Shown here: positions 1 through 62,610 of the stretch, one piece after another
Position numbering within the stretch: the first letter of the stretch is position 1
Layout of the letters: each line of letters opens with the position of its first letter
Origin: Candidatus Aphodovivens excrementavium
GTDB taxonomy: Bacteria; Actinomycetota; Coriobacteriia; Coriobacteriales; Eggerthellaceae
NCBI GenBank assembly: GCA_018715935.1
Contig: DVKR01000002.1
Span: 1-62,610, forward strand
Length of the DNA: 62,610 nucleotides
Direction of reading: 5' to 3'
Notes under the pieces: generated by a model
The model's database searches: none
The model's input: the letters and a program-made list of their open reading frames with translations, nothing else
Told to the model about the DNA's origin: nothing
Program-made: the position numbers and the translations under genes

Positions 1-1
1 G

Positions 2-214
2 CGCGGCTCTATCGAAATGAAGGTGGAGGTTACGCCCATTTTGCGCGAGGACTGGATATATGTTCCCGGTGGCTGGGCGAGCGCCAACTACAACGAGCTG
101 GGCATCGACGCCGACCTCGATCCGATTTCTAGCCAGGCGAACTACACCGCATGTCTGGGAAAGATCGAAAAGATCGCCGATCCGACAGCGTCTTCGCGTG
201 GAGGGAGGGCTTAG
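2..214 (+). CDS. Molybdopterin oxidoreductase catalytic subunit, C-terminal end (partial)
   Basis: Only the last 70 codons are present; the gene begins before the window. The tail runs through GGWASANYNELG and DPISSQANYTACLGKIEK, which resembles the C-terminal end of DMSO-reductase-family (DmsA-like) catalytic subunits, where the molybdopterin-dinucleotide-binding domain closes the protein. The stop codon at 212-214 lies one base before the ATG of the Fe-S subunit gene, and a DmsC-like anchor follows, so the three form an A-B-C operon. The substrate (DMSO, TMAO or another oxo compound) cannot be inferred from this fragment. Confidence 0.75.
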   Translation, partial: RGSIEMKVEVTPILREDWIYVPGGWASANYNELGIDADLDPISSQANYTACLGKIEKIADPTASSRGGRA

Positions 215-215
215 C

Positions 216-761
216 ATGCAGTACGCATTCCGATTCGATTCCAGCCGCTGTGCGCAGTGCTTCGCTTGCGAGGTTGCTTGCAAATCGGCACACGATCTGC
301 GCCCTCGCACTCAGGAAACGCCAGGGGAAACAGGGCCGCGCTACCGGTCGGTGGTGACCGTCATAGACGCGGAAAGCCCAGTGCGACCCATTCAGTACGT
401 CTCCATGGCGTGCATGCACTGCGGGTCTCCCGACTGCATGGCCGTGTGCCCTGCCAAGGCGATTTACCGCGATCCGCAGTTCGGTGCGGTGCTGGTGGAC
501 CAAAACAAGTGCATTGGGTGCCGCTATTGCTCGTGGGCGTGCGAGTTCGGCGCCCCGCAGTTCGACCGCGACGGCTTGATGCAAAAGTGCGATATGTGCA
601 TCGACAGGTTGCGTGCGGGAAAGCAGCCCGCCTGCGTGGAGAACTGCTGCGGCGGCGCAATCAAGTTTGGCCCGGTGGACGAAATCGAAAGCGATGTGCG
701 CTCAAGCGCTGCCAAGCGCGTGCTGCGCAAGGGGCTTCCTGCGAAAGCGTTCCATGCATAA
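216..761 (+). CDS. DmsB-like four-cluster [4Fe-4S] electron-transfer subunit
   Basis: This 181-residue protein should carry electrons between the membrane anchor and the molybdoenzyme. Sixteen cysteines fall in four groups: CAQCFACEVAC near residue 11, CMHCGSPDCMAVCP near 67, CIGCRYCSWAC near 98, and CDMCIDRLRAGKQPACVENC near 125. This is the DmsB/NrfC arrangement for four [4Fe-4S] clusters. The ATG at 216 was chosen over an upstream in-frame ATG at 60 because GAGGGAGGG at 201-209 is a well-placed ribosome-binding site and the protein then starts just before the first cluster motif. No Tat signal is seen, as usual for a subunit co-exported with its partner. Confidence 0.9.
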   Translation: MQYAFRFDSSRCAQCFACEVACKSAHDLRPRTQETPGETGPRYRSVVTVIDAESPVRPIQYVSMACMHCGSPDCMAVCPAKAIYRDPQFGAVLVDQNKCIGCRYCSWACEFGAPQFDRDGLMQKCDMCIDRLRAGKQPACVENCCGGAIKFGPVDEIESDVRSSAAKRVLRKGLPAKAFHA

Positions 762-806
762 GCCGGCGGGTCGGCGGCTAGAGACGATGCGAGGGAGCAA
801 AGGCGC

Positions 807-1889
807 GTGAGGGAGTATCGCGACACCACTTTCCGGGCAAAGCAAAGCGAAGCGCCGCTTATATGTTTTACGGTGTGCGCTCCCGCTGCAGTTGGCGCGA
901 GCGTGTTTTCGCTCGGGCTGGGCGCTGGCGTGCTCTTTGCGGCTGCCGTGGTTGTGCTGGTGACGGCAGGGATGCTTGCCTCTCTTGCGCACCTTGCCCG
1001 CCCGCTTCGCGCTCTGCGCTCGCTTGCGCATCTGAAAAGCTCCTGGCTTTCGCGCGAGATTCTAGTTGTGGCGCTGTTTTGGGCGATAGCGGTGCTGTGG
1101 TTGGTGTCGGAGCTGGGAGCGATGGAAGCATTGCCGCAGGCGTCTTCTGGCGGCGCGTTTTGGAGACACGCCTCCGTTGCATGCAACGCGTGCGCTGCGA
1201 TGGTTGGCATTGCGCTTTTGTGGGTTATCGCGCGAGCGTATCGCGTGCACGGACAGCCCGCATGGAACGGCTCCGATACCGTGTGGGAGTTGGTGGGAGG
1301 TGCCGTCGGCTCGGGGGGAGCGGCGGCGGCAGCCCTTGCTTCCTGGGGCGTTCTCGCCGGCGTGGAGCTTTTTCCAGGTATGGGTGGAGCGGGTGGATTG
1401 GGGGCGGCCCTCACCGCTTATCCTGCTGCAGAGACGGCTCTTCTCCTTGCGTTTCTTGGGGTGGTTGCCGTCTGTGCGCTTGTCGCGTCGTATGCGCTAG
1501 TTCGCTTCGCCTCCGTGCGGCGCGAGCGCAGGGTGGAGGCGCTCGTTCAGATAGAAGGCTCGCCACGGGCCTTCGCTGCACAGAGAGAGCTTCAGGCTCA
1601 GGGGAAGCCGCGCGGGTACGTACGCCTCAGCGCAGTGGCTCTTACGCTTGCGCTCGTTGCCTTGGGGTGTGCGGTGCTGACGTATGTTTTTGGGGGAGCT
1701 GCGCCCATGTGCGCGGCTGCGTTGGTCGCGTGCTTCCTTGTCGAGCTTGCCGCCCAAGCAGCCGTTCGCCAGCGGTTTTACTCGCTTGCTCAGCACCTGC
1801 GTTACGTGGCGACGAGAGGCCAGCGAACGGCTGCGGCGCAGCGCGCGCTTCAAGAGCGCGCGCTTCAAGGCACGCCGTCTCGCCGCTAG
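807..1889 (+). CDS. DmsC-like membrane anchor subunit
   Basis: A 360-residue polytopic membrane protein with about eight hydrophobic stretches, read from GTG with GAGGGAG at 791-797 as ribosome-binding site. The segment LASLAHLARPLRALRSLAHL followed by KSSWLSREI is typical of the DmsC family, which anchors the catalytic pair and oxidises menaquinol. It lies 45 bases after the Fe-S subunit gene and completes a dmsABC-type operon. No Dms/TorD chaperone gene follows; the next gene is on the other strand. Family assignment is firm; electron donor and terminal acceptor are inferred. Confidence 0.85.
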   Translation: MREYRDTTFRAKQSEAPLICFTVCAPAAVGASVFSLGLGAGVLFAAAVVVLVTAGMLASLAHLARPLRALRSLAHLKSSWLSREILVVALFWAIAVLWLVSELGAMEALPQASSGGAFWRHASVACNACAAMVGIALLWVIARAYRVHGQPAWNGSDTVWELVGGAVGSGGAAAAALASWGVLAGVELFPGMGGAGGLGAALTAYPAAETALLLAFLGVVAVCALVASYALVRFASVRRERRVEALVQIEGSPRAFAAQRELQAQGKPRGYVRLSAVALTLALVALGCAVLTYVFGGAAPMCAAALVACFLVELAAQAAVRQRFYSLAQHLRYVATRGQRTAAAQRALQERALQGTPSRR

Positions 1890-1893
1890 CTAG

Positions 1894-1918
1894 AGCGATG
1901 TGGCCGCATCGCTTCTTG
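1894..1918 (+). terminator. Possible weak terminator after the dmsC-like gene
   Basis: AGCGATG (1894-1900) pairs with CATCGCT (1907-1913) around a six-base loop and is followed by TCTT. The stem is short and the T-run poor, so this is a tentative end of the dms-like operon, placed where it meets the convergent lipoprotein gene. Confidence 0.35.
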
Positions 1919-1960
1919 CTGCGGGAAGGAGACGATGCGGTTTTCGTCTTGTGGCCTCTC

Positions 1961-2932
1961 TTACTGTCCCTTGATTGCGGCTATGTCCGAAGCGGAGAGC
2001 TGGGGTTTCATGGGAATGGTCAGCCCGGTGGGGTTACTGAAGATCGTGGGCAGGTACGTTGCGGCGTCAACGGCAATTACCTTGTAGGTATACACTGTTG
2101 AAGTGGACGTGGCGCCATTGCTCCATTCTTCCTGCTCAAGCTTTCCATCGGAGCTGAAATACAGTCGCGTCGTGCTGGTGCCGGCGTTGCTTGAGCTCGC
2201 GTATTCGTAGATTCCCGCCGTTTGCTCCGCCTCGCTGCTGACCAGCCTGATATTGGGATAGGTGCTCTCGCTTCCGAGGTAGCTTGCAACGACGCCTTCG
2301 GGCGTGTATGTCCATGTGAGGGTCTTTTCATAGGTCTCTCCGGAGTTGTAATCTACGTTGCTTCCAGAGATCGGCCTTCCGCTGTTGTCGTAAGAGAACT
2401 CATAGATTGAGCCGCCGTCGCCTTGGGTGAGCACCTCCGAACGATACGACACGCAGTTTCCCTGCTCGTCGTAGGTGTAGGACTCTTGCGATCCGTCTGC
2501 CCAGTCGTATGCCTCGACAGACGACACAACCGAAATCGGCCTGTTACTATCGTCGTAGTAAAACGTTTGCTTTGACCCGCTTTTAGGCAGCGAGGGATTG
2601 GCTGTGGTGATGGTTGCGAGGCGTCCCGCTTCGTCGTATTCGTAGGTGCTGGTAGCGGTGTGTGTTTCGTCACCGCTGCGCGTGCTTTCGACAACCGTGT
2701 CAACTACCTCAACCTGGATGATGCCCTGCGACGGGCTGGTTTCGTTTGCGGGCTGTGCGCTCTCGTCGCTTTCAGGCTGGTCGTGCTGGCTTCGTTGCGC
2801 GGTGTCTTTAGAGTCGCTTCCAGGGTTTGCCCCCCTTGATGAACAGCCAAAGATGCAAAGCGCCAAGAGCGCCGTCAAAAGGGCGAGCGTCGCCTTGCGA
2901 GCCGTGCGTTTTACGTGTTGCAGCGCTTTCAT
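1961..2932 (-). CDS. Secreted lipoprotein with RHS/YD-type repeats
   Basis: A 323-residue protein with a basic N-terminus (MKALQHVKRTARKATL), a hydrophobic core and a lipobox-like LCIFGC, so probably exported and lipidated. A Ser/Gln/Glu-rich linker follows, then several YD-like units: YEYDEAGRL, FYYDDSNRPISV, YTYDEQGNCVS and FSYDNSGRPIS. Such units occur in RHS/YD proteins, which form beta-rich shells, but here there is no toxin-like C-terminus and only a handful of repeats. ATG at 2932 is preceded on its strand by GGGAGGG. It lies 53 bases downstream of the serine dehydratase gene and may be co-transcribed. Function unknown; cell-surface binding is a guess. Confidence 0.7.
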   Translation of the reverse strand: MKALQHVKRTARKATLALLTALLALCIFGCSSRGANPGSDSKDTAQRSQHDQPESDESAQPANETSPSQGIIQVEVVDTVVESTRSGDETHTATSTYEYDEAGRLATITTANPSLPKSGSKQTFYYDDSNRPISVVSSVEAYDWADGSQESYTYDEQGNCVSYRSEVLTQGDGGSIYEFSYDNSGRPISGSNVDYNSGETYEKTLTWTYTPEGVVASYLGSESTYPNIRLVSSEAEQTAGIYEYASSSNAGTSTTRLYFSSDGKLEQEEWSNGATSTSTVYTYKVIAVDAATYLPTIFSNPTGLTIPMKPQLSASDIAAIKGQ

Positions 2933-2985
2933 GGAGCCCTCCCGGACTGGATAGCGTGCGTTGCGATTCCGTTGATCGTCGATGC

Positions 2986-4623
2986 CTACCGGCACGACTC
3001 GTTGCACCATGCGCATGCCGACGGTGTTGCCGCTATGCCGCCCAAGGCGGTTTCTCGCAAGGCTGCCGGCAGGCTGCGCCCCACCGCATCCATTGCCGCT
3101 ACCGTCTCGTCGAACGGCACCAGGTTCGGCACGCCCGCCAAAGCAATCTGCGCGCAGGCAAGCGCTACCGCCGCAGCGGAGCCGTTTCGCTTCTGACAGG
3201 GAATTTCCACCAGACCGCCTACGGGGTCGCACACCAGCCCCATCAGGCAGCAGAGCGCATTCGACGCCGCATCAAGGGCTGCTTTAGGGCTGCCGCCCGC
3301 CATCTCCACCGCAGCTGCCGCCGCCATTGCCGCAGCGGTTCCCACTTCGGCCTGGCAGCCGCCTTCGGCTCCCGACACAGTGGCGTTACGCGCCACGATC
3401 GAGCCAACGGCTGCCGCAGTAAGGATGCCGTTACGCAGCGTGCTGTCGTCAAGGCGCTTGCCTTGCTGAAGCGCAAGCAGCACTCCCGGCAGAACTCCCG
3501 CAGAGCCCGCCGTGGGAGTGGCGACGATCCTGCCCATGGAGGCGTTGGTTTCTAAAACGGCCATCGCGCGCACTATGGCGTCTGCGGCAATGCCGTCGAT
3601 GACGGCGGTAGGCTCGCGGCGCGACTGGCTGACCTCGTACGCTTCGCCGCCGATAAGCCCCCCAATTGACGGCTCGGGTTCATGAAGCGGCCTTTCGGCT
3701 GAGCTTCGCATGACTTCCAAGACGTTTTTCAGATACTCGGGGGCATCGTCGTCTTTCCCGTCTAGGCGAGAAAGCGCCGTCTCGCGCGCGAGCATAGCCG
3801 AAGCGATCGAGCATTTTTTGCGGCGGCATAAACCAAGCAGCTCTTCGCCAGTGGCAAAGTCCCACTCCGCAAAGGCTGTTTCCGCTGCTTTTATCTCGTC
3901 GTCGGAAAGCGAGATGGGATGAGCCGCTGTCTCGAAGTCGTCAGCGGGGATGATGCGCACTCCGCGCACGGCAGAATGTCGCTCGATTGCTTGGCGTGCG
4001 CTTTGGGGCACGCCTCCGTCGACCTCCATGACCGTGTAGGCAATAGCCCCGCGCCGCGTTCGATACATGCGCGTAGTGGCGATGTTCACGTTTTCCTGTG
4101 CCAGGCAATGAGCGATATGTGCCAGCACTCCGCGCTCGTCTTTCTGGCTTACCACGACGCTCGTGCGTTTTCCGGAAATGTCAACGTCTACGTCGTCGAT
4201 GCGCCTGATGGCGGCGGCGCCTCCGCCCACGCTTACGCCGCGGACGGAGATTCGCGAGCCATGCACGTCGACAAGCTCGATATCGACGGTGTTGGGATGG
4301 TCTACGCCTGCCGCCTCGGCCTCTTCGTCAGAGGCGTGCGTGAAGTCGAAGGTGAAGCTAGCGCCTTGTGCAAGGAAGAACGAGTCGCGTATGCGAACGT
4401 CGTCGGTGCCCATGCCGAGCATGCCGGCAACCAGCGCCTTGTCGGTGCCGTGCCCGATGCCGGTGTGGGCAAACGACCCGTAGAGCGTGAAGTCGGCGTG
4501 GGCGGGCGGGCTGCTCAACAGCCTGCGTGCCATGCGCGCAATGCGCAGCGCACCGGCGGTGTGCGAACTTGAAGGGCCAATCATCACAGGCCCTATGATG
4601 TCGCGTAATCCTAAAGGCTCCAT
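2986..4623 (-). CDS. sdaA: L-serine ammonia-lyase, iron-sulfur type, fused single chain
   Basis: A 545-residue enzyme converting L-serine to pyruvate and ammonia. The N-terminal beta domain begins with GPVMIGPSSSHTAGA; an ACT-like segment follows at about residues 155-225 (VVVSQKDERGVLAHIAHCL); the alpha domain carries cysteines near 423 (EGGCQAEVG), 457-464 (NALCCLMGLVCDP) and 474 (EIPC) that can ligate the [4Fe-4S] cluster. The chain ends in CAWCNESCR, like the cysteine-containing tail that enters the active site in this family. The order beta-ACT-alpha in one chain is known among type 1 enzymes. ATG at 4623 fits the conserved N-terminus; the ribosome-binding site is weak. Confidence 0.93.
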   Translation of the reverse strand: MEPLGLRDIIGPVMIGPSSSHTAGALRIARMARRLLSSPPAHADFTLYGSFAHTGIGHGTDKALVAGMLGMGTDDVRIRDSFFLAQGASFTFDFTHASDEEAEAAGVDHPNTVDIELVDVHGSRISVRGVSVGGGAAAIRRIDDVDVDISGKRTSVVVSQKDERGVLAHIAHCLAQENVNIATTRMYRTRRGAIAYTVMEVDGGVPQSARQAIERHSAVRGVRIIPADDFETAAHPISLSDDEIKAAETAFAEWDFATGEELLGLCRRKKCSIASAMLARETALSRLDGKDDDAPEYLKNVLEVMRSSAERPLHEPEPSIGGLIGGEAYEVSQSRREPTAVIDGIAADAIVRAMAVLETNASMGRIVATPTAGSAGVLPGVLLALQQGKRLDDSTLRNGILTAAAVGSIVARNATVSGAEGGCQAEVGTAAAMAAAAAVEMAGGSPKAALDAASNALCCLMGLVCDPVGGLVEIPCQKRNGSAAAVALACAQIALAGVPNLVPFDETVAAMDAVGRSLPAALRETALGGIAATPSACAWCNESCR

Positions 4624-4730
4624 GGGCGAGTCGCTTTCTTTCGTGCGGGACGTTCGCCGGCATTGCACGCGGTGAACGCGTACTGCTCAAGCTTGCTTTC
4701 ATAGTATCAGCTCTTTAACCCCTTGCCACC

Positions 4731-4830
4731 CTCGCCTTCGCGGTCGGGCTGCTGCCTTCTGTACCTCGTCTTGCCGTCGGGCTGCTGCCTTTCGTCCCTC
4801 GCCTTCGCGGTCGAATAGCTGCCTTTCGCC
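4731..4830. repeat. Three degenerate 33-34-base direct repeats in the sdaA-ppaC gap
   Basis: Units at 4731-4764, 4765-4797 and 4798-4830 share a CTCGYCTTSCSGTCG-like first half and a GCTGCCTTYTGT/GCTGCCTTTCGYC-like second half. They abut, so they are tandem rather than CRISPR-like. The divergent gap 4624-5033 otherwise holds a small hairpin (CCCGC/GCGGG, 4832-4845) and the putative ppaC promoter; no gene is seen in it. Confidence 0.6.
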
Positions 4831-4873
4831 CCCCGCTTTCGCGGGTTTGGCGGCGCGAACGACCGCTTTGCGC

Positions 4874-4900
4874 TTGCGTCTTTCGGCGGAAGACTATACT
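4874..4900 (+). promoter_or_regulatory. Putative ppaC promoter
   Basis: TATACT at 4895-4900 is a good -10. TTGCGT at 4874-4879 is the best -35, but the spacer is only 15 bases. A start near 4907 would give a leader of about 125 bases before ppaC. Confidence 0.4.
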
Positions 4901-5033
4901 TGCATGCGCGTGTACGACCGACGTGCCGCTGCCGCTTGCCCTCCTGCGGCGCTCATCCGAGCGGTGCGTCGTCGTCGCTTGCCCGCAAGGGGGCAGGCGC
5001 ATGTTCGAACGGCAGTTATGGAAAGGACCAGAC

Positions 5034-5987
5034 ATGGCAGAAACCATCATCGTCGTAGGGCATAAAAATCCCGACAACGATGCTATCTGCGCAGCGGTGT
5101 GCTACGCGTATCTGAAAAACCAACTGGCCAAACAGGCGGCTTGCGATGCCGAGCCGGATGTTGTGTACAAGCCGGTGCGTCTCGGACCGCTTCCTCCCGA
5201 AACTGCCTGGGTGCTTGAGTCGCAGGGCGTTGAGGAGCCCGAGCTCATCGAAAAGGTGGATCCTGGCACAAAGGTGATTCTGGTCGATCATAACGAGCAG
5301 CTTCAGGCGGTGGACGGCATCGACAAGGCTGAGATTGTCGAGATTATCGACCACCATCGCATCGGCGGGCTGGCAACGGCCAACCCCATTCGCTTCATCA
5401 ACCTGCCGCTGGGCTCGTCCTCGACGGTTATCTCGCTGATCTGCCGCTACGGCGGATACGACATCCCGGCAAGCATTGCAGCCGTGATGCTTTCGTCGCT
5501 GATGACCGACACCGTTCTGCTGAAGTCGCCCACTGCGACGCCAACCGATCGCGAGCAGGCGGAGTGGTTGGCAGGCATTGCCGGCGTGAATGCGCTTGAG
5601 TTCGGCAGCAGGGTTATCAAAAGCCGCGGCAGCGGGGCGGATCTGCCCATCGAACAGCTGGTGGCTGCCGACGCAAAGGAGTTCAAGGTAGGCGACGATG
5701 TCGTGTTTATCGCGCAGCGTGAAACGGTTGACTGTGCCGCAGTGATGGAGCGCGAAGAGGAGATGCGCGCCTATATGAAGCAGGTTCTGGCGGAGAAGGG
5801 CTACCGCAGCTTCCTTTTGGCGGTGACTGACATTATTGAAGAAGGCAGCCGTTTCATCTGCGAAGGAGATTGCGATCTTATCGACCGCGCATTCGGCATT
5901 CAGGTTGATGTTCCGGGTGGCGTGTGGATGCCGGGCGTCCTGAGCCGTAAAAAGCAGGTGGCGCCGCCTATTCTGGCGTTGGCGTAA
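5034..5987 (+). CDS. ppaC: Manganese-dependent inorganic pyrophosphatase (family II)
   Basis: A 317-residue DHH-family enzyme that hydrolyses pyrophosphate and keeps biosynthetic reactions running. Metal-ligand motifs are visible: GHKNPDNDAICAA near residue 9, VDHNE near 87 and IDHHRIGG near 108. The C-terminal DHHA2-type domain ends with SRKKQVAPPI, the SRKKQ motif being a substrate-binding signature of the family. There are no CBS or DRTGG inserts, so it is the short unregulated form. ATG at 5034 was preferred over 5001 because GAAAGGA at 5021-5027 is a well-spaced ribosome-binding site and the protein then begins directly at the first beta strand. Confidence 0.95.
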   Translation: MAETIIVVGHKNPDNDAICAAVCYAYLKNQLAKQAACDAEPDVVYKPVRLGPLPPETAWVLESQGVEEPELIEKVDPGTKVILVDHNEQLQAVDGIDKAEIVEIIDHHRIGGLATANPIRFINLPLGSSSTVISLICRYGGYDIPASIAAVMLSSLMTDTVLLKSPTATPTDREQAEWLAGIAGVNALEFGSRVIKSRGSGADLPIEQLVAADAKEFKVGDDVVFIAQRETVDCAAVMEREEEMRAYMKQVLAEKGYRSFLLAVTDIIEEGSRFICEGDCDLIDRAFGIQVDVPGGVWMPGVLSRKKQVAPPILALA

Positions 5988-6014
5988 GCCTGCACTGCCG
6001 CAGCAAGAACACCG

Positions 6015-6045
6015 AGGGGCGCCTGTGGGCGCCCCTTTCGTTTTG
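6015..6045 (+). terminator. Rho-independent terminator after ppaC
   Basis: AGGGGCGCC (6015-6023) pairs perfectly with GGCGCCCCT (6028-6036) around TGTG, followed by TTCGTTTT. It separates ppaC from addB. Confidence 0.85.
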
Positions 6046-6075
6046 GGGAGGGTGTGCAAGCTTTGCGTCTCTATA

Positions 6076-6087
6076 GAACAGGTGTTC
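6076..6087. promoter_or_regulatory. SOS (LexA) box upstream of addB-addA
   Basis: GAACAGGTGTTC is an exact match to the core GAACRNRYGTTC of LexA boxes in Bacillus and actinobacteria (A=R, G=N, G=R, T=Y). The symmetry extends one base each side (AGAAC...GTTCT), whereas the full consensus has CGAAC...GTTCG. It lies 49 bases before the addB start codon. Together with the DNA-repair function of the downstream genes this supports LexA control. Confidence 0.7.
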
Positions 6088-6123
6088 TCTATATGAAATG
6101 AAAAACTTTTACTTGGGTGCGGG

Positions 6124-6129
6124 TATAAT
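6124..6129 (+). promoter_or_regulatory. -10 element of addB, close enough for a leaderless mRNA
   Basis: A perfect TATAAT ends seven bases before the addB ATG at 6137. Transcription about seven bases downstream of the -10 would start at or next to the ATG. No good -35 lies 16-18 bases upstream (AAAAAC at 6101-6106), and no purine-rich ribosome-binding site precedes the ATG. Confidence 0.5.
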
Positions 6130-6136
6130 TTTTCCC

Positions 6137-9073
6137 ATGGCTTTGAAACGGCTGACATACCAATCGAAGCAAGCTGCTCAAGCGGATCTGCTTCAGTGGG
6201 TGGAACGAGAGCGTTCGCGTGGTGCACGGCCGGTCGTCGTCGTGCGCTCCTACGAAGAAGAAGTGCGTGTGAAGCATCTGCTGGCACGCGAGGGTATCGG
6301 CTTCGGTGTTGCCGCTGTAACCTTTGACGGCTGGCTGGAAGATCTCTGGGAACTGTTCGGCGATGGTCGCGCGCTCGTCTCGCCGCTTCAGCGAGCCGTG
6401 CTCGTCCGTCGCTCTTTGGAGGACGAAGTGGCTGCAGCCCAAACGCAGGCTCAGTCGAAAGGAGCACCTGCAGCCTCGCCCCTGGCATGCACCCCGGGGT
6501 ACGCAAAGCTGCTGGCTCGCGCGGCGCGCGAGGGGTTTGCTGCTGCGCGGAAGGCAGCTGCGTTAGATATGAGCGATTCGAAGCGCGCGGCAACGGATGC
6601 CGTGCTGCGCTACGGGGAGCTATTGGGCGAACGCGGGCTGGTGGAGCCCACCGAGGCATGGGAGACGCTGGCGGAAGCCGGTGTTTTGGCCGGCGCTCGC
6701 GTTGCGGTGCTCGACGTCGATTTGAACGCGCTTCAGCTGCGCTTCCTGGGCGCGGCTGACGCTTTTCTGTTCGAGGTGGAATGGGAAGAGCAAGGAGCCG
6801 AAGGGCGCCCTGAGGAGCTCGCACGGCTGCAAAAGCACTTGTTGGATCCCGATTTCGAAAACCCGGTTCGGGCGTGCGGCCATGTTCACTTCGCGCTCCC
6901 TTCGGGCAGCTATGCCGCACCGCGTTTAGTTGCCGATTGCCTTGCTTCTTGGTGTAGCAGGCATCCTGGAGGCGCCGTAGCGCTTGCTGCGCCCGATCCC
7001 GCGAAGTGGTTCGACAAGCTTGCGCCTCGGCTTTCAGGGGAGGGGGTTCACAGCTCGCGTTTCGGGTCGGTTCCGTTTGGCCAAACGCCGTTTGGAAGCG
7101 CCTGGTGCGCGCTGCTGCGGTTTGCCGCGCAGGGAGCGTCTGGCGCTCCGCTCAACGTGCGCCTAGCGGGCGACTACGCGCTCAGCCCGTTTTCGGCGCT
7201 GTCCAGCCATATGGCTCGCGTCGCCGATAGCCGTTTCAGGGGCGCGAGGGCCCAAACGGCAGACGACGCGCTTACCGACCTTACCGCTTTCGCCGACGAG
7301 GAGCACCGCGATATTGCCTCCGCCTTTGCCGAAGGGCGCTATGACGACGCGCTTGCCGCCGAGCGCGATTGGGTGTTTTCGCAAACGTCTTGGCCGCCGG
7401 CTTTTCGCAATACGGCGCTTGCCGCCATCGATTGCGCCTGTGCGGCTCACGAAACCGCAGCCGACGCGCAGCTTTCGCTGGGAGCGTTGGCCGACGTGCT
7501 GGAGGTGCAGCTTGTTCCTGCGGCAAAGGAAATGATGCCCGCCGTCCCGTGCGAAGGAGCCGAAGACGAGGGTGTTCGAGGCGCCCGAGTCGAGTTTTTC
7601 ACGCTTGCCGAGCTTGCGGAACGTCCTCCTTCGTCGTTCGACTGCGTCGTGCTTGCCGACCTCACGGCGACTGCCTACCCTCTCACAGACGAGCGCGATG
7701 CCGCCGATGCGCTGCTGGACGTATGGGGATGCGGCCCCGAGGAGCTGAAGGCTCTCGGCTGTCTGCAAACCAATACGCAGCGTATGCAAAAGGCGTTTTC
7801 GGCGGCGCTTGCCACGGCGCGCGAGTGCCTTGTGGCAAGTCGCCCTCTGCATACTGACGAGGGGGAGGAAGAGCGTCCTTCCGCCTTGTTCGAAGAACTG
7901 GTTGATTGCTACCGATTCGATCCGCAAAACATCGACGAGGTGGATCGTGTCACCGGGCTTACCAGCGCACTTTCCGTCTATGCCAGCGAGCTTGGAGAAG
8001 ACGATGCGGCGGCAAACCTTGCCTGTGGCGCTGCGCCGGCGCTTTCGCGGGAGATCCCCTGCGATTCGATTCAGTCTGTCGCCTCTAACGCGCGGCGCTA
8101 TATCCTACTTCCTCGCATCTTCGCCGGCGGCGTTATTGCCGACCAGCCGTATCTTTCCCCCTCTGCGATCGAGAGCTATCTGGAGTGCCCTCACCTCTGG
8201 TTCTCTCTTCGCCGCCTGCGCCTCGATACGCTCGATGCCGATTTCGGCGGGCTGGCGTTCGGCAATTTCGCCCATGGCGTGTTGGAGCAGCTGCACGCCG
8301 CCATGCCGGAACACGGCATGCGCAGAGTGACCGAAGACAACGCAGAACAGGCGGTTGCGTTGATGAACGGCATCTTCGACGAGCGGCAAGAGATCGAACG
8401 GCATCGTTTTTCGAAAGACGCGCTTATCCCCGTTAACGAATTGGAGCGCCTGGAAGTGGAGCAGTTGCGCCATCGCCTGCAGGAGCTGGTGCGCCGCGAG
8501 GCGCGCTTGCTGCCCGACTTTGCCCCCTTCAAGCAGGAGATGCCGTTCGGGGAAGGCGACGACGAATTCATCTATGCGGGCGTTCACGTTGCTGGCAAGG
8601 TGGACCGCATCGACGTGGACGCTTACGGGCGCGCGGTGGTTATCGACTACAAGGGCTCGGTTGGCAAAGAATACGCGTTTCGCGCAGACGAGCACGACGA
8701 AACCGTTCTTCCGCGCAAAATGCAAACGCTCATTTATGCCCAGATGGTTCGTCGCAAGCTGGGGCTTGTTCCGGTGGGGGCGCTGTACCTTTCGTACGGC
8801 AAAGACGGCATGGTGCGCGGCTTATACGATCGCACCATACTGGACGCCGACCGCGACTTGCTGGGAATCAACGCCAAAACGTGCGGATCGTCTGCGTTTC
8901 TTGACGCCTTGGATGCGGCGGAAGAAGCTGTTGCGTCGCGTATTGCGCATTTGCTTGCAGGCGAGGTGTCTCCTGCCGCTGCCGATCTGAAAGCCTGTCA
9001 GTACTGCCCGGTTGGGTTGTGCGAGCATCGTGACGCGCTTGCGCAAGCGCATGGCGGTGGGGGTGCGATGTAA
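6137..9073 (+). CDS. addB: AddB-like helicase-nuclease subunit (PD-(D/E)XK, Fe-S)
   Basis: A 978-residue protein expected to pair with AddA in a RecBCD-like complex that resects double-strand breaks. The N-terminal half is a degenerate helicase-like region. The C-terminal third is a nuclease domain: YLECPHLWFSLRRLRL near residue 680, then GKVDRIDVDAYGRAVVIDYKG near 820, and a closing CQYCPVGLCEH near 955. The isolated early cysteine plus the late CxxC-C set is the AddB/Cas4-type [4Fe-4S] pattern. ATG at 6137 was chosen over an in-frame ATG at 6098. The stop overlaps the addA start (TAATG), indicating translational coupling. Sequence divergence leaves some doubt over the exact subfamily. Confidence 0.85.
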   Translation: MALKRLTYQSKQAAQADLLQWVERERSRGARPVVVVRSYEEEVRVKHLLAREGIGFGVAAVTFDGWLEDLWELFGDGRALVSPLQRAVLVRRSLEDEVAAAQTQAQSKGAPAASPLACTPGYAKLLARAAREGFAAARKAAALDMSDSKRAATDAVLRYGELLGERGLVEPTEAWETLAEAGVLAGARVAVLDVDLNALQLRFLGAADAFLFEVEWEEQGAEGRPEELARLQKHLLDPDFENPVRACGHVHFALPSGSYAAPRLVADCLASWCSRHPGGAVALAAPDPAKWFDKLAPRLSGEGVHSSRFGSVPFGQTPFGSAWCALLRFAAQGASGAPLNVRLAGDYALSPFSALSSHMARVADSRFRGARAQTADDALTDLTAFADEEHRDIASAFAEGRYDDALAAERDWVFSQTSWPPAFRNTALAAIDCACAAHETAADAQLSLGALADVLEVQLVPAAKEMMPAVPCEGAEDEGVRGARVEFFTLAELAERPPSSFDCVVLADLTATAYPLTDERDAADALLDVWGCGPEELKALGCLQTNTQRMQKAFSAALATARECLVASRPLHTDEGEEERPSALFEELVDCYRFDPQNIDEVDRVTGLTSALSVYASELGEDDAAANLACGAAPALSREIPCDSIQSVASNARRYILLPRIFAGGVIADQPYLSPSAIESYLECPHLWFSLRRLRLDTLDADFGGLAFGNFAHGVLEQLHAAMPEHGMRRVTEDNAEQAVALMNGIFDERQEIERHRFSKDALIPVNELERLEVEQLRHRLQELVRREARLLPDFAPFKQEMPFGEGDDEFIYAGVHVAGKVDRIDVDAYGRAVVIDYKGSVGKEYAFRADEHDETVLPRKMQTLIYAQMVRRKLGLVPVGALYLSYGKDGMVRGLYDRTILDADRDLLGINAKTCGSSAFLDALDAAEEAVASRIAHLLAGEVSPAAADLKACQYCPVGLCEHRDALAQAHGGGGAM

Positions 9074-12000
9074 TGGGTGTTCGCTTTACTGAAGAGCAGC
9101 GTGCTTGCGTCGAACAGCTTGCAGGTCCGGTGGACATTTCTGCCGGGGCGGGCTCGGGCAAGACCTTTACGCTTACGCAGCGCATCGCGGCGGCGCTGAC
9201 CAACCCCGAAAGCGGCGTTAGCGACATCGACCAGATCTGCGCTATCACGTTCACGCGGAAGGCGGCTGCGGAGCTGAAAGGCCGCGTCCGTTCGACTCTG
9301 CGCGCGCAAGGCTGCCTGGGGCAGGCAATGAAGGTTGACGGGGCGTGGATTTCCACCATCCACGGCATGTGCTCCCGCATCTTGCGTGCCGAGGCGTTGG
9401 AGCTGGGAATCGACCCTGGCTTTAGCGTGCTGGAAGGTAAGGAGCGCGACGATTTGCTGGCGAAAGCGCTTTCTGAAGTGCTGGGGCAGCCGTCGGACAT
9501 CGTTGAAGGGGCGCAGGCGGCGTTCGATCCCGCGCTGTTGCGCGAGTTTCCGGTGCGCTCGTTTTACGGCGAGGCTTCGCTTGCTTCCATGATCGAGCAG
9601 CTGGTAAATGCGGCCTCTGCCATGCCCGAGGGGTTCGAGGGCTTTGTCCGCGGCCCTGTGCCGGCTAAGCCCTCCGCATTGGCGCGCGACCTTTTGGTGG
9701 CGTACCAAGACGTAGAGCCGGTGTATCGAAGCTGCAAACAGTCGAAAACGCGTGATGCGGCGCTTGCCGATTTGGATCGGGCGTGCGAGGCGCTGGGCGC
9801 CTTTGTCGAGAGCGGGTCTCAGGATGTGGCGGAACTGCTGCAGGTGTTTGACGGATGCCCGCTTCTGCGGAAGATCTCTTCGAAAGACGAAGCGCGCAAC
9901 TCGGCATTTGACGATTATCAGCTTCGACATGCGCGCATTGCGCAAAACGCGGCGCTTTTGCGGGGCGGACAGCTTCTCGACGCGCTGATGGAGCTTGCGC
10001 GCCGCGTTGACGAGGCGTTTTCGCGATTTAAACGTGAGGCGGCGGCGCTTGACAACAACGATCTGGTGCGCCTGACCCTCCAGGCGCTTGAGAACCCGGC
10101 CATAGGCAAGCGGTACGCCCACCGCTTTAGAATGGTGATGGTGGACGAGTTCCAAGACACCGATGCCTTGCAAATTGCGATTGTCAGGCACCTGTCGGGG
10201 CAGGGCATGCGCTATCTGTGCACGGTGGGCGACGCTCAGCAAAGCATCTATCGCTTTCGTGGAGCCGACGTCAACGGGTATCGCGCGTTTCGCGACCAGC
10301 TGACCTCGCCTGAGGTGACGGCGGCCGGGGGCACCCCGACGCTTTTGCGCCTTACGAGGAACTTCCGCAGCCACGGCGACGTGCTTGCATTCGTGAGGAA
10401 GATATGCGCGCAGCCCTGCGTGTTCGGCGACGATTTCCTCGATTTGCAGGCAGTATATGACGGCAGTGGCTACCAATCGGCCGAGCCGCGTATGCAGGTA
10501 GTGCTCGCTCAGCTTCCGCCGGGACGTCCCAAAGCCGGCGAGGCGGCGCACGCCCGCCAAGTGACAGCAGGCGAAGTTGCGGCGTATTTCTCTCGGATGC
10601 GCGATGCCGGGCACAAAGCATCCGATATGGTTTTGCTTCTTGGCGGCATGACGCATGCTCAGGAATATGCCCAGGCTTTGCGTCAGGCGGGGTTCGAGTG
10701 CATTGTCGCAGGCGGATCCACGTTTTTCACGTTCTCCGAGGTTTCGGTCGTGCGAGCGCTTGCGTGCGCTGTTGCAAACCCAGAGGACACTTCTGCGCTA
10801 TTCGAGGTGCTCACAAGCGATATGTTTCGCGTTTCCGCCGACGATTTGCTGCATATGGCCACCGGGCGCGACGAGGTCTGGAACGTCCCTAAAAACAGAA
10901 AGCTCAATCGTGGCCTTGCGGCGTTGCGCAACGCGAGCGACCTTTCCCCGGCATTGCGCCAAGCAGTCGAAGTGCTTGACAAGGCGTTTGAGACTGTGCG
11001 CTACTGCGGCCTGTCATGCGCCCTTGAGCAGGCGCTGATCGATTCAGGCTGGCTTGCGCGCCTGCAGCAGGAAGGCGCTGAGGGCATGGCGGCGGTTGCC
11101 AACATCCTCAAAGCCCTGCGTATGGTGGGAGAGTTCGAGGAAGGCGGCCTGGTTGGCCCGTCGAGTGCGGCCGGCAAGTTTTCGGCGCTGTTCACGTCGG
11201 GCGCGAAAGACAAGCCTGGCGTGTTGAATGCCGCCGACAGCCAGGCGGTCCGCATCATGACCATCCACGCTTCGAAGGGTTTGGAGTTTCCGCTGGTTGC
11301 TGTTGCGGAGCTGCCTTCGAGCTCGGCGCGCACCCAGGCGCTTGCGATAAGTTCGCGCGCCGGTCGCACGTGCGTTGGCCTGATGCCGGGAGCAGCCACG
11401 CTGCGATCGGGCTCTGCCTTTGCGAAAGCGGTTGCGAGGGAGGGGATGGGCGAGGAGGAAGCCGCCCCGACGTGGGAACGCGCGTGCGCTGCGTCAGACC
11501 AGGCGGAGTTCTATGCAACGCTTCGCACTATCGAAGCGCATGAAGAGGCCGCCGAGGCGCAGCGTCTGCTCTACGTTGCGCTTACGCGCGCCAAGGAAGC
11601 GGCAGCGCTCTTTTTGACGGTTCGCTCGAAAAAAGAAGACCCAACCTGCAAAGGCGTTGCCGACGACGTCCGCAGCGCGCTGTTCGGGCACGAGGCGTTT
11701 CCCCAAGACGGATGCTTGGTGGAATACGGCGGAACCCATCCTGCACAGTACCGCTGCATTCACTTAGAGGACAGTGCGAGGAAAGCTGGGGCGTGCATCG
11801 AGGGCGCTGAGGGCGGCGAAAGCCACGACAGCGGAAGGGACGGCGTGTGCGAGCGCGGCTCAGGCGCCACTTCGTCTGAGCCCGCCAAGGGCGAAGCCGG
11901 CGTTGTGGGAACTGCCGAAAGAGCTGACAGTGACCCGGGTTCCCCGTCGCCTCAGATGCGGCATGCGCCCGAGGTTTCACCGTTTTCGCTTGCGCCCTAT

Positions 12001-12729
12001 GCCACACCCAAGCGAAAAGACACCGGGCTGTTCTCCTATTCTTCGCTGCATTCTGCCAGCGCTCTTTCTTGGAGAAGCGTTTCTGGGGAGCCTGCACCCT
12101 CCGATGAAGAGAAGCCAGCGCGGGAAGAGAAGGCAGCCGTTAAGGACGCCGACGCTGCCACAGATTTCGGGTCGGCTTTTCACCGCTTGGCCCAAGTGGC
12201 GGCACTGCGAGGCGACGATGCGGCTCGCGCTTCGGTGGGGAGGGCATGTGCAACCTACGGGGTGCGCGGCGTCGCGCGCATCGAGGAGGCGCTCGAGCGT
12301 TGGTTGAGCTCGAAAACGCACGAGCGGGCATGGTCGTATGCGCATCGCGAGCCGGAGCTCCCCTTTGTCTTGCCGGTGGCAGATGGGGCGCTTGAGGGGG
12401 AGATAGACCTTCTGTGCTTCAACGAATCCTGCCGAGGCGAAGCGCTGATCGTCGACTACAAAACAGGTGGTTCGGCTTCGGAGACGATTGAGGACTTGCA
12501 GGCTAAGCATCAGTTGCAAGGCCAATGCTACGCGTGTGCGGTTCTGAACGCGGGGTTCGGCTCGGTGGAGGTTGCCTTCGTGCGCGTGGAGCAAGACGAC
12601 CCGCAACATGCCGACTCGCTCCAACAGGTGATCTACTCCTATGACGCCGCAGATCTGCCGGATCTTCTCGAAGAGATCGCCTTGTTACGGGCAAACTCCA
12701 CACTTCCCACACAAACGGGCGAAGAATGA
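9073..12729 (+). CDS. addA: AddA-like UvrD-family helicase-nuclease
   Basis: A 1218-residue SF1A helicase with a C-terminal nuclease. Helicase motifs in order: FTEEQRACV, Walker A ISAGAGSGKTFT near residue 24, ITFTRKAAAEL, Walker B MVDEFQDTD near 357, GDAQQSIYRFRG, RLTRNFRSH, IMTIHASKGLEFPLV near 735, and LLYVALTRAKE near 833. The nuclease domain shows EGEIDLLCF and LIVDYKTGG near 1110-1140. A Ser/Glu/Gly-rich linker at about residues 900-960 separates the modules. It overlaps addB by one base. With addB it should process DNA ends for RecA; the SOS box upstream suggests damage induction. Confidence 0.92.
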   Translation: MGVRFTEEQRACVEQLAGPVDISAGAGSGKTFTLTQRIAAALTNPESGVSDIDQICAITFTRKAAAELKGRVRSTLRAQGCLGQAMKVDGAWISTIHGMCSRILRAEALELGIDPGFSVLEGKERDDLLAKALSEVLGQPSDIVEGAQAAFDPALLREFPVRSFYGEASLASMIEQLVNAASAMPEGFEGFVRGPVPAKPSALARDLLVAYQDVEPVYRSCKQSKTRDAALADLDRACEALGAFVESGSQDVAELLQVFDGCPLLRKISSKDEARNSAFDDYQLRHARIAQNAALLRGGQLLDALMELARRVDEAFSRFKREAAALDNNDLVRLTLQALENPAIGKRYAHRFRMVMVDEFQDTDALQIAIVRHLSGQGMRYLCTVGDAQQSIYRFRGADVNGYRAFRDQLTSPEVTAAGGTPTLLRLTRNFRSHGDVLAFVRKICAQPCVFGDDFLDLQAVYDGSGYQSAEPRMQVVLAQLPPGRPKAGEAAHARQVTAGEVAAYFSRMRDAGHKASDMVLLLGGMTHAQEYAQALRQAGFECIVAGGSTFFTFSEVSVVRALACAVANPEDTSALFEVLTSDMFRVSADDLLHMATGRDEVWNVPKNRKLNRGLAALRNASDLSPALRQAVEVLDKAFETVRYCGLSCALEQALIDSGWLARLQQEGAEGMAAVANILKALRMVGEFEEGGLVGPSSAAGKFSALFTSGAKDKPGVLNAADSQAVRIMTIHASKGLEFPLVAVAELPSSSARTQALAISSRAGRTCVGLMPGAATLRSGSAFAKAVAREGMGEEEAAPTWERACAASDQAEFYATLRTIEAHEEAAEAQRLLYVALTRAKEAAALFLTVRSKKEDPTCKGVADDVRSALFGHEAFPQDGCLVEYGGTHPAQYRCIHLEDSARKAGACIEGAEGGESHDSGRDGVCERGSGATSSEPAKGEAGVVGTAERADSDPGSPSPQMRHAPEVSPFSLAPYATPKRKDTGLFSYSSLHSASALSWRSVSGEPAPSDEEKPAREEKAAVKDADAATDFGSAFHRLAQVAALRGDDAARASVGRACATYGVRGVARIEEALERWLSSKTHERAWSYAHREPELPFVLPVADGALEGEIDLLCFNESCRGEALIVDYKTGGSASETIEDLQAKHQLQGQCYACAVLNAGFGSVEVAFVRVEQDDPQHADSLQQVIYSYDAADLPDLLEEIALLRANSTLPTQTGEE

Positions 12730-12810
12730 GGCCTCGCTTTTCGTCGCTTTGTGAGGAAACAAAGGCATTCACCTGCAAAAACGTTTTCCCAAGTGCGCGT
12801 GTCGGGGTAT

Positions 12811-12830
12811 GGATACGCCCGGATGCGTGG
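12811..12830. repeat. Translation-operon upstream element, copy 1 (rpsL)
   Basis: GGATACGCCCGGATGCGTGG lies directly before the rpsL -35. Its 15-base core ACGCCCGGATGCGTG (12815-12829) recurs upstream of rplB (28076-28090) and of the tRNA-tuf operon (61866-61880). CGTTTTCCCAAGT at 12782-12794 also has a near-copy before the tRNA genes. No known factor is recognised. The rest of the 12730-13054 gap holds the rpsL promoter and leader. Confidence 0.55.
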
Positions 12831-12833
12831 CGT

Positions 12834-12862
12834 TTGACACGACCTTTACCCGGTGATAAAGT
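12834..12862 (+). promoter_or_regulatory. Promoter of the rpsL (str/S10) operon
   Basis: A perfect -35 TTGACA (12834-12839), a 17-base spacer and -10 TAAAGT (12857-12862), preceded by TG at 12854-12855 as an extended -10. Transcription should start near 12869, leaving a leader of about 185 bases. The bases around the -35 (TTTGACACGACC) are identical at the tRNA-tuf promoter. Confidence 0.8.
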
Positions 12863-12867
12863 TCCTC

Positions 12868-12926
12868 CTCGCGTCCCGTAGGGGGCGTTTGTTTTCGTGT
12901 GCTTACGCGAGGAACCGCGAAAACAA
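12868..12926 (+). promoter_or_regulatory. Structured rpsL leader with interleaved complementary segments
   Basis: Two pairs of complementary segments interleave as A-B-A'-B'. A is CTCGCGT (12868-12874) with A' ACGCGAG (12905-12911). B is TTGTTTTCG (12889-12897) with B' CGAAAACAA (12918-12926). This order permits either a pseudoknot or two mutually exclusive stems. A further hairpin, CGTCCC/GGGGCG (12872-12886), overlaps A. Regulatory function is inferred. Confidence 0.45.
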
Positions 12927-13054
12927 GGCATGAGCGTTTTGCCGAATGCCGAACAGGTGCGTTCCTTTGGTTGGGTTGCTCGAGGTTCGCGCTGTTGCCG
13001 GGCTTGGCAAGATCGAATGCCCTTTTAGGTATAAAGGTATTAAAGGAGACTGTT

Positions 13055-13426
13055 TTGCCTACCATCAACCAGCTGATCCGCAAGGGTCGCCATGATGTCG
13101 TCGCCAAGAAAAAGACTGCAGCTCTGAAGGGCAACCCTCAGAAGCGCGGCGTGTGCACTCGCGTGTTCACCACCACGCCGAGGAAGCCGAACTCGGCTCT
13201 TCGCAAGGTGTGCCGTGTGCGTCTGGTGAACGGCATGGAAGTGACCGCCTACATCCCCGGCATTGGTCACAACCTGCAGGAGCACTCCATGGTGCTCATC
13301 CGCGGCGGTCGTGTTAAGGACCTCCCCGGTGTTCGTTACAAGGTTATTCGCGGCACGCTCGACTGCGCTGCTGTGGACAATCGCAAGCAGGGTCGCAGCC
13401 GTTACGGCGCCAAGCGCCCCAAGTAA
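13055..13426 (+). CDS. rpsL: 30S ribosomal protein S12
   Basis: The 123-residue decoding-centre protein starts from TTG at 13055 ([12 protein letters not shown]) with AAAGGAGA at 13042-13049 as ribosome-binding site. It has the conserved [19 protein letters not shown] segment and [12 protein letters not shown]. The lysine of PRKPNSA, at the position of E. coli K42 and the usual site of streptomycin-resistance changes, is wild type. It is first in the str/S10 operon. Confidence 0.97.
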
Positions 13427-13538
13427 GTAGCCGTTAAGCCGTGCGGGCCGCAAGACGGCAAGCCTGAAAGGCAGGCGAGCCGGGCCTAATGGGCGCAGAG
13501 ATCGCCCCGAAGCACGCAGGAAAGTTAAGGAGTAGTAC
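13427..13538 (+). promoter_or_regulatory. rpsL-rpsG intercistronic region, candidate S7 control site
   Basis: This 112-base spacer is long for the operon and can fold, for example GGGCG (13490-13494) with CGCCC (13502-13506), and GCCT-GAAA-GGC at about 13460-13470. In E. coli, S7 represses the str operon by binding the rpsL-rpsG junction. Position and structure make it a candidate equivalent; no S7-binding motif was verified. Confidence 0.3.
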
Positions 13539-14009
13539 ATGCCGCGTCGTGCAGCAGCTGTCCGTCGTGAAATTCAGCCGGACGCAAAGTACAACAACCG
13601 TCTTGTCACTCAGCTGATCAACAAGGTCTTGCTGGACGGCAAGAAATCTATCGCCGAGGGCATCGTGTACGGTGCTTTCGACATCATCCGCGAGAAGACG
13701 AACTCTGATCCGCTGACCGTCTTCAAGAAGGCTATGGACAATGTTCGCCCCACGCTCGAGACCAAGTCCAAGCGTGTTGGCGGCGCATCCTACCAGGTGC
13801 CTATGGAGGTTAGCTCTCGTCGTTCCACTACGCTGGCTATCCGCTGGATCGTGGACTTCTCTCGCAAGCGCAAGGAGCACACCATGAAGCAGCGCCTCGC
13901 TGCCGAGATCATGGACGCCGCCGAGAACACCGGCGCGGCCGTGAAGCGTCGCGAAGACGTCTACAAGATGGCTGAAGCTAACCGTGCGTTCTCTCATTAT
14001 CGCTGGTAG
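13539..14009 (+). CDS. rpsG: 30S ribosomal protein S7
   Basis: A 156-residue protein nucleating assembly of the 30S head. It begins [15 protein letters not shown] and contains [15 protein letters not shown] and the conserved [12 protein letters not shown]. The ribosome-binding site is AAGGAG about ten bases before the ATG. It ends 15 bases before fusA. Confidence 0.97.
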
Positions 14010-14024
14010 GAGAGGTAGGAAAGC

Positions 14025-16142
14025 ATGGCGAACATTCCTCTGCAGGATACGCGCAACATTGGTATCATGGCCCACATCGATGCGGGCAAGACCACCACTA
14101 CTGAGCGCATCCTGTACTATACGGGTAAAACCCACAAAATCGGCGAGGTGCATGATGGCGCCGCGACGATGGACTGGATGGTTCAGGAGCAGGAGCGCGG
14201 CGTAACCATTACGTCTGCTGCCACCACGTGCTTCTGGAAGTATCCCGGTGGTGCTGAGAACGGTCATTCGTATCGTTTCCAGATCATCGACACTCCCGGC
14301 CACGTTGACTTTACCGCCGAGGTAGAGCGCTCCTTGCGCGTTCTCGACGGTGCCGTGGCTGTGTTCGACGCCGTTGCCGGCGTTCAGCCCCAGTCTGAAA
14401 CCGTCTGGCGTCAGGCAGAGCGTTACGGCGTTCCGCGTATCGCGTTCATCAACAAGTACGACCGCGTAGGCGCCGACTTCTTCCATGCAATCCAGACGAT
14501 GCGCGACCGCTTGGGCGCAAACGCCATCGCTGCCCAGATTCCGATGGGCGCCGAGGACAACTTCTGGGGCGTCATCGACCTGGCCACCATGACCGCATGG
14601 GACTTCAAGGCAGACGACAAGGGTATGACCTACCCTGAGCCGATGGACGAGATCCCCGCCGAGTTCAAAGAGGATGCAGAGATGTATCGTCAGGAGCTCG
14701 TTGACGCCGCCGCCGACTGCGACGACGATCTGATGGAGAAAGTCCTCATGGACGAAGAGTTCACCGTCGAAGAGCTCAAGGCTGCTCTGCGCAAGGGCGT
14801 TATCGAGTGCAAGGTGAACCCGGTGTTTGTGGGCTCTGCCTACAAGAACAAGGGCGTGCAGGAGCTGCTGGACGCAGTTGTAGACTACATGCCTTCTCCG
14901 CTGGACGTCCCTGCCATCAAGGGCACCAATCCCGACACGGGCGAAGAAGACGAGCGTCCGGCAGATCCGAAGGCGCCGTTCTCTGCGCTGGCCTTCAAGA
15001 TCATGACTGACCCCTACGTGGGCAAGCTCACCTATCTGCGCGTGTACTCGGGCTCTTTGGATGCTGGCTCGTATGTAACCAACGCTTCCAAGGACAAAAA
15101 GGAGCGCATTGGCCGTCTGCTGCAAATGCACTCCAACCAGCGTGTTGACATCGACTCCTGCCAAGCTGGCGACATCGTTGCCGTTGTCGGCCTGAAAGAC
15201 ACCACCACGGGCGACTCGCTGTGCGAAGAGGGTCATCCCATCATCCTGGAGTCCATGGAATTCGCCGACCCGGTTATCGACATCGCGGTTGAGCCGAAGA
15301 CCAAGGCCGAGCAGGACAAGATGATGATCGCCCTGCAGAAGCTGGCTGAGGAAGACCCGACGTTCCGCGTGTCTACCAACCACGAGACCGGCCAGACCAT
15401 CATCGCCGGCATGGGCGAGCTTCACTTGGAGATCATCATCGACCGCTTGCTGCGCGAGTTCAAGGTTGAGGCTAACGTCGGCAAGCCGCAGGTTGCCTAC
15501 CGCGAGCGTCCGGGCCACGAGGTCATGAACGCCGAAGGCAAGTTCGTGCGTCAGTCTGGCGGTCGCGGTCAGTATGGCCATGCGATTATCAACATGTACC
15601 CGCAGGAGCCTGGCAAGGGCTACGAGTTCGAGAACAAGATCGTGGGCGGCGTTGTGCCGAAGGAGTACATTCCCGCTATCGACAAGGGCATTCAGGAAGC
15701 ACTGAACTCCGGTGTTTTGGCTGGCTACCCGGTCGAGGACATCCGCGTCGAGCTCATCGACGGCTCTTACCACGAGGTAGACTCCTCCGAGGCCGCTTTC
15801 AAGGTTGCAGGTTCTATGGCCATCAAGGACGCTCTGCGCAAGTCCGACCCGGTCATTCTTGAGCCGATGATGGCAGTTGAGGTTGAGACTCCCGAGGAGT
15901 ACATGGGCTTCGTCATGGGCGACATCCCGTCCCGTCGCGGTCTGATCCAGGGTCAGGAGAAGCGTGGCAACGCCGCCGTCATCAGCGCGAAGGTGCCGCT
16001 GAGCCAGATGTTCGGTTACGCCACCGATCTGCGTTCCGGCACGCAGGGTCGTGCTGTTTACACCATGCAGTTCGACTCGTACGAGCCGGTGCCCAAGAAC
16101 GTGGCAGAAGAGATTATCAGCAAGGCTGGCGGGAACGCCTAA
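14025..16142 (+). CDS. fusA: Translation elongation factor G
   Basis: A 705-residue translocase GTPase. GTP-binding motifs: [15 protein letters not shown] near residue 17, [11 protein letters not shown] near 62, DTPGHVDF near 92, and INKYDR near 145. The last has tyrosine where most EF-G proteins have methionine (NKMD), a tolerated position. Domain IV carries GRGQYGHA. Unlike the common str operon, tuf does not follow; rpsJ begins 30 bases downstream, joining str and S10 genes. Confidence 0.97.
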
Positions 16143-16172
16143 GGCGCCCGCGCTTATTTGGAGGTAAGTCAA

Positions 16173-16481
16173 GTGGCTAATCAAAAGATTCGCATCCGCT
16201 TGAAGGGTTACGATCATGAGATCGTGGATCAGTCCACGAAGCTCATTGTCGATACCGCCCAGAAGACGGGTGCCAAGGTTTCCGGACCCATTCCGCTGCC
16301 CACCGAGCGCAATCTGTATTGCGTTATCCGCGGGCCGCATGTAGACAAGGATTCCCGCGAGCAGTTCGAGATGCGCACCCACAAGCGCCTCATCGACATC
16401 CTGGAGCCCACGCCGAACACGGTAGACTCCCTGATGCGTCTCGATCTTCCCGCTGGCGTTGACATCGAGATCAAGCTGTAA
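16173..16481 (+). CDS. rpsJ: 30S ribosomal protein S10
   Basis: A 102-residue protein of the 30S head, also the NusE transcription-antitermination factor. GTG at 16173 ([17 protein letters not shown]) was chosen over an in-frame ATG at 16158, because GGAGG at 16160-16164 is the ribosome-binding site. There is no independent promoter or L4-type leader in the 30 bases after fusA, so S10 expression depends on the rpsL promoter. Confidence 0.96.
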
Positions 16482-16496
16482 GGGGGATTGCTTACT

Positions 16497-17117
16497 ATGA
16501 TTAACGCTATCTTTGGCAAAAAGGTGGGCATGACCCAGTTGTGGACCGAAGACGACCGTGTTGTGGCTGTAACGGTTATTCAGGCAGAGCCCAACAAGGT
16601 ATGCCAGGTGAAAACCACCGAGACCGACGGCTACGAGGCAGTGCAGCTGGGCTTCGGCACCATCAAGGCGAAAAAGGTGAACAGGCCCATGGCGGGTCAC
16701 TTCGCCAAACAGGGCATCGAGCCTACCCGTTACCTGCGCGAGGTGCGCGTGGAGAACGCTTCTGAATACAAAGCTGGCGACGAGCAGACGGTAGCCGCTT
16801 TTGCAGAAGTGAAGAAGGTTGACGTTACGGGCACCTCTAAGGGCAAGGGCTTCCAGGGCGTTATCCGTCGTCACGGCTTTGGCGGCGGCCCGGGCAGCCA
16901 TGGCTCCCGTTTCCATCGTGCTCCCGGCTCCATCGGCATGTGCGCTACGCCTTCCCGCGTTTTGAAGGGCATGCGCATGCCTGGTCACATGGGCTGCGAC
17001 ACGGTTACCGTGAAGAACCTTGAGGTTATGCGCGTCGACGAGGATCAGAACCTGATCCTGGTGAAGGGCGCTGTTCCCGGCGGCAAGAACGGTATCGTTC
17101 GCGTCCGCATGGCGTAA
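16497..17117 (+). CDS. rplC: 50S ribosomal protein L3
   Basis: A 206-residue early-assembly protein near the peptidyl-transferase centre. It starts [16 protein letters not shown] and has the conserved [20 protein letters not shown] loop and the [13 protein letters not shown] segment. ATG at 16497 follows AGGGGG at 16481-16486. Fifteen bases separate it from rpsJ. Confidence 0.97.
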
Positions 17118-17152
17118 TCTCGGCATTCGTACCGTTAAGGAGTTTGTTTACT

Positions 17153-17779
17153 ATGACGACTATCGACATCAAGGACGCGGGCGGTAACGCGGCCGGTACG
17201 GCCGAGGTTTCTGCCTCCGTCTTCGGCATCGAGCCGAACGTGCATGTCATGCACCAGGTAGTGCGCGCTCAGCGTGCTTCGTGGCGCCAGGGCACGCACA
17301 GCACCCGCACGCGCGGTAAGGTAAGTGGCGGCGGCCGTAAGCCGTGGCGCCAGAAGGGCACCGGCCGTGCTCGCCAGGGCACCATTCGCGCTCCCCAATG
17401 GCGCGGCGGCGGCGTTGTGTTCGGTCCTCATCCCCGCAGCTACGCATTCCGCGTGAACAACAAAGAGGTCAAGCTGGCGATGCGCTCCGCGCTTTCCGCA
17501 AAGTTGGCCGACGGCCAGTTCGTGACAGTGAAGGCATTTGAGTTTGAGAAGCCTTCCACCAAGCAGGCTGTTGCTGCGCTTAAGGCGCTGGGTCTGGACG
17601 ACCGTCGCGTGACGCTGGTTATCGCTGACGACGACGTGAATACGTTCCTGTCGTTCCGCAACATCCCCACCGTGAATATCCTTCCGGTGTCTGCTGCAAA
17701 TACCTACGACCTGATCGACAACAAGGCACTCATTTTCACTGAGCCTGCTCTGAAGCGCATCGAGGAGGTGCTAGCGTAA
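17153..17779 (+). CDS. rplD: 50S ribosomal protein L4
   Basis: A 208-residue exit-tunnel protein. The tunnel loop motif [20 protein letters not shown] lies near residues 63-82. The ribosome-binding site is AAGGAG at 17137-17142. The stop abuts the rplW start. The classical L4-binding leader of the E. coli S10 operon has no visible counterpart before rpsJ. Confidence 0.97.
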
Positions 17780-18067
17780 ATGAAGGATCCTCGTGAGATC
17801 ATCATTCGTCCCATCATCACCGAGAACTCCTACGACATGATGGAGGAGAACGTATACACGTTCGAGGTTGCAAAGGATTCCAACAAAGTTGAAATCCGTC
17901 AGGCTATCGAGGCTCTGTTCAACGTGAAGGTGAAGAAAGTCAACACGCTGAACGTGAAGTCCAAGCCGAAGCGCGTTCGTCAGCAGCCTGGTCGTACTCG
18001 CACTTGGAAAAAGGCCATGGTCACCTTGGCCGAAGGCGAGTCCATCGAGCTCTTTGCTGCTAACTAG
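17780..18067 (+). CDS. rplW: 50S ribosomal protein L23
   Basis: A 95-residue tunnel-exit protein where trigger factor and SRP dock, beginning [18 protein letters not shown] and ending with the basic [18 protein letters not shown] segment. It starts immediately after the rplD stop. It is the last ribosomal gene of this unit: a strong terminator follows and rplB, normally next, is 10 kb away. Confidence 0.97.
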
Positions 18068-18161
18068 TTTCGACGGCCTGCCGGCTAACTAGTTTCGGCG
18101 GCTTGGCGGCAGTCAAGACGAATAGACGCTGTGCGCCGTTCTGACGGCACGGTTGACGTTT

Positions 18162-18389
18162 ATGGCCCCTGCGAAGGACAGAAGTCCGATCGCAGGGGTC
18201 TTTTCGTTATCTGCGCTCATCACAGCGGCGCTCACTGTCTTATGCGCGATCTGCGTGATAAAGGGTTGCACGCAAAACGCCAGATTCTCGCTTGCTTGGG
18301 TTGCGGCTGGCGGTGCTTGGGGCGCCGGCTTTTCACTGGCGTCCCGCTTTGGCGAGGTCCCGTTTTCGTTGGTGTATCATGCTGGGTGA
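18162..18389 (+). CDS. Possible small membrane protein (uncertain)
   Basis: A 75-codon frame starting MAPAKDRSPIAGV, with one clear hydrophobic segment (residues about 9-34) and a weaker one (about 43-63). It opens inside the terminator stem-loop and has no good ribosome-binding site; AACGGTTGACG precedes it instead. It could be a small protein upstream of the ABC permease, or a chance frame. In the 18068-18416 gap the only firm feature is the terminator; TATCAT at 18375-18380 is a possible -10 for the permease gene. Confidence 0.25.
   Translation: MAPAKDRSPIAGVFSLSALITAALTVLCAICVIKGCTQNARFSLAWVAAGGAWGAGFSLASRFGEVPFSLVYHAG
18164..18205 (+). terminator. Terminator ending the str/S10 unit after rplW
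   Basis: CCCCTGCGA (18166-18174) pairs perfectly with TCGCAGGGG (18190-18198), enclosing a second stem GGAC/GTCC, and is followed by TCTTTTCG. It marks a real transcriptional end of the ribosomal genes here. Confidence 0.85.
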
Positions 18390-18416
18390 GCAGGGCGGCG
18401 ACGGAAAGACGGTGCG

Positions 18417-21400
18417 GTGGCAAGCGCTTTCAACAAGGAGATCAGGCGATCCATTCGCCAGTCGATGGGGCGGTTTGTCGCCATTGCGGTCATCGCGGCG
18501 CTTGGGGCGGGTTTTTATGCGGGCTTGCGCATGTCGGCGCCGGACATGAAGCTGGCGGCCGACCAGAACTTCGACGGAACCAACTTGATGGACATCCGCG
18601 TAATGTCCACGCTCGGCCTTTCCGATTCCGAAATAGAGGAGTTGCGTTCGGTCGAAGGAGTCGAGGCGGTCATGCCCGCTTACGAGACCGATGCGGTTGC
18701 TGAAATCGATGGCAGCCAATACGTGTTACGCATCCATTCCTTTGACGTTGCCGCCGCCCAAGCAAGCGATGTCTCCGACGGTCAAACCGTTCGTTCCGAC
18801 GATCCGAACTATCTTAATCGCCTTGTGCTAACTGAGGGGGAGTGGCCAGACGGCCCGGACGAATGTCTGCTCGGCGAAGACGTGGTGATGGACACCGACG
18901 TTGCGGTGGGCGACAAGGTGGTACTTACCGAGGGCACGGGCGATCTGTCCGATACGCTTAAGGGGACAACCTACACCGTGGCAGGTTTTGCTCGCTGTTC
19001 CTATTACGCTTCTCCCACCAACTTAGGCTCCACTTCGCTCGGCTCAGGCGTCGTTGACCAGTTCGCATTCGTTCCTGCCGAGGCGTTCGCAGACGATATT
19101 CCCTATACCGAGGCATTCCTTACGGTAACAGGGGCGCGTGACCAGGCAGCCTCAAGTGCCGCTTACGACGAGACGGTGGCGCAGGTAACCGAACGACTCA
19201 ACAGCATGGAGGGTCACTTCAACGACGTGCGCGTAGAAGACGTAAAAGGCTCCGCGCAGCGTGAGCTTGATGAAGAGCGCGAGCGTTACGAGGAGGAGAA
19301 AGCGGACGCGCAGTCTCAGCTAGACGACGCAAAGGCTCAACTAGACGCTGCGAAGGCGCAGCTCGACGCGTCAGCTGAAACATTGGCGCAAAGCAAGCAG
19401 CGTCTTGAGCAGGGACGACAGGAATACGAAGCAGGCGTGGCGCAGCTCGATGAGGAGCGCAACAACGCCAACCAGCAGCTAGCTGCCGCGCAGGCCGAGC
19501 TCGACGAGGGGCGCGAGCGCTATGAAGAAGCTGCCGCCCTGCAAACGGAGCTGCAGACGCAGCTAGAACAGGTGCAGGCGGGCATTGCGGAAATAGACTC
19601 TCAAGTGCCCGATATCGGTACGGCGCTTGAGCAAGCCCGGATGACGCTCTCGCAGATCCAGCAGACCATCGCGCAAATGGAGGCAGCGGGGGCAAACGAC
19701 CCCGAAAGCCCTCTGTACGCACGGTACCAGGAGCTGCTTTCCGGCGAGCAGGAGGCAGAGCAGGGGGTCGAGGCGCTTGAGAGCCTGCAGACCCAGCGCG
19801 ACAGCCTTCTCGCGAGCGTCGCTTCGCTTGAGGCCTACCTGTCGGAAATCGCCGCGCAGACACAAGGACTCTCGCCCGAGTATTTCGATGCTGCCCAGGC
19901 GGAGATTGACGAGCAGCGCGCGACGGCGAATCGGCAGTTGGCTGATGCGCAAGCTCAGCTTGACGCGGCGGCGGCGGAACTCGATGACGGCGACGACCAG
20001 CTTGCGCAAGGGCAAGACAGCTACCAGGAGGGCAAAGACCAATACGAGAGCGGGCTCGCGGAATACCAAAATAACTACGAGGACGCCCAGCGGCAATTCG
20101 CCGAAGCCGAAGAGCAGCTTGCTGACGCCCAACGGCAAATCGATGCTATAGAGGATCCGCAGTTCTATGTGCTCGACAGGTCTAAGCTTATCGGCCCGGA
20201 AAGCTTCGAGTCCGACGCCAATCGCATTGACCAAATAGCGCGGGTATTTCCCCTTATCTTCTTTTTGGTGGCGGCGTTGGTGTCGCTTACCACTATGACG
20301 CGCATGGTGGAAGAAGAGCGCGTGCTCATTGGCACGCACAAGGCACTCGGGTACAGCAAGGCGCGCATCACGTCGAAGTACCTCATCTACGCATTGGCGG
20401 CAAGCGGCATCGGGTCGGTACTTGGCATTGCCGTCCTCACGCAGTTCCTGCCGTACTTCATCATGAACGCGTACTCCATCGTGTATGCCGTGCCGCAGCG
20501 TCCTACGCCCATTGACGCGCCCCTTGCAATGCTGTCTGCAGGGCTTGCCATCGGCATCACGCTTGCGGCAACGGGGGCGGCGGCGTATTCGACGTTGCGG
20601 GAGTCGCCCGCTGCCCTTATGCAGCCGCGTGCGCCCAAAGCGGGGAAGCGCATTTTGCTGGAGCGCATCAAGCCGGTTTGGAAACAATTCTCTTTTTCAT
20701 GGAAGGTTACCGCGCGCAATATCTTCCGCTACAAGCAGCGCTTCTTCATGGCGGTCGTGGGCATTGCAGGTTGTACTGCGCTTCTGCTTACGGGGCTTGG
20801 CCTTCAAAACGCCATCAACGACATCATTGACAAGCAGTTTTACCAAATCTACCAATACAGCATGATCGCGCGCGTTGACAGCGAGGTGTCGTCGGCTCGC
20901 GAGGCGGTTGACGAGGCATTGCAAAACGGCAGTGAGGCGGTGTCCGATTACGAGTGGCTTCACACCGCAAACGTGCTTGCCGTGAAGGAGGGCGCAAAAG
21001 ACCAGCGGCTCGAGCTCGTAGTGCCCGAAAACCCCGAAGCAATCGGCGATTTCGTGGTGATGCAAAAGCGCGTGGGGCATCATTCGCTCTCCCTTTCCGG
21101 CGAAGGCGTGATTGTAAGCGAGAAGCTTGCGCGAGAACTGGGGCTAGTAGAAGGCGATGTCGTGAGCGTCTATCAGGAAGACGACATCGGCAACGCAACG
21201 GGGGAAGCGGTGAATCTCGTCATCGCGGGAATTATGGAAAACTACGTGAGCCAGTACCTGTTCATCACCCCGACCTTGTACGAGAGTTCGTTTGGGACGG
21301 ATCCGGCGTGGGATACGGTCTACGCGAAAACGACGCAAGACGAAAGCGTGCGCGCGCGGCTATCCGAGGAGCTGCTCGCCACCTCCGGCGTGAAGACGGT

Positions 21401-21851
21401 CGGCTACAACGATGAGCAGATCAATTCGTATCGCACGATGCTTACCAGCGTCGACTCGGTTGTCGTCGTGCTGATTGTGGCAGCGGCGGCGCTCGCCTTC
21501 GTGGTTTTGTACAACCTCACCAACATCAACATTGCGGAACGCGCGCGTGAAATTGCCACGCTCAAGGTACTAGGCTTTACCCGCAGGGAGGTCAACGCCT
21601 ACATTTTCCGTGAAACCATGATCTTGTCTGTGATAGGTGCGGCGGTTGGTTTGGTGCTGGGCATCTTCCTTGAGGCGTTTGTGGTGCAAACCGCCGAAGT
21701 GGATCAGGTTATGTTTGGACGGGAGATTCATGCGCTGAGCTTTGTTGTCGCCTTTGCGCTGACGCTGGTGTTCACGGCATTAGTTATGCTGGTTATGCGC
21801 CGCAAGCTCCAGCGGATCGACATGGTTGAAAGCCTGAAGTCAAACGAATAG
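18417..21851 (+). CDS. FtsX-family ABC permease with large coiled-coil extracytoplasmic domain
   Basis: A 1144-residue protein of the large FtsX/MacB-like permease family. An N-terminal membrane segment (SMGRFVAIAVIAALGAGFYAGL) precedes an extracellular domain. Residues about 275-580 form a long coiled coil rich in Glu, Gln and Ala, with repeats such as LDDAKAQLDAAKAQLDA and the L-x-x-G pattern of similar proteins. Three FtsX membrane segments follow (PLIFFLVAALVSLTTMTRMV onward), then a second FtsX module after residue 760. Start is GTG with GGAAAGA at 18403-18409. No ATPase gene is adjacent, so the partner must be elsewhere. The substrate is unknown; lipid or envelope-stress roles are possible. 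Confidence 0.8.
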   Translation: MASAFNKEIRRSIRQSMGRFVAIAVIAALGAGFYAGLRMSAPDMKLAADQNFDGTNLMDIRVMSTLGLSDSEIEELRSVEGVEAVMPAYETDAVAEIDGSQYVLRIHSFDVAAAQASDVSDGQTVRSDDPNYLNRLVLTEGEWPDGPDECLLGEDVVMDTDVAVGDKVVLTEGTGDLSDTLKGTTYTVAGFARCSYYASPTNLGSTSLGSGVVDQFAFVPAEAFADDIPYTEAFLTVTGARDQAASSAAYDETVAQVTERLNSMEGHFNDVRVEDVKGSAQRELDEERERYEEEKADAQSQLDDAKAQLDAAKAQLDASAETLAQSKQRLEQGRQEYEAGVAQLDEERNNANQQLAAAQAELDEGRERYEEAAALQTELQTQLEQVQAGIAEIDSQVPDIGTALEQARMTLSQIQQTIAQMEAAGANDPESPLYARYQELLSGEQEAEQGVEALESLQTQRDSLLASVASLEAYLSEIAAQTQGLSPEYFDAAQAEIDEQRATANRQLADAQAQLDAAAAELDDGDDQLAQGQDSYQEGKDQYESGLAEYQNNYEDAQRQFAEAEEQLADAQRQIDAIEDPQFYVLDRSKLIGPESFESDANRIDQIARVFPLIFFLVAALVSLTTMTRMVEEERVLIGTHKALGYSKARITSKYLIYALAASGIGSVLGIAVLTQFLPYFIMNAYSIVYAVPQRPTPIDAPLAMLSAGLAIGITLAATGAAAYSTLRESPAALMQPRAPKAGKRILLERIKPVWKQFSFSWKVTARNIFRYKQRFFMAVVGIAGCTALLLTGLGLQNAINDIIDKQFYQIYQYSMIARVDSEVSSAREAVDEALQNGSEAVSDYEWLHTANVLAVKEGAKDQRLELVVPENPEAIGDFVVMQKRVGHHSLSLSGEGVIVSEKLARELGLVEGDVVSVYQEDDIGNATGEAVNLVIAGIMENYVSQYLFITPTLYESSFGTDPAWDTVYAKTTQDESVRARLSEELLATSGVKTVGYNDEQINSYRTMLTSVDSVVVVLIVAAAALAFVVLYNLTNINIAERAREIATLKVLGFTRREVNAYIFRETMILSVIGAAVGLVLGIFLEAFVVQTAEVDQVMFGREIHALSFVVAFALTLVFTALVMLVMRRKLQRIDMVESLKSNE

Positions 21852-22003
21852 CGCCGCGGCGTCTTTCGCATGGCGGACAATGCCGTTTTGTCTATGACGT
21901 AACGTATGATTGTCCCTTGTAAGCACTTAGTTGCCCCTTACAGGATAAGATGGTGCGTTACAATAACCGACAGTGAACTATCCGAGGGGAGACGGAGCAT
22001 CCC

Positions 22004-23314
22004 ATGAAAATTACTCAGAAGAAAATCGACGGGGGCAAGGTTCTGGTAAGTGCTATTGCTTCCACTGCCGAAGTTACGAAAGCCTTCAACTCGGCACATC
22101 TCGCGTTCGCCCAGCAGATGGGGCTGCGCCCCGAGAGGGGAAAGACGGTGGCGCAGGTTGCCGAGGAGAGCATGGGCATTCGCGACCTCGATTCGGTGGT
22201 GTCTACTCAGGCAGCGGAGGCCCTCATGCCGTTTGCGGTGGACAAGACGGGCATCATCCCCGCGTTTCCTCCTGTCATCGACCCGAAATCGTCGCTCAAG
22301 CGCGGACAGACATTCCAGTTCGAGGTTACCATCACCCCTAAGCCCGACTACAAGCTTTCTTCCTATGAGCCGGTGAGCATTACCCTGCAGCCGCTGCAAA
22401 TAGACACGTCTGAAGTGGATGCGCAGCTCGCTCAGATGGCAGACACCTATGCCGAGTACGTGGCAGACGACCCGCATCCCATCGGCAAAGGCGACAGCTG
22501 CAAAATCAAGATGTCGGTGCAGCGCGAAAACGGCGAAGACATCCCGGCTTTGGCGACAGAGGGACGCACCTACGTTGCCGGCATGGGGTACATGCCCGAT
22601 GGTTTTGAGGAAAACGTTTTGGGCATGGATGTGGGGGAGACCAAGACCTTCGAGTTCGATGCCCCCGATATCGACGAGAACGGCAAAGAGGTAACGAGCC
22701 ATCTCATTGCCACAGTCACGATTTTGGAGGCGCAAAAGCGCGTGCAGCCCGAAATCAACGACGAGTGGGTGCAAAAGTACATGCCGTTCTACAAAAACGC
22801 CGACGATTTGCGCAAAAGCATCGAGGATGGCGTAACGAAAAAGCAACGTCAGGAATACGAGAACGGGCGTCGTCAGGCAGTTGCCGCAGCGGCGGCGAAG
22901 CGTTTCGAGGGAAGCATCGCCGACGAGGTGTATGAGGCGGTGTCTCAGAACATGATGAACAACCTGCGCACGCAGGTGGCTGCTCAGGGCATGAAGTTCG
23001 ACGAATTTGTCGAACAGCAGGGTGGCCAGCAGCAGTTCAACATGATGATGATGCTGCAGATCCGCGAGATGCTCGTTCAGGGGTACACGTTGGACGCAGT
23101 GTTCCGCCATGAAGGTCTAACGATTACCGACGAAGACCTCAACGAGGCGTGCGCCGAGCTTGGTCAGGGCGACCCGAAGACGGTTCGTCGCCAGCTAGAG
23201 GAGAGCGGTAGGGGCTTCGTGCTGCGCGAAGCGGCAGAGCGTCTGCGCGCCAACAAGTGGCTGGTAGAGCACGCCGACATCAAAGAACCCGAGCAGGACA
23301 CCAAAGCGAACTAG
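22004..23314 (+). CDS. Trigger-factor-like peptidyl-prolyl isomerase, divergent
   Basis: A 436-residue protein matching the trigger-factor layout from its middle onward. The PPIase-like core (about residues 160-250) contains GDSCKIKM, GYMPDGFEENVLGMDVGE and the strand ending IATVTILE. An alpha-helical C-terminal arm starts at RVQPEINDEWVQKYMP. The N-terminal region is short, and the ribosome-binding signature GFRxGK near residue 45 is not recognisable; RPERGKTVAQV is the nearest candidate. It may be a paralogue working away from the ribosome. GGAG at 21994-21997 is the ribosome-binding site; TACAAT at 21959-21964 is a possible -10. A terminator follows. Confidence 0.75.
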   Translation: MKITQKKIDGGKVLVSAIASTAEVTKAFNSAHLAFAQQMGLRPERGKTVAQVAEESMGIRDLDSVVSTQAAEALMPFAVDKTGIIPAFPPVIDPKSSLKRGQTFQFEVTITPKPDYKLSSYEPVSITLQPLQIDTSEVDAQLAQMADTYAEYVADDPHPIGKGDSCKIKMSVQRENGEDIPALATEGRTYVAGMGYMPDGFEENVLGMDVGETKTFEFDAPDIDENGKEVTSHLIATVTILEAQKRVQPEINDEWVQKYMPFYKNADDLRKSIEDGVTKKQRQEYENGRRQAVAAAAAKRFEGSIADEVYEAVSQNMMNNLRTQVAAQGMKFDEFVEQQGGQQQFNMMMMLQIREMLVQGYTLDAVFRHEGLTITDEDLNEACAELGQGDPKTVRRQLEESGRGFVLREAAERLRANKWLVEHADIKEPEQDTKAN

Positions 23315-23382
23315 CGCACGTATTTCGTGACCTGAGGGGCTTACCCGCTGTCGATCAGGTGCATTTCCCAACTGGTTCTCAT

Positions 23383-23428
23383 AACGCTGCGTCTCCAATT
23401 CCGCACCGGAGGCGCAGCGTTTCTTTTT
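23383..23428 (+). terminator. Rho-independent terminator after the trigger-factor-like gene
   Basis: AACGCTGCGTCTCC (23383-23396) pairs with GGAGGCGCAGCGTT (23408-23421) apart from one mismatch, followed by TCTTTTT. TATACT at 23482-23487 downstream is a possible -10 for the next gene, without a convincing -35. Confidence 0.85.
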
Positions 23429-23553
23429 GGGTTTACCGTTGTGGCGGTTTGGGCATACTGTATGTTGGGCAGGTAGAACGATATACTAACGAAGCGAGAA
23501 TCAGTTGCTACCTCATTTTTCGTTTGAATGGGGACGCGCTAAAGGGAGGCATC

Positions 23554-24825
23554 ATGCTGCATGCGGTTGAAATCAAGCCGGATATTTATTGGGTGGGCGG
23601 TATCGACTGGAACGAGCGTAATTTCCATGGCTACACTACCGACCGCGGTTCCACCTACAATGCCTATCTCATCGTAGACGAGCATCCCACGCTCATCGAC
23701 ACCTGCAAGCAGGGATTCGCCGAAGAGCTCATTGAGCGTGTGAGCGAGATCATCGATCCGTCGAAGATCGAATACATCGTTGCGAATCATGTCGAACAGG
23801 ATCATTCGGGGGCGCTGCCGATTCTTCACGAGCTTGCTCCCGAGGCGAAGATCTACTGCAGTGCGCCTCACGGGCTGAAAGGGCTTACCGCTCATTACGG
23901 CGATCTGGGCTATGTCCCCGTGAAGACCGGCGACAGCCTCTGCATCGGGAAGCGTACGCTTCATTTCACGCAGACTGTCATGGTGCACTGGCCAGACAAT
24001 ATGGTTACCTATTGCCCTGAAGATCGCATTCTCTTTTCCAACGACGCGTTCGGCCAGCACTTTGCTTCGTCGAAGCGCTTCGACGACGAAGTGGGTCTGC
24101 CCGAGGTTTTGGCGCAGGCGAAGAAGTACTACGCAAACATCGTGATGCCGTACTCGCGCCACGTGGTTAAGGCCTTAGGCGTGCTGGGCGGGCTCGATAT
24201 AGATATGATAGCCCCCAGCCACGGCGTCATCTGGCGTTCGCATGTGAGCGAGATCCTCAAGACCTATGCTCAGTGGAGCTCGCTTGAGCCGGAAAAGTAC
24301 GCCATCGTGGTGTACGACAGCATGTGGCATACCACCGAAACCATGGCGCGCGAGATAGTGGAGGCGTTTGTGGAGTGCGGCGTGCCGGCGCGTCTGTTCG
24401 ACCTCAAGGCCAATCACATTTCCGATATCATGACCGAGATGTTGTCGGCGAAATACGTTGCAGTTGGATCTCCTACGCTCAACAACGGCATGATGCCCAC
24501 CGTGGCTGCGTTTCTGTGCTACTTGAAGGGCCTCTCTCCCAAAGGCGGCTGGGCAGGGCGCGTCGGCATCCCGTTTGGCTCCTACGGATGGGGGACCAAC
24601 GGCCCGGACGAAGTTGCCTCCCAGCTTGAGGCGTGCGGGCTCGACATGCCGTTGGGCACGCTGTCTCATCAGTGGACCGAAGACGAGCAGCACCTTGGCG
24701 AGCTGCAAGACGCTATCGTTGCTGCGGTGAAGGGCACCCTCGGCGACGCTTCCCCTGTCGCGCAGGAAGAGGCTGCGTGGGCACGCGCCCTCCAGTCCGA
24801 CGCGGCGCGGGAGAGCGCCAAATAG
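23554..24825 (+). CDS. Flavodiiron protein (FprA-type O2/NO reductase)
   Basis: A 423-residue cytoplasmic protein that reduces O2 to water or NO to N2O, protecting anaerobes. The N-terminal metallo-beta-lactamase-like domain carries the diiron ligands in NHVEQDHSG near residue 80, then FSNDAFGQH and SHGVIW near 225. A flavodoxin-like FMN domain follows from about residue 250 (YDSMWHTTETMA). There is no C-terminal rubredoxin or flavin-reductase fusion, so electrons come from separate carriers. Start ATG follows AAAGGGAGG at 23541-23549. The downstream kinase gene begins eight bases after the stop. Confidence 0.93.
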   Translation: MLHAVEIKPDIYWVGGIDWNERNFHGYTTDRGSTYNAYLIVDEHPTLIDTCKQGFAEELIERVSEIIDPSKIEYIVANHVEQDHSGALPILHELAPEAKIYCSAPHGLKGLTAHYGDLGYVPVKTGDSLCIGKRTLHFTQTVMVHWPDNMVTYCPEDRILFSNDAFGQHFASSKRFDDEVGLPEVLAQAKKYYANIVMPYSRHVVKALGVLGGLDIDMIAPSHGVIWRSHVSEILKTYAQWSSLEPEKYAIVVYDSMWHTTETMAREIVEAFVECGVPARLFDLKANHISDIMTEMLSAKYVAVGSPTLNNGMMPTVAAFLCYLKGLSPKGGWAGRVGIPFGSYGWGTNGPDEVASQLEACGLDMPLGTLSHQWTEDEQHLGELQDAIVAAVKGTLGDASPVAQEEAAWARALQSDAARESAK

Positions 24826-24833
24826 GTGTACGC

Positions 24834-25745
24834 ATGCTTCTCATCGCCAATCCCTCGTCGTGCCATGGAGAAGGCGCCGCAATGGCGCAGCAGGCTCGGC
24901 GCTTGCTAGACGGGCGCGCCGATGACGCTTTGCAGGTCGAATTCACGCAACGTCCCGGTCATGCCAGGCAGCTGGCGTCATCTGCGGCGGCACGTCACTC
25001 GATTGTGGTGGTGCTTGGCGGTGACGGCACCGTGCACGAGGTGGTCAACGGCTTGCTCGCTCTTCCGGAAGGGCAAAGGCCTGCATTAGGAGTGATCCCT
25101 GCGGGTTCGGGAAACGACTATGCCTTTTCGCTGGGCATGTCTCCTCGGCTGGAAGAGTCGGCAAGCCAGGTGCTTGCAGCCCCGCAACGCTGGGTGGACG
25201 TGGGTCTGTGCAACGGCGAGTTTTTTGCCGAGACTCTTTCTTTCGGCCTGGATGCGGCAATCGCGCTCGATACGATCGAACGCCGCAAACGCACAGGCAA
25301 GTCGGGCACGGCGCTGTATATGCAAAGCGGCATCGATCAGCTTTTGCACCATCTGGACTTTCATCGGATGGAGGCAACCTTCGACGGCGCGGCGCGTGTC
25401 GAAGACATCGTGCTTTGTGCTGTGCAGGTGGGCCCTACCTACGGGGGCGGGTTCCGCATTTGTCCCGACGCGCGGTTTGACGACGGAAAGCTCGACATCT
25501 GCATTGCCCATGCGCCAGTGGGCGCCCTTAAGGCGGGATACGTGTTTTTGCGCGCCAAGAACGGGCATCATACGCACTATCGAGAAATCGAGCTGTTTCG
25601 CGCCTGCGAGGCGCACCTCGTGTTCGAATGCCCGCTGCCGGTGCAGATCGACGGGGAGCGTTTAACCGAGGTGGAGTACCGTATCTCTCTGATTCCTCGC
25701 GCTTTGCGCGTGGTTGCGCCACAAGCCTCAGTGTTCAGCAGATAA
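24834..25745 (+). CDS. Diacylglycerol-kinase-type lipid kinase
   Basis: A 303-residue DagK/YegS-family protein. The nucleotide-binding signature VVLGGDGTVHEVVNGL lies near residues 61-76, PAGSGNDYA near 90 and GGGFRICPDARFDDGKLD near 205. Members phosphorylate diacylglycerol or related lipids to recycle phosphatidate. The length is typical. It starts eight bases after the flavodiiron gene and ends 13 bases before the radical SAM gene, so the three are probably one operon without an obvious functional link. The exact lipid substrate is not predictable. Confidence 0.85.
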   Translation: MLLIANPSSCHGEGAAMAQQARRLLDGRADDALQVEFTQRPGHARQLASSAAARHSIVVVLGGDGTVHEVVNGLLALPEGQRPALGVIPAGSGNDYAFSLGMSPRLEESASQVLAAPQRWVDVGLCNGEFFAETLSFGLDAAIALDTIERRKRTGKSGTALYMQSGIDQLLHHLDFHRMEATFDGAARVEDIVLCAVQVGPTYGGGFRICPDARFDDGKLDICIAHAPVGALKAGYVFLRAKNGHHTHYREIELFRACEAHLVFECPLPVQIDGERLTEVEYRISLIPRALRVVAPQASVFSR

Positions 25746-25758
25746 GGAGTGGGAATTC

Positions 25759-27885
25759 GTGTCTAAGCGTCGCATAGCCCGTGTTTCCGAGGAGCGCTTT
25801 TTGCCCATTAGCCGTGCCGACATGCAGGCGCGCGGATGGGATCAGTGCGATTTCGTCTACGTGTCAGGCGATGCGTACGTCGATCATTCTTCGTTTGGCA
25901 TGTCTATTATCACGCGCCTGCTGGAGGCTCATGGCTTCAAAGTTGGCGTGATTGCTCAGCCGAAGTGGACCGACCCTGCCTCTATTGCCGTTTTAGGCGA
26001 GCCGCGGCTGGGGTTTTTGGTTTCGTCCGGGAACATGGATTCTATGGTGAACCACTACACCGTTGCCAAGAAGAAGCGGCATCGCGATGCGTATTCGCCG
26101 GGCGGCAAGGCGGGCTTGCGCCCTAACCATGCGACGGTGGTGTATTCCAACCTCATACGCAGAACCTTTAAAGACGTCCCCATTATCGTAGGCGGCATTG
26201 AGGCAAGTTTACGTCGCCTCGCGCACTACGACTATTGGTCGGGGAAAATGAAGCGTTCTCTTTTGCTCGACTCCGGCGCCGATCTTCTGGTATACGGCAT
26301 GGGCGAGCATTCTATCGTCGAGATCGCCGAGGCGCTTGAGGCAGGGCTTTCTGTCAAGGACATAACCTACGTAAACGGAACGGTGTATCGTGCGTCTTCG
26401 CTCGAGCATGTTTACGATGCAGCAGAGCTCCCGTCGTTTTCGGAAGTGCAGCGCGACGGGAAGGCATATGCGCGCAGCTTTGTGGTCCAGTATCGCAACA
26501 GCGACCCCTTCACGGGAAAACGTCTGGTGGAGCCGTACTCCGATCACGAGTACGTCGTCCAAAACCCGCCGGCAGCGCCGCTTACCACCGAAGAAATGGA
26601 CGCAGTCTACGCGCTGCCCTATGCGTGCGCTGCTCATCCTTGCTATGACGGAGCGGGAGGGGTTCCCGCGCTAGAAGAAGTGAAGTTTAGCCTTACCAGC
26701 AATCGCGGATGTTTCGGCGAGTGCGCGTTTTGCGCGCTCACGTTTCACCAGGGGCGCATCATTCAGGTGCGCAGCCATGAATCGCTTGTGAGCGAAGCTT
26801 GGAAGATGACGCAGGATCCAACGTTCAAGGGCTACATCAGTGACGTAGGTGGCCCGACGGCTGATTTCCGCGCGCCTGCCTGCAAGGCTCAGCTCAAAAG
26901 GGGAGCTTGTCCGGGCAAGCGCTGCCTTTCGCCCCAGCCCTGCGCGCAGCTTGAAGCCGATCATGCCGACTACCTGGAGCTTCTGCGCAAGCTGCGCGCG
27001 ATTCCGGGCATTAAGAAGGTGTTCGTTCGCAGCGGTGTGCGGTTCGACTACGTGCTTGCCGACAAGGCGCACGGCGAAGAGTTCCTTGACGAGTTGGCGG
27101 CCCATCACGTAAGCGGCCAACTGCGTGTGGCGCCCGAGCACGTGTCCGACGACGTGCTGCGCGTGATGGGCAAGCCGCCGCGCAAGGTCTATGACCGGTT
27201 CCGCGAAGCATTCCAGCGTGCCACCGACCGCGCGGGGCTTAAGCAGTATCTTGTGCCGTACTTGATGTCGTCGCATCCGGGATCCACCCTGCGCGACGCG
27301 GTAAAACTGGCGGAATACGTGCGGGACATGGGGTTCAACCCCGAACAGGTGCAGGATTTCTATCCTACGCCGGGCAGTTTGGCAACGGTGATGTATGCCA
27401 CCGGCATCGATCCGCGCACGATGAAAAAGGTCTATGTTGCGCGCAGCGCGCACGAAAAGGCCTTGCAGCGCGCACTGATTCAATACCGAAACCCCGCGAA
27501 CCGCAATCTGGTGCGCGAAGCACTGCGCCGTGCACACCGAACCGACCTTATCGGCTACGGAGAGAAGTGCCTGGTTCGTCCCGAGAAAAAAGGCGAGGGG
27601 CAGGCGCAGCAGGGCGCTATCGACACCCGCTCGAGCGGCGGAATGGGTTCGCAATGCGGAATGCACTCGCGCGGAAAAGCGGGTTTGCAGCGCGGAACGG
27701 ACTCGCGAAGCGCAGCGGGTGACGCGAAAGGCGCCCGTCGGGAGAAGCGCGCAGCGGCGGGGGAAAAGCGCGGCATTGCGGGTGAGAAGCGGCGTCTGCA
27801 AGCGGAGCGCGCTCAGAACCGAAAGAGCCGGGGTCTGGCGCGCAAAGCGAACGGCCATAAGGGCGGAATTCGCAAGGGTCGCTAG
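25759..27885 (+). CDS. YgiQ-family radical SAM protein with basic low-complexity tail
   Basis: A 708-residue protein of the YgiQ/UPF0313 group. The N-terminal domain contains VSGDAYVDHSSFG and VGGIEASLRRLAHYDYW. The radical SAM cluster motif is NRGCFGECAFCAL near residue 313 (CxxxCxxC). Residues about 615-708 form a Gly/Arg/Lys/Ser-rich tail with repeated SRG, EKR and AAGEKR units, likely disordered. Start is GTG with AAGGAG at 25744-25749. The biochemical role of the family is not established. Confidence 0.88.
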   Translation: MSKRRIARVSEERFLPISRADMQARGWDQCDFVYVSGDAYVDHSSFGMSIITRLLEAHGFKVGVIAQPKWTDPASIAVLGEPRLGFLVSSGNMDSMVNHYTVAKKKRHRDAYSPGGKAGLRPNHATVVYSNLIRRTFKDVPIIVGGIEASLRRLAHYDYWSGKMKRSLLLDSGADLLVYGMGEHSIVEIAEALEAGLSVKDITYVNGTVYRASSLEHVYDAAELPSFSEVQRDGKAYARSFVVQYRNSDPFTGKRLVEPYSDHEYVVQNPPAAPLTTEEMDAVYALPYACAAHPCYDGAGGVPALEEVKFSLTSNRGCFGECAFCALTFHQGRIIQVRSHESLVSEAWKMTQDPTFKGYISDVGGPTADFRAPACKAQLKRGACPGKRCLSPQPCAQLEADHADYLELLRKLRAIPGIKKVFVRSGVRFDYVLADKAHGEEFLDELAAHHVSGQLRVAPEHVSDDVLRVMGKPPRKVYDRFREAFQRATDRAGLKQYLVPYLMSSHPGSTLRDAVKLAEYVRDMGFNPEQVQDFYPTPGSLATVMYATGIDPRTMKKVYVARSAHEKALQRALIQYRNPANRNLVREALRRAHRTDLIGYGEKCLVRPEKKGEGQAQQGAIDTRSSGGMGSQCGMHSRGKAGLQRGTDSRSAAGDAKGARREKRAAAGEKRGIAGEKRRLQAERAQNRKSRGLARKANGHKGGIRKGR

Positions 27886-28017
27886 AAAACGGCAGACAGC
27901 TCTTCTCTGGCTGACCTTCTCGCCTGCTCCTGAGCCGCCTTCTTCGGTTCCTTCAAGGCTCTTCGCGTTGCAACTTGTGCGCAGGTTGTGTACGTGGCGA
28001 CCGGGGAAAATTCATTC

Positions 28018-28046
28018 TTGAATACAAGACGTCAACAGCATATAAT
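28018..28046 (+). promoter_or_regulatory. Promoter of the rplB (distal S10/spc) operon
   Basis: -35 TTGAAT (28018-28023), a 17-base spacer and a perfect -10 TATAAT (28041-28046). A start near 28053 gives a 168-base leader. This promoter makes the second ribosomal block independent. The earlier part of the 27886-28220 gap shows nothing recognisable. Confidence 0.85.
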
Positions 28047-28052
28047 GCTTCT

Positions 28053-28220
28053 TTGCGTCTGGTCGATCTATGGATACACCCGGACGCGTGGAAGCTTCGG
28101 CGTCTGCTTGCCCGCACCTCACACGGGCTTGCCGGCCATCGAAGTTCCACCAGGTGAAGAAGGATCTTCGGTGTGCGGTGAGGCGTGCGAGCGAAGGTCC
28201 CCGAGAAGAGAAGGAAAGAA
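28053..28220 (+). promoter_or_regulatory. rplB leader with translation-operon element, copy 2
   Basis: GGATACACCCGGACGCGTGG (28072-28091) matches the 20-base element before rpsL at 18 of 20 positions, but here it is downstream of the -10, inside the leader. The leader also folds: GCCCG/CGGGC at about 28111-28129, and CACCTCAC pairing with a later GTGAGGCG. Such a long structured leader is where ribosomal-protein feedback would act, but no known binding motif is recognised. Confidence 0.4.
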
Positions 28221-29051
28221 ATGGGAGTCAAGCAGTACAAGCCGACGAGCCCCGGTAGGCGCTTCCAGTCGGTCTCGGATTTCGCCGAGATCACTCGCAG
28301 CACGCCGGAGAAGTCCCTGCTTGCGCCGCTGCCCAAGAAGGCAGGACGCAACAACTACGGCCGTGTTACTACGCGCCATCAGGGCGGTGGCAACAAGCGT
28401 CGTTATCGTATCATCGACTTCAAGCGCAACAAGGACGGCGTACCCGCCAAGGTTGCGACGATCGAATACGACCCGAACCGCTCTGCACGTATCGCTCTGC
28501 TGCACTACAAAGACGGCGAGAAGCGCTACATCCTTCACCCGAAGGGCTTGAAGGTTGGCGATATCGTGGTAAGCGGCACCGATGTAGACATTAAGCCCGG
28601 CAACGCCATGCCGCTGTCCAGCATTCCCGTTGGTACGCTCGTGCACGCGGTTGAGCTGCAGCCTGGCAAGGGCGCCGCGCTCGCTCGTTCCGCCGGCACC
28701 AGCATCCAGCTGATGGGCAAGGAAGGCAAATACGCCATTCTGCGTATGCCCTCTTCCGAGATGCGCCGCGTGCTTCTGACGTGCCGCGCCACCATCGGCG
28801 AGGTTGGCAATGCCGAGCATTCCAACATCCGCATCGGCAAGGCAGGCCGTAACCGTTGGCTGGGCATTCGCCCGACCGTTCGCGGCACCGTCATGAACCC
28901 CGTCGACCATCCTCATGGTGGTGGCGAGGGCAAGAACAAGTCTTCGGGACGCAATTCCGTATCTCCGTGGGGTGTTCCTGCCAAGGGTCATCGCACGCGC
29001 AACCCGAAGAAGGCTTCGAGCCGCCTGATCATCCGTCGTCGCCGTAAGTAG
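28221..29051 (+). CDS. rplB: 50S ribosomal protein L2
   Basis: A 276-residue peptidyl-transferase-region protein. It starts [18 protein letters not shown], has the [21 protein letters not shown]-like N-terminal segment, and ends with [14 protein letters not shown], which carries the conserved functional histidine. ATG at 28221 follows AAGGAAAG; an in-frame ATG at 28185 lacks one. First gene of the second ribosomal block. Confidence 0.97.
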
Positions 29052-29073
29052 CGCTAAGCGTTAAGGAGCAATT

Positions 29074-29346
29074 GTGAGCAGAAGTTTGAAGAAAGGCCCA
29101 TTCGTAGAGCCGCGCCTTCTGAATCGCATCGAGGCGATGAACGAGGCAGGCGAAAAGAATGTCGTCAAGACTTGGTCTCGTGCAAGCACCATTTTCCCTG
29201 AGATGGTAGGTCACACCATCGCCGTGCATGATGGTCGCAAGCACGTGCCGGTATACGTTACCGAATCTATGGTCGGCCATAAGCTGGGCGAATTCGCCCC
29301 GACCCGTACCTTTAAGGGTCATTCCGCCGACAAGGGCAAGCGATAA
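29074..29346 (+). CDS. rpsS: 30S ribosomal protein S19
   Basis: A 90-residue 30S head protein starting at GTG 29074 ([16 protein letters not shown]) with AAGGAG upstream. Contains [23 protein letters not shown], the S19 core. Confidence 0.97.
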
Positions 29347-29359
29347 GAAGGGGTGAACA

Positions 29360-29701
29360 ATGGAAGCTAAAGCTATTGCACGCTTCGTCCGCGTTTCGCC
29401 CCGCAAGGCGCGTGTCGTGGTCGATCAGATTCGCGGCAAGTCTGTCGTTCGCGCTCGCGAGATCCTCGCGTTCACGAACCGCGGCGTTGCCGAGACGGTA
29501 GAGAAGACGCTGAACTCTGCCGTTGCCAATGCTGAGAACCAGCATCATGTACGTCCTGAGTCCCTGGTTGTAAAGACCTGCTATGTGGACGAAGGCCCCA
29601 CGCTCAAGCGTATCCGTCCGCGCGCGAAAGGTTCCGCGTCGCGCATCAACAAGCGCACGAGCCACATCACCATCATCGTCGCGCCGCGAGAGGAGGCATA
29701 A
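29360..29701 (+). CDS. rplV: 50S ribosomal protein L22
   Basis: A 113-residue tunnel protein ([20 protein letters not shown]). The C-terminal [20 protein letters not shown] is the loop lining the macrolide region of the exit tunnel. It ends three bases before rpsC. Confidence 0.97.
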
Positions 29702-29704
29702 ACC

Positions 29705-30418
29705 GTGGGTCAGAAAGTCAGCCCTACCGGGTTCCGCATCGGCATCACCGAGGATTGGCGTAGCCGCTGGTATGCCGATAAAGACTATGCCAAGAACCTG
29801 GAAAACGATTTGGCTATCCGCAAGTTCCTGGGCAAGCGTCTCGCCCGTGCCGCCGTCTCCAAAGTCGAGATCGAGCGCGCCGGCGACAAGATCAAGGTGT
29901 TCATCACCACGGCTCGCCCCGGCATCGTCATTGGCAAGAAGGGCGCCGAGATCGATTCTTTGCGCAAGGAGCTTGAGAAGATCGCTTCCGGCCCGGTTTC
30001 CATCGAGGTTGTCGAGGTAAAGCGTCCCGAGCTCGATGCCGAGCTCATTGCTCAGTCGGTAGCCGAGCAGCTGGAAGGCCGCGTGGCATTCCGCCGCGCG
30101 ATGCGCAAGGCTGTTCAGTCTGCGCGCAAGAGCGGTGCCAAGGGCATCCGCGTTCAGTGCTCCGGCCGTCTGGGCGGCGCTGAGATGAGCCGCCGCGAGT
30201 GGTATCGCGAAGGTCGCGTGCCGCTGCACACGCTGCGTGCAAAGATCGATTATGGATTCTGCACTGCTCGCACCCAGATGGGCGCAATCGGCGTTCAGGT
30301 GTGGGTGTACCACGGCGAGGTTCTGCCCGGCCAGAAGGCTCCCCAGCCGGCGCTGGAGGGCAGCTCTCGTCCGAGCCGTTCCCGTCGCAATGATCGTCAC
30401 GAGAGGGGGGCGAAGTAA
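29705..30418 (+). CDS. rpsC: 30S ribosomal protein S3
   Basis: A 237-residue protein at the mRNA entry site, starting at GTG 29705 ([14 protein letters not shown]). The KH-type motif [15 protein letters not shown] and the [20 protein letters not shown] segment are clear. It overlaps rplP by one base (TAATG). Confidence 0.97.
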
Positions 30419-30840
30419 TGCTCGTACCCAAGCGCGTTAAGCACCGCAAGGTGCAGCGCGGCTCCATGAAGGGCAAGGCCAAGGGTGGTACCCGTCTGAA
30501 CCACGGCACCTATGGCGTTCAGGCTCTGGAAGCCGCTTGGATCACTAACCGTCAGATTGAAGCTGCTCGTGTTGCTATGACTCGTCATATGAAGCGTGGC
30601 GGCAAGGTCTGGATTACGATCTTCCCTGACAAGCCCATCACCAAAAAGCCTGCTGAAACCCGCATGGGTTCCGGTAAGGGCAACCCGGAGGCATGGGTGG
30701 CAGTTGTGAAGCCCGGTCGCATCATGTTCGAGCTCGACGGCGTCGATGAGGCAACCGCAAGGGAAGCACTTCGCCTGGCCATCAACAAGTTGCCCATCAA
30801 GTGCAAGATCGTCACTCGCGAGACGGAAGGGCAGGAGTAA
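30418..30840 (+). CDS. rplP: 50S ribosomal protein L16
   Basis: A 140-residue protein starting [39 protein letters not shown] and [19 protein letters not shown] are diagnostic. It organises the A-site tRNA region. Coupled to rpsC by overlap and to rpmC by abutting stop and start codons. Confidence 0.97.
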
Positions 30841-31035
30841 ATGAAACCAGCAGAGATTCGTGAGCTTTCTGCCGACGATTTGCAGGCCAAGCTCAAAGAA
30901 GCGCGCGCGGAGCTTTTCAATCTGCGCTTCCAAATGGCGACGAGCCAACTTGACAACACGGCTCGCGTCAAGCAGGTCAAAAAGGACATCGCTCGCATCC
31001 AGACCGAGATGCGCGCACGCGAGCTCAGCGCCTAG
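30841..31035 (+). CDS. rpmC: 50S ribosomal protein L29
   Basis: A 64-residue tunnel-exit protein ([18 protein letters not shown]) with the family's [15 protein letters not shown] helix. It begins directly after the rplP stop. Confidence 0.95.
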
Positions 31036-31064
31036 GATAAGCGGAAAGGTTGGTTTGAAGATAC

Positions 31065-31325
31065 ATGAGCGATAATCGCAACACCCGCAAAGTCCGCCAG
31101 GGCGTCGTGGTAAGCGCTGTCAACGACAAGACCATCGTGGTCTCTGTTAACTCGCGCAAGCCGCACCCGGTGTACAAGAAGATGATCACCACCAGCAAGA
31201 AGTTCCATGCGCACGACGAGAACAACGAGGCTGGCGTGGGCGATACCGTCCAGATTATGGAAACGCGCCCGCTGTCCAAGATGAAGCGTTGGCGTCTGGT
31301 GAAGATCGTGGAGAAGGCCAAATAG
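31065..31325 (+). CDS. rpsQ: 30S ribosomal protein S17
   Basis: An 86-residue primary 16S-binding protein. After [17 protein letters not shown] come [28 protein letters not shown] and [12 protein letters not shown], the conserved S17 fold. Confidence 0.96.
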
Positions 31326-31371
31326 CCTGCGTGCACGTATGCATGCTTAAGAGGAAAGTTAGGTTACAGCA

Positions 31372-31740
31372 ATGATTCAGATGCAATCCATGCTCGCGGT
31401 GGCCGACAACTCTGGCGCTCGTAAGGTGCAGTGCATCAAGGTTCTGGGCGGCTCTAAGCGCCGCTATGCAAGCCTTGGTGACGTGATCATCTGCAGCGTC
31501 AAGGAAGCGATCCCCAACGCCCCCGTTAAAAAGGGCGATGTGGTCCGCTGCGTCATCGTGCGCCTGAAGAAAGAAGTGCGTCGCAAGGACGGCAGCTACA
31601 TCAAGTTCGATCAGAACGCGTGTGTTCTGATCAACAACGATGGCACCCCTCGCGGCACGCGTGTCTTCGGCCCCGTTGCCCGCGAGCTGCGCGACAAAAG
31701 ATATTTGAAGATCGCGTCTTTGGCGCCGGAAACGCTGTAG
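31372..31740 (+). CDS. rplN: 50S ribosomal protein L14
   Basis: A 122-residue protein beginning [20 protein letters not shown], ending [21 protein letters not shown]. It forms intersubunit bridges and is the RsfS docking site. GAGGAAAG at 31351-31358 is a rather distant ribosome-binding site. Confidence 0.97.
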
Positions 31741-31757
31741 GGGAGGTGTGCTAAGAC

Positions 31758-32084
31758 ATGAGCGGAATGCATGTAAAGAAGGGCGACCGCGTTAAGGTGC
31801 TCTGCGGTAAGGACAAGGGTAAAGAGGGCGAAATCCTTCGCGCCATTCCTCAGAAGCAGCGCGTTGTCGTCGAGAAAGTTGGCCTGGTCAAGAAGGCCAT
31901 GCGTCCCACCCAGCAGAACCCTCAGGGCGGTATCATCACGATTGAGGCTCCTATCCACGTTTCGAACGTGATGCTCATTTGCCCCGAGTGCAAGCAGCCC
32001 ACCCGTGTGAACCACCGTCGCGACGAGAACGGTCGCAAGGTTCGCGTTTGCAAGAAGTGCGGCAAGGACATCGATAAGAAGTAA
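31758..32084 (+). CDS. rplX: 50S ribosomal protein L24
   Basis: A 108-residue assembly initiator with a KOW motif ([19 protein letters not shown]). The C-terminal CPECKQPTR...VCKKCGKD forms a CxxC-CxxC zinc-ribbon-like pair, present in many but not all L24 proteins. GGGAGG lies at 31741-31746. A 102-base structured spacer separates it from rplE. Confidence 0.96.
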
Positions 32085-32186
32085 CGTACAGCCGGCCTTG
32101 CGCCGGCTGCGCGGCATGGCCCCGGGGAACCGGGGACGCAGGGTTGGAAATCCTGCGTTTAATCCATCGGAAAGGATTTGAAAGAC
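32085..32186 (+). promoter_or_regulatory. rplX-rplE intercistronic stem-loops, candidate S8 control region
   Basis: Four hairpins follow each other: AGCCGGC/GCCGGCT near 32095-32113, CCCCGG/CCGGGG near 32121-32136, ACGCAGG/CCTGCGT near 32139-32158, and AATCC (32161-32165) with GGATT (32174-32178). The last sequesters part of the rplE ribosome-binding site GGAAAGGA. In E. coli, S8 represses the spc operon at the rplX-rplE junction, so the location is suggestive; an S8-binding motif was not confirmed. Confidence 0.45.
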
Positions 32187-32735
32187 ATGACTGCTCCTCG
32201 TTTGAAGGAAAAGTATCGCAACGAGGTGGTTCCCGCTCTGGAGAAGGAGTTGGGCATCACCAACATCAACGAGGTTCCTCGCCTCGAGAAGATCGTCGTT
32301 AACATGGGCGTCGGCGCCGCAGCTTCCGACCATAAGCTGCTCGATGCTGCCATGAACGACCTGCGTGTAATTACCGGCCAGCAGCCCTGCATCACGCGCG
32401 CCAAGAAGTCCATTGCAGGCTTCCACATTCGTCAGGGCATGGGCATTGGCTGCAAGGTGACGCTGCGCGGCGACCGCATGTGGGAATTCCTGGATCGCCT
32501 TCTGGCAACCGCTCTGCCCCGCGTGCGCGACTTCCGCGGCATTTCGCCCACCAGCTTCGATGGCCGAGGCAATTACTCTTTGGGTATTACCGAGCAGCTG
32601 ATCTTCCCCGAGATCGACTACGACAAGATCGATCGCACGCGTGGTATGGACATCACGTTCGTCACCACCGCTGGCGACAACGACCGCGCCTTTGCGCTCC
32701 TGAGCGCACTGGGCTTCCCGTTTAAGCAGAAGTAA
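32187..32735 (+). CDS. rplE: 50S ribosomal protein L5
   Basis: A 182-residue 5S-rRNA-binding protein starting [31 protein letters not shown] and [20 protein letters not shown] are conserved. ATG at 32187 was preferred over an in-frame TTG at 32178, which sits one base after the ribosome-binding site GGAAAGGA. Confidence 0.97.
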
Positions 32736-32765
32736 ACGGCTTCAAACGTCTTTATTGAGCTCTTA

Positions 32766-32790
32766 AGGCCCGCGCTAGCCGCGCGGGCTT
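32766..32790 (+). promoter_or_regulatory. Intercistronic hairpin between rplE and rpsN
   Basis: GCCCGCGC (32768-32775) pairs perfectly with GCGCGGGC (32781-32788) around TAGCC. No T-run follows, so it is more likely an mRNA stabiliser or processing site than a terminator. Confidence 0.5.
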
Positions 32791-32812
32791 GAATGAGGAA
32801 AGAAGGAAATGC

Positions 32813-32998
32813 ATGGCTAAGAAATCGATGATCGCCAAGGCTAAGCGCGAGCCGAAGTTCTCTACGCGCCAGCACAATCGCTGCACGCGCTGCGGACGTC
32901 CCCGCGCCTATTACCGTAAGTTTGGTCTGTGCCGCGTATGCTTGCGCGAGCTGGCCAACAAAGGCGAACTGCCCGGCGTGACCAAGGCTTCCTGGTAA
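32813..32998 (+). CDS. rpsN: 30S ribosomal protein S14, zinc-binding type
   Basis: A 61-residue short S14 (type Z). CTRCGRP and CRVC supply the two CxxC zinc pairs, and the length fits the C+ form rather than the roughly 100-residue zinc-free form. ATG at 32813 ([16 protein letters not shown]) follows AGAAGGAAA; an in-frame ATG at 32789 has no ribosome-binding site. Confidence 0.97.
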
Positions 32999-33101
32999 GA
33001 GGATACCCGCGCCATTGGGTGTGCCGACGCGAGAGGCGTAGGCGTTACGGGCGCCAACGAACCGAGCGTTGAGCTCATCACGGACCAAAGGAGAAAACAA
33101 C

Positions 33102-33500
33102 ATGACCATGACCGATCCCATCGCAGATATGCTTACGCGTGTGCGTAATGCAAATTCTGTCGGCAAGGAGACGGTATCCATGCCGTCCAGCAAAAAACTT
33201 GTCGAAATAGCCCGCATCATGCAGGAAGAGGGCTATATCCAGCGTTACGACGTCATCGAGGGCGACCCCCGTCCTACGCTGGAGATCGTTATGAAGTACG
33301 GCGAGAAGAAGGCCAAGACCATCCGCGGCATCAAGCGCATCTCCAAGCCCGGTCTGCGCATCTATGCCGGCAAAGACGAGCTGCCCCGCGTTCTGGGCGG
33401 CTTGGGCACGGCCATCATCTCTACGAGCCAAGGCGTAATGACCGACCGCGACGCTCGCCAGAAGGGCATCGGCGGCGAGGTTGTCGCCTACGTTTGGTAG
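33102..33500 (+). CDS. rpsH: 30S ribosomal protein S8
   Basis: A 132-residue protein ([18 protein letters not shown]) that binds 16S helix 21 and in E. coli represses the spc operon. The C-terminal [21 protein letters not shown] motif is conserved. AAAGGAGA at 33087-33094 favours the ATG at 33102 over the next one at 33108. The 103-base spacer before it holds nothing clear. Confidence 0.97.
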
Positions 33501-33515
33501 GAAAGGGAGGTTTAT

Positions 33516-34058
33516 ATGTCTCGTATCGGCAAGCACCCCGTTGACATTCCTGCTGGCGTAGAGGTGACCATCGACGGTCATACCCTTACGGCAAAAGGTG
33601 CAAAAGGCGAGCTCACTCGTGAGTTCAACCCCCTGATGATCATCAAGCAGGAAGATAATCAGATCATCGTCGAGCGCCCCAACGACAGCCGCGAAGCAAA
33701 AAGCCTTCACGGCCTTACGCGCACGCTCATTCACAACATGGTGGAAGGCGTCTCTACGGGCTTCTCCAAGAAGCTGCAGCTGGTAGGCGTCGGCTATCGT
33801 GCGTCTTTGAAGGGCAAAGACCTGGAGCTGCAGCTGGGCTATTCTCACCCGGTTGTTGTTTCCTGCCCCGAGAACATCACGTTCGAATGCCCCTCTCAGA
33901 CCGAAATCGTCGTGAGCGGCCCGAGCAAGGAGCAGGTTGGTCAGGTTGCCGCAAATATCCGTGCATGGCGTAAGCCTGAGCCTTACAAGGGCAAGGGTAT
34001 CCGCTACGACGGCGAGCGCATCCGTCGCAAGCTCGGCAAGGCCGCCAAGGGCGACTAA
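33516..34058 (+). CDS. rplF: 50S ribosomal protein L6
   Basis: A 180-residue factor-binding-site protein ([17 protein letters not shown]). The C-terminal [20 protein letters not shown] is diagnostic. GAAAGGGAGG precedes the start. Confidence 0.97.
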
Positions 34059-34097
34059 TTAGCGGGCAATTAACGGTTTTAGAGCGAAGGAAGTAAC

Positions 34098-34466
34098 ATG
34101 AACAAACTTCAGGAAAAGAAAGCCAGGCTTGCCCGCCGCCATCGTCGCGTTCGCGGCAAGATTTCCGGCACTGCTGAGCGTCCGCGCATGTGCGTGACTC
34201 GCTCCAACAGCAATATGTACGTTCAGATTGTCGACGACGTTGAGCACAAGACGCTGTGCGGCGTCTCCACGCTGGGCCCCGATTTCAAGGCCACGGGCAA
34301 AAGTGGCGCCAACATCGAGGGCGCAACTGCTCTGGGCGAGATCGTTGGCAAGAAAGCCCAGGAGTGCGGCATTACGGAAGTCGTGTTCGACCGCGGTGGC
34401 CACCTGTATCACGGCCGCGTCAAGGCTTTGGCTGACGCTGCTCGTGAGGCCGGCCTGAAATTCTAG
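34098..34466 (+). CDS. rplR: 50S ribosomal protein L18
   Basis: A 122-residue 5S-rRNA-binding protein. An Arg/Lys-rich start ([16 protein letters not shown]) is followed by [20 protein letters not shown] and the closing [21 protein letters not shown]. Confidence 0.97.
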
Positions 34467-34481
34467 AAGGGGTTGTAGTAT

Positions 34482-35012
34482 ATGGCTCGCAAACAACAGC
34501 AGCAGCACGACGCCGGAGTACCCGAGCTCCAGGAGCGCGTCGTCTACATCAACCGCGTGTCCAAGGTCGTTAAGGGCGGCCGCCGCTTCGCGCTTACCGC
34601 GCTTGTGGTGGTTGGCGACGGCAATGGCCGCGTTGGCGTTGGCATGGGTAAGTCCTCTGAGGTTCCCACCGCCATCAAGAAGGGCGTCGAGGATGCCAAG
34701 AAGAACATGTTCACGGTGCCTCTGACCGAGAGCAAGACGCTTCCTCACGACGTCATCGGCGAATTCGGTTCTGGCCGTGTTCTTATTCGCCCTGCCGTTC
34801 CTGGTACTGGTGTTATGGCAGGCGGCCCGGTTCGCGCCATTATGGAGCTCGCCGGCGTGCAGGACGTTATCACCAAGTCGCTGGGCACCAGCAACGCAAT
34901 GAACGTGGTCAAGGCTGCAGCAGAGGGTCTGAAGAGCATGCAGAGCCCTGAGCAGGTTGCCGAGCGCCGCGGTGTGTCGGTTGCCCACATCTATGGCCGA
35001 AAGGAGAACTAA
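34482..35012 (+). CDS. rpsE: 30S ribosomal protein S5
   Basis: A 176-residue fidelity protein. The RNA-binding [20 protein letters not shown] segment and [17 protein letters not shown] are typical, as is [19 protein letters not shown]. Two bases separate it from rpmD. Confidence 0.97.
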
Positions 35013-35014
35013 AC

Positions 35015-35206
35015 ATGGCTGAGGCGAAGAAAACGCTGCGCATCACCCAGGTGAAAAGCTCCATCGGCTACAAAAAAGATCAGCTTGCGACTTTGCGCTC
35101 GCTCGGTCTTGGCAAAATCGGCCGCACGGTTGATCAGGTTGACAACGACGCTGTTCGCGGCATGATTTTCAAGGTGAAGCATCTGGTGGAGGTCGAGGAG
35201 CTGTAA
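35015..35206 (+). CDS. rpmD: 50S ribosomal protein L30
   Basis: A 63-residue protein (MAEAKKTLRITQVKSSIG) with the family's LRSLGLGKIGRTV motif. It is the last gene of the rplB transcript before an internal promoter. Confidence 0.96.
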   Translation: MAEAKKTLRITQVKSSIGYKKDQLATLRSLGLGKIGRTVDQVDNDAVRGMIFKVKHLVEVEEL

Positions 35207-35236
35207 GGTTTCGGCGGCTTGACAACCGCTGTAGAG

Positions 35237-35266
35237 TTGCAGAATGCTCCTCAGTTAAGGTAGAAT
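35237..35266 (+). promoter_or_regulatory. Internal promoter before rplO-secY
   Basis: -35 TTGCAG (35237-35242), an 18-base spacer and -10 TAGAAT (35261-35266), in a 179-base gap where the operon normally runs nearly continuously. A second TTGACA at 35219-35224 lacks a well-spaced -10. Confidence 0.65.
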
Positions 35267-35271
35267 GCGTG

Positions 35272-35385
35272 ATTGGCGCTGTCTGTTTTTAGGGCAGTGC
35301 CAATTGCGTGTATTAAGGAAGTTTGCTGGCGGCGAGCTGCCAGCGCCGGGGGAGATCCCCGGGGCGATGAAAAGGAGAAATACAC
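35272..35385 (+). promoter_or_regulatory. Structured rplO leader starting with a 5'-terminal hairpin
   Basis: ATTGGCGCTGTC (35272-35283) pairs with GGCAGTGCCAAT (35293-35304), counting two G-U pairs. The predicted start near 35273 puts the stem at the extreme 5' end. Two GC-rich stem-loops follow, GCTGGC/GCCAGC and a CCGGGG/CCCCGG type, before AAAGGAGA. A role in RNA stability or feedback is inferred. Confidence 0.45.
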
Positions 35386-35835
35386 ATGGAACTGAAGGAT
35401 CTGGCACCGGCACCTGGCTCTAAGAAGGCGCGTAAGCGCGTTGGACGCGGTCCTGCCTCCGGTACGGGTAAAACGGCCGGTCGTGGTCTGAATGGCCAGA
35501 AGTCTCGTGCGGGCGGCGGCAAGGGTCCTCGCTTCGAGGGCGGTCAGACCCCTCTGGCTATGCGCCTGCCGAAGCTGCCGGGCTTCAAGAACCGCAATCG
35601 TGTTGAATATGTGGCAGTCAATGTGAGCCGTCTCGAGGAGAAGTTCGAGGCCGGCGAAGTGGTTGACGGCGACAGCCTGAAGGCAAAAGGCATCATCAAG
35701 CACTCTGATGCTCCGGTTAAGGTTTTGGCCGATGGCGAAATCACCAAAGCTCTTACGGTAAAGGTTGATAAGGTGTCCGCTTCTGCTAAGGCAAAGATCG
35801 AAGCGGCAGGCGGAAAGGTCGAAGAGCCTTGCTAA
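35386..35835 (+). CDS. rplO: 50S ribosomal protein L15
   Basis: A 149-residue assembly protein ([18 protein letters not shown]) with the basic Gly-rich [20 protein letters not shown] segment and [18 protein letters not shown]. It overlaps secY by seven bases. Confidence 0.97.
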
Positions 35836-37112
35836 GGTCCATTATCGATGCGTTCAAGGTTCCCGAGCTGCGTAACAAGATTCTGTTTACGCTGGCTATT
35901 CTGGCCTTGTATCGACTGGGTGCGTATATTCCCGTTCCCGGCATCCCCATGAACGAATTCGCTAACGCGTTTTCGCAGGCGGGTGTGTCGATGACAATGA
36001 TCGACCTCTTTACCGGTGGCGCGTTGTCAAACTTCTCGGTGTTCTCGTTGGGCATCATGCCTTACATCACTGCATCGATCATCATGCAGCTGATGCAGGG
36101 CGTTATTCCTGCTGTGGGGCGCTGGTCTCGGGAGGGCGAACCCGGTCGTCGCAAGATCACCCAGATTACGCGTTATCTTACGCTGGTCTTGGGCCTGATC
36201 AACGCAATTGGGTACTTGCTGCTGTTCAAGTCGCCTCAGTACGGCGTAGTGTTCAGCACTGAGGTTCCGGAAATCGTAACCGACGTCATCGTGGTGTTTA
36301 CGCTGGTTGCCGGAACGGCGTTCATCATGTGGATGGGCGAGCTTATTACGCAGCGCGGTGTGGGCAACGGCATGTCGCTCATCATCTTCATCAGCATCGT
36401 GTCTCGCGTCCCTGCCGCCATCTACTCGTCCATCACCCAAAGCTCTGCAGATCTGGGTATGGCGCTTGCCATTACGGCGCTTATCGTCATCGTGGTTTTG
36501 GTATGCATCCCGTTGATTATCTTTGTCGAGCGCGCGCAGCGCCGCATTCCCGTGAATTACGCGAAGCGCGTTCAGGGTCGCAAGATGATGGGAGGGCAGT
36601 CCACCTATATTCCGCTGAAGGTGAATGCCGCAGGCGTTATCCCCATCATCTTCGCAAGCTGCATCATCTATTTCCCGGCTCAATTGGCTGCGCTGTTTAA
36701 CGTGGGTTGGCTGACGGCGGTTGCGGATGCAATGGCCACCGGTTGGATCAACTGGATTCTGACGGTGCTTCTCATCGTGTTCTTCGCGTACTTCTACACC
36801 TCGATGGTGTTTAACCCCGAAGAGACGTCGGACAACCTGCGCAAGCAGGGCGGCTTTATTCCGGGTGTGCGTCCCGGTTCCGCTACCGTGCAGTACATCA
36901 AGGATGTGTTGCACCGCGTGACGCTTCCTGGCGCCATCTTTATTGCCGCGATCGCGGTTATCCCGTCGATCCTGTTCTTCTTCACCGGCAACCAGCTTAT
37001 CCAGGCGTTCGGCGGCACGTCGATCCTTATCATGATCAGCGTTGCTCTCGATACGATGGGCAAGTTGGAAAGCCAGCTGAAAATGCACAACTACAACGGT
37101 TTCTTTAAATAG
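35829..37112 (+). CDS. secY: Protein translocase subunit SecY
   Basis: A 427-residue, ten-helix channel of the Sec translocon. It starts from TTG at 35829 inside rplO ([18 protein letters not shown]), so translation is coupled. The plug region [20 protein letters not shown] and the cytoplasmic-loop segment [20 protein letters not shown] are conserved. An in-frame later start would cut into the first helix. A 440-base gap to adk follows. Confidence 0.96.
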
Positions 37113-37552
37113 GTTGTAAGCTCCGTTGATCTTACGGTCAGCGGAGCGAACCACTGCTGCGAAGGCCTCTGGCGTTGGATCTCGCGGCGATTCCGAGGGT
37201 TTGCGTACCTCAGCAGGTACAGGCTCCCTCGCGATCTCCACGATCTCCAGCACCAGGGGCCTTCTCGCTGTCTTTTGCCCGAAATGTGACTGGCTGCATT
37301 CATGCTTGCGATGCCTGACTAAGCACATGCGCCCTCGCTCTTCTCATGACCTCCAGTACAAGGGGCCCTTGTCCTGCAAGCTGGCGCGACACATCAGGTG
37401 GGCTCGCGCCCGGTGTGCCTGGATTTGCTCGGTTTGGCATCGTGCCTTTTCTGTTAATGGCGGGGAATATGCCGAAATGTAATCTGCTTAGAGCGCGCTC
37501 TGCTAGAATGTTTACCGTCGATTTGCGACAGGGAGAATTGAAAGGAATCCAC
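37113..37552 (+). other. secY-adk spacer, no gene recognised
   Basis: Immediately after secY, GCTCCGTTGA (37120-37129) pairs with TCAGCGGAGC (37138-37147) but lacks a T-run. Two short near-copies, CTCCAGCACCAGGGGCC and CTCCAGTACAAGGGGCC, lie near 37247 and 37350. Frames crossing the stretch do not resemble proteins. An extended -10 for adk lies at its end. Confidence 0.5.
37501..37509 (+). promoter_or_regulatory. Extended -10 promoter of adk
   Basis: TGCTAGAAT is an extended -10 (TGn plus TAGAAT at 37504-37509). No -35 match lies at the usual distance, as is common for extended -10 promoters. Confidence 0.55.
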
Positions 37553-38179
37553 ATGAACATAGTGCTGTTGGGCGCTCCGGGCGCCGGCAAGGGAACTCAG
37601 GCAGCAAAACTCGTCGAAGAGTTCGGAACCGCACATATTTCTACGGGCGACATGCTCCGCGCTGCCGTGAAGGCAGGTACGCCGTTAGGGAAAAAGGCTA
37701 AGTCTTACATGGATGCCGGCGATCTCGTTCCCGACGACGTCATTATTGGACTGGTGCTTGAGCGCCTTCAGGAGCCCGATACGCTCAACGGATTTATTCT
37801 GGATGGATTCCCGCGCACTTCTGCGCAGGCCGTGGCGCTGGACGCCGAGCTTTCCAAGCTCGACCGTCCGCTTACCGCCGCCTTGCTGATCGATGTCGAT
37901 GCCGAGGTTATCGTGAAGCGCTTGACCTCGCGTCGTATGTGCAAAGAATGTGGTTATATCGGCTCTGTCGCCGATGCAAGCTGCCCGAAGTGCTCTGGCG
38001 AGATGTATCAGCGCGACGACGACAACGAGGCAACCGTGCGCAACCGCCTCGAGGTATATGAAAAGTCCACGTCTCCTCTGATCGATTACTATCGTGGCTG
38101 CAACCTCTTGGTTTCCATTGACGGCGACAGAGACCCCAACGTGGTTTACGCCGATGTGAAAGAGGCGTTGGGCTGCTAA
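37553..38179 (+). CDS. adk: Adenylate kinase, zinc-binding LID type
   Basis: A 208-residue enzyme interconverting AMP, ATP and ADP. P-loop GAPGAGKGTQ at residues 7-16, AMP-site STGDMLRAAV and FILDGFPRT are present. The LID carries CKECG and CPKCSG, the four-cysteine zinc site of Gram-positive-type long adenylate kinases. ATG at 37553 follows AAAGGAA. In most bacteria map, infA, rpmJ and rpsM follow; here a terminator and unrelated genes do. Confidence 0.97.
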   Translation: MNIVLLGAPGAGKGTQAAKLVEEFGTAHISTGDMLRAAVKAGTPLGKKAKSYMDAGDLVPDDVIIGLVLERLQEPDTLNGFILDGFPRTSAQAVALDAELSKLDRPLTAALLIDVDAEVIVKRLTSRRMCKECGYIGSVADASCPKCSGEMYQRDDDNEATVRNRLEVYEKSTSPLIDYYRGCNLLVSIDGDRDPNVVYADVKEALGC

Positions 38180-38232
38180 ATTAGCAGATCCGCACGCGGT
38201 TTTCCTTCGGCAACCTGGGAAAGCTGTAGAGA

Positions 38233-38267
38233 GGGGCGGGCCTGCTTTTAGGCTCGCCCCTTTTTTG
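38233..38267 (+). terminator. Terminator after adk
   Basis: GGGGCGGGCCT (38233-38243) pairs with AGGCTCGCCCC (38250-38260) with one G-U pair, then TTTTTT. It closes the ribosomal/secY/adk region. Confidence 0.9.
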
Positions 38268-38352
38268 TCATCCGCTCTGTTGCGCCCGATGCTTTTCGAG
38301 GGCGTTCCGCCGAGCCTGTTTCTGTTTTGTCCTTGCTTCACGGAGCTCGTTC

Positions 38353-40530
38353 ATGCCAACAGTTCGCAGCAACATAGCGTATCTCTATCGCACTTTTTCA
38401 CGCGATCACGGCGCTTCTGCCAAGCGCATTGGGAAACGCGTGGTGCTTATGGTGCTTATTGCGCTGTTGCTGGAAGTGCTCGTATTCAACTTCAACTACT
38501 TTGCCACCAAAGACTACAACTCAATCAATATGAATGACTCCCTTGAATTAAGGGAGGCTTCCGAGGGAGAATACCTCCTTACGGAAGTAGATCACGTTAT
38601 TGAGTTCGAGGATCTCAATACCGAGGTAAAAAACGTCTGGCTGAACTTCGACTATCGTCAGCCCGCCCAGCAGCTCACCATTAAAATCCAATTCACCGAC
38701 GAAGCGCATCGGACGTATTTTGACACCACGGAATACACTCGGGGCGTTCCGGAGGTTGAAGTCTCAACGCTGTGCGACCAAAGCGAGTACATCAACCTGA
38801 ACACCAGCGGGATTGTAGATAATCTTCGCATTGAAATCGTGGGGGAGGATGTAGACTACCCCATTTCCCTTAATGACGTCGTGATCAACGCTCGCCATCC
38901 CTTCGAATTCAACAGCACGCGTTTCCTTATCGCTGCTGGCGTGCTGTTGCTTGCATGCGTATTTCGTCCCGGTTCATCTATCTACCGGGTGGGCATTAAC
39001 TCCCATCGGCGATTCTCCAAAGGCGTGATCATTGCGGCGCTGGTGATTGAGATGATGCTGATGAGCTCGTATCTGTTCTTTGGCTCCAACCTAGTAGGCG
39101 TGGCAACCAGTTCTTACAACAGCGGTTCGTGGGACGGGTCGAGCATCGTCAACACGTTTGAGGTGGGCGGCGATAACGCTCAGCAATATGCGGAGCTCGC
39201 CAAGTCAATGGCGGAAGGCAAGCTGTATCTTGAGGAAGAGCCGCCTGATTGGCTTGTCCAGATGGACGACCCGTATGATCGCGGGGCTCGCGACGAGCTG
39301 CAGAAGGCAACGGGGCAGGACTATCTGTTCGATGTCGCCTACTACGAGGGACACTACTACGTCTACTTTGGCGTGGTGCCGGTGCTTTTGTTCTATCTGC
39401 CGTTCTATTTGCTTACGGGGGCGAATTTCCCCACTGCTATAGGCGTGTTGTTGGCGGTGATGGCGTTTTCAATTGGCTGTTCGGCGCTTCTCCATCGGTT
39501 TGCGCGCTTCCATTTCAAGCGCGTAAGCCTGGGCTTGTACCTTTTGCTGCAGATTCCTCTCGTAGCTTGCAGCGGCGTGCTGTATCTGCTCAAGTTCCCG
39601 ACGTTCTACTCGCTTCCCATCGCGCTTGGCCTAGCGTTCTCTGTCTGGGGGCTCTATTTCTGGACGTGCGGAAGAACCGCTCAAACGAGATACGGATGGT
39701 TTCTTGCCGGATCGCTGTGCATGGCGCTTGTGGCTGGGTGTCGCCCGCAGCTTCTCGTGCTGTCTCTTGTGGCGTTTCCCCTGTTTTGGCGCCCCTACAT
39801 CACGCAGCGCCGCTTGTTCACACGCAAAGGGGCTTGCGAGTTCGCCTGCTTGCTTGGCCCCTACCTTGTTGTGGCTGTGGGGCTCGGCGCCTACAACTAC
39901 GCACGCTTTGGGTCGTTTACCGACTTTGGCGCAAACTACAACCTGACCGTCAACGACATGACGAAGCGCGGTTGGAACGTGGGGCGCTTGGCTCCTGCGC
40001 TGTTTGCGTACTTCTTGCAGCCGCCAAGCGTAACGGGAGTTTTTCCCTACCTTCAGGCGGCGCCGTTTGACACTACCTACATGGGGCAGACCATCAAAGA
40101 GGTAACCTTCGGCGGCATTTTGGCATGCCTGCCGCTACTGTGGGTGCTGCTGTTCTCACGTCGTATCCTGCGCATGCGAACGGCGCAACGCTCAACCCAC
40201 ACCGTTGCCGGCGTTATCGGCGCTCTGTTGGCTGGCGGCGTTATCGTCGCCATTGCCGATGCGCAGATGGCCGGCATACTTCAGCGCTACTTCGCCGATT
40301 TCAGCTTTATGTTTATAGCGTCGGCGGTGTTGCTGGTGTTTATCGTGAACGAGAACATGCGGCAAGATTCGCTTTCCGCCAATCTGCTTCTCAAGACGCT
40401 GCTGGTGGCGGTAACGGTGTCAGTTGTCTATTGCGTATTGGTGTGTTTCGTTCCCGAGACCGGTTGGGTGTCTGATGCCTATCCGTGGGCATATCAAGAT
40501 ATTGTAGAAATGGTTCAGTTCTGGACCTAG
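38353..40530 (+). CDS. Large polytopic membrane protein, possibly GT-C glycosyltransferase-like
   Basis: A 725-residue protein with an N-terminal membrane segment near residues 35-55, an extracellular domain of about 130 residues, then about a dozen membrane segments. GGDNAQQYAELAKSMAEGKL followed by YLEEEPPDW resembles the first-loop D-x-Y motif and 'small step' phrasing of GT-C/PMT-like enzymes, and YYVYFGVVPVLLFYLPFYLL also suits them. GGAG at 38342-38345 supports the ATG. No lipid-carrier or glycan genes adjoin; nagB starts 60 bases later. Family placement is tentative, so the substrate is left open. Confidence 0.6.
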   Translation: MPTVRSNIAYLYRTFSRDHGASAKRIGKRVVLMVLIALLLEVLVFNFNYFATKDYNSINMNDSLELREASEGEYLLTEVDHVIEFEDLNTEVKNVWLNFDYRQPAQQLTIKIQFTDEAHRTYFDTTEYTRGVPEVEVSTLCDQSEYINLNTSGIVDNLRIEIVGEDVDYPISLNDVVINARHPFEFNSTRFLIAAGVLLLACVFRPGSSIYRVGINSHRRFSKGVIIAALVIEMMLMSSYLFFGSNLVGVATSSYNSGSWDGSSIVNTFEVGGDNAQQYAELAKSMAEGKLYLEEEPPDWLVQMDDPYDRGARDELQKATGQDYLFDVAYYEGHYYVYFGVVPVLLFYLPFYLLTGANFPTAIGVLLAVMAFSIGCSALLHRFARFHFKRVSLGLYLLLQIPLVACSGVLYLLKFPTFYSLPIALGLAFSVWGLYFWTCGRTAQTRYGWFLAGSLCMALVAGCRPQLLVLSLVAFPLFWRPYITQRRLFTRKGACEFACLLGPYLVVAVGLGAYNYARFGSFTDFGANYNLTVNDMTKRGWNVGRLAPALFAYFLQPPSVTGVFPYLQAAPFDTTYMGQTIKEVTFGGILACLPLLWVLLFSRRILRMRTAQRSTHTVAGVIGALLAGGVIVAIADAQMAGILQRYFADFSFMFIASAVLLVFIVNENMRQDSLSANLLLKTLLVAVTVSVVYCVLVCFVPETGWVSDAYPWAYQDIVEMVQFWT

Positions 40531-40590
40531 GGAAGGGGATGCCGCGTGCTGGAGACTACGACGCGCGGCTACGGTGAAAGGAGAAGCGCG

Positions 40591-41319
40591 ATGGAGTTGA
40601 TTATCGCCTCAAACTACGACGAGATGAGCCGTTTGGCCGCCGATAAGATAGCGCTCTGCTTGAAGGACAAGCCCGAATGCGTATTGGGTCTGGCAACGGG
40701 CTCGACCCCAATTGGACTGTATGCCCAGTTGGTAGAAGATTTCCAGAATGGCAAGATCAGCTTTGCCCGCGCCACCACGTTCAATCTCGATGAATATCGT
40801 GGGCTAGACCCCCAGCACAACCAAAGCTACCGGTATTTTATGCAGAAGAACTTGTTCGACCATGTGGACGTAGAACTTGAAAAAACTCATGTTCCTGATG
40901 GTGCGAACTCCGATGCCCAAGCGGCCTGCGATGCCTACGAAAAAGGGATCGAGGAAGCGGGCGGCATCGACCTGCAGCTTCTCGGTCTTGGGCACAACGG
41001 CCACATCGGATTCAACGAGCCCGATGATTCGTTCCCGGTTGGCACCCATGTGGTCGATTTGACGGAAAGCACCATCAATGCAAACAGCCGTCTGTTCGAC
41101 TCTATTGACGAGGTTCCTCGCCAGGCATACACCATGGGCGTAGGCACCATCATGAAGGCTCGGAGCATTCTTGTGGTTGCAAGCGGTGCCGACAAGGCCC
41201 AAATCGTTCGCGACGCGTTCTTCGGGCCGGTTACGCCGCAGGTCCCTGCTTCCGTTCTTCAGCTTCATCCTGATGTGACGGTCATCGTTGATGCCGAGGC
41301 AGGGTCGCTATGCGCATAG
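40591..41319 (+). CDS. nagB: Glucosamine-6-phosphate deaminase
   Basis: A 242-residue enzyme making fructose-6-phosphate and ammonia from glucosamine-6-phosphate. LATGSTPIGLYAQL, TTFNLDEYRGL and LGLGHNGHIGFNEP hold the active-site Asp and His residues. AAAGGAGA at 40578-40585 supports ATG 40591. The C-terminus is short, without the extended allosteric segment of the E. coli enzyme. It overlaps nagA by ten bases, so the pair is coupled. Confidence 0.95.
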   Translation: MELIIASNYDEMSRLAADKIALCLKDKPECVLGLATGSTPIGLYAQLVEDFQNGKISFARATTFNLDEYRGLDPQHNQSYRYFMQKNLFDHVDVELEKTHVPDGANSDAQAACDAYEKGIEEAGGIDLQLLGLGHNGHIGFNEPDDSFPVGTHVVDLTESTINANSRLFDSIDEVPRQAYTMGVGTIMKARSILVVASGADKAQIVRDAFFGPVTPQVPASVLQLHPDVTVIVDAEAGSLCA

Positions 41320-42455
41320 TTGGCGGCAAGGTATTTGCGGGTGGCTCGTTTAAACAGGCATGCCTGCGCCTTGAAGGCGACCGCATAGCCGACGTTGCGC
41401 TTGCAAGCGAGGCGTTAGGCAGCCAGGCGCTTGACGACGACGTGCTGGATGCGAGCGGGTGCTATGTTGTCCCTGGGTTCATCGACATTCATTTTCATGG
41501 ATGCAAGGGAGCCGATGCGTGCGACGCAACCGATGAGGCACTTCATACGATTGCGTCGCACGAGGCGTCTTGTGGCGTAACGGCAATTTGCCCCGCCACG
41601 ATGACCTACCCTGAACAAAGGCTCGCCTCAATTGCGCGCATCGCGGCGTCGTTTGCGCCGTCAGATGCCGAGGCTGCCTTGGTCGGGCTGAATCTTGAAG
41701 GCCCGTTTATTTCCCCCGATAAAGTGGGAGCGCAAAATCCGGCTTACGTTCAACGAGCCGATGCGGCTATGCTGCGACGTCTTCAAGAGCAGGCGCGCGG
41801 CTTGGTTAAGCTGGTGGATATCGCCCCCGAAGAACCCGGGGCGCTTGATTTCGTGTCAGAGGTGTCGGATGAAGTTCGCGTGTCGCTGGCGCATACGTGC
41901 ACCGATTACGACTGCGCACGAGAGGCTTTCGACCGGGGCGCGCGACATCTCACGCATCTCTACAATGCGATGCCGGGTCTCCATCATCGCAAACCTGGTC
42001 CCATCGCGGCAGCATGGGAGCGCTCTGATGCCACCGTAGAGCTTATTTGCGATGGAATCCACGTCCATGGAGCTATGGCGCGCCTGACGTTCGGCCTGTT
42101 CGGCGCAGAGCGCATCTGCTTGATAAGCGACTCCATGCGTGCGTGCGGCTTAGAGGATGGCACATACGATCTTGGAGGCCAGGACGTGACGGTGCAGGGC
42201 AGGTTGGCGACGCTGGAAAGTGGAACGATTGCAGGTTCGGTGACCAATCTTGCTGCCTGCGTGCAGCATGCGATATGCGAGATGGGAATAGCCCCTGAGC
42301 AGGCGATTGCTGCTGCCACTTTGACACCTGCTCGAGCTATCGGCATCGATGGCCAGCGCGGGTCGCTTGACGCCGGCAAGGTGGCTGATGTCGTCGTGCT
42401 GGATAAGAACTTCTGCGTGAAGCACGTTGTTCTTCGCGGCAAGCAGATTCGCTAA
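41310..42455 (+). CDS. nagA: N-acetylglucosamine-6-phosphate deacetylase
   Basis: A 381-residue amidohydrolase that removes acetate to give the substrate of NagB. Metal and active-site motifs: DIHFHGCKG near residue 52, NLEGPFIS near 126, LAHTCTDYD near 190, HLYNAMPGLHHRKPG near 213, and SDSMRACG near 272 with the catalytic Asp. The length is typical. It ends at a bidirectional terminator facing the nan operon. Confidence 0.95.
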   Translation: MRIVGGKVFAGGSFKQACLRLEGDRIADVALASEALGSQALDDDVLDASGCYVVPGFIDIHFHGCKGADACDATDEALHTIASHEASCGVTAICPATMTYPEQRLASIARIAASFAPSDAEAALVGLNLEGPFISPDKVGAQNPAYVQRADAAMLRRLQEQARGLVKLVDIAPEEPGALDFVSEVSDEVRVSLAHTCTDYDCAREAFDRGARHLTHLYNAMPGLHHRKPGPIAAAWERSDATVELICDGIHVHGAMARLTFGLFGAERICLISDSMRACGLEDGTYDLGGQDVTVQGRLATLESGTIAGSVTNLAACVQHAICEMGIAPEQAIAAATLTPARAIGIDGQRGSLDAGKVADVVVLDKNFCVKHVVLRGKQIR

Positions 42456-42460
42456 ACAGC

Positions 42461-42508
42461 TCAAAGGGCGCCGAGGTGCGCGTGCGTTTGCGCATCGGCG
42501 CCCTTTGA
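42461..42508. terminator. Bidirectional terminator between nagA and nanE
   Basis: TCAAAGGGCGCCGA (42461-42474) is perfectly complementary to TCGGCGCCCTTTGA (42495-42508), with a nested TGCGC/GCGCA stem in the loop. AAAG/CTTT ends give short T-runs on both strands between the convergent genes. Confidence 0.85.
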
Positions 42509-42524
42509 AAACGCAGGGTAGAGT

Positions 42525-43199
42525 TTATGCAATGGCGTTTGCGAACCAGCTGGTGATGCTTGTGGGGTGCGTGATCGCCGTTCCCACCACGATAGAGAAG
42601 GCGCCGGCATCAATTGCCGCCTTCGCATCGTCAAGCGTGTGAATGCGGCCTTCGCAAAACACCGGAATGCCGTGTGGCTTGGCGGCCGCAACGGCATCGC
42701 GCAAGAACTCAAGATCCGGGCCGTCTGTTTTGGGGCGGGCGTCTGTGTATCCGGCAAGGGTAGTGCTCACGATGTCCACCCGCGCGTCCAAAGCGCGCCT
42801 GACGTCTTCCATGCACGAGCAGTCTGCCATTACCAACGTTTCTCCGCGTAATGCTTCCACCGTCTCTTCAAAGGTTCGACCATCGGGGCGTGGGCGTCCA
42901 GTGGCGTCAAGGGCAACCACGTCTGCGCCGGCGGATATACAGGCGCGTGCATGACGCAAGGTCGGGGTGATATACACGCCCTCATGCCCCTCTTTCCAAA
43001 GCCCGATAACCGGAATTTCCACCCTTCCCTTGATAGCTGCGATATCAGAGAGTCCTTGGCAGCGAATTGCGGCAGCCCCGCCCAACTCGGCGGCTCGGGC
43101 AATCTGTGCCATGGTTTCGGGATGGCGCATCGGCTCGCCCATGTAGGCCTGACAGCTCACGATGAGCTTGCCTTCAAGTGACGTGATGAGAGGGTTCAT
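42525..43199 (-). CDS. nanE: N-acetylmannosamine-6-phosphate 2-epimerase
   Basis: A 224-residue TIM-barrel enzyme converting ManNAc-6-phosphate to GlcNAc-6-phosphate. VIGLWKEGHEGVYITPT carries the catalytic lysine; VVALDATGRPRP, MADCSCMED and STTLAGYTD are conserved. ATG at 43199 follows AAGGAG on its strand. Last gene of the nanA-nanK-nanE operon; its product feeds convergent nagA-nagB. Confidence 0.95.
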   Translation of the reverse strand: MNPLITSLEGKLIVSCQAYMGEPMRHPETMAQIARAAELGGAAAIRCQGLSDIAAIKGRVEIPVIGLWKEGHEGVYITPTLRHARACISAGADVVALDATGRPRPDGRTFEETVEALRGETLVMADCSCMEDVRRALDARVDIVSTTLAGYTDARPKTDGPDLEFLRDAVAAAKPHGIPVFCEGRIHTLDDAKAAIDAGAFSIVVGTAITHPTSITSWFANAIA

Positions 43200-43282
43200 G
43201 ATTCGCTCCTTCTGCAAATTGATACACGGCAATCGTAGATGCAAAGCTTCACTGGCAGCGGGAGGCAAGCCGTCTCTTGCCG

Positions 43283-44251
43283 TCAGTGAAGTAAAGAAAG
43301 CCTGTCGAGCAAAAATACGGTAGCACCCAACAGGGGGGCATCGCCTCCAAGTTCGGCATCCACAATGGGAAGTTTGGCCTGAACGGGCGAGATGCGCTCG
43401 GCAAACCCGCGGTCCACCTCGTCGCGCCACAACTTGCCCGCCTTTGCAACCGATCCCGAGAGCACTACAAGGTCGGGGTCGAGCATGTTTGTCCATCCGG
43501 CAAGCGAGACTCCCAAAGCAAAGCCTGCTTGCTTGATGATGCTGCGGGCCGCTTCCTCGCCTTCTTGGGCGGCGGCGGATATTTGCGCGCCTGTGAGCGA
43601 TCTGCCGGTATAGGCGCGATAGCAGGCCTCAATGCCGCTGCCCGCCGCAACCGCCTCCAAATCAACGATGCCTGGGCCTGCACCCAACGTGCACGACCCC
43701 AGGGGATTGGGAGTGCAGCCTACCTCGCCGGCAAACCCGTGGTGCCCGCGTAAGATAGACCCGTGTGTGATGATGCCGCTTCCCAGCCCAGTGCCCACAG
43801 CGATCACCATGCAGGTCTGCGCGCCGCGACCGGCTCCCCAGCGAGCCTCTCCGAGAGCGTGTGCCTGCACGTCGTTAAGCACGGCGGCAGGAATGCTGCA
43901 GGCGTCTTCCAGGGCGGCTTTAACGGGCTGTCCGGTCCAGCCGGGCATGATCTCATTGGCGTAGGAGATGCTGCCGTCGTGGGCGTCCACACGCCCTGCG
44001 CTTGACACACCAATGCCCGCGAGCGGCAGCTCGGTCGAGCGGGAGAGCTCGCATGCCAGCGAAACGACGTCTGCGAGCACGGCTTTCCCGCCGCGAGAGG
44101 CGTTGGTGGGAATGGTTTTGCGGGAAACAATGCGCGGAAGCGCTTCCTCGTCGTGAACGAGCACCGCGCCGGCGATTTTCGTACCGCCGATGTCCAATGC
44201 CAACGATGCCTGCGGCGAAGCGCAGGCATCGGTTGAAACGTTGCAGCTCAT
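43283..44251 (-). CDS. nanK: ROK-family sugar kinase, probable N-acetylmannosamine kinase
   Basis: A 322-residue ROK kinase placed between nanA and nanE, so most likely it phosphorylates ManNAc. ALDIGGTKIAGAVL, VGTGLGSGIITHG and GHHGFAGEVG are the phosphate, sugar and catalytic regions. The usual zinc motif CxCGxxGC is degenerate: the aligned stretch reads CTLGAGPGIVDLEA, keeping only the first cysteine. Start at 44251 has a weak ribosome-binding site and lies 16 bases after the nanA stop, suggesting coupling. Glucokinase activity cannot be excluded from sequence. Confidence 0.8.
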   Translation of the reverse strand: MSCNVSTDACASPQASLALDIGGTKIAGAVLVHDEEALPRIVSRKTIPTNASRGGKAVLADVVSLACELSRSTELPLAGIGVSSAGRVDAHDGSISYANEIMPGWTGQPVKAALEDACSIPAAVLNDVQAHALGEARWGAGRGAQTCMVIAVGTGLGSGIITHGSILRGHHGFAGEVGCTPNPLGSCTLGAGPGIVDLEAVAAGSGIEACYRAYTGRSLTGAQISAAAQEGEEAARSIIKQAGFALGVSLAGWTNMLDPDLVVLSGSVAKAGKLWRDEVDRGFAERISPVQAKLPIVDAELGGDAPLLGATVFLLDRLSLLH

Positions 44252-44267
44252 TGATGTTGTCCGTTTG

Positions 44268-45197
44268 CTATTCTTCGGGAAGCATGCCCTCGGCAACGAG
44301 GATGGCGCGAATGGCTTCCACGTCTTCACCTTCAAGTGCCTGAACAGGCTCGCGCATTTGGTTGGTGTTGAATACGCCCATCTGCCACAGGGCGGTCTTG
44401 AACGCGCCCACGCCGGCGCCGAAGCCGACGGTTGCCTTAACCTTGCGGGTCACAAACATCAGGCGGGCAAGGTGGTCTTGGAGACGCTTGACCTCGTCCC
44501 AATCGCCCGCCTGGAAGGCACGCCATTGGGCTACATAGCCATCGGGGTCGACGTTGGCGAGGCCGGGAACCGAGCCGTCGGCACCGGCGAGATACGCACC
44601 GTCTACGCACACCTCGTGACCGGTGAGCAGTTGAAGCGGATGACCGGCGTCTTCGTTTTCAATAACCAGCCAACGGAACGATACGTCGTCGCCAGAAGAG
44701 TCTTTCACGCCTTGGATGACGCCGTCTTTGCCTAAGGTTACCAGCATGGTGGGGTCGAGCTTGGTATGCACGCACACGGGCAGGTCATAGGCGAAAAGCG
44801 GCAGATCGGTGTGCTCGCGAATGGCGCGGAAGTGGCGCTCGGTTTCCTTAGGGCCGCCCAACGCGTAGAACGGAGCGGTGGCAACGATTGCGTCAACCCC
44901 GAACCCTTTTGCTCGCTTTGCCTGGTCGACAACGCGCATGGTTTCCATGTCGATGATGCCGGCAAGCACAGGCACGCGATGGTTTACGATGGCAACCGCC
45001 TCTTGCAGCACGTGATAGCGCTGCGCGTCGGTGAGAAACGCGACCTCGCCAGACGACCCCAGAAAAAACAGGCCGTCTACGCCGGCGTTGATCATGCGGT
45101 TAATGGAACGCTCCAACGATTCAAGATCCAGGTGTCTATCGGCGGTTAGCGGGATAACTACCGGGGGGATGACACCGCGAAACGGCGAATCTGACAT
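44268..45197 (-). CDS. nanA: DHDPS/NAL-family aldolase, probable N-acetylneuraminate lyase
   Basis: A 309-residue class I aldolase. GLFFLGSSGEVAFLTD near residue 40, LFAYDLPVCVHT with the catalytic tyrosine near 133, and GVKDSSGDD with the Schiff-base lysine near 160 define the family. The motifs do not by themselves separate sialate lyase from 2-keto-3-deoxygluconate or dihydrodipicolinate enzymes; the nanK and nanE neighbours decide for sialate lyase. ATG at 45197 follows AGAAGGGA. First gene of its operon. Confidence 0.78.
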   Translation of the reverse strand: MSDSPFRGVIPPVVIPLTADRHLDLESLERSINRMINAGVDGLFFLGSSGEVAFLTDAQRYHVLQEAVAIVNHRVPVLAGIIDMETMRVVDQAKRAKGFGVDAIVATAPFYALGGPKETERHFRAIREHTDLPLFAYDLPVCVHTKLDPTMLVTLGKDGVIQGVKDSSGDDVSFRWLVIENEDAGHPLQLLTGHEVCVDGAYLAGADGSVPGLANVDPDGYVAQWRAFQAGDWDEVKRLQDHLARLMFVTRKVKATVGFGAGVGAFKTALWQMGVFNTNQMREPVQALEGEDVEAIRAILVAEGMLPEE

Positions 45198-45241
45198 GAG
45201 ATGTGTCCCTTCTAATTCAGGTTGAATCCAAATGTCAGACA

Positions 45242-45270
45242 AGCGTAAACCGCTGATAATCATCCGTCAA
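45242..45270 (-). promoter_or_regulatory. Putative nan operon promoter
   Basis: On the minus strand, TTGACG (45265-45270) and TACGCT (45242-45247) are 17 bases apart. The -10 is weak. A short inverted repeat ATTCA-ACC-TGAAT lies between it and nanA. No terminator of the upstream ABC operon is seen, so read-through is possible. Confidence 0.4.
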
Positions 45271-45315
45271 CGCAAACTGCTGAAACCGCAGATGAACTCG
45301 AAAATGTTTCACAAA

Positions 45316-46149
45316 TCAGGCGGGCTTTTTCATGAGCTCTTTCAAGAAGCGCCCACACCCGCAGCTCTTCTTTGCCAAAGGGACGCACGTGCACCCAGTT
45401 CGTCCGTCCCCCAAATCGACGCGCTCTACGCGTACGTCGATGCCGTAGATCGTCCGCATGGTGTCTGGGGTAATGACCTCATGCGGCCGTCCGTTGGCGA
45501 GCACGGTTCCCTCGTGAAGCACGATAACGCGGTCGGCACAGTAAAACGCATGCGCCGGGTCGTGGGTGACCATCAGCACCGACAGGCCGCTGTCAACCAA
45601 GCTTCTCATGCGCGACAGCACGAGTTGCTGATTTCCGAAATCAAGGCTGGCGGTCGGCTCGTCCATGATCAGAATGTCGGGTTGCTGCGTGAGGGCGCGC
45701 GCGATCAGCACTAGCTGTTGCTGTCCTCCTGACAGTTCGGTAAAGGTTCTGCCGGCGAGGTGCTGGATGGAAAGCTGGCATAGCGCCGCAAGTGCAATGC
45801 GATGGTCCTCTTTGGTGGTTGCCGAGAACCTGCCCATGTGCGGCGTTCTGCCCATAAGCACCATATCTTTCACTAGGAAGGGGAAGGGAAGCTGGTGCGT
45901 TTGAGGGATGTAGGCAAATCGCTTGGCGCGCTGTTTTTCCGAAAGGCGAAAGACGTCTTCCCCGTTAAGGGTGGCGTTGCCGCCCAGGGGAGCCAAGACG
46001 CCAAGAATCGTTTTCAAAAGGGTGGTCTTGCCACATCCGTTGGCGCCGATTATGCAGCCGAATTCTCCCTCCTCAAGAGAAAACGTCGCGTCATGGACTA
46101 TTTCGCTGCGCGGCCCGTATCCCGCACGCACGTGATTGATTTCCAGCAT
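45316..46149 (-). CDS. FecE/BtuD-type ABC importer ATPase with cysteine-rich tail
   Basis: A 277-residue ATPase: Walker A GANGCGKTT near residue 36, signature LSGGQQQLVLIARAL near 138, and ILIMDEPTASLD near 159. The last 30 residues are unusual, with CTC and CGCG groups (GCTCVPLAKKSCGCGRF) that could bind metal. It overlaps the permease gene by one base. With the permease and lipoprotein it forms a type II importer for siderophores, cobalamin, haem or molybdate-like cargo; the cargo is not determinable here. Confidence 0.88.
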   Translation of the reverse strand: MLEINHVRAGYGPRSEIVHDATFSLEEGEFGCIIGANGCGKTTLLKTILGVLAPLGGNATLNGEDVFRLSEKQRAKRFAYIPQTHQLPFPFLVKDMVLMGRTPHMGRFSATTKEDHRIALAALCQLSIQHLAGRTFTELSGGQQQLVLIARALTQQPDILIMDEPTASLDFGNQQLVLSRMRSLVDSGLSVLMVTHDPAHAFYCADRVIVLHEGTVLANGRPHEVITPDTMRTIYGIDVRVERVDLGDGRTGCTCVPLAKKSCGCGRFLKELMKKPA

Positions 46150-47318
46150 TAGCTCCACCCCTTTGCGTTGTGATGGAAGATGATGGCGAAGAAAGGCACG
46201 CCAAGCACTGCCGTTAGGATGCCGATGGGTATCTCCATGCTCAGCAGACAGCGGGCCACGTCGTCGACAAGCAGCAGATAGACGCTTCCGAGCAGCATGC
46301 TGGTGGGCAGAAGGCGCCGATAGTTCGGCCCTACGATGGCGCGCGCCAGATGGGGGATGACAAGGCCGATCCACCCGATCACGCCCGATACCGCCACGGA
46401 AACCGAGGTCAGCAGAGTGGCCGCCGCAATCACCACGAAGCGCGTCCGGCGCGTATTGACGCCCAGCGAGCGCGCCTCCTCTTCGCCAAGCGAAAGCACG
46501 TTGAGCTTCCAGCGCTCTACCATCAGCAGCACAAAGCCCAAAAGCATCGGGATCACGGCAATGGTCAGATCGTCCATGTTGGCACCGGAGAAGCTGCCCA
46601 TCAGCCAATAGGTGATGGCGGGAAGCGTGTCGTTTTCGTCGGCGCATAGCTTGACGATAGAGGTGCCCGCCTGAAAGAGGGTAGACACCAAAATGCCGCC
46701 GAGCACCAATCCCAGCAGTCGGTCGTACTTAACCATGCGGTTTAGAAACATCGCCAGCCCCACGGCAAGCAGACCGCCAAGAAACGCAAATACCTGAGTG
46801 GCAACTACCGAAAAGCCCAAGAGCAGGCTCATGCACGCCCCCAAGCTTGCCCCCGCCGAAGCGCCCAGCAAATCGGGCGACACAAGCGGGTTGCGAAACA
46901 TTCCCTGGAAGGCGGCGCCTGCCGAGGCAAGGGCCGCGCCCACCAAGATGACCAGCAGAATGCGCGGGATGCGGATGCTGAAGATGATTTTGTCTACGCT
47001 TACTTCCTGTTGGGTTACTACCTCGCCGGCGAAGTGGCGCTGGATTCCCTCGAACAATTCAAGGGGAGTGACGGGGAACTGCCCGATCGCAAACGACAGC
47101 AAGATGGCGGCTGCCAGACCAATGACAAGAAGCACTTTCACCGCGAGGGGGACGCGGCTCGCAACCAAGCGCTCCGCTGCCGCGTCAAACTCCTTCTCGT
47201 CTGCCTTAACGAGGCGTTCGAATTCCTTTTCGTCTTCGTTGTGCTTCTCGCTCGTGTCGCCCGCGACGCTTTCGGAAAAAGCCGCAGGCGCGAGAGGGGT
47301 TTTCGCGCATTCTGCCAT
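46149..47318 (-). CDS. FecCD-family ABC importer permease
   Basis: A 389-residue permease with about ten membrane helices. IRIPRILLVILVGAALASAG and FQGMFRNPLVSPDLLGASAG are FecCD signatures, as is GVIGWIGLVIPHLARAIVGP. A charged, Glu-rich N-terminal extension of about 55 residues precedes the first helix; such an extension is unusual. The ribosome-binding site is weak. It follows the methyltransferase gene by 13 bases. Confidence 0.9.
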   Translation of the reverse strand: MAECAKTPLAPAAFSESVAGDTSEKHNEDEKEFERLVKADEKEFDAAAERLVASRVPLAVKVLLVIGLAAAILLSFAIGQFPVTPLELFEGIQRHFAGEVVTQQEVSVDKIIFSIRIPRILLVILVGAALASAGAAFQGMFRNPLVSPDLLGASAGASLGACMSLLLGFSVVATQVFAFLGGLLAVGLAMFLNRMVKYDRLLGLVLGGILVSTLFQAGTSIVKLCADENDTLPAITYWLMGSFSGANMDDLTIAVIPMLLGFVLLMVERWKLNVLSLGEEEARSLGVNTRRTRFVVIAAATLLTSVSVAVSGVIGWIGLVIPHLARAIVGPNYRRLLPTSMLLGSVYLLLVDDVARCLLSMEIPIGILTAVLGVPFFAIIFHHNAKGWS

Positions 47319-47331
47319 AGCCCAGCAACCT

Positions 47332-48114
47332 CTAGAGATCCCACGAAATGAACGCCCACTGCACGGTTAGGTTGTAATCGAGGACAAAGCGCTCCTCTCC
47401 CTCTTGCTCAACCATTTTGAAGTGCTCTTGGGCGTAGGCGTCGAACAGCTGTCGCTCTTGCTCGGACAAAGGCTCGCTTCCGGTCATCTTTTCAAGCTCC
47501 ATGCAGGCGGTTTCGAGCGAATCGAAGTTCATGGGCCGCGGTGCGGGAATGTAGGAAACGCGGGGATAGCGCCCTTTCTCGGCCAAGACGGAGAAAGCCT
47601 TCACGTCGAGTCGGCGGGTGGGGACGCTGCGCCCGAGGTAGGCGCACAGCTTGGGTTCGTAGGCAGGCGTTGCGGTGGCGGGCACGGTGATGGCAGCCTT
47701 TTTCCGCGCCACCCATTCAAGCTTGTTAAGGTACGTTCCGATATCGTCGAAAGAGATCGAGCGAGACGCCACGGCAACGTCTACGCACTTCGGCTCGATC
47801 CCGCATTCTTCCCAGGCGTCTTCCCATGCCATGAGTTTCGTTTGGATGGGAAGATCTTCTTCTTTGGCTCGAGAAGACAAGATTTCGATCATGTTGGGGG
47901 AGAAGTCGCAGGCGAGCACGGAATGGCCTTGGCGGGCGAGCGGAAGGGCAAGCGTTCCGGTTGCGCATCCCATGTCGAACACCGAGTCGCCATCGTCAAG
48001 GGCAAGGCGCTCGATGAACGCGGTGGCGTAGGGGCTTTTCCCGCAGGTAGAGCCAAACGTTGCTGCACGGCGCTGCCAGTACGTGCGCGACTCTTCGGAT
48101 GCATCGTTAGCCAT
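47332..48114 (-). CDS. Class I SAM-dependent methyltransferase within the ABC operon
   Basis: A 260-residue Rossmann-fold methyltransferase: VFDMGCATGTLALPLA near residue 40 is motif I, and VLACDFSPNMIEIL gives the acidic ribose-binding residue. GGAGG precedes ATG 48114. It lies between the binding-protein and permease genes in the same operon, so it should act on the imported compound, a cofactor derived from it, or the chelator. The target is unknown. Confidence 0.8.
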   Translation of the reverse strand: MANDASEESRTYWQRRAATFGSTCGKSPYATAFIERLALDDGDSVFDMGCATGTLALPLARQGHSVLACDFSPNMIEILSSRAKEEDLPIQTKLMAWEDAWEECGIEPKCVDVAVASRSISFDDIGTYLNKLEWVARKKAAITVPATATPAYEPKLCAYLGRSVPTRRLDVKAFSVLAEKGRYPRVSYIPAPRPMNFDSLETACMELEKMTGSEPLSEQERQLFDAYAQEHFKMVEQEGEERFVLDYNLTVQWAFISWDL

Positions 48115-48134
48115 GATGTGTTCCTCCTATGGGC

Positions 48135-48166
48135 GCGGCCGATGCCGGAAAACAAGCATCGGCCGC
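48135..48166 (-). promoter_or_regulatory. Stem-loop between binding-protein and methyltransferase genes
   Basis: GCGGCCGATGC (48135-48145) pairs perfectly with GCATCGGCCGC (48156-48166). Lacking a T-run, it probably protects the upstream binding-protein mRNA from 3' decay or attenuates downstream genes. Confidence 0.55.
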
Positions 48167-48217
48167 AGATAATCGAACCGTTAGATGGGTGGTCTTCCTA
48201 CGAATGCGAAGTGCTGC

Positions 48218-49375
48218 TTATGCCTCTTCGTCAAGGAACAGGATGCTCTTTGCCTCGTCGTCGGTCAGGTCGACGGAGAAGAACAGGCTGTAGAAGTTCT
48301 TCGTTTCCTCGATCATGTCAACGTCGTATACGTCGGGGTACAGCTTGTTCGCCAGCCACTGCATGCCGATGTAGCGCGTTACCGACGGAGGACGGTCGCC
48401 CCACATGAAGGGCACGCAGGGGATGGTGTAGACCCGATCGTTTGCCACGGCGTCGATGCTTTCCCAGTCGGAGCTGGTGCGAATCAGGTCGTCGGCGCCG
48501 CCGCGCTCGGTGTCGTCCCAGGCGATGATTACCTCGGGGTTCCAGGCGATAACGTTCTCAAGGGAAACTTGGGTCATGCCGCCTCCGGTAGCGCCTCCGT
48601 TGGAATTGTCGATATCGGCAACGTTTTTCGCACCTGCCTCAAGGAAGGTGGTGAAATGGTTCGAGCTTGCGGGCTCGGTTTTCAGGCCGTCGGGCCCCTC
48701 TGCGTAGTAGACGGTCGTGCGCTCCTCTTCAGGGATAGACGCTACCGCTTCAGACACCTCGGTGTACACATTTTCCAGATAAGATGCCATCTCTTCGGCG
48801 CGGTCTGCCTGGCCGAGCACAGCACCGATGGAGCGATAGGTGTCGGGGGTCTTTTCAACTGAGCCGTTGAACAGCAGTACCGGAATGCCCGTTTGCTCTT
48901 GCAGGGCGTCGGCGTTGTCGATGTCCAATTGCGTGATGTCGGCTTGAGCAACGTTGAGGATCACCTGAACGCCTGCCGCCATGATGGCCTCGGTGTTGAG
49001 TGTGCCGCCGTTTGCCATGGTGCCATAGCTGGGGAGGTCGGCGACGTTGTCGGGTAGATATTGCAATTGGGAATCGGTGTAGTCGGAGTTTGCGCCTGCC
49101 GCCTTTTCGGGAGCCAAGGTGAACAGATACAGCTCGGAAATGGGGCTGGTGCAGTAAATGCTCGTCAAGTTATCGCCAGCGGGAATGGTGTTCTCGCGCC
49201 CGGCATCGTCGGTAACCGTCTGCTCGGTTGCCTGTTCGGTTTGTTCGGTGGAAGGCGCCTGGTCTCCCCCCGACCCTTCAGAGCCACCTCCCGAGCATCC
49301 TGTAGCCAGGAAGGGGACAGACAGTGCGAGCGCTGCAGTAACTGCAAAAGCACACACCTTTCTTTTTGCGCGCAT
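48218..49375 (-). CDS. Metal-chelate ABC importer substrate-binding lipoprotein
   Basis: A 385-residue Peripla_BP_2-type protein. A signal peptide ends in lipobox ATGC (FLATGCSGGG), followed by a Ser/Gln/Glu linker and TVTDDAGRENTIPAG, the start of the fold. Near the end, PFMWGDRPPSVTRYIGMQWL plus ANKLYPDVYD resembles the MolA-like and Fe-chelate branch of the family. AAAGGAGAGG precedes ATG 49375. First gene of the operon, behind a strong promoter. Confidence 0.88.
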   Translation of the reverse strand: MRAKRKVCAFAVTAALALSVPFLATGCSGGGSEGSGGDQAPSTEQTEQATEQTVTDDAGRENTIPAGDNLTSIYCTSPISELYLFTLAPEKAAGANSDYTDSQLQYLPDNVADLPSYGTMANGGTLNTEAIMAAGVQVILNVAQADITQLDIDNADALQEQTGIPVLLFNGSVEKTPDTYRSIGAVLGQADRAEEMASYLENVYTEVSEAVASIPEEERTTVYYAEGPDGLKTEPASSNHFTTFLEAGAKNVADIDNSNGGATGGGMTQVSLENVIAWNPEVIIAWDDTERGGADDLIRTSSDWESIDAVANDRVYTIPCVPFMWGDRPPSVTRYIGMQWLANKLYPDVYDVDMIEETKNFYSLFFSVDLTDDEAKSILFLDEEA

Positions 49376-49414
49376 TACCTCTCCTTTCGCTTGTACGGAA
49401 TGAGCACTGGAAAA

Positions 49415-49443
49415 ATTGTAGTCATATGCAAATATTCTGTAAA
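49415..49443 (-). promoter_or_regulatory. Promoter of the metal-chelate ABC operon
   Basis: On the minus strand, TTTACA (49438-49443) and TACAAT (49415-49420) are separated by exactly 17 bases; each matches consensus at five of six positions. Confidence 0.75.
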
Positions 49444-49451
49444 GAGAATAT
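49432..49451. promoter_or_regulatory. Inverted repeat overlapping the -35, candidate operator
   Basis: ATATTCT (49432-49438) and AGAATAT (49445-49451) are perfect inverted repeats six bases apart and cover the -35 hexamer. A repressor bound here would block transcription. The sequence does not match Fur, PerR or DtxR consensus sites well. Confidence 0.5.
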
Positions 49452-49464
49452 ATTTTTAGGAATA

Positions 49465-49511
49465 GAAAAAAGAAAAAAATCCCCCCGACCGTATCGTGCA
49501 GTCGGGGGGAT
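49465..49511 (-). terminator. Terminator of the peptide-type ABC operon
   Basis: ATCCCCCCGAC (49479-49489) pairs with GTCGGGGGGAT (49501-49511). Read on the minus strand, the stem is followed by TTTTTTTCTTTTTT. It ends the ATPase transcript just before the next promoter. Confidence 0.9.
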
Positions 49512-49571
49512 GATTCCGATCAAGCGATGCGAGCGCCAGATGCGGCGCTTCAGGCTGCGTGGCTGCGCCTC

Positions 49572-50606
49572 CTACTTGCCCAAATCGGGGTGAAGCAGGG
49601 AAGGAGCGGCGCCCAAAAGCAAGCGCGTGTAATCGTCCTTGGGGTTATTGAACACCTCTTCTGCCGTTCCGCGCTCTACCGCCTGGCCTTTGTTCATCAC
49701 GATGATGCGGTCGGAGATATAGCGCACGGTTTGGATGTCGTGGCTGATGAACACCATCGCCAAGCCAAGGTCTTTCTTCAGGTCCATCAACAGGTTCAGA
49801 ATTTGGGCGCGAACCGAAACGTCAAGCGCCGAGGTGGGCTCGTCGGCGATGATGGCGTCGGGCTCCAGCGACAGGGCGCGGGCGATTGCCACGCGTTGAC
49901 GCTGGCCGCCAGAGAGCTGTCCGGGCAGCGCGTCAAGGGCGGAGGAGGGCAGGCCGACCATGCCGATGAGCTCCTGTACGCGCTTCTCGCGCGATACCTT
50001 GTCGCCGACCTTGTGCACCAGCATCGGATCCATCAGCTGATCGTGGATGGTCATGCGGGCGTTCAGCGCCGTGGCGGGATCCTGGAACACCACCGAGATA
50101 ACACGACCGATGTGACGACGTTGCGCGGCGGTGCGCTTGGTGACGTCTTCGCCTTTGAAGTAGACCTTGCCCGAGGTGGGAGCCTGAAGGCCGCACATCA
50201 CGTTTGCCGTAGTGGACTTTCCGCAGCCCGACTCGCCTACAATGCCAAGCGTTTGGCCGGGCATAAGGCGAAGCGTCAGACCCTGTACCGCATGCACGAT
50301 ATTGGGGTGAAGCAGCGAGCCTGTGCGCGTCTTGAAGTCGACGCGAATGTCGTCCAGAAAGATGATGGGCATCACGCCGTTGATGGCGCCGCCGGGCTCA
50401 GAGGGAGGCTTAACGCCTTCCGCCTCGTCGGCCGCTGCAGCCGCCGCTGCGGCGGCGCTCAAATCGGCGCCGTCTTCAAGACGGGATTGCTGGGCTGCCT
50501 CGTCGGCGCGGTCTTCTGAGGTAACGGTGTCGGATGCCGCCGCAGCAGCATCGGAGAGGGCGGCCTCAGCGGCCGCGTCTACTTTACGCGGATCGAGTTC
50601 GCTCAT
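49572..50606 (-). CDS. Peptide/nickel-type ABC importer ATPase (DppF/OppF-like)
   Basis: A 344-residue ATPase. The first 75 residues are an Ala/Glu/Asp-rich, low-complexity extension absent from most homologues. The ATPase core follows: GESGCGKSTTANVMCG near residue 123, LSGGQRQRVAIARAL, and IIADEPTSALDVSV. The core lacks a clear C-terminal oligopeptide-ATPase extension. It overlaps the fused permease-ATPase gene by four bases (ATGA) and so is translationally coupled. Confidence 0.9.
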   Translation of the reverse strand: MSELDPRKVDAAAEAALSDAAAAASDTVTSEDRADEAAQQSRLEDGADLSAAAAAAAAADEAEGVKPPSEPGGAINGVMPIIFLDDIRVDFKTRTGSLLHPNIVHAVQGLTLRLMPGQTLGIVGESGCGKSTTANVMCGLQAPTSGKVYFKGEDVTKRTAAQRRHIGRVISVVFQDPATALNARMTIHDQLMDPMLVHKVGDKVSREKRVQELIGMVGLPSSALDALPGQLSGGQRQRVAIARALSLEPDAIIADEPTSALDVSVRAQILNLLMDLKKDLGLAMVFISHDIQTVRYISDRIIVMNKGQAVERGTAEEVFNNPKDDYTRLLLGAAPSLLHPDLGK

Positions 50607-52627
50607 AGCAGCACCCCTTCCGGAAGATACGGTTTGATGCCAAGGCGCTTCAACTCGCTGTCAGGCAGCTCGGCATAGTAATGGTCGGTGTTGGGAACGC
50701 GCTTGAGCATCGGACGCATCTGAGACACCTTGTCCGGGTGGCTCGAGCGCGGCGTGAAGCGGTCGCCTGCGGGGAAGTCTTTCGGGCTGGGAACGCTGCC
50801 CGGAACCTGATGCAGGCGCGCTCCGCCGGCTTCGATGGAGAGAACCGAGCCCAAAAGGCCGCGCGTGTACTCGTGAACAGGGCTGCAAAGGATGTCCTTG
50901 ACAGGGCCTTGCTCGACAACCTGGCCGGCGTACATGACGGTAATGGAGTTGGCTACTTCCGCAACCAGTGCCAGGTCGTGGCTTACGAACACCATGGCGA
51001 AGCCCAGCTCTTTCTGCAGCTTGTTCAAAAGGTCGATAACCTGCTTTTGGACCGTCACGTCCAAGGCGGTGGTGGGCTCGTCGGCGATGACGACCTTCGG
51101 GTCGCGCGTGAGCGCCATTGCTATGAGCACGCGCTGGCGCTGGCCGCCAGAAAGCTCGTGCGGATACGACTCAAGCGTGCGCTTGGGGTCGAGGCCTACC
51201 AGTTCAAGCAGTTCCTCGGCGCTGCGCGTGCCGCCACGCTTGGTAAGCTGCTTCATCTGGGCGCTGATGAGCATCGAGGGGTTCAGCGACGACAAAGCGT
51301 CCTGGTACACCATTGCAATTTCGCGTCCGCGCAGCTGGTTGCGCTCGCGGTCGGTCATGTCAAGCAGGTTCTTGCCGTCGTAGAGGATCTCGCCCGAGAT
51401 CTGAGCCTTCGGGTCGAGCAGACCCATGATGGTGAGCGAAGTGATGGATTTGCCGCAGCCGGATTCACCCACCAGACCCATGGTCTGGCGCGGGCGCACC
51501 ACGAAGTTGAGATGGTCGACTACGTTCACGTCGCCATGACGTGGGAACTTGATGCACAAGTCCCTGACTTCCAGGATGGGCGGAACGTCGGTGCGGGCTT
51601 CGAAGCGATCGGTGCGGATGGCTTCCATCTCGCGCAAACGAGTCAGGCGCTTTTCCAGCATGTCAGCCTGGGCCTCGTATGCCAGACGCGGGTCGGCGAT
51701 GAGGCGGTCGGCCTCGCGGCCAGACTCGGCGTCGGCTTCTTCGACCTTCACGGCGCTTCTGGGAGCAGCCATGGCGTCGGTCATGCCCTCGGACACGATG
51801 TTGAGGCACAAAACCGTCAGCATGATCATGATGCCCGGGAACAGCGCCTGCCACCAGCGGCCTGCCAATACGCCAGCGCGGGCGTCGGACAGGATGTTGC
51901 CCCAGGTGGGAGTTGGCTCAGGAATGCCTGCGGCGATAAACGAAAGCGATGCCTCGAACACGATGGCGTCTGCAACCAAAACGATGGTGAACACCAAAAC
52001 CGGAGCGATGCAGTTGCGCACGACGTGCTTCAGAAGAATCCAAGGAGCGCGAGCGCCGCTGACGATGACGGCGCGCACGTAGTCTTGGTTGTACTCGCTC
52101 ATCACGTTCGCGCGAACGATGCGCGCAATCTGAGGAATGTAGAGAAAGCCGATGGCGAAGATCAGCGAAGGCACCGTGTTGCCGAACACGATTACGAACG
52201 TGGCTGCCAAAGCGATGCCGGGGAAGGACATGATGACGTCAAGGATACGCATGATCACTTCCGAGACCCACTTGCGGGCCACGGCGGCGATGGAGCCGAT
52301 GATAGAGCCGAAGATCAAGGCGAATGCCGTGGCGCCCAAGCCAATTACCAGCGAGTAACGCGCGCCGTACATCAGACGCGATAAAACGTCGCGGCCCTTG
52401 TCGTCGGTGCCGAACAGGAACTCGCCGTTAGGAGCTTGGCGAGCGGTGAAGATCTGCTGCGGGTCGTAGGGCGCCAAAACGCCGGCGAGAACGGCCATCA
52501 GGACGATGAGTACCAGCACCACAAGCGAGATGCGCGCACCGAGCGTCATGGCTTTCCAGCGGCGGAAGCGCACCTTGCCGGCGTTGGCCTCCATCTTCTT
52601 AGTTAGATTTCCACGTAATTGAACCAT
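50603..52627 (-). CDS. Fused DppC-type permease and DppD-type ATPase
   Basis: A 674-residue fusion. Residues about 1-300 are a DppC-like permease (LAPYDPQQIF, GTDDKGRDVLSRLMYGARYS, EASLSFIAAGIPEPTPTWG). A charged helical linker (about 300-345) follows. Residues about 345-674 are an oligopeptide-type ATPase: GESGCGKSITSL near 384, LSGGQRQRVLIAMAL, VVIADEPTTALDVTV, and the family's C-terminal PEY-like region with HEYTRGLLGSV. The frame is open throughout, so the fusion is real rather than a misread stop. Start ATG at 52627 lies one base after the permease stop. Confidence 0.9.
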   Translation of the reverse strand: MVQLRGNLTKKMEANAGKVRFRRWKAMTLGARISLVVLVLIVLMAVLAGVLAPYDPQQIFTARQAPNGEFLFGTDDKGRDVLSRLMYGARYSLVIGLGATAFALIFGSIIGSIAAVARKWVSEVIMRILDVIMSFPGIALAATFVIVFGNTVPSLIFAIGFLYIPQIARIVRANVMSEYNQDYVRAVIVSGARAPWILLKHVVRNCIAPVLVFTIVLVADAIVFEASLSFIAAGIPEPTPTWGNILSDARAGVLAGRWWQALFPGIMIMLTVLCLNIVSEGMTDAMAAPRSAVKVEEADAESGREADRLIADPRLAYEAQADMLEKRLTRLREMEAIRTDRFEARTDVPPILEVRDLCIKFPRHGDVNVVDHLNFVVRPRQTMGLVGESGCGKSITSLTIMGLLDPKAQISGEILYDGKNLLDMTDRERNQLRGREIAMVYQDALSSLNPSMLISAQMKQLTKRGGTRSAEELLELVGLDPKRTLESYPHELSGGQRQRVLIAMALTRDPKVVIADEPTTALDVTVQKQVIDLLNKLQKELGFAMVFVSHDLALVAEVANSITVMYAGQVVEQGPVKDILCSPVHEYTRGLLGSVLSIEAGGARLHQVPGSVPSPKDFPAGDRFTPRSSHPDKVSQMRPMLKRVPNTDHYYAELPDSELKRLGIKPYLPEGVLL

Positions 52628-52628
52628 G

Positions 52629-53585
52629 TTACACCGTCCTGATGCGCGGATCGATCAGGATATAGAGCATATCCACGATGATGTTGATGATGATGAAGGT
52701 GATGGCCACCACCAAAACCACGCCCTGGATAAGCATGACGTAGTTGGACTGGATGCCCGAAAGGATTGCCATGCCCATGCCGGGGAGGTTGAAGATAACC
52801 TCGATAACCACCGCGCCGCCGATGAGGTAGCCGATGCGCATGCCCAATACGGTAACGGGGGTGATGAGCGCATTGCGAAGCACGTTGCGTCCGATCACCA
52901 CTGCTTTGGGGATGCCCGCGCCCAACGCGGTGCGCACGTAGTCTTTGTCCAGCTCCTCGACCATCGACGTGCGGATAACGCGCGTCATCTGGCCGATAAC
53001 CGGAAACGCCAGCGCAACTGCGGGCATTGCCATGCGGGCTATGTATCCGCCAGGATCGTCCGTGAACGCCGGCAGCGGGCCTGAGGCGGGCAGCATGTGC
53101 AGGTTGGACGAGAACAGCAAGATCAGCAAAACAGCCAGCCAGAAAGAAGGCGTGGCAACCATGATGATGGAGATGACGCGAATGATCTGGTCAGGCCATT
53201 TGTCGCGATAGATTGCCGAGATAACGCCTAAGATGACGGCAAGTACGACCGCGATGATAAGGCCGATGAACGTCAGCTGAAGCGTTACTGGCAACGCGGT
53301 GGCAACGCGTTCGCCTACCGAGAGGTAGTTTGCGCCGTAGGTGCCCAGGTCGCCCTGGAACAACCCCACCATATAGTTGCAATACTGGATGATGATCGGG
53401 TCATTCAATCCATGCTCTTCTCGGTACGCAGAAATCTGGTCCGGGGTTGCGTTCTCGCCGAGTACGGCCGTTGCCTGGTCGATGGGCGAGAGCGACATAA
53501 GGAAGAATACAAGGATTGTGACGCCGAAGATCATGATCGGCAGCGCGATAAGGCGTCTGCCAATCAGGCGCAAGAGATTGCTCAC
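52629..53585 (-). CDS. Peptide/nickel-type ABC importer permease (DppB-like)
   Basis: A 318-residue six-helix permease. LLRLIGRRLIALPIMIFGVT opens the protein, and the DppB loop SPIDQATAVLGENATPDQI, HGLNDPIIIQY and RTSMVEELDKDYVRTALGAG are conserved. GTG at 53585 (MSNLLRL) with AAAGGGGAA upstream was chosen over an in-frame ATG at 53672, which would add a non-conserved basic leader and overlaps the predicted -10. First gene of the importer operon. Confidence 0.92.
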   Translation of the reverse strand: MSNLLRLIGRRLIALPIMIFGVTILVFFLMSLSPIDQATAVLGENATPDQISAYREEHGLNDPIIIQYCNYMVGLFQGDLGTYGANYLSVGERVATALPVTLQLTFIGLIIAVVLAVILGVISAIYRDKWPDQIIRVISIIMVATPSFWLAVLLILLFSSNLHMLPASGPLPAFTDDPGGYIARMAMPAVALAFPVIGQMTRVIRTSMVEELDKDYVRTALGAGIPKAVVIGRNVLRNALITPVTVLGMRIGYLIGGAVVIEVIFNLPGMGMAILSGIQSNYVMLIQGVVLVVAITFIIINIIVDMLYILIDPRIRTV

Positions 53586-53670
53586 TTGTTCCCCTTTCTT
53601 CGTGCGTACGTGAGCAGGGTGCCCACGTTTCCCTCCTACGGCATGTAAGTACCTTACACGCGATTTCGAC

Positions 53671-53676
53671 ATTATA
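53671..53676 (-). promoter_or_regulatory. -10 element for the dppB-like operon
   Basis: A perfect TATAAT on the minus strand about 86 bases before the permease GTG; the -35 region (CGGTAA) is poor. In the 309-base divergent gap 53586-53894 the plus strand has GATAAT at 53754-53759 as a possible -10 for the binding-protein gene. Confidence 0.45.
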
Positions 53677-53894
53677 CCGTGTCTCCTACTGTTTACCGTC
53701 TGAAAGGAGGGATCATTGTTTTACAGGATCTTTATTTTCTGGGCGAAATGTTTGATAATGGTAACCACGGGCGGTATTTACGCCGCTAATAGTGAGTTCG
53801 TATGCAAAGGCAGTGCCTCTGATACGAGCTTCCGTGCGTGTTTCGCGCACGGATCGGAGGGGTGGCAACACCCCAGGACCTACGGAGGGTATCT

Positions 53895-55511
53895 ATGGAA
53901 AAGCTGAGCGAGAAAAACCTCTCACGCCGTACGTTCGTCGTCGGCGGTGCTGCGGCTGCGGCAGCTGCTAGCCTTGCATTGGCTGGCTGCGGCGGTGGCG
54001 GCGGCGAAACTCAGTCCGGTGGCGAGGGCGGCGGCGAAGCTGCGCCTGCCGAGGGCGGCGCGCTGACGGCGGCTTGCGGCTACAGCTCCACCAACGTCGA
54101 CCCGGTCGACCTCAACGGTGGCTCTGCGCTGATGCTGGCAGCGACTTGGCACGTGTTCGAGGGTCTGTACGATCTTGACGTGCACACCTACGAGACCTAC
54201 CCTGCGCTGGCTGCAGGCGAGCCCACGAAGGTGTCTGACACCGAGTACGAGGTAACGCTGCGCGACGGCGCTAAGTTCTCCGACGGCTCCGACGTTACGG
54301 CTGCCGACGTTGTCAACGCGTTCGAGCTGAACATGGCAGCCGGCACGATTGGCCCCTTCCTGACCTTCATTGCCGGCGTTGCCGAGAAGGACGAGAAGAC
54401 GGTTACCATCACGCTCAACTATCCGTTCGAGAGCCTGCTGACTGCTCGTCTGTCCCTGGTCAAGGTCTTCCCGGCTGCTCTTTCCGAGGACGAGCGCAAG
54501 ACCATGCCTATCGGCTCCGGTCCGTGGAAGTACGTCTCCATCAACGGCGACGACGGCGGCATCATCGAGTTTGCGCCCAACGAGAACTACAACGGTTCCA
54601 AGGCTGCTACCGCCGACACGATGACCTGGAACATTTTGCTCGACGACACGGCTCGCACGACCGCTCTGCAGGAGGCTTCCGTACAGGTTATGGAAAACGT
54701 TCCTGCCGTTAACGAAGAGCAGTTGCTTGGTGCTGGCGCTGCTGTTGAGTACGTACAGGGCTTCAGCCAGGCTTTCTTGATGTTCAACTGCCAGAAGGCT
54801 CCGTTCAACGATCCTCGCGTTCGTCAGGCGTTCTTCTATGCAATCGACACCGAGAAGCTCATCAACAACCAGTTGGCTGGCAAGGCCACGGCAGTTACGG
54901 GCTATCTGACCGAAGATCACCCGAACTATCACGAGGCCTCCACGGTTTACACCTACGACCCCGAGAAGGCGAAGTCCTTGCTCGCAGAGGCCGGCGTGAC
55001 CGAGCTGAACTTCACGATGGACGTGAACAACAACTGGGTTGCCGATCTGGCTCCTCAGATCAAGGAAGACTTTGACGCCCTTGGCATCGGCGAGTGCACC
55101 ATCAACGAGATGAAGATCGACTGGGCTTCTTACGCTCCGTCCGACTCCGAGCTGTCCTATGACGTCATGCTTACCCCGGGCGACCCGACTTGCTTCGGCA
55201 ACGACCCCGACCTGCTGATGAACTGGTGGTATGGCGACAACGTTTGGACGCAGGGCCGTTCTTGCTGGCAGAAGCAGGAAGGCAGCCGTTGGCAGGAGCT
55301 GCAGGACCTCATGCAGCAGGCGCGCGAGGCCACCGGCGATGCGCAGCAGGAGCTGTGGAACCAGTGCTTCGACATCATCGCCGAGGAAGTGCCGATCTAC
55401 GCGCTGTTCCATCGTCAGACCGGCACCGGCTGGCAGGAGAGCATGATCACCGGCTTCGAGCCCATCGGCACGACCGGCCTGGTCTTCCTGGGCGCTTCCG
55501 CCACGGCGTAA
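53895..55511 (+). CDS. Peptide/nickel-type substrate-binding lipoprotein with Tat signal
   Basis: A 538-residue SBP_bac_5 family protein. The signal has a twin-arginine SRRTFVVGG, a hydrophobic alanine-rich core and lipobox LAGC (SLALAGCGGG), so it is probably folded before Tat export and then lipidated. A Gly/Glu linker follows, then typical segments YEVTLRDGAKFSDGSDVTAA and FNDPRVRQAFFYAIDTEKLI. ATG at 53895 follows GGAGGGT. It is divergent from the permease operon. Ligand could be peptides, nickel chelates or, in some relatives, sialic acid. Confidence 0.9.
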   Translation: MEKLSEKNLSRRTFVVGGAAAAAAASLALAGCGGGGGETQSGGEGGGEAAPAEGGALTAACGYSSTNVDPVDLNGGSALMLAATWHVFEGLYDLDVHTYETYPALAAGEPTKVSDTEYEVTLRDGAKFSDGSDVTAADVVNAFELNMAAGTIGPFLTFIAGVAEKDEKTVTITLNYPFESLLTARLSLVKVFPAALSEDERKTMPIGSGPWKYVSINGDDGGIIEFAPNENYNGSKAATADTMTWNILLDDTARTTALQEASVQVMENVPAVNEEQLLGAGAAVEYVQGFSQAFLMFNCQKAPFNDPRVRQAFFYAIDTEKLINNQLAGKATAVTGYLTEDHPNYHEASTVYTYDPEKAKSLLAEAGVTELNFTMDVNNNWVADLAPQIKEDFDALGIGECTINEMKIDWASYAPSDSELSYDVMLTPGDPTCFGNDPDLLMNWWYGDNVWTQGRSCWQKQEGSRWQELQDLMQQAREATGDAQQELWNQCFDIIAEEVPIYALFHRQTGTGWQESMITGFEPIGTTGLVFLGASATA

Positions 55512-55572
55512 GCAATCGACCGAGGTTGACTTTGCTCTCCGCCTAGCGCGAGGGCAGAGGAGCTGAATCAGA

Positions 55573-55609
55573 GACCGACCTGCGATTCGTTTCGCGGGTC
55601 GGTCTTTTT
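55573..55609 (+). terminator. Terminator after the Tat lipoprotein gene
   Basis: GACCGACCTGCG (55573-55584) pairs with CGCGGGTCGGTC (55593-55604), one G-U pair, followed by TTTTT. Confidence 0.9.
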
Positions 55610-55620
55610 CATGTCGGCCG

Positions 55621-55674
55621 CGCTCGTGTGAACCTGCTGCACTCGCACGCTCGTAGGAATCTGCTGTACTCGCC
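55621..55674. repeat. Two tandem 27-base direct repeats
   Basis: Units 55621-55647 and 55648-55674 agree at 22 of 27 positions and share CGCTCGT, GAAYCTGCTG and ACTCGC. They lie in the 333-base non-coding gap 55512-55844, which also holds a terminator and the palindrome before the next gene. Confidence 0.55.
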
Positions 55675-55766
55675 AGAACGGCGCTCGCTGACGTATGCTC
55701 AACAGGCGGGTTTGAAAACCGTCCCCGCATCCCACTCACCGAAACCCGCGCATCCCGGTGGGCGAT

Positions 55767-55799
55767 GACGCGCTTTAGCGCGTCGCAGTGGCCTATCAT
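55767..55799 (+). promoter_or_regulatory. Palindrome and -10 before pyruvate:ferredoxin oxidoreductase
   Basis: GACGCGCT-TT-AGCGCGTC (55767-55784) is a perfect 8-base inverted repeat. TATCAT at 55794-55799 is the likely -10; the palindrome covers where its -35 would be (55771-55776). It therefore looks like an operator, or a site for an activator replacing the -35. Confidence 0.45.
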
Positions 55800-55844
55800 T
55801 GGCTGGTGCACTTGTTTGCAAGTCGTTCAAAGGGAGAGTGGACA

Positions 55845-58800
55845 ATGACGAGAAGCTTCAAATCCATGGACGGCAACAACGCGGCGGCATACGTCTCGTA
55901 TGCGTTTACCGAAGTTGCCGGAATTTATCCCATCACCCCGTCAAGCCCTATGGCAGATTACGTTGACCAATGGGCTGCTTCGGGCAAGAAAAACATTTTT
56001 GGAACCCCAGTCAAAGTGGTCGAGATGCAGTCTGAGGGCGGCGCCGCAGGTGCGGTTCACGGCTCGCTTGCCGCAGGCGCTCTCACTACCACCTACACGG
56101 CCTCGCAGGGCTTGCTGCTGATGATTCCGAACATGTATAAGATTGCCGCCGAACAGCTGCCTGCCGTGTTCCATGTGAGCGCGCGTACGGTGGCAACCCA
56201 GGCGCTCTCCATTTTCGGCGATCATTCCGACGTCATGGCTTGCCGTCAGACCGGTTTTGCCATGCTTGCCGAATCCAACGTCCAAGAGGTAATGGACCTG
56301 TCCGCCGTGGCTCATCTTGCCGCCATCAAGGGCGCGGTGCCCTTCATCAACTTCTTCGACGGCTTCCGCACCTCCCACGAAGTGCAGAAGATTGCCGTGT
56401 GGGATTTTGACGATCTGGCCGAGATGTGCGACATGGACGCAGTACGCGCGTTCCGTGCGCATGCTTTGAATCCCGAGCGTCCCGCAATGCGCGGCAGCCA
56501 TGAGAACGGCGATATCTTCTTCCAGCATCGTGAGGCGTGCAACAGCCACTACGCTGCGCTTCCTGCTGTGGTGGAAGACTACATGCACCAGGTTAACGCC
56601 AAGCTGGGCACGAACTACGAACTGTTCAACTACTATGGCGCGCCCGACGCCGACCGCGTCGTCGTGGCAATGGGCTCGTTCTGCGACGTTCTCGAAGAGG
56701 TTGTGGATTACCTGAACGCCCATGGCGAGAAGGTCGGTCTGGTAAAGGTTCGCCTGTATCGTCCCTTCGTCTCGGAGAAATTCGTGGCCGCTCTTCCCAA
56801 GACGGTCAAAAAGATCGCCGTGATGGATCGCACCAAAGAGCCGGGCTCTCTGGGCGAGCCGCTCTACATGGACGTGGTCAACGCTTTGGCTCAAGAAGGC
56901 GTAACGGGCTTGACAGTAGTGGGCGGCCGTTACGGCCTGGGTTCGAAAGACACCCCGCCGGCATCTGCTTTCGCTATTTACACCGAGCTTGAAAAAGACG
57001 AGCCGCGTCGTGAGTTCACGGTAGGCATCGTTGATGACGTTACGCATCTTTCGCTGCCTGAAGATCCCAACTGCCCCAACACTGCGGCAGAGGGAACCAT
57101 CGAATGCAAGTTCTGGGGCTTGGGCGGCGACGGCACGGTCGGCGCGAACAAGAACTCCATTAAGATCATCGGCGACCACACCGACAAATACGTGCAGGCC
57201 TATTTCCAGTACGACTCCAAAAAGACGGGCGGCGTGACTATCAGCCACTTGCGTTTCGGCGATTCGCCCATTCGCAGCCCCTATTACATCAACAAGGCCG
57301 ATTTCGTGGCATGCCACAACCCCAGCTATGTCACGAAGGGCTTCCGCATGGTCAACGACGTGAAGCCGGGCGGCACCTTCCTTATCAATTGCCAGTGGGA
57401 CTTCAACGAGCTCGAGCATCATCTCAATGCCGAGGCCAAGCGCTACATCGCGGCAAACGACATCCAGCTCTACACCATCAACGCCATCGATTTGGCAGCC
57501 GAGATTGGCATGGGCAAGCGCACCAACACGATCCTTCAATCGGCGTTCTTCACGTTGGCGAAGGTCTTGCCGCAAGAAGATGCGCTCGCCTACATGAAAG
57601 ACGCCGCCACGAAGTCCTATCTCAAGAAGGGTCAAGACGTGGTGGACATGAACCATCGCGCAATCGACGCCGGCGCAACGGCGTTCGTGAAGATCGACGT
57701 GCCGGCAAGCTGGGCGGACGTGGTCGACGAGGCAGCAAAGGCGGAGCTGTCCGGCCGACCCGAACTGGTGAAGCAGGTTCAAAGCATCATGGAGCCGGTG
57801 GGTCGCATGGACGGCGATCGTTTGCCGGTGTCTGCCTTTGTCGACCATGTTGACGGTCAGTTCGAGCAGGGAGCCGCCGCGTTCGAAAAGCGCGGAGTTG
57901 CCGTAACGGTGCCGCGTTGGGATTCTTCTACCTGCATCCAGTGCAACCAGTGCTCGTTCGTGTGCCCGCACGCCACCATTCGTCCGTACGCTTTGAGCGA
58001 GGAAGAGGCCGCAGCCGCTCCCGCGCAGACGCAGCTTATCGCCGCCAAGGGAAAGACCGCTGCCGGTCTGCAGTACACACTGGCAATCTCGCCGCTCGAT
58101 TGCATGGGCTGCGGCGTGTGCATCGGCCAGTGCCCCACCAACTCTTTGGAAATGGTTCCTGCCGAGGAAGAGCTTGCTCAGCAGGAGGTGTTCGACTATT
58201 GCGTCGAAAACGTGTCCGACAAGCCTGCTATCCAGGACGACACCGTAAAGGGCAGCCAGTTCAAGCAGCCGCTGCTTGAGTTCTCGGGCGCTTGTGCGGG
58301 CTGTGCAGAAACGTCCTACGCGCGTCTGGTCACCCAGCTGTTTGGTGATCGCATGTATGTAGCGAACGCCACGGGCTGCTCGTCGATCTGGGGCGGTCCG
58401 GCCGCTACGTCGCCTTATACCGTCAATAAAGACGGCCATGGTCCGGCATGGAGCAACTCGCTGTTCGAAGACAACGCCGAGCACGGTATGGGCATGCTGC
58501 TTGGTCACGAGGCTATTCGCAACCGTCTGGCTGCCCAGTTGACCGACATGATGGAAAGCGACAACACGCCGGCGGCAACGAAGGAGTCCATCCAGGCATA
58601 TCTGGACACCGCAAACGACGGTGCCGCTAATGCTCAGGCAGTAAAAGAGCTCATTCCGATGCTGGAGAAGGCCGCTGCCGATGGCTGCCCGGTTGCTCCG
58701 GCGATCTTGGAGGAGAAAGAGTACCTCTCCAAGAAGAGCGTTTGGATCTTTGGCGGCGACGGCTGGGCCTATGACATTGGATATGGCGGATTGGATCACG

Positions 58801-59384
58801 TGCTGGCGTCCGGCGAGGATGTGAACGTGTTCGTGTTCGACACCGAGGTGTACTCCAACACGGGCGGTCAGGCTTCCAAGGCGTCCAATATCGGACAGGT
58901 TGCGCAGTTTGCCGCTGCCGGCAAGGACATCAAAAAGAAGAGCCTTGCCGAGATAGCCATGAGCTATGGGTACGTCTACGTTGCCCAGGTGGCAATGGGG
59001 GCAAGCCCGGCGAAGACCATCAAGGCAATCGTCGAGGCCGAAGCCTATCACGGGCCTTCCCTGATCGTAGGCTACTCGCCGTGCGAGATGCACTCCATCA
59101 AGGGCGGCATGGTGAATTGCCAGGCCGAGATGAAGCGTGCGGTCGATTGCGGCTACTGGAACCTGTTCCGCTACAATCCTGCCGCACCCGAGGGCAAGAA
59201 GTTCACGCTCGATTCCAAGGAGCCCGCAGGCGGTTACCAGGAGTTTTTGATGAACGAGGCGCGCTACAGCCGCCTTACGCGCGAGTTCCCCGAACGCGCT
59301 ACCGAGCTGTTCGAACGCAACGAGCAAGCGGCGATGGAGCGCTACCAACACCTGCTGAAGCTCAAGGACGTTTACGCGGGGTAG
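55845..59384 (+). CDS. nifJ: Pyruvate:ferredoxin oxidoreductase, single-chain
   Basis: An 1179-residue enzyme oxidising pyruvate with CoA to acetyl-CoA, CO2 and reduced ferredoxin. Domain I starts DGNNAAAYVSYAFTEVAGIY with PITPSSPMADYV. A ferredoxin domain carries CIQCNQCSFVCP near residue 697 and CMGCGVCIGQCP near 753. The proximal cluster and TPP domain show FSGACAGCAETSYARL near 811 and GDGWAYDIGYGG near 970, with a further cysteine in SPCEMHS. Length matches the homodimeric NifJ type. AAAGGGAGAG precedes ATG 55845. It probably receives pyruvate from serine dehydratase among other sources. Confidence 0.96.
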   Translation: MTRSFKSMDGNNAAAYVSYAFTEVAGIYPITPSSPMADYVDQWAASGKKNIFGTPVKVVEMQSEGGAAGAVHGSLAAGALTTTYTASQGLLLMIPNMYKIAAEQLPAVFHVSARTVATQALSIFGDHSDVMACRQTGFAMLAESNVQEVMDLSAVAHLAAIKGAVPFINFFDGFRTSHEVQKIAVWDFDDLAEMCDMDAVRAFRAHALNPERPAMRGSHENGDIFFQHREACNSHYAALPAVVEDYMHQVNAKLGTNYELFNYYGAPDADRVVVAMGSFCDVLEEVVDYLNAHGEKVGLVKVRLYRPFVSEKFVAALPKTVKKIAVMDRTKEPGSLGEPLYMDVVNALAQEGVTGLTVVGGRYGLGSKDTPPASAFAIYTELEKDEPRREFTVGIVDDVTHLSLPEDPNCPNTAAEGTIECKFWGLGGDGTVGANKNSIKIIGDHTDKYVQAYFQYDSKKTGGVTISHLRFGDSPIRSPYYINKADFVACHNPSYVTKGFRMVNDVKPGGTFLINCQWDFNELEHHLNAEAKRYIAANDIQLYTINAIDLAAEIGMGKRTNTILQSAFFTLAKVLPQEDALAYMKDAATKSYLKKGQDVVDMNHRAIDAGATAFVKIDVPASWADVVDEAAKAELSGRPELVKQVQSIMEPVGRMDGDRLPVSAFVDHVDGQFEQGAAAFEKRGVAVTVPRWDSSTCIQCNQCSFVCPHATIRPYALSEEEAAAAPAQTQLIAAKGKTAAGLQYTLAISPLDCMGCGVCIGQCPTNSLEMVPAEEELAQQEVFDYCVENVSDKPAIQDDTVKGSQFKQPLLEFSGACAGCAETSYARLVTQLFGDRMYVANATGCSSIWGGPAATSPYTVNKDGHGPAWSNSLFEDNAEHGMGMLLGHEAIRNRLAAQLTDMMESDNTPAATKESIQAYLDTANDGAANAQAVKELIPMLEKAAADGCPVAPAILEEKEYLSKKSVWIFGGDGWAYDIGYGGLDHVLASGEDVNVFVFDTEVYSNTGGQASKASNIGQVAQFAAAGKDIKKKSLAEIAMSYGYVYVAQVAMGASPAKTIKAIVEAEAYHGPSLIVGYSPCEMHSIKGGMVNCQAEMKRAVDCGYWNLFRYNPAAPEGKKFTLDSKEPAGGYQEFLMNEARYSRLTREFPERATELFERNEQAAMERYQHLLKLKDVYAG

Positions 59385-59439
59385 CGGCTTCTGCGAACCT
59401 CACGAGGCGTGGGTTTAGAGCCAGCGCATTGCGATTTGA

Positions 59440-59471
59440 AAAGGGGCGGCAACTTCGGTTGTCGCCCCTTT
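59440..59471 (+). terminator. Terminator after pyruvate:ferredoxin oxidoreductase
   Basis: AAAGGGGCGGCAAC (59440-59453) pairs with GTTGTCGCCCCTTT (59458-59471), one G-U pair, around a TTCG tetraloop closed by C-G. Confidence 0.8.
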
Positions 59472-59487
59472 GTTTGCCGCCAATGCC

Positions 59488-60381
59488 CTATTCGCTGGTT
59501 TCGGCGCGGTAGGGCTTGGGGGAGCCCGATGCGGGGAAGGCGCGGTTCCCAGCGAGTTCGGGGATGCTTTGCACAACGTCTATTCCCACAAGATTAAGGC
59601 CGAGCTCTTTGGCGTGGGCGATGATGGACGGGCCGAACGCCTGGAAGATCCCCTTGAACGCGTCGGGGCTGGCCACGCGCAACTGGCAGGCGTACCACGC
59701 CTGTCTCTGGCGTCGGCCGCCGCTTGGGTAACGTTCGACTAGCGAGGCTCCCTCGACGCGGGAAAGCAGTGACGCGGCCTGGTCGATGTCGCCGATCGCC
59801 TGGCATGCCGCGCGCTTGAACGTCTGGAGCAGGCGCGATTCGTCTTGCTCGCGCATCCTGTCGCCCTCGGCGCCTTCCGCACAAGAGGAGCCACCGCTCT
59901 GCGCCCCGTTTTCGGCTGCTTTCGCGCCGCCGTCGCGGGTCTTTCTTTCCGCAGGCTCCTCGCCGGCAAGGACGCGCGCCACTCGCTCGAAGGCGGCGGG
60001 GAAGGCGCGGCGCTCGCGCATGCCCAGGCGCGCGGCGATGATGCGGATCTCGTCAAAGCGGAAGCCGTCCTGCATAAGCGCGAGCGCAAGCGTCTCCCGG
60101 CGCGCGTTGAGCTCGGCGCGCGCGGCGGGGTCGTCCACATAGACGCCCAGGACGTAGCGGTCGGCGTCTTTGCCCTGCCCCTTGCGCGGCGTTTCGTCTT
60201 TGGCGAAGTACAAGCTGTTGACGTGCGCCAGCACGAAGTCTCCCGCAAGGGGGTTGTCGTCCCACACGCGCTCTACCGCAGCCGCGAATCGGCGGTTGTT
60301 GCGCGCCGCCCGCAGCGTCTTGCCCGCAGAGGGGTCGAGGGCGGAGAGGTAGCGTGCGATTCCCGTACTTACGCTTTGCAT
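59488..60381 (-). CDS. Unassigned protein, possibly DUF721/DciA-like
   Basis: A 297-residue protein. The N-terminal 130 residues, with FAAAVERVWDDNPLAGDFVL, YVLGVYVDDPAARAELNARR and FDEIRIIAARLGMRERRAFP, resemble the pattern of DUF721 proteins: a tryptophan-containing start, a beta strand ending in a 'spaw/eL' region, and a final 'i..ir' strand. A low-complexity Glu/Gly/Lys linker and a C-terminal half with GIFQAFGPSIIAHAKELGLN follow and match nothing I know. Start ATG at 60381 lies 14 bases after the aminotransferase stop, so they form one operon. DUF721 placement is tentative; no function is claimed. Confidence 0.5.
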   Translation of the reverse strand: MQSVSTGIARYLSALDPSAGKTLRAARNNRRFAAAVERVWDDNPLAGDFVLAHVNSLYFAKDETPRKGQGKDADRYVLGVYVDDPAARAELNARRETLALALMQDGFRFDEIRIIAARLGMRERRAFPAAFERVARVLAGEEPAERKTRDGGAKAAENGAQSGGSSCAEGAEGDRMREQDESRLLQTFKRAACQAIGDIDQAASLLSRVEGASLVERYPSGGRRQRQAWYACQLRVASPDAFKGIFQAFGPSIIAHAKELGLNLVGIDVVQSIPELAGNRAFPASGSPKPYRAETSE

Positions 60382-60395
60382 CGTGCTTTGATCTG

Positions 60396-61682
60396 CTAGC
60401 CGAGCAGTTTTTCGGCATAGGCGAGCTTTACGCAGCACACGAACACGTCGAGCGCTTCGCCAAGCTCTTCAAGAGGCGGCAGGGTGGGGGCAATACGGAT
60501 GTTGCTGTCGTGCGGATCCCTGCCGTACGGCCAGGTCGCGCCAGCGCCGGTCATTACGACGCCCGCCTGGCGAGCCAGCTCGACAATGCGCGTTGCGCAA
60601 CCGTTGGGGGCGTCGAAGCTGACGAAATATCCGCCGCGCGGGTTGCTCCAGGCACATCCGCCTACGTCGCGTAGCCCATCGGAGAGCTTTTGCTCAACCA
60701 GGGCAAACTTCGGTCGCAGAATCGCAGCGTGTTTGCGCATATGCGCGGCGAGCCCCTCTGCGTCTTTCAAGAAGCGAACATGACGAAGCTGGTTGAGCTT
60801 GTCGGGGCCAACCGTGGTGACCCCGAGGTGTTTTTTAAACTCCGCCACGTTAGCGGGGCTCGCTGCAAAGGCGGCGATGCCTGCACCGGGAAGCGTCACC
60901 TTAGACGTAGAAGCAAATTTGAAGTAACGCTGTGGGTTGCCCGCCTCTTTGCAAGCGACTCCAATATCGAGAAGGTGGTCTTGCTGGGACGCCTCATCAA
61001 ACAGGTGGTGGATTGAGTAGGCGTTGTCCCAAAAGATGCGAAAATCGCTTGCCGCGCATGGCATAGAGGCAAGGCGGCGTACCGTTTCGTCGGAGTACGT
61101 GCACCCAGTAGGGTTGGCGTACTTCGGAACGCACCAAATGCCTTTTACGGAGGCGTCGTTTGCCGCGAGCCTCTCGACCACATCCATGTCGGGGCCGTCT
61201 TCGGTTTGAGGAACGGGAATAAGCTCCATGCCAAACGTTTCAGTGATGCGGAAGTGGCGGTCGTAGCCCGGGCATGGGCACAGCCACTTGACGGTGTCGA
61301 GGGTGAGCCACGGCTCGCATCCGCCTGTGCCGTAGTCAATGCACCAGGCAAGCGCGTCGTGCATCATGGTAAGGCTCGAATTGCCTCCGACAACAACATT
61401 GTCGGGATCATCGTCGAGCATGGCTGCCATGAGACGCTTTGCTTCGGGCAATCCGTCAACCACGCCATAGTTGCGGCAGTCGGTGCCGTCCTCGGCGATG
61501 CACTCGGCAGGATCGCTCAGTATGCTCAAAAGGGGAGTGCTCAGGTTCAGCTGCTCGGTGGAAGGCTTTCCACGCGCCATGTTCAGCGAAAGATTCTTCG
61601 CTTTGAAGGCGGCATAGTCTTTTTCGAGTTGTGCTTTGCAGGCGGCAAGCTCTTCTCTGCTCATGGCGGCAAACTGTGTCAT
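60396..61682 (-). CDS. Aspartate aminotransferase, subgroup 1c type
   Basis: A 428-residue PLP enzyme. The opening REELAACKAQLEKDYAAFKA followed by LSLNMARGKPSTEQLNLS is typical of the Asp_aminotransf group of actinobacterial AspT proteins. VPKYANPTGCTYSD and the PLP-lysine segment FASTSKVTLPGAGIAAF are clear. Two close ATGs exist; the one at 61682 is preferred because AAAGGA on the minus strand lies six bases before it but directly abuts the one at 61688. It would transfer amino groups between aspartate and glutamate. Other amino acids as substrates are possible. Confidence 0.82.
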   Translation of the reverse strand: MTQFAAMSREELAACKAQLEKDYAAFKAKNLSLNMARGKPSTEQLNLSTPLLSILSDPAECIAEDGTDCRNYGVVDGLPEAKRLMAAMLDDDPDNVVVGGNSSLTMMHDALAWCIDYGTGGCEPWLTLDTVKWLCPCPGYDRHFRITETFGMELIPVPQTEDGPDMDVVERLAANDASVKGIWCVPKYANPTGCTYSDETVRRLASMPCAASDFRIFWDNAYSIHHLFDEASQQDHLLDIGVACKEAGNPQRYFKFASTSKVTLPGAGIAAFAASPANVAEFKKHLGVTTVGPDKLNQLRHVRFLKDAEGLAAHMRKHAAILRPKFALVEQKLSDGLRDVGGCAWSNPRGGYFVSFDAPNGCATRIVELARQAGVVMTGAGATWPYGRDPHDSNIRIAPTLPPLEELGEALDVFVCCVKLAYAEKLLG

Positions 61683-61865
61683 AGCCATTCCTTTCGTCGA
61701 GCAAGTCGAGATCGTTGGCGGTGGTTCTGAACATATACTAAAGCATAAAAGCGAGAAATAAAATTGCCAGTGAAATACCAGTCGATAAAGACGTGCGAAT
61801 TGGTTGTCAGCGTTTTCCCAGGTAATTGGCAGTTATGAAGGAATTAGAGAAGGAATTGTGGAGAC

Positions 61866-61880
61866 ACGCCCGGAGCCGTG
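61866..61880. repeat. Translation-operon upstream element, copy 3 (tRNA-tuf)
   Basis: ACGCCCGGAGCCGTG matches the rpsL core ACGCCCGGATGCGTG at 13 of 15 positions. Upstream, CGTTTTCCCAGGT (61811-61823) matches the rpsL-side copy at 12 of 13. No gene is seen in the rest of the 61683-61995 gap, which otherwise carries the tRNA promoter. Confidence 0.55.
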
Positions 61881-61888
61881 TAAAGGGT

Positions 61889-61917
61889 TTGACACGACCC
61901 GCCAGCTAGCGTATTAT
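61889..61917 (+). promoter_or_regulatory. Promoter of the tRNA-tuf operon
   Basis: A perfect -35 TTGACA (61889-61894), 17-base spacer and -10 TATTAT (61912-61917). The context TTTGACACGACC is the same 12 bases as at the rpsL promoter. Confidence 0.88.
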
Positions 61918-61995
61918 TCTTTCGCTCACTTGTGAGGGGCAATCCTACAAGCGAGTGGCAGCTTGATAAATACACATGAATTGAGCGGCTCACAG

Positions 61996-62080
61996 GGGCG
62001 TGTGCCCGAGTGGTTAAAGGGGACGGGCTGTAAACCCGTTGGCTCTGCCTACCTAGGTTCGAATCCTAGCGCGCCCACCA
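61996..62080 (+). tRNA. tRNA-Tyr (GTA)
   Basis: A class II cloverleaf with long variable arm. Anticodon GTA sits in GGGCTGTAAACCC; acceptor GGGCGTG pairs with CGCGCCC; TTCGAAT is the T loop, and CCA is encoded. Confidence 0.95.
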
Positions 62081-62086
62081 TCTTAT

Positions 62087-62162
<76 letters not shown>

Positions 62163-62174
62163 TTTTTACCGAAT

Positions 62175-62251
62175 GGCGGTGTAGCTCAGTTGGTCAGAGC
62201 ACACGGTTCATACCCGTGGCGTCACTGGTTCAAATCCAGTCACCGCTACCA
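62175..62251 (+). tRNA. tRNA-Met (CAT), elongator-like
   Basis: Anticodon CAT within CACGGTTCATACCCGTG. The anticodon stem lacks the three consecutive G-C pairs of initiator tRNA, so it is an elongator; a lysidine-modified tRNA-Ile2 cannot be excluded. Acceptor GGCGGTG pairs with CACCGCT including a terminal G-U; CCA is encoded. Confidence 0.9.
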
Positions 62252-62263
62252 TTTAACATTGTT

Positions 62264-62290
62264 CGCGTCCCCAAAGGGCGCGTCTTTTTT
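62264..62290 (+). terminator. Hairpin with T-run between tRNA-Met and tuf
   Basis: CGCG-T-CCC (62264-62271) pairs with GGGCGCG (62276-62282) with one bulged base, followed by TCTTTTTT. It could end the tRNA transcript or attenuate read-through into tuf. Confidence 0.6.
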
Positions 62291-62334
62291 GCTCATCATT
62301 CCCTTATGGTGAAACCTTCAAAAGGAGGAGACAT

Positions 62335-62610
62335 ATGGCTAAGGAAAAGTTCGAGCGTACCAAGCCGCATGTAAACATTGGTACGATCGGCCACGTCGAC
62401 CATGGCAAGACCACGCTGACGGCTGCCATCTCCAAGACGCTGTCCGAGAACGACGGCTCTCATGGCACCGCTAATGCAGACTTCACCGCATTCGACCAGA
62501 TCGACAAGGCTCCCGAGGAGCGCGAGCGTGGCATCACGATCTCCATTGCTCACATCGAGTACGAGACCGACACCCGTCACTATGCACACGTTGACTGCCC
62601 CGGCCACGCC
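62335..62610 (+). CDS. tuf: Elongation factor Tu, N-terminal part (partial)
   Basis: The first 92 codons; the gene continues past the window. [20 protein letters not shown] opens it; [12 protein letters not shown] is the P-loop, ERERGITI the switch I region and HVDCPGHA switch II. An excellent ribosome-binding site, AAAAGGAGGAG, lies at 62319-62330. A short Gly/Ser/Asn stretch ([14 protein letters not shown]) sits in the loop before switch I. Unusually, tuf is separate from fusA and follows tRNA genes. Confidence 0.97.

What the first reader, a model, noticed from the sequence alone, without database searches (positions are those of the whole stretch)
45316..49451. Metal-chelate importer operon with an embedded methyltransferase
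Binding protein, methyltransferase, permease and ATPase are ordered in one tight operon (13-base and one-base junctions). The ATPase has a cysteine-rich tail and the permease a long acidic N-terminus. Together these suggest that import is linked to modification of the cargo or chelator, a combination I cannot assign to a known system.
Basis: partly seen in the sequence, partly recalled or inferred. Interest (0 to 1): 0.55.

Follow-up and report, generated by a model that had tools for sequence, protein, structure and literature searches.

The report
Molybdenum-type importer operon with methyltransferase
A bacterium of the family Eggerthellaceae carries a four-gene metal importer whose built-in methyltransferase belongs to a family that repeatedly sits with molybdenum genes in distant bacteria, including many E. 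coli, which points to an uncharacterised step in how cells acquire molybdenum or tungsten.

Summary
In detail: binding protein, class I methyltransferase (MT), FecCD permease and ATPase form one minus-strand operon. The permease's closest solved relative is MolB of the H. influenzae molybdate importer (228 bits; hemin 166, BtuC 138). Relatives of the MT recur beside the same importer type in Actinomycetota, Pseudomonadota and Desulfobacterota: FecCD within 3 kb in 9 of 29 loci outside the window's family, against 0 of 54 generic-MT control loci. Several of these loci also hold molybdenum genes (MoeA, DUF364, ModD, NifQ). The five beta/gamma-proteobacterial operons seen each carry an E. coli-type ModE box before the first gene. 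In E. coli the MT is in 2094 of 5426 complete genomes. Best reading: a molybdenum (or tungsten) importer whose MT works on the organic ligand or cofactor in the cytosol. The metal is well supported for the family and inferred for the window; the MT's substrate is unknown. Against: no ModE box at the window, the genome also has ModABC, and most Eggerthellaceae copies examined are standalone. Known importer kind, new variant; the combination was not described in the papers my searches listed.

The parts
48218..49375 (-). Substrate-binding protein (Peripla_BP_2), in the group that includes 4pag and MolA; lipoprotein-type signal read by eye
   Evidence: Pfam; phmmer 4pag 150 bits, HI_1472 MolA 50 bits; model Z 35.6 to 4pag, 26.9 to MolA 3psa
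47332..48114 (-). Class I SAM-dependent methyltransferase of the molybdenum-linked family
   Evidence: Pfam Methyltransf_25; model pLDDT 88; fold matches class I methyltransferases, Z up to 20; family alignment with invariant W97, W101, R118 and W258
46149..47318 (-). FecCD-type permease, closest solved relative MolB (HI1471)
   Evidence: Pfam FecCD 297 bits; 228 bits to 2nq2 MolB against 166 hemin and 138 BtuC
45316..46149 (-). ABC ATPase with Cys-containing C-terminal tail
   Evidence: Pfam ABC_tran; tail comparison
48135..48167 (-). Intercistronic hairpin between SBP and MT genes
   Evidence: sequence; RNA fold of the gap, z -2.68
49415..49443 (-). Promoter-like site TTTACA-17-TACAAT before the operon
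   Evidence: consensus scan, 10 of 12 matches; 3 such sites found in the region against 1.8 expected by chance
49432..49451 (.). Inverted repeat ATATTC-N8-GAATAT overlapping the -35 element, possible operator; not an E. coli-type ModE box
   Evidence: found only in the window among the 10 sources listed in that script; no ModE box at 45000-50000 with up to one mismatch

Best explanation
The operon encodes a FecCD-family ABC importer of the MolB branch that brings a molybdenum (or tungsten) species into the cell, plus a soluble class I methyltransferase from a family specialised for handling that cargo. The SBP binds the cargo outside, the permease and ATPase import it (standard for the family, not tested here). 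In the cytosol the MT methylates an organic partner, either the ligand of an imported chelate so that the metal is freed, or a pterin-type molecule that receives the metal, and the metal passes to MoeA for cofactor synthesis. Shown by sequence: the operon, homology to MolB, recurrent linkage of importer, MT and molybdenum genes, ModE boxes on the beta/gamma-proteobacterial versions. Inferred: the ligand of this SBP, the MT substrate, the order of events. My odds: importer-MT functional link 0.85; metal is Mo or W in the window 0.65; MT acts on ligand or pterin 0.35. The figure below is for the reading as a whole without the exact MT substrate.
For: Permease closest to MolB, 62 bits over the next solved type; the E. 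coli permease of the homologous operon likewise (223 against 171 bits). In genus g44 of the same family two loci read SBP-MT-FecCD-ATPase-MoeA-MoeA-DUF364 (L033, L035) and a third FecCD-ATPase-SBP-MT-MoeA-DUF364 (L034). E. coli: SBP-FecCD-ATPase-MT-ModD-TonB receptor, ModD 504 bits; MT in 2094 of 5426 genomes. Thiobacillus: TonB receptor, YqeB-like/NifQ protein, SBP, FecCD, ATPase, NTPase, MT. Clostridiales L062: MT overlaps DUF364 by 4 bases, divergent from MoaA, MoCF/MOSC, ModAB-type and MoaC genes. MT precedes MoeA on the same strand, 61-1131 bases between the matched segments, in at least 16 of 119 MT-positive Eggerthellaceae genomes, including all 12 of genus g41 (coordinates). ModE boxes CGNTAT-N12-ATANCG upstream of 5 of 5 beta/gamma operons; 1 hit in the other 2.15 Mb held; mononucleotide shuffles of the upstream regions hit in 1 to 7 of 20000; consensus quoted in PMC545781. 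FecCD within 3 kb: 9 of 29 against 0 of 54 controls, Fisher p 3e-5; a molybdenum gene within 8 kb: 7 of 29 against 2 of 54, p 0.008.
Against: No E. coli-type ModE box near the window operon, nor an exact one in the five Desulfobacterota operons. The window genome already has a ModABC-type system and a second ModA, and this is its only FecCD permease over the cut-off, so a B12, heme or iron role is not excluded. I see no molybdenum gene beside the window operon itself (reading frames, by eye). In structure the SBP is nearer to 4pag, an iron-annotated SBP (4hn9) and an unnamed one (4ovk) than to MolA. Of 16 Eggerthellaceae loci taken before their context was seen, only 2 have FecCD within 8 kb. 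19 of the 29 loci outside the family have no FecCD within 8 kb. Two congeners of the window (G017, G018) show only the standalone-like MT by identity. Four genomes have MT without MoeA and 14 have MoeA without MT. No substrate is known for any member.
Confidence: 0.55

Rival explanations
1. An ordinary iron-siderophore, heme or corrinoid importer; the methyltransferase is a passenger that landed in the operon.
For: It is the genome's only FecCD importer over the cut-off. The best NCBIfam names are BtuC and F420-0 permease, far under cut-off. The SBP model is closer to one iron-annotated SBP (4hn9, Z 29.5) than to MolA (26.9). The MT's top NCBIfam name is corrinoid-associated CpaM, 45 bits against a cut-off of 180.
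Against: Permease closest to MolB; importer-MT linkage in several phyla, often with molybdenum genes, and 0 of 54 within 3 kb in controls; ModE boxes on homologous operons.
Confidence: 0.2
2. A tungstate or vanadate importer rather than a molybdate one, with dedicated MoeA paralogues in the g44 relatives inserting that metal.
For: Two MoeA-type proteins matched only by the MoeA_N and MoCF domains sit in the g44 operon L033; the genome has a ModABC-type system already; the DUF364 paper reports neighbours for tungstate and vanadium transport as well as molybdate and iron (PMC2954201, passages).
Against: ModE boxes and ModD on the proteobacterial versions point to molybdate control. W or V enzymes were not sought here.
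Confidence: 0.15
3. The methyltransferase has a general role (for example in nucleotide, RNA or quinone metabolism) and its position near molybdenum genes is secondary.
For: A relative is present in 119 of 138 genomes of the family, beside thyX in 13 of the 16 loci L154-L169; in Desulfobacterota several copies sit by mnmG or trmE. The fold is a common class I type close to UbiG, ChlM and many others.
Against: Standalone copies too sit by MoeA and MogA in genus g41, after a ModE-type regulator in L134 (88.8 bits, cut-off 98.5), and by DUF364. MT and MoeA presence correlate weakly over 138 genomes (both 115, MoeA only 14, MT only 4, neither 5; p 0.003), though completeness and ancestry confound this.
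Confidence: 0.2

Closest known systems
H. influenzae MolBC-A (HI1470-HI1472) molybdate importer
   Same: FecCD-type importer; its permease is the closest solved relative of the window permease and of the E. coli one; modD is listed nearby at HI1473 (PMC3928620, passages).
   Different: The published list HI1469-HI1475 names no methyltransferase; the window operon has no ModD beside it (ModD is on another contig); binding of molybdate by the window SBP is untested.
E. coli SBP-FecCD-ATPase-MT-ModD-TonB operon (for example NZ_CP028379 1501076-1507502)
   Same: Same four protein types in one operon.
   Different: Order differs (MT after the ATPase), ModD and a TonB receptor are added, and a ModE box precedes it. 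Its SBP is annotated as iron transport; no paper on it turned up in the searches made.
DUF364/DUF4213 'putative heavy-metal chelation' neighbourhoods
   Same: DUF364 proteins occur in the g44 operons and beside the window genome's second MT; the structure paper reports Mo, W, V and Fe transport neighbours (PMC2954201, passages).
   Different: The passages seen do not name this MT family as a neighbour; the window operon has no DUF364 gene in it.
4pag, solute-binding protein of Sulfurospirillum deleyianum
   Same: Closest solved SBP by sequence (150 bits) and structure (Z 35.6, rmsd 2.2, 317 aligned), sharing the PF-W-DRPPS segment.
   Different: Its ligand and role are not given by the tools.

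Membership tests
FecCD-type (type II) ABC importer | FecCD permease, Peripla_BP_2 binding protein and ABC ATPase in one operon | tested here: met
MolBCA molybdate/tungstate importer | permease nearer to MolB than to heme, B12 or hydroxamate permeases | tested here: met
   228 bits against 166, 162, 149 and 138, among solved structures only; no tree was made
MolBCA molybdate/tungstate importer | binding protein nearest to MolA | tested here: inconclusive
MolBCA molybdate/tungstate importer | binds and transports molybdate or tungstate | not testable with these tools
   needs binding and uptake assays
ModE-controlled operon (E. coli type) | ModE box CGNTAT-N12-ATANCG before the first gene | tested here: not met
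   none at the window operon even with one mismatch; met in L059, L061, L119, L120, L150
Class I SAM-dependent methyltransferase | Rossmann methyltransferase domain with glycine-rich SAM motif | tested here: met
   Pfam; DMGCATG motif; fold Z up to 20
CpaM corrinoid protein-associated methyltransferase (NF043040) | curated score cut-off of 180 bits | tested here: not met
   45 bits
Tellurite methyltransferase TehB | curated cut-offs (303 and 219.5 bits) | tested here: not met
   27.9 and 20.9 bits
Vitamin B12 importer permease BtuC | curated NCBIfam cut-offs (461 and 334 bits) | tested here: not met
   221 and 191 bits; such cut-offs can be tuned to a lineage, so this does not exclude a corrinoid cargo

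The most novel reading that the evidence does not exclude
Bacteria including many E. coli take up molybdenum as an organic chelate (a molybdophore, or shed molybdenum cofactor) through a ModE-controlled TonB receptor and a MolB-type importer, and a dedicated methyltransferase opens the chelate in the cytosol by methylating its donor oxygen or sulfur atoms, with ModD or DUF364 proteins finishing the ligand.
Probability: 0.22. Interest if true: 0.88.

Novelty: new variant of a known kind. Interest (0 to 1): 0.62.

Why it matters
Molybdenum uptake is usually described through ModABC (recalled). A conserved operon with a TonB receptor, a MolB-type importer, a methyltransferase and ModD under a ModE box implies that some bacteria take up molybdenum in a form too large for porins and process it inside. 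ModD and DUF364 carry no assigned reaction in the models met here; placing them with one methyltransferase family makes a testable pathway, in E. coli, where genetics is easy. For Eggerthellaceae, gut bacteria that I recall as relying heavily on molybdoenzymes, it gives a candidate route for metal supply.

Tried and rejected
Viral contigs: the MT query gave 4 pattern stretches and no relative. Rfam at the gathering threshold: only three tRNAs in the window. Conserved Cys-rich ATPase tail as a metal-binding device: only one Cys-Pro position is shared, and the beta/gamma-proteobacterial tails lack that motif; left unexplained. Acidic permease N-terminus: not conserved. Corrinoid-associated CpaM and TehB: far below cut-offs. 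Desulfovibrio-type ModE box (consensus in PMC545781) in the Desulfobacterota loci: only scattered hits with two or three mismatches. Shared operator between the window operon and the genome's ModA or ModD genes: the window's inverted repeat was not found there. The MT fold search is not diagnostic: ChlM, UbiG, the thiol S-methyltransferase TmtA and many others score about alike.

Counts and what was left out. The 29 loci outside Eggerthellaceae include a truncated MT (L063), a partial one (L064) and a broken one (L060); dropped were L130 (same place as L058) and L151-L153 (weak 113-118-bit hits; L152 does have SBP-FecCD-ATPase beside it, L151 a DUF364 about 7 kb away). The Eggerthellaceae sample of 21 contains L033 and L034, picked because they were embedded, and leaves out the window, L035 (near copy), L038-L057 other than L047's kind, that is all of L038-L057, and the short loci L004-L032; FecCD within 3 kb is 4 of 21 there, and of L154-L169 alone 1 of 16 within 3 kb and 2 of 16 within 8 kb. 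Control loci are the 54 weak hits L065-L118; several have short flanks; they gave FecCD 0 (3 kb) and 1 (8 kb), molybdenum genes 1 (3 kb) and 2 (8 kb). The query proteins came from the same loci that were counted, L062's molybdenum genes among them. Surveys: Clostridia 4 of 392 (seed plus three weak), class of Thiobacillus 2 of 370 (seed plus G690), phylum of the Geobacteraceae MAG 17 of 297 (seed included); at most the top 6 or 8 candidates per genome were scored, so these are lower bounds. The MoeA list was cut, so 16 MT-MoeA pairs is a lower bound. Fisher p-values ignore shared ancestry.

Papers: PMC2954201, PMC3928620, PMC4031551, PMC6515984, PMC545781 and PMC5484520 were seen as passages by term search; the ModE-site survey cited in PMC545781 (PMC317290) is not held and may already list some of these boxes. 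The combination of importer, MT and molybdenum genes was not described in the titles, abstract starts and passages seen from searches (open-licence papers only).

Full report
What is there. The minus strand of 45316-49375 encodes, in order of transcription, a substrate-binding protein (SBP; lipoprotein-type signal by eye), a 260-residue class I SAM methyltransferase (MT), a FecCD permease and an ABC ATPase. The MT-permease gap is 13 bases and the permease and ATPase frames share one base; the SBP-MT gap is 103 bases with a hairpin. A promoter-like site and an inverted repeat lie before the SBP, and a terminator-like hairpin on the upstream side. Downstream the neighbours are amino-sugar genes (DHDPS-type lyase, ROK kinase, NanE), with no visible link.

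Which importer. The permease's best solved relative is HI1471, MolB of the H. influenzae molybdate importer (228 bits), ahead of hemin (166, 162), hydroxamate (149) and B12 (138) permeases. MolBC-A takes up molybdate (PMC4031551, abstract start and passages).

Which methyltransferase. It is a class I enzyme by model and fold search with no named equivalent: the best NCBIfam names are far below cut-off. Aligned with 16 relatives from four phyla it keeps the SAM motif, a W-x3-W segment (W97, W101), a D-x4-SR segment (D112, S117, R118) and a C-terminal WA-x3-W. The window genome holds a second, standalone copy on contig C25, 1.1 kb from a DUF364/DUF4213 gene; ModD and a ModABC-type cluster lie on the same contig about 14 to 23 kb further on.

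Neighbours in the same family (Eggerthellaceae, judged from the titles of matching contigs). A relative of the MT is in 119 of 138 genomes. Three genomes of genus g44 carry the nearest relatives (48-53% identity; all others 42% or less), next to the same importer and to molybdenum genes: SBP-MT-FecCD-ATPase-MoeA-MoeA-DUF364 in L033 and L035, FecCD-ATPase-SBP-MT-MoeA-DUF364 in L034. In a tree of 42 MTs the window, L033 and L034 form a 100/100 clade, and the importer-linked label (14 rows) needs at least four changes, so linkage has been gained or lost repeatedly. Of the 16 loci L154-L169, 13 have thyX next to the MT, 12 of them divergent. In at least 16 of the 119 genomes the MT precedes MoeA on the same strand, with 61 to 1131 bases between the matched segments, including all 12 genomes of genus g41, 3 of 4 of g4 and 1 of g28 (coordinates). 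In L037, L050, L155 and L158 the thyX-MT pair is followed within about 8 kb by DUF364, FecCD, ATPase and SBP, in L037 and L155 also by MoeA.

Neighbours in other phyla. E. coli and Proteus (the latter unannotated, by tblastn): SBP, FecCD, ATPase, MT, ModD, TonB receptor. Thiobacillus L061: TonB receptor, a protein with YqeB-like and NifQ parts, SBP, FecCD, ATPase, NTPase, one further gene, MT. L059 (a betaproteobacterial MAG) and L150 (G690, drawn from the class of Thiobacillus): TonB receptor, DUF2478, SBP, FecCD, ATPase, MT. Desulfobacterota: importer beside the MT in L131, L136, L139 and L140 and within 8 kb in L135, four of the five with a TonB receptor; L134 has a ModE-type regulator just before the MT (88.8 bits, under the 98.5 cut-off). 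Clostridiales L062: DUF364 and MT overlapping by four bases, divergent from an NTPase, MoCF, MoaA, MOSC-MoCF, ModA-type, ModB-type, ABC ATPase, MoaC and SBP cluster. In E. coli the MT gene is found in 2094 of 5426 complete genomes; its operon was viewed in two records, and the ten listed hits all overlap modD.

Control. Taking loci that came in as MT-family hits, FecCD lies within 3 kb of the MT in 9 of 29 outside Eggerthellaceae, against 0 of 54 loci of other class I methyltransferases; within 8 kb 10 of 29 against 1 of 54. A molybdenum gene lies within 8 kb in 7 of 29 against 2 of 54 (Fisher p 3e-5, 7e-5 and 0.008, ignoring ancestry). What was left out of these counts is told under Tried and rejected; 19 of the 29 show no FecCD within 8 kb.

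Regulation. Inverted repeats seen upstream of the E. coli, Proteus and L150 operons match the E. coli ModE consensus ATCGNTATATA-N6-TATATANCGAT quoted in PMC545781 (passages). A scan of all 2.29 Mb then held (some loci overlap) for CGNTAT-N12-ATANCG gave eight hits: one before the first gene of each of the five beta/gamma-proteobacterial operons (L059, L061, L119, L120, L150), two more in L059 (one about 100 bases before a second SBP), and one in a control locus. Outside the operon loci the rate was 1 in 2.15 Mb, and shuffled upstream regions hit in 1 to 7 of 20000. No such box is near the window operon, and no exact one in the five Desulfobacterota operons.

Reading. The family-level link between this MT, a MolB-type importer and molybdenum genes rests on independent lines: homology, recurrent neighbours, operator sites. 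For the window the metal is inferred: I see no molybdenum gene beside its operon and it has no ModE box, the genome has a ModABC-type system, and this is its only FecCD permease over the cut-off, which leaves room for iron, heme or corrinoid. What the MT does is open. A TonB receptor in 9 of the 10 proteobacterial and Desulfobacterota operons suggests a cargo larger than a bare oxyanion, and ModD (a quinolinate phosphoribosyltransferase relative) and DUF364 (predicted to act in the synthesis of flavin- or pterin-like molecules, PMC2954201) suggest an organic partner. Methylation of donor atoms to release the metal, or of a pterin-type acceptor, are the two forms I think most likely.

Known or new. 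The importer is a known kind; the MT, its tie to molybdenum acquisition and the ModE-boxed TonB operon of E. coli were not described in what I saw from the ten searches listed, which cover open-licence papers only. The earlier survey of ModE sites (PMC317290, cited in PMC545781) could not be read and may list some of the boxes.

Noticed in passing
window 40546-45263: Amino-sugar genes flank the operon: glucosamine-6-phosphate isomerase-type and amidohydrolase (NagA-like) genes on the plus strand, NanE, ROK kinase and a DHDPS-type lyase on the minus strand (Pfam); looks like sialic acid use.
   Followed up: partly
   Followed up: partly
L130-L133 (genome G140, Geobacteraceae MAG): One genome carries five MT-family matches, two of them beside FecCD-type SBPs (L131, L132); paralogues may serve different cargoes.
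   Followed up: partly
L060 9899-10717 (Paenalcaligenes niemegkensis): An MT-family gene with two stop codons inside and no importer within 8 kb: a decaying copy.
   Followed up: no
window 45316-45420 and related ATPases: The ATPase C-terminus holds a C-[IVMF]-P motif in the Actinomycetota and Desulfobacterota loci compared; some beta/gamma-proteobacterial ones (L059, L119, L120) instead end with several His; possible metal contact or regulatory tail.
   Followed up: partly
L058 4397-13087: A glycyl radical enzyme and a radical SAM protein, an HTH regulator with a PBP_like domain resembling the end of some MoeA proteins, the MT, and what reads by eye as the start of a FecB-type SBP at the contig end (no Pfam hit on its 66 residues).
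   Followed up: partly
L154-L169: In 13 of these 16 Eggerthellaceae loci the standalone MT sits beside thyX (12 divergent, L162 on the same strand), in some with a flavin-reductase/rubredoxin gene near; the reason for the pairing is unknown.
   Followed up: no
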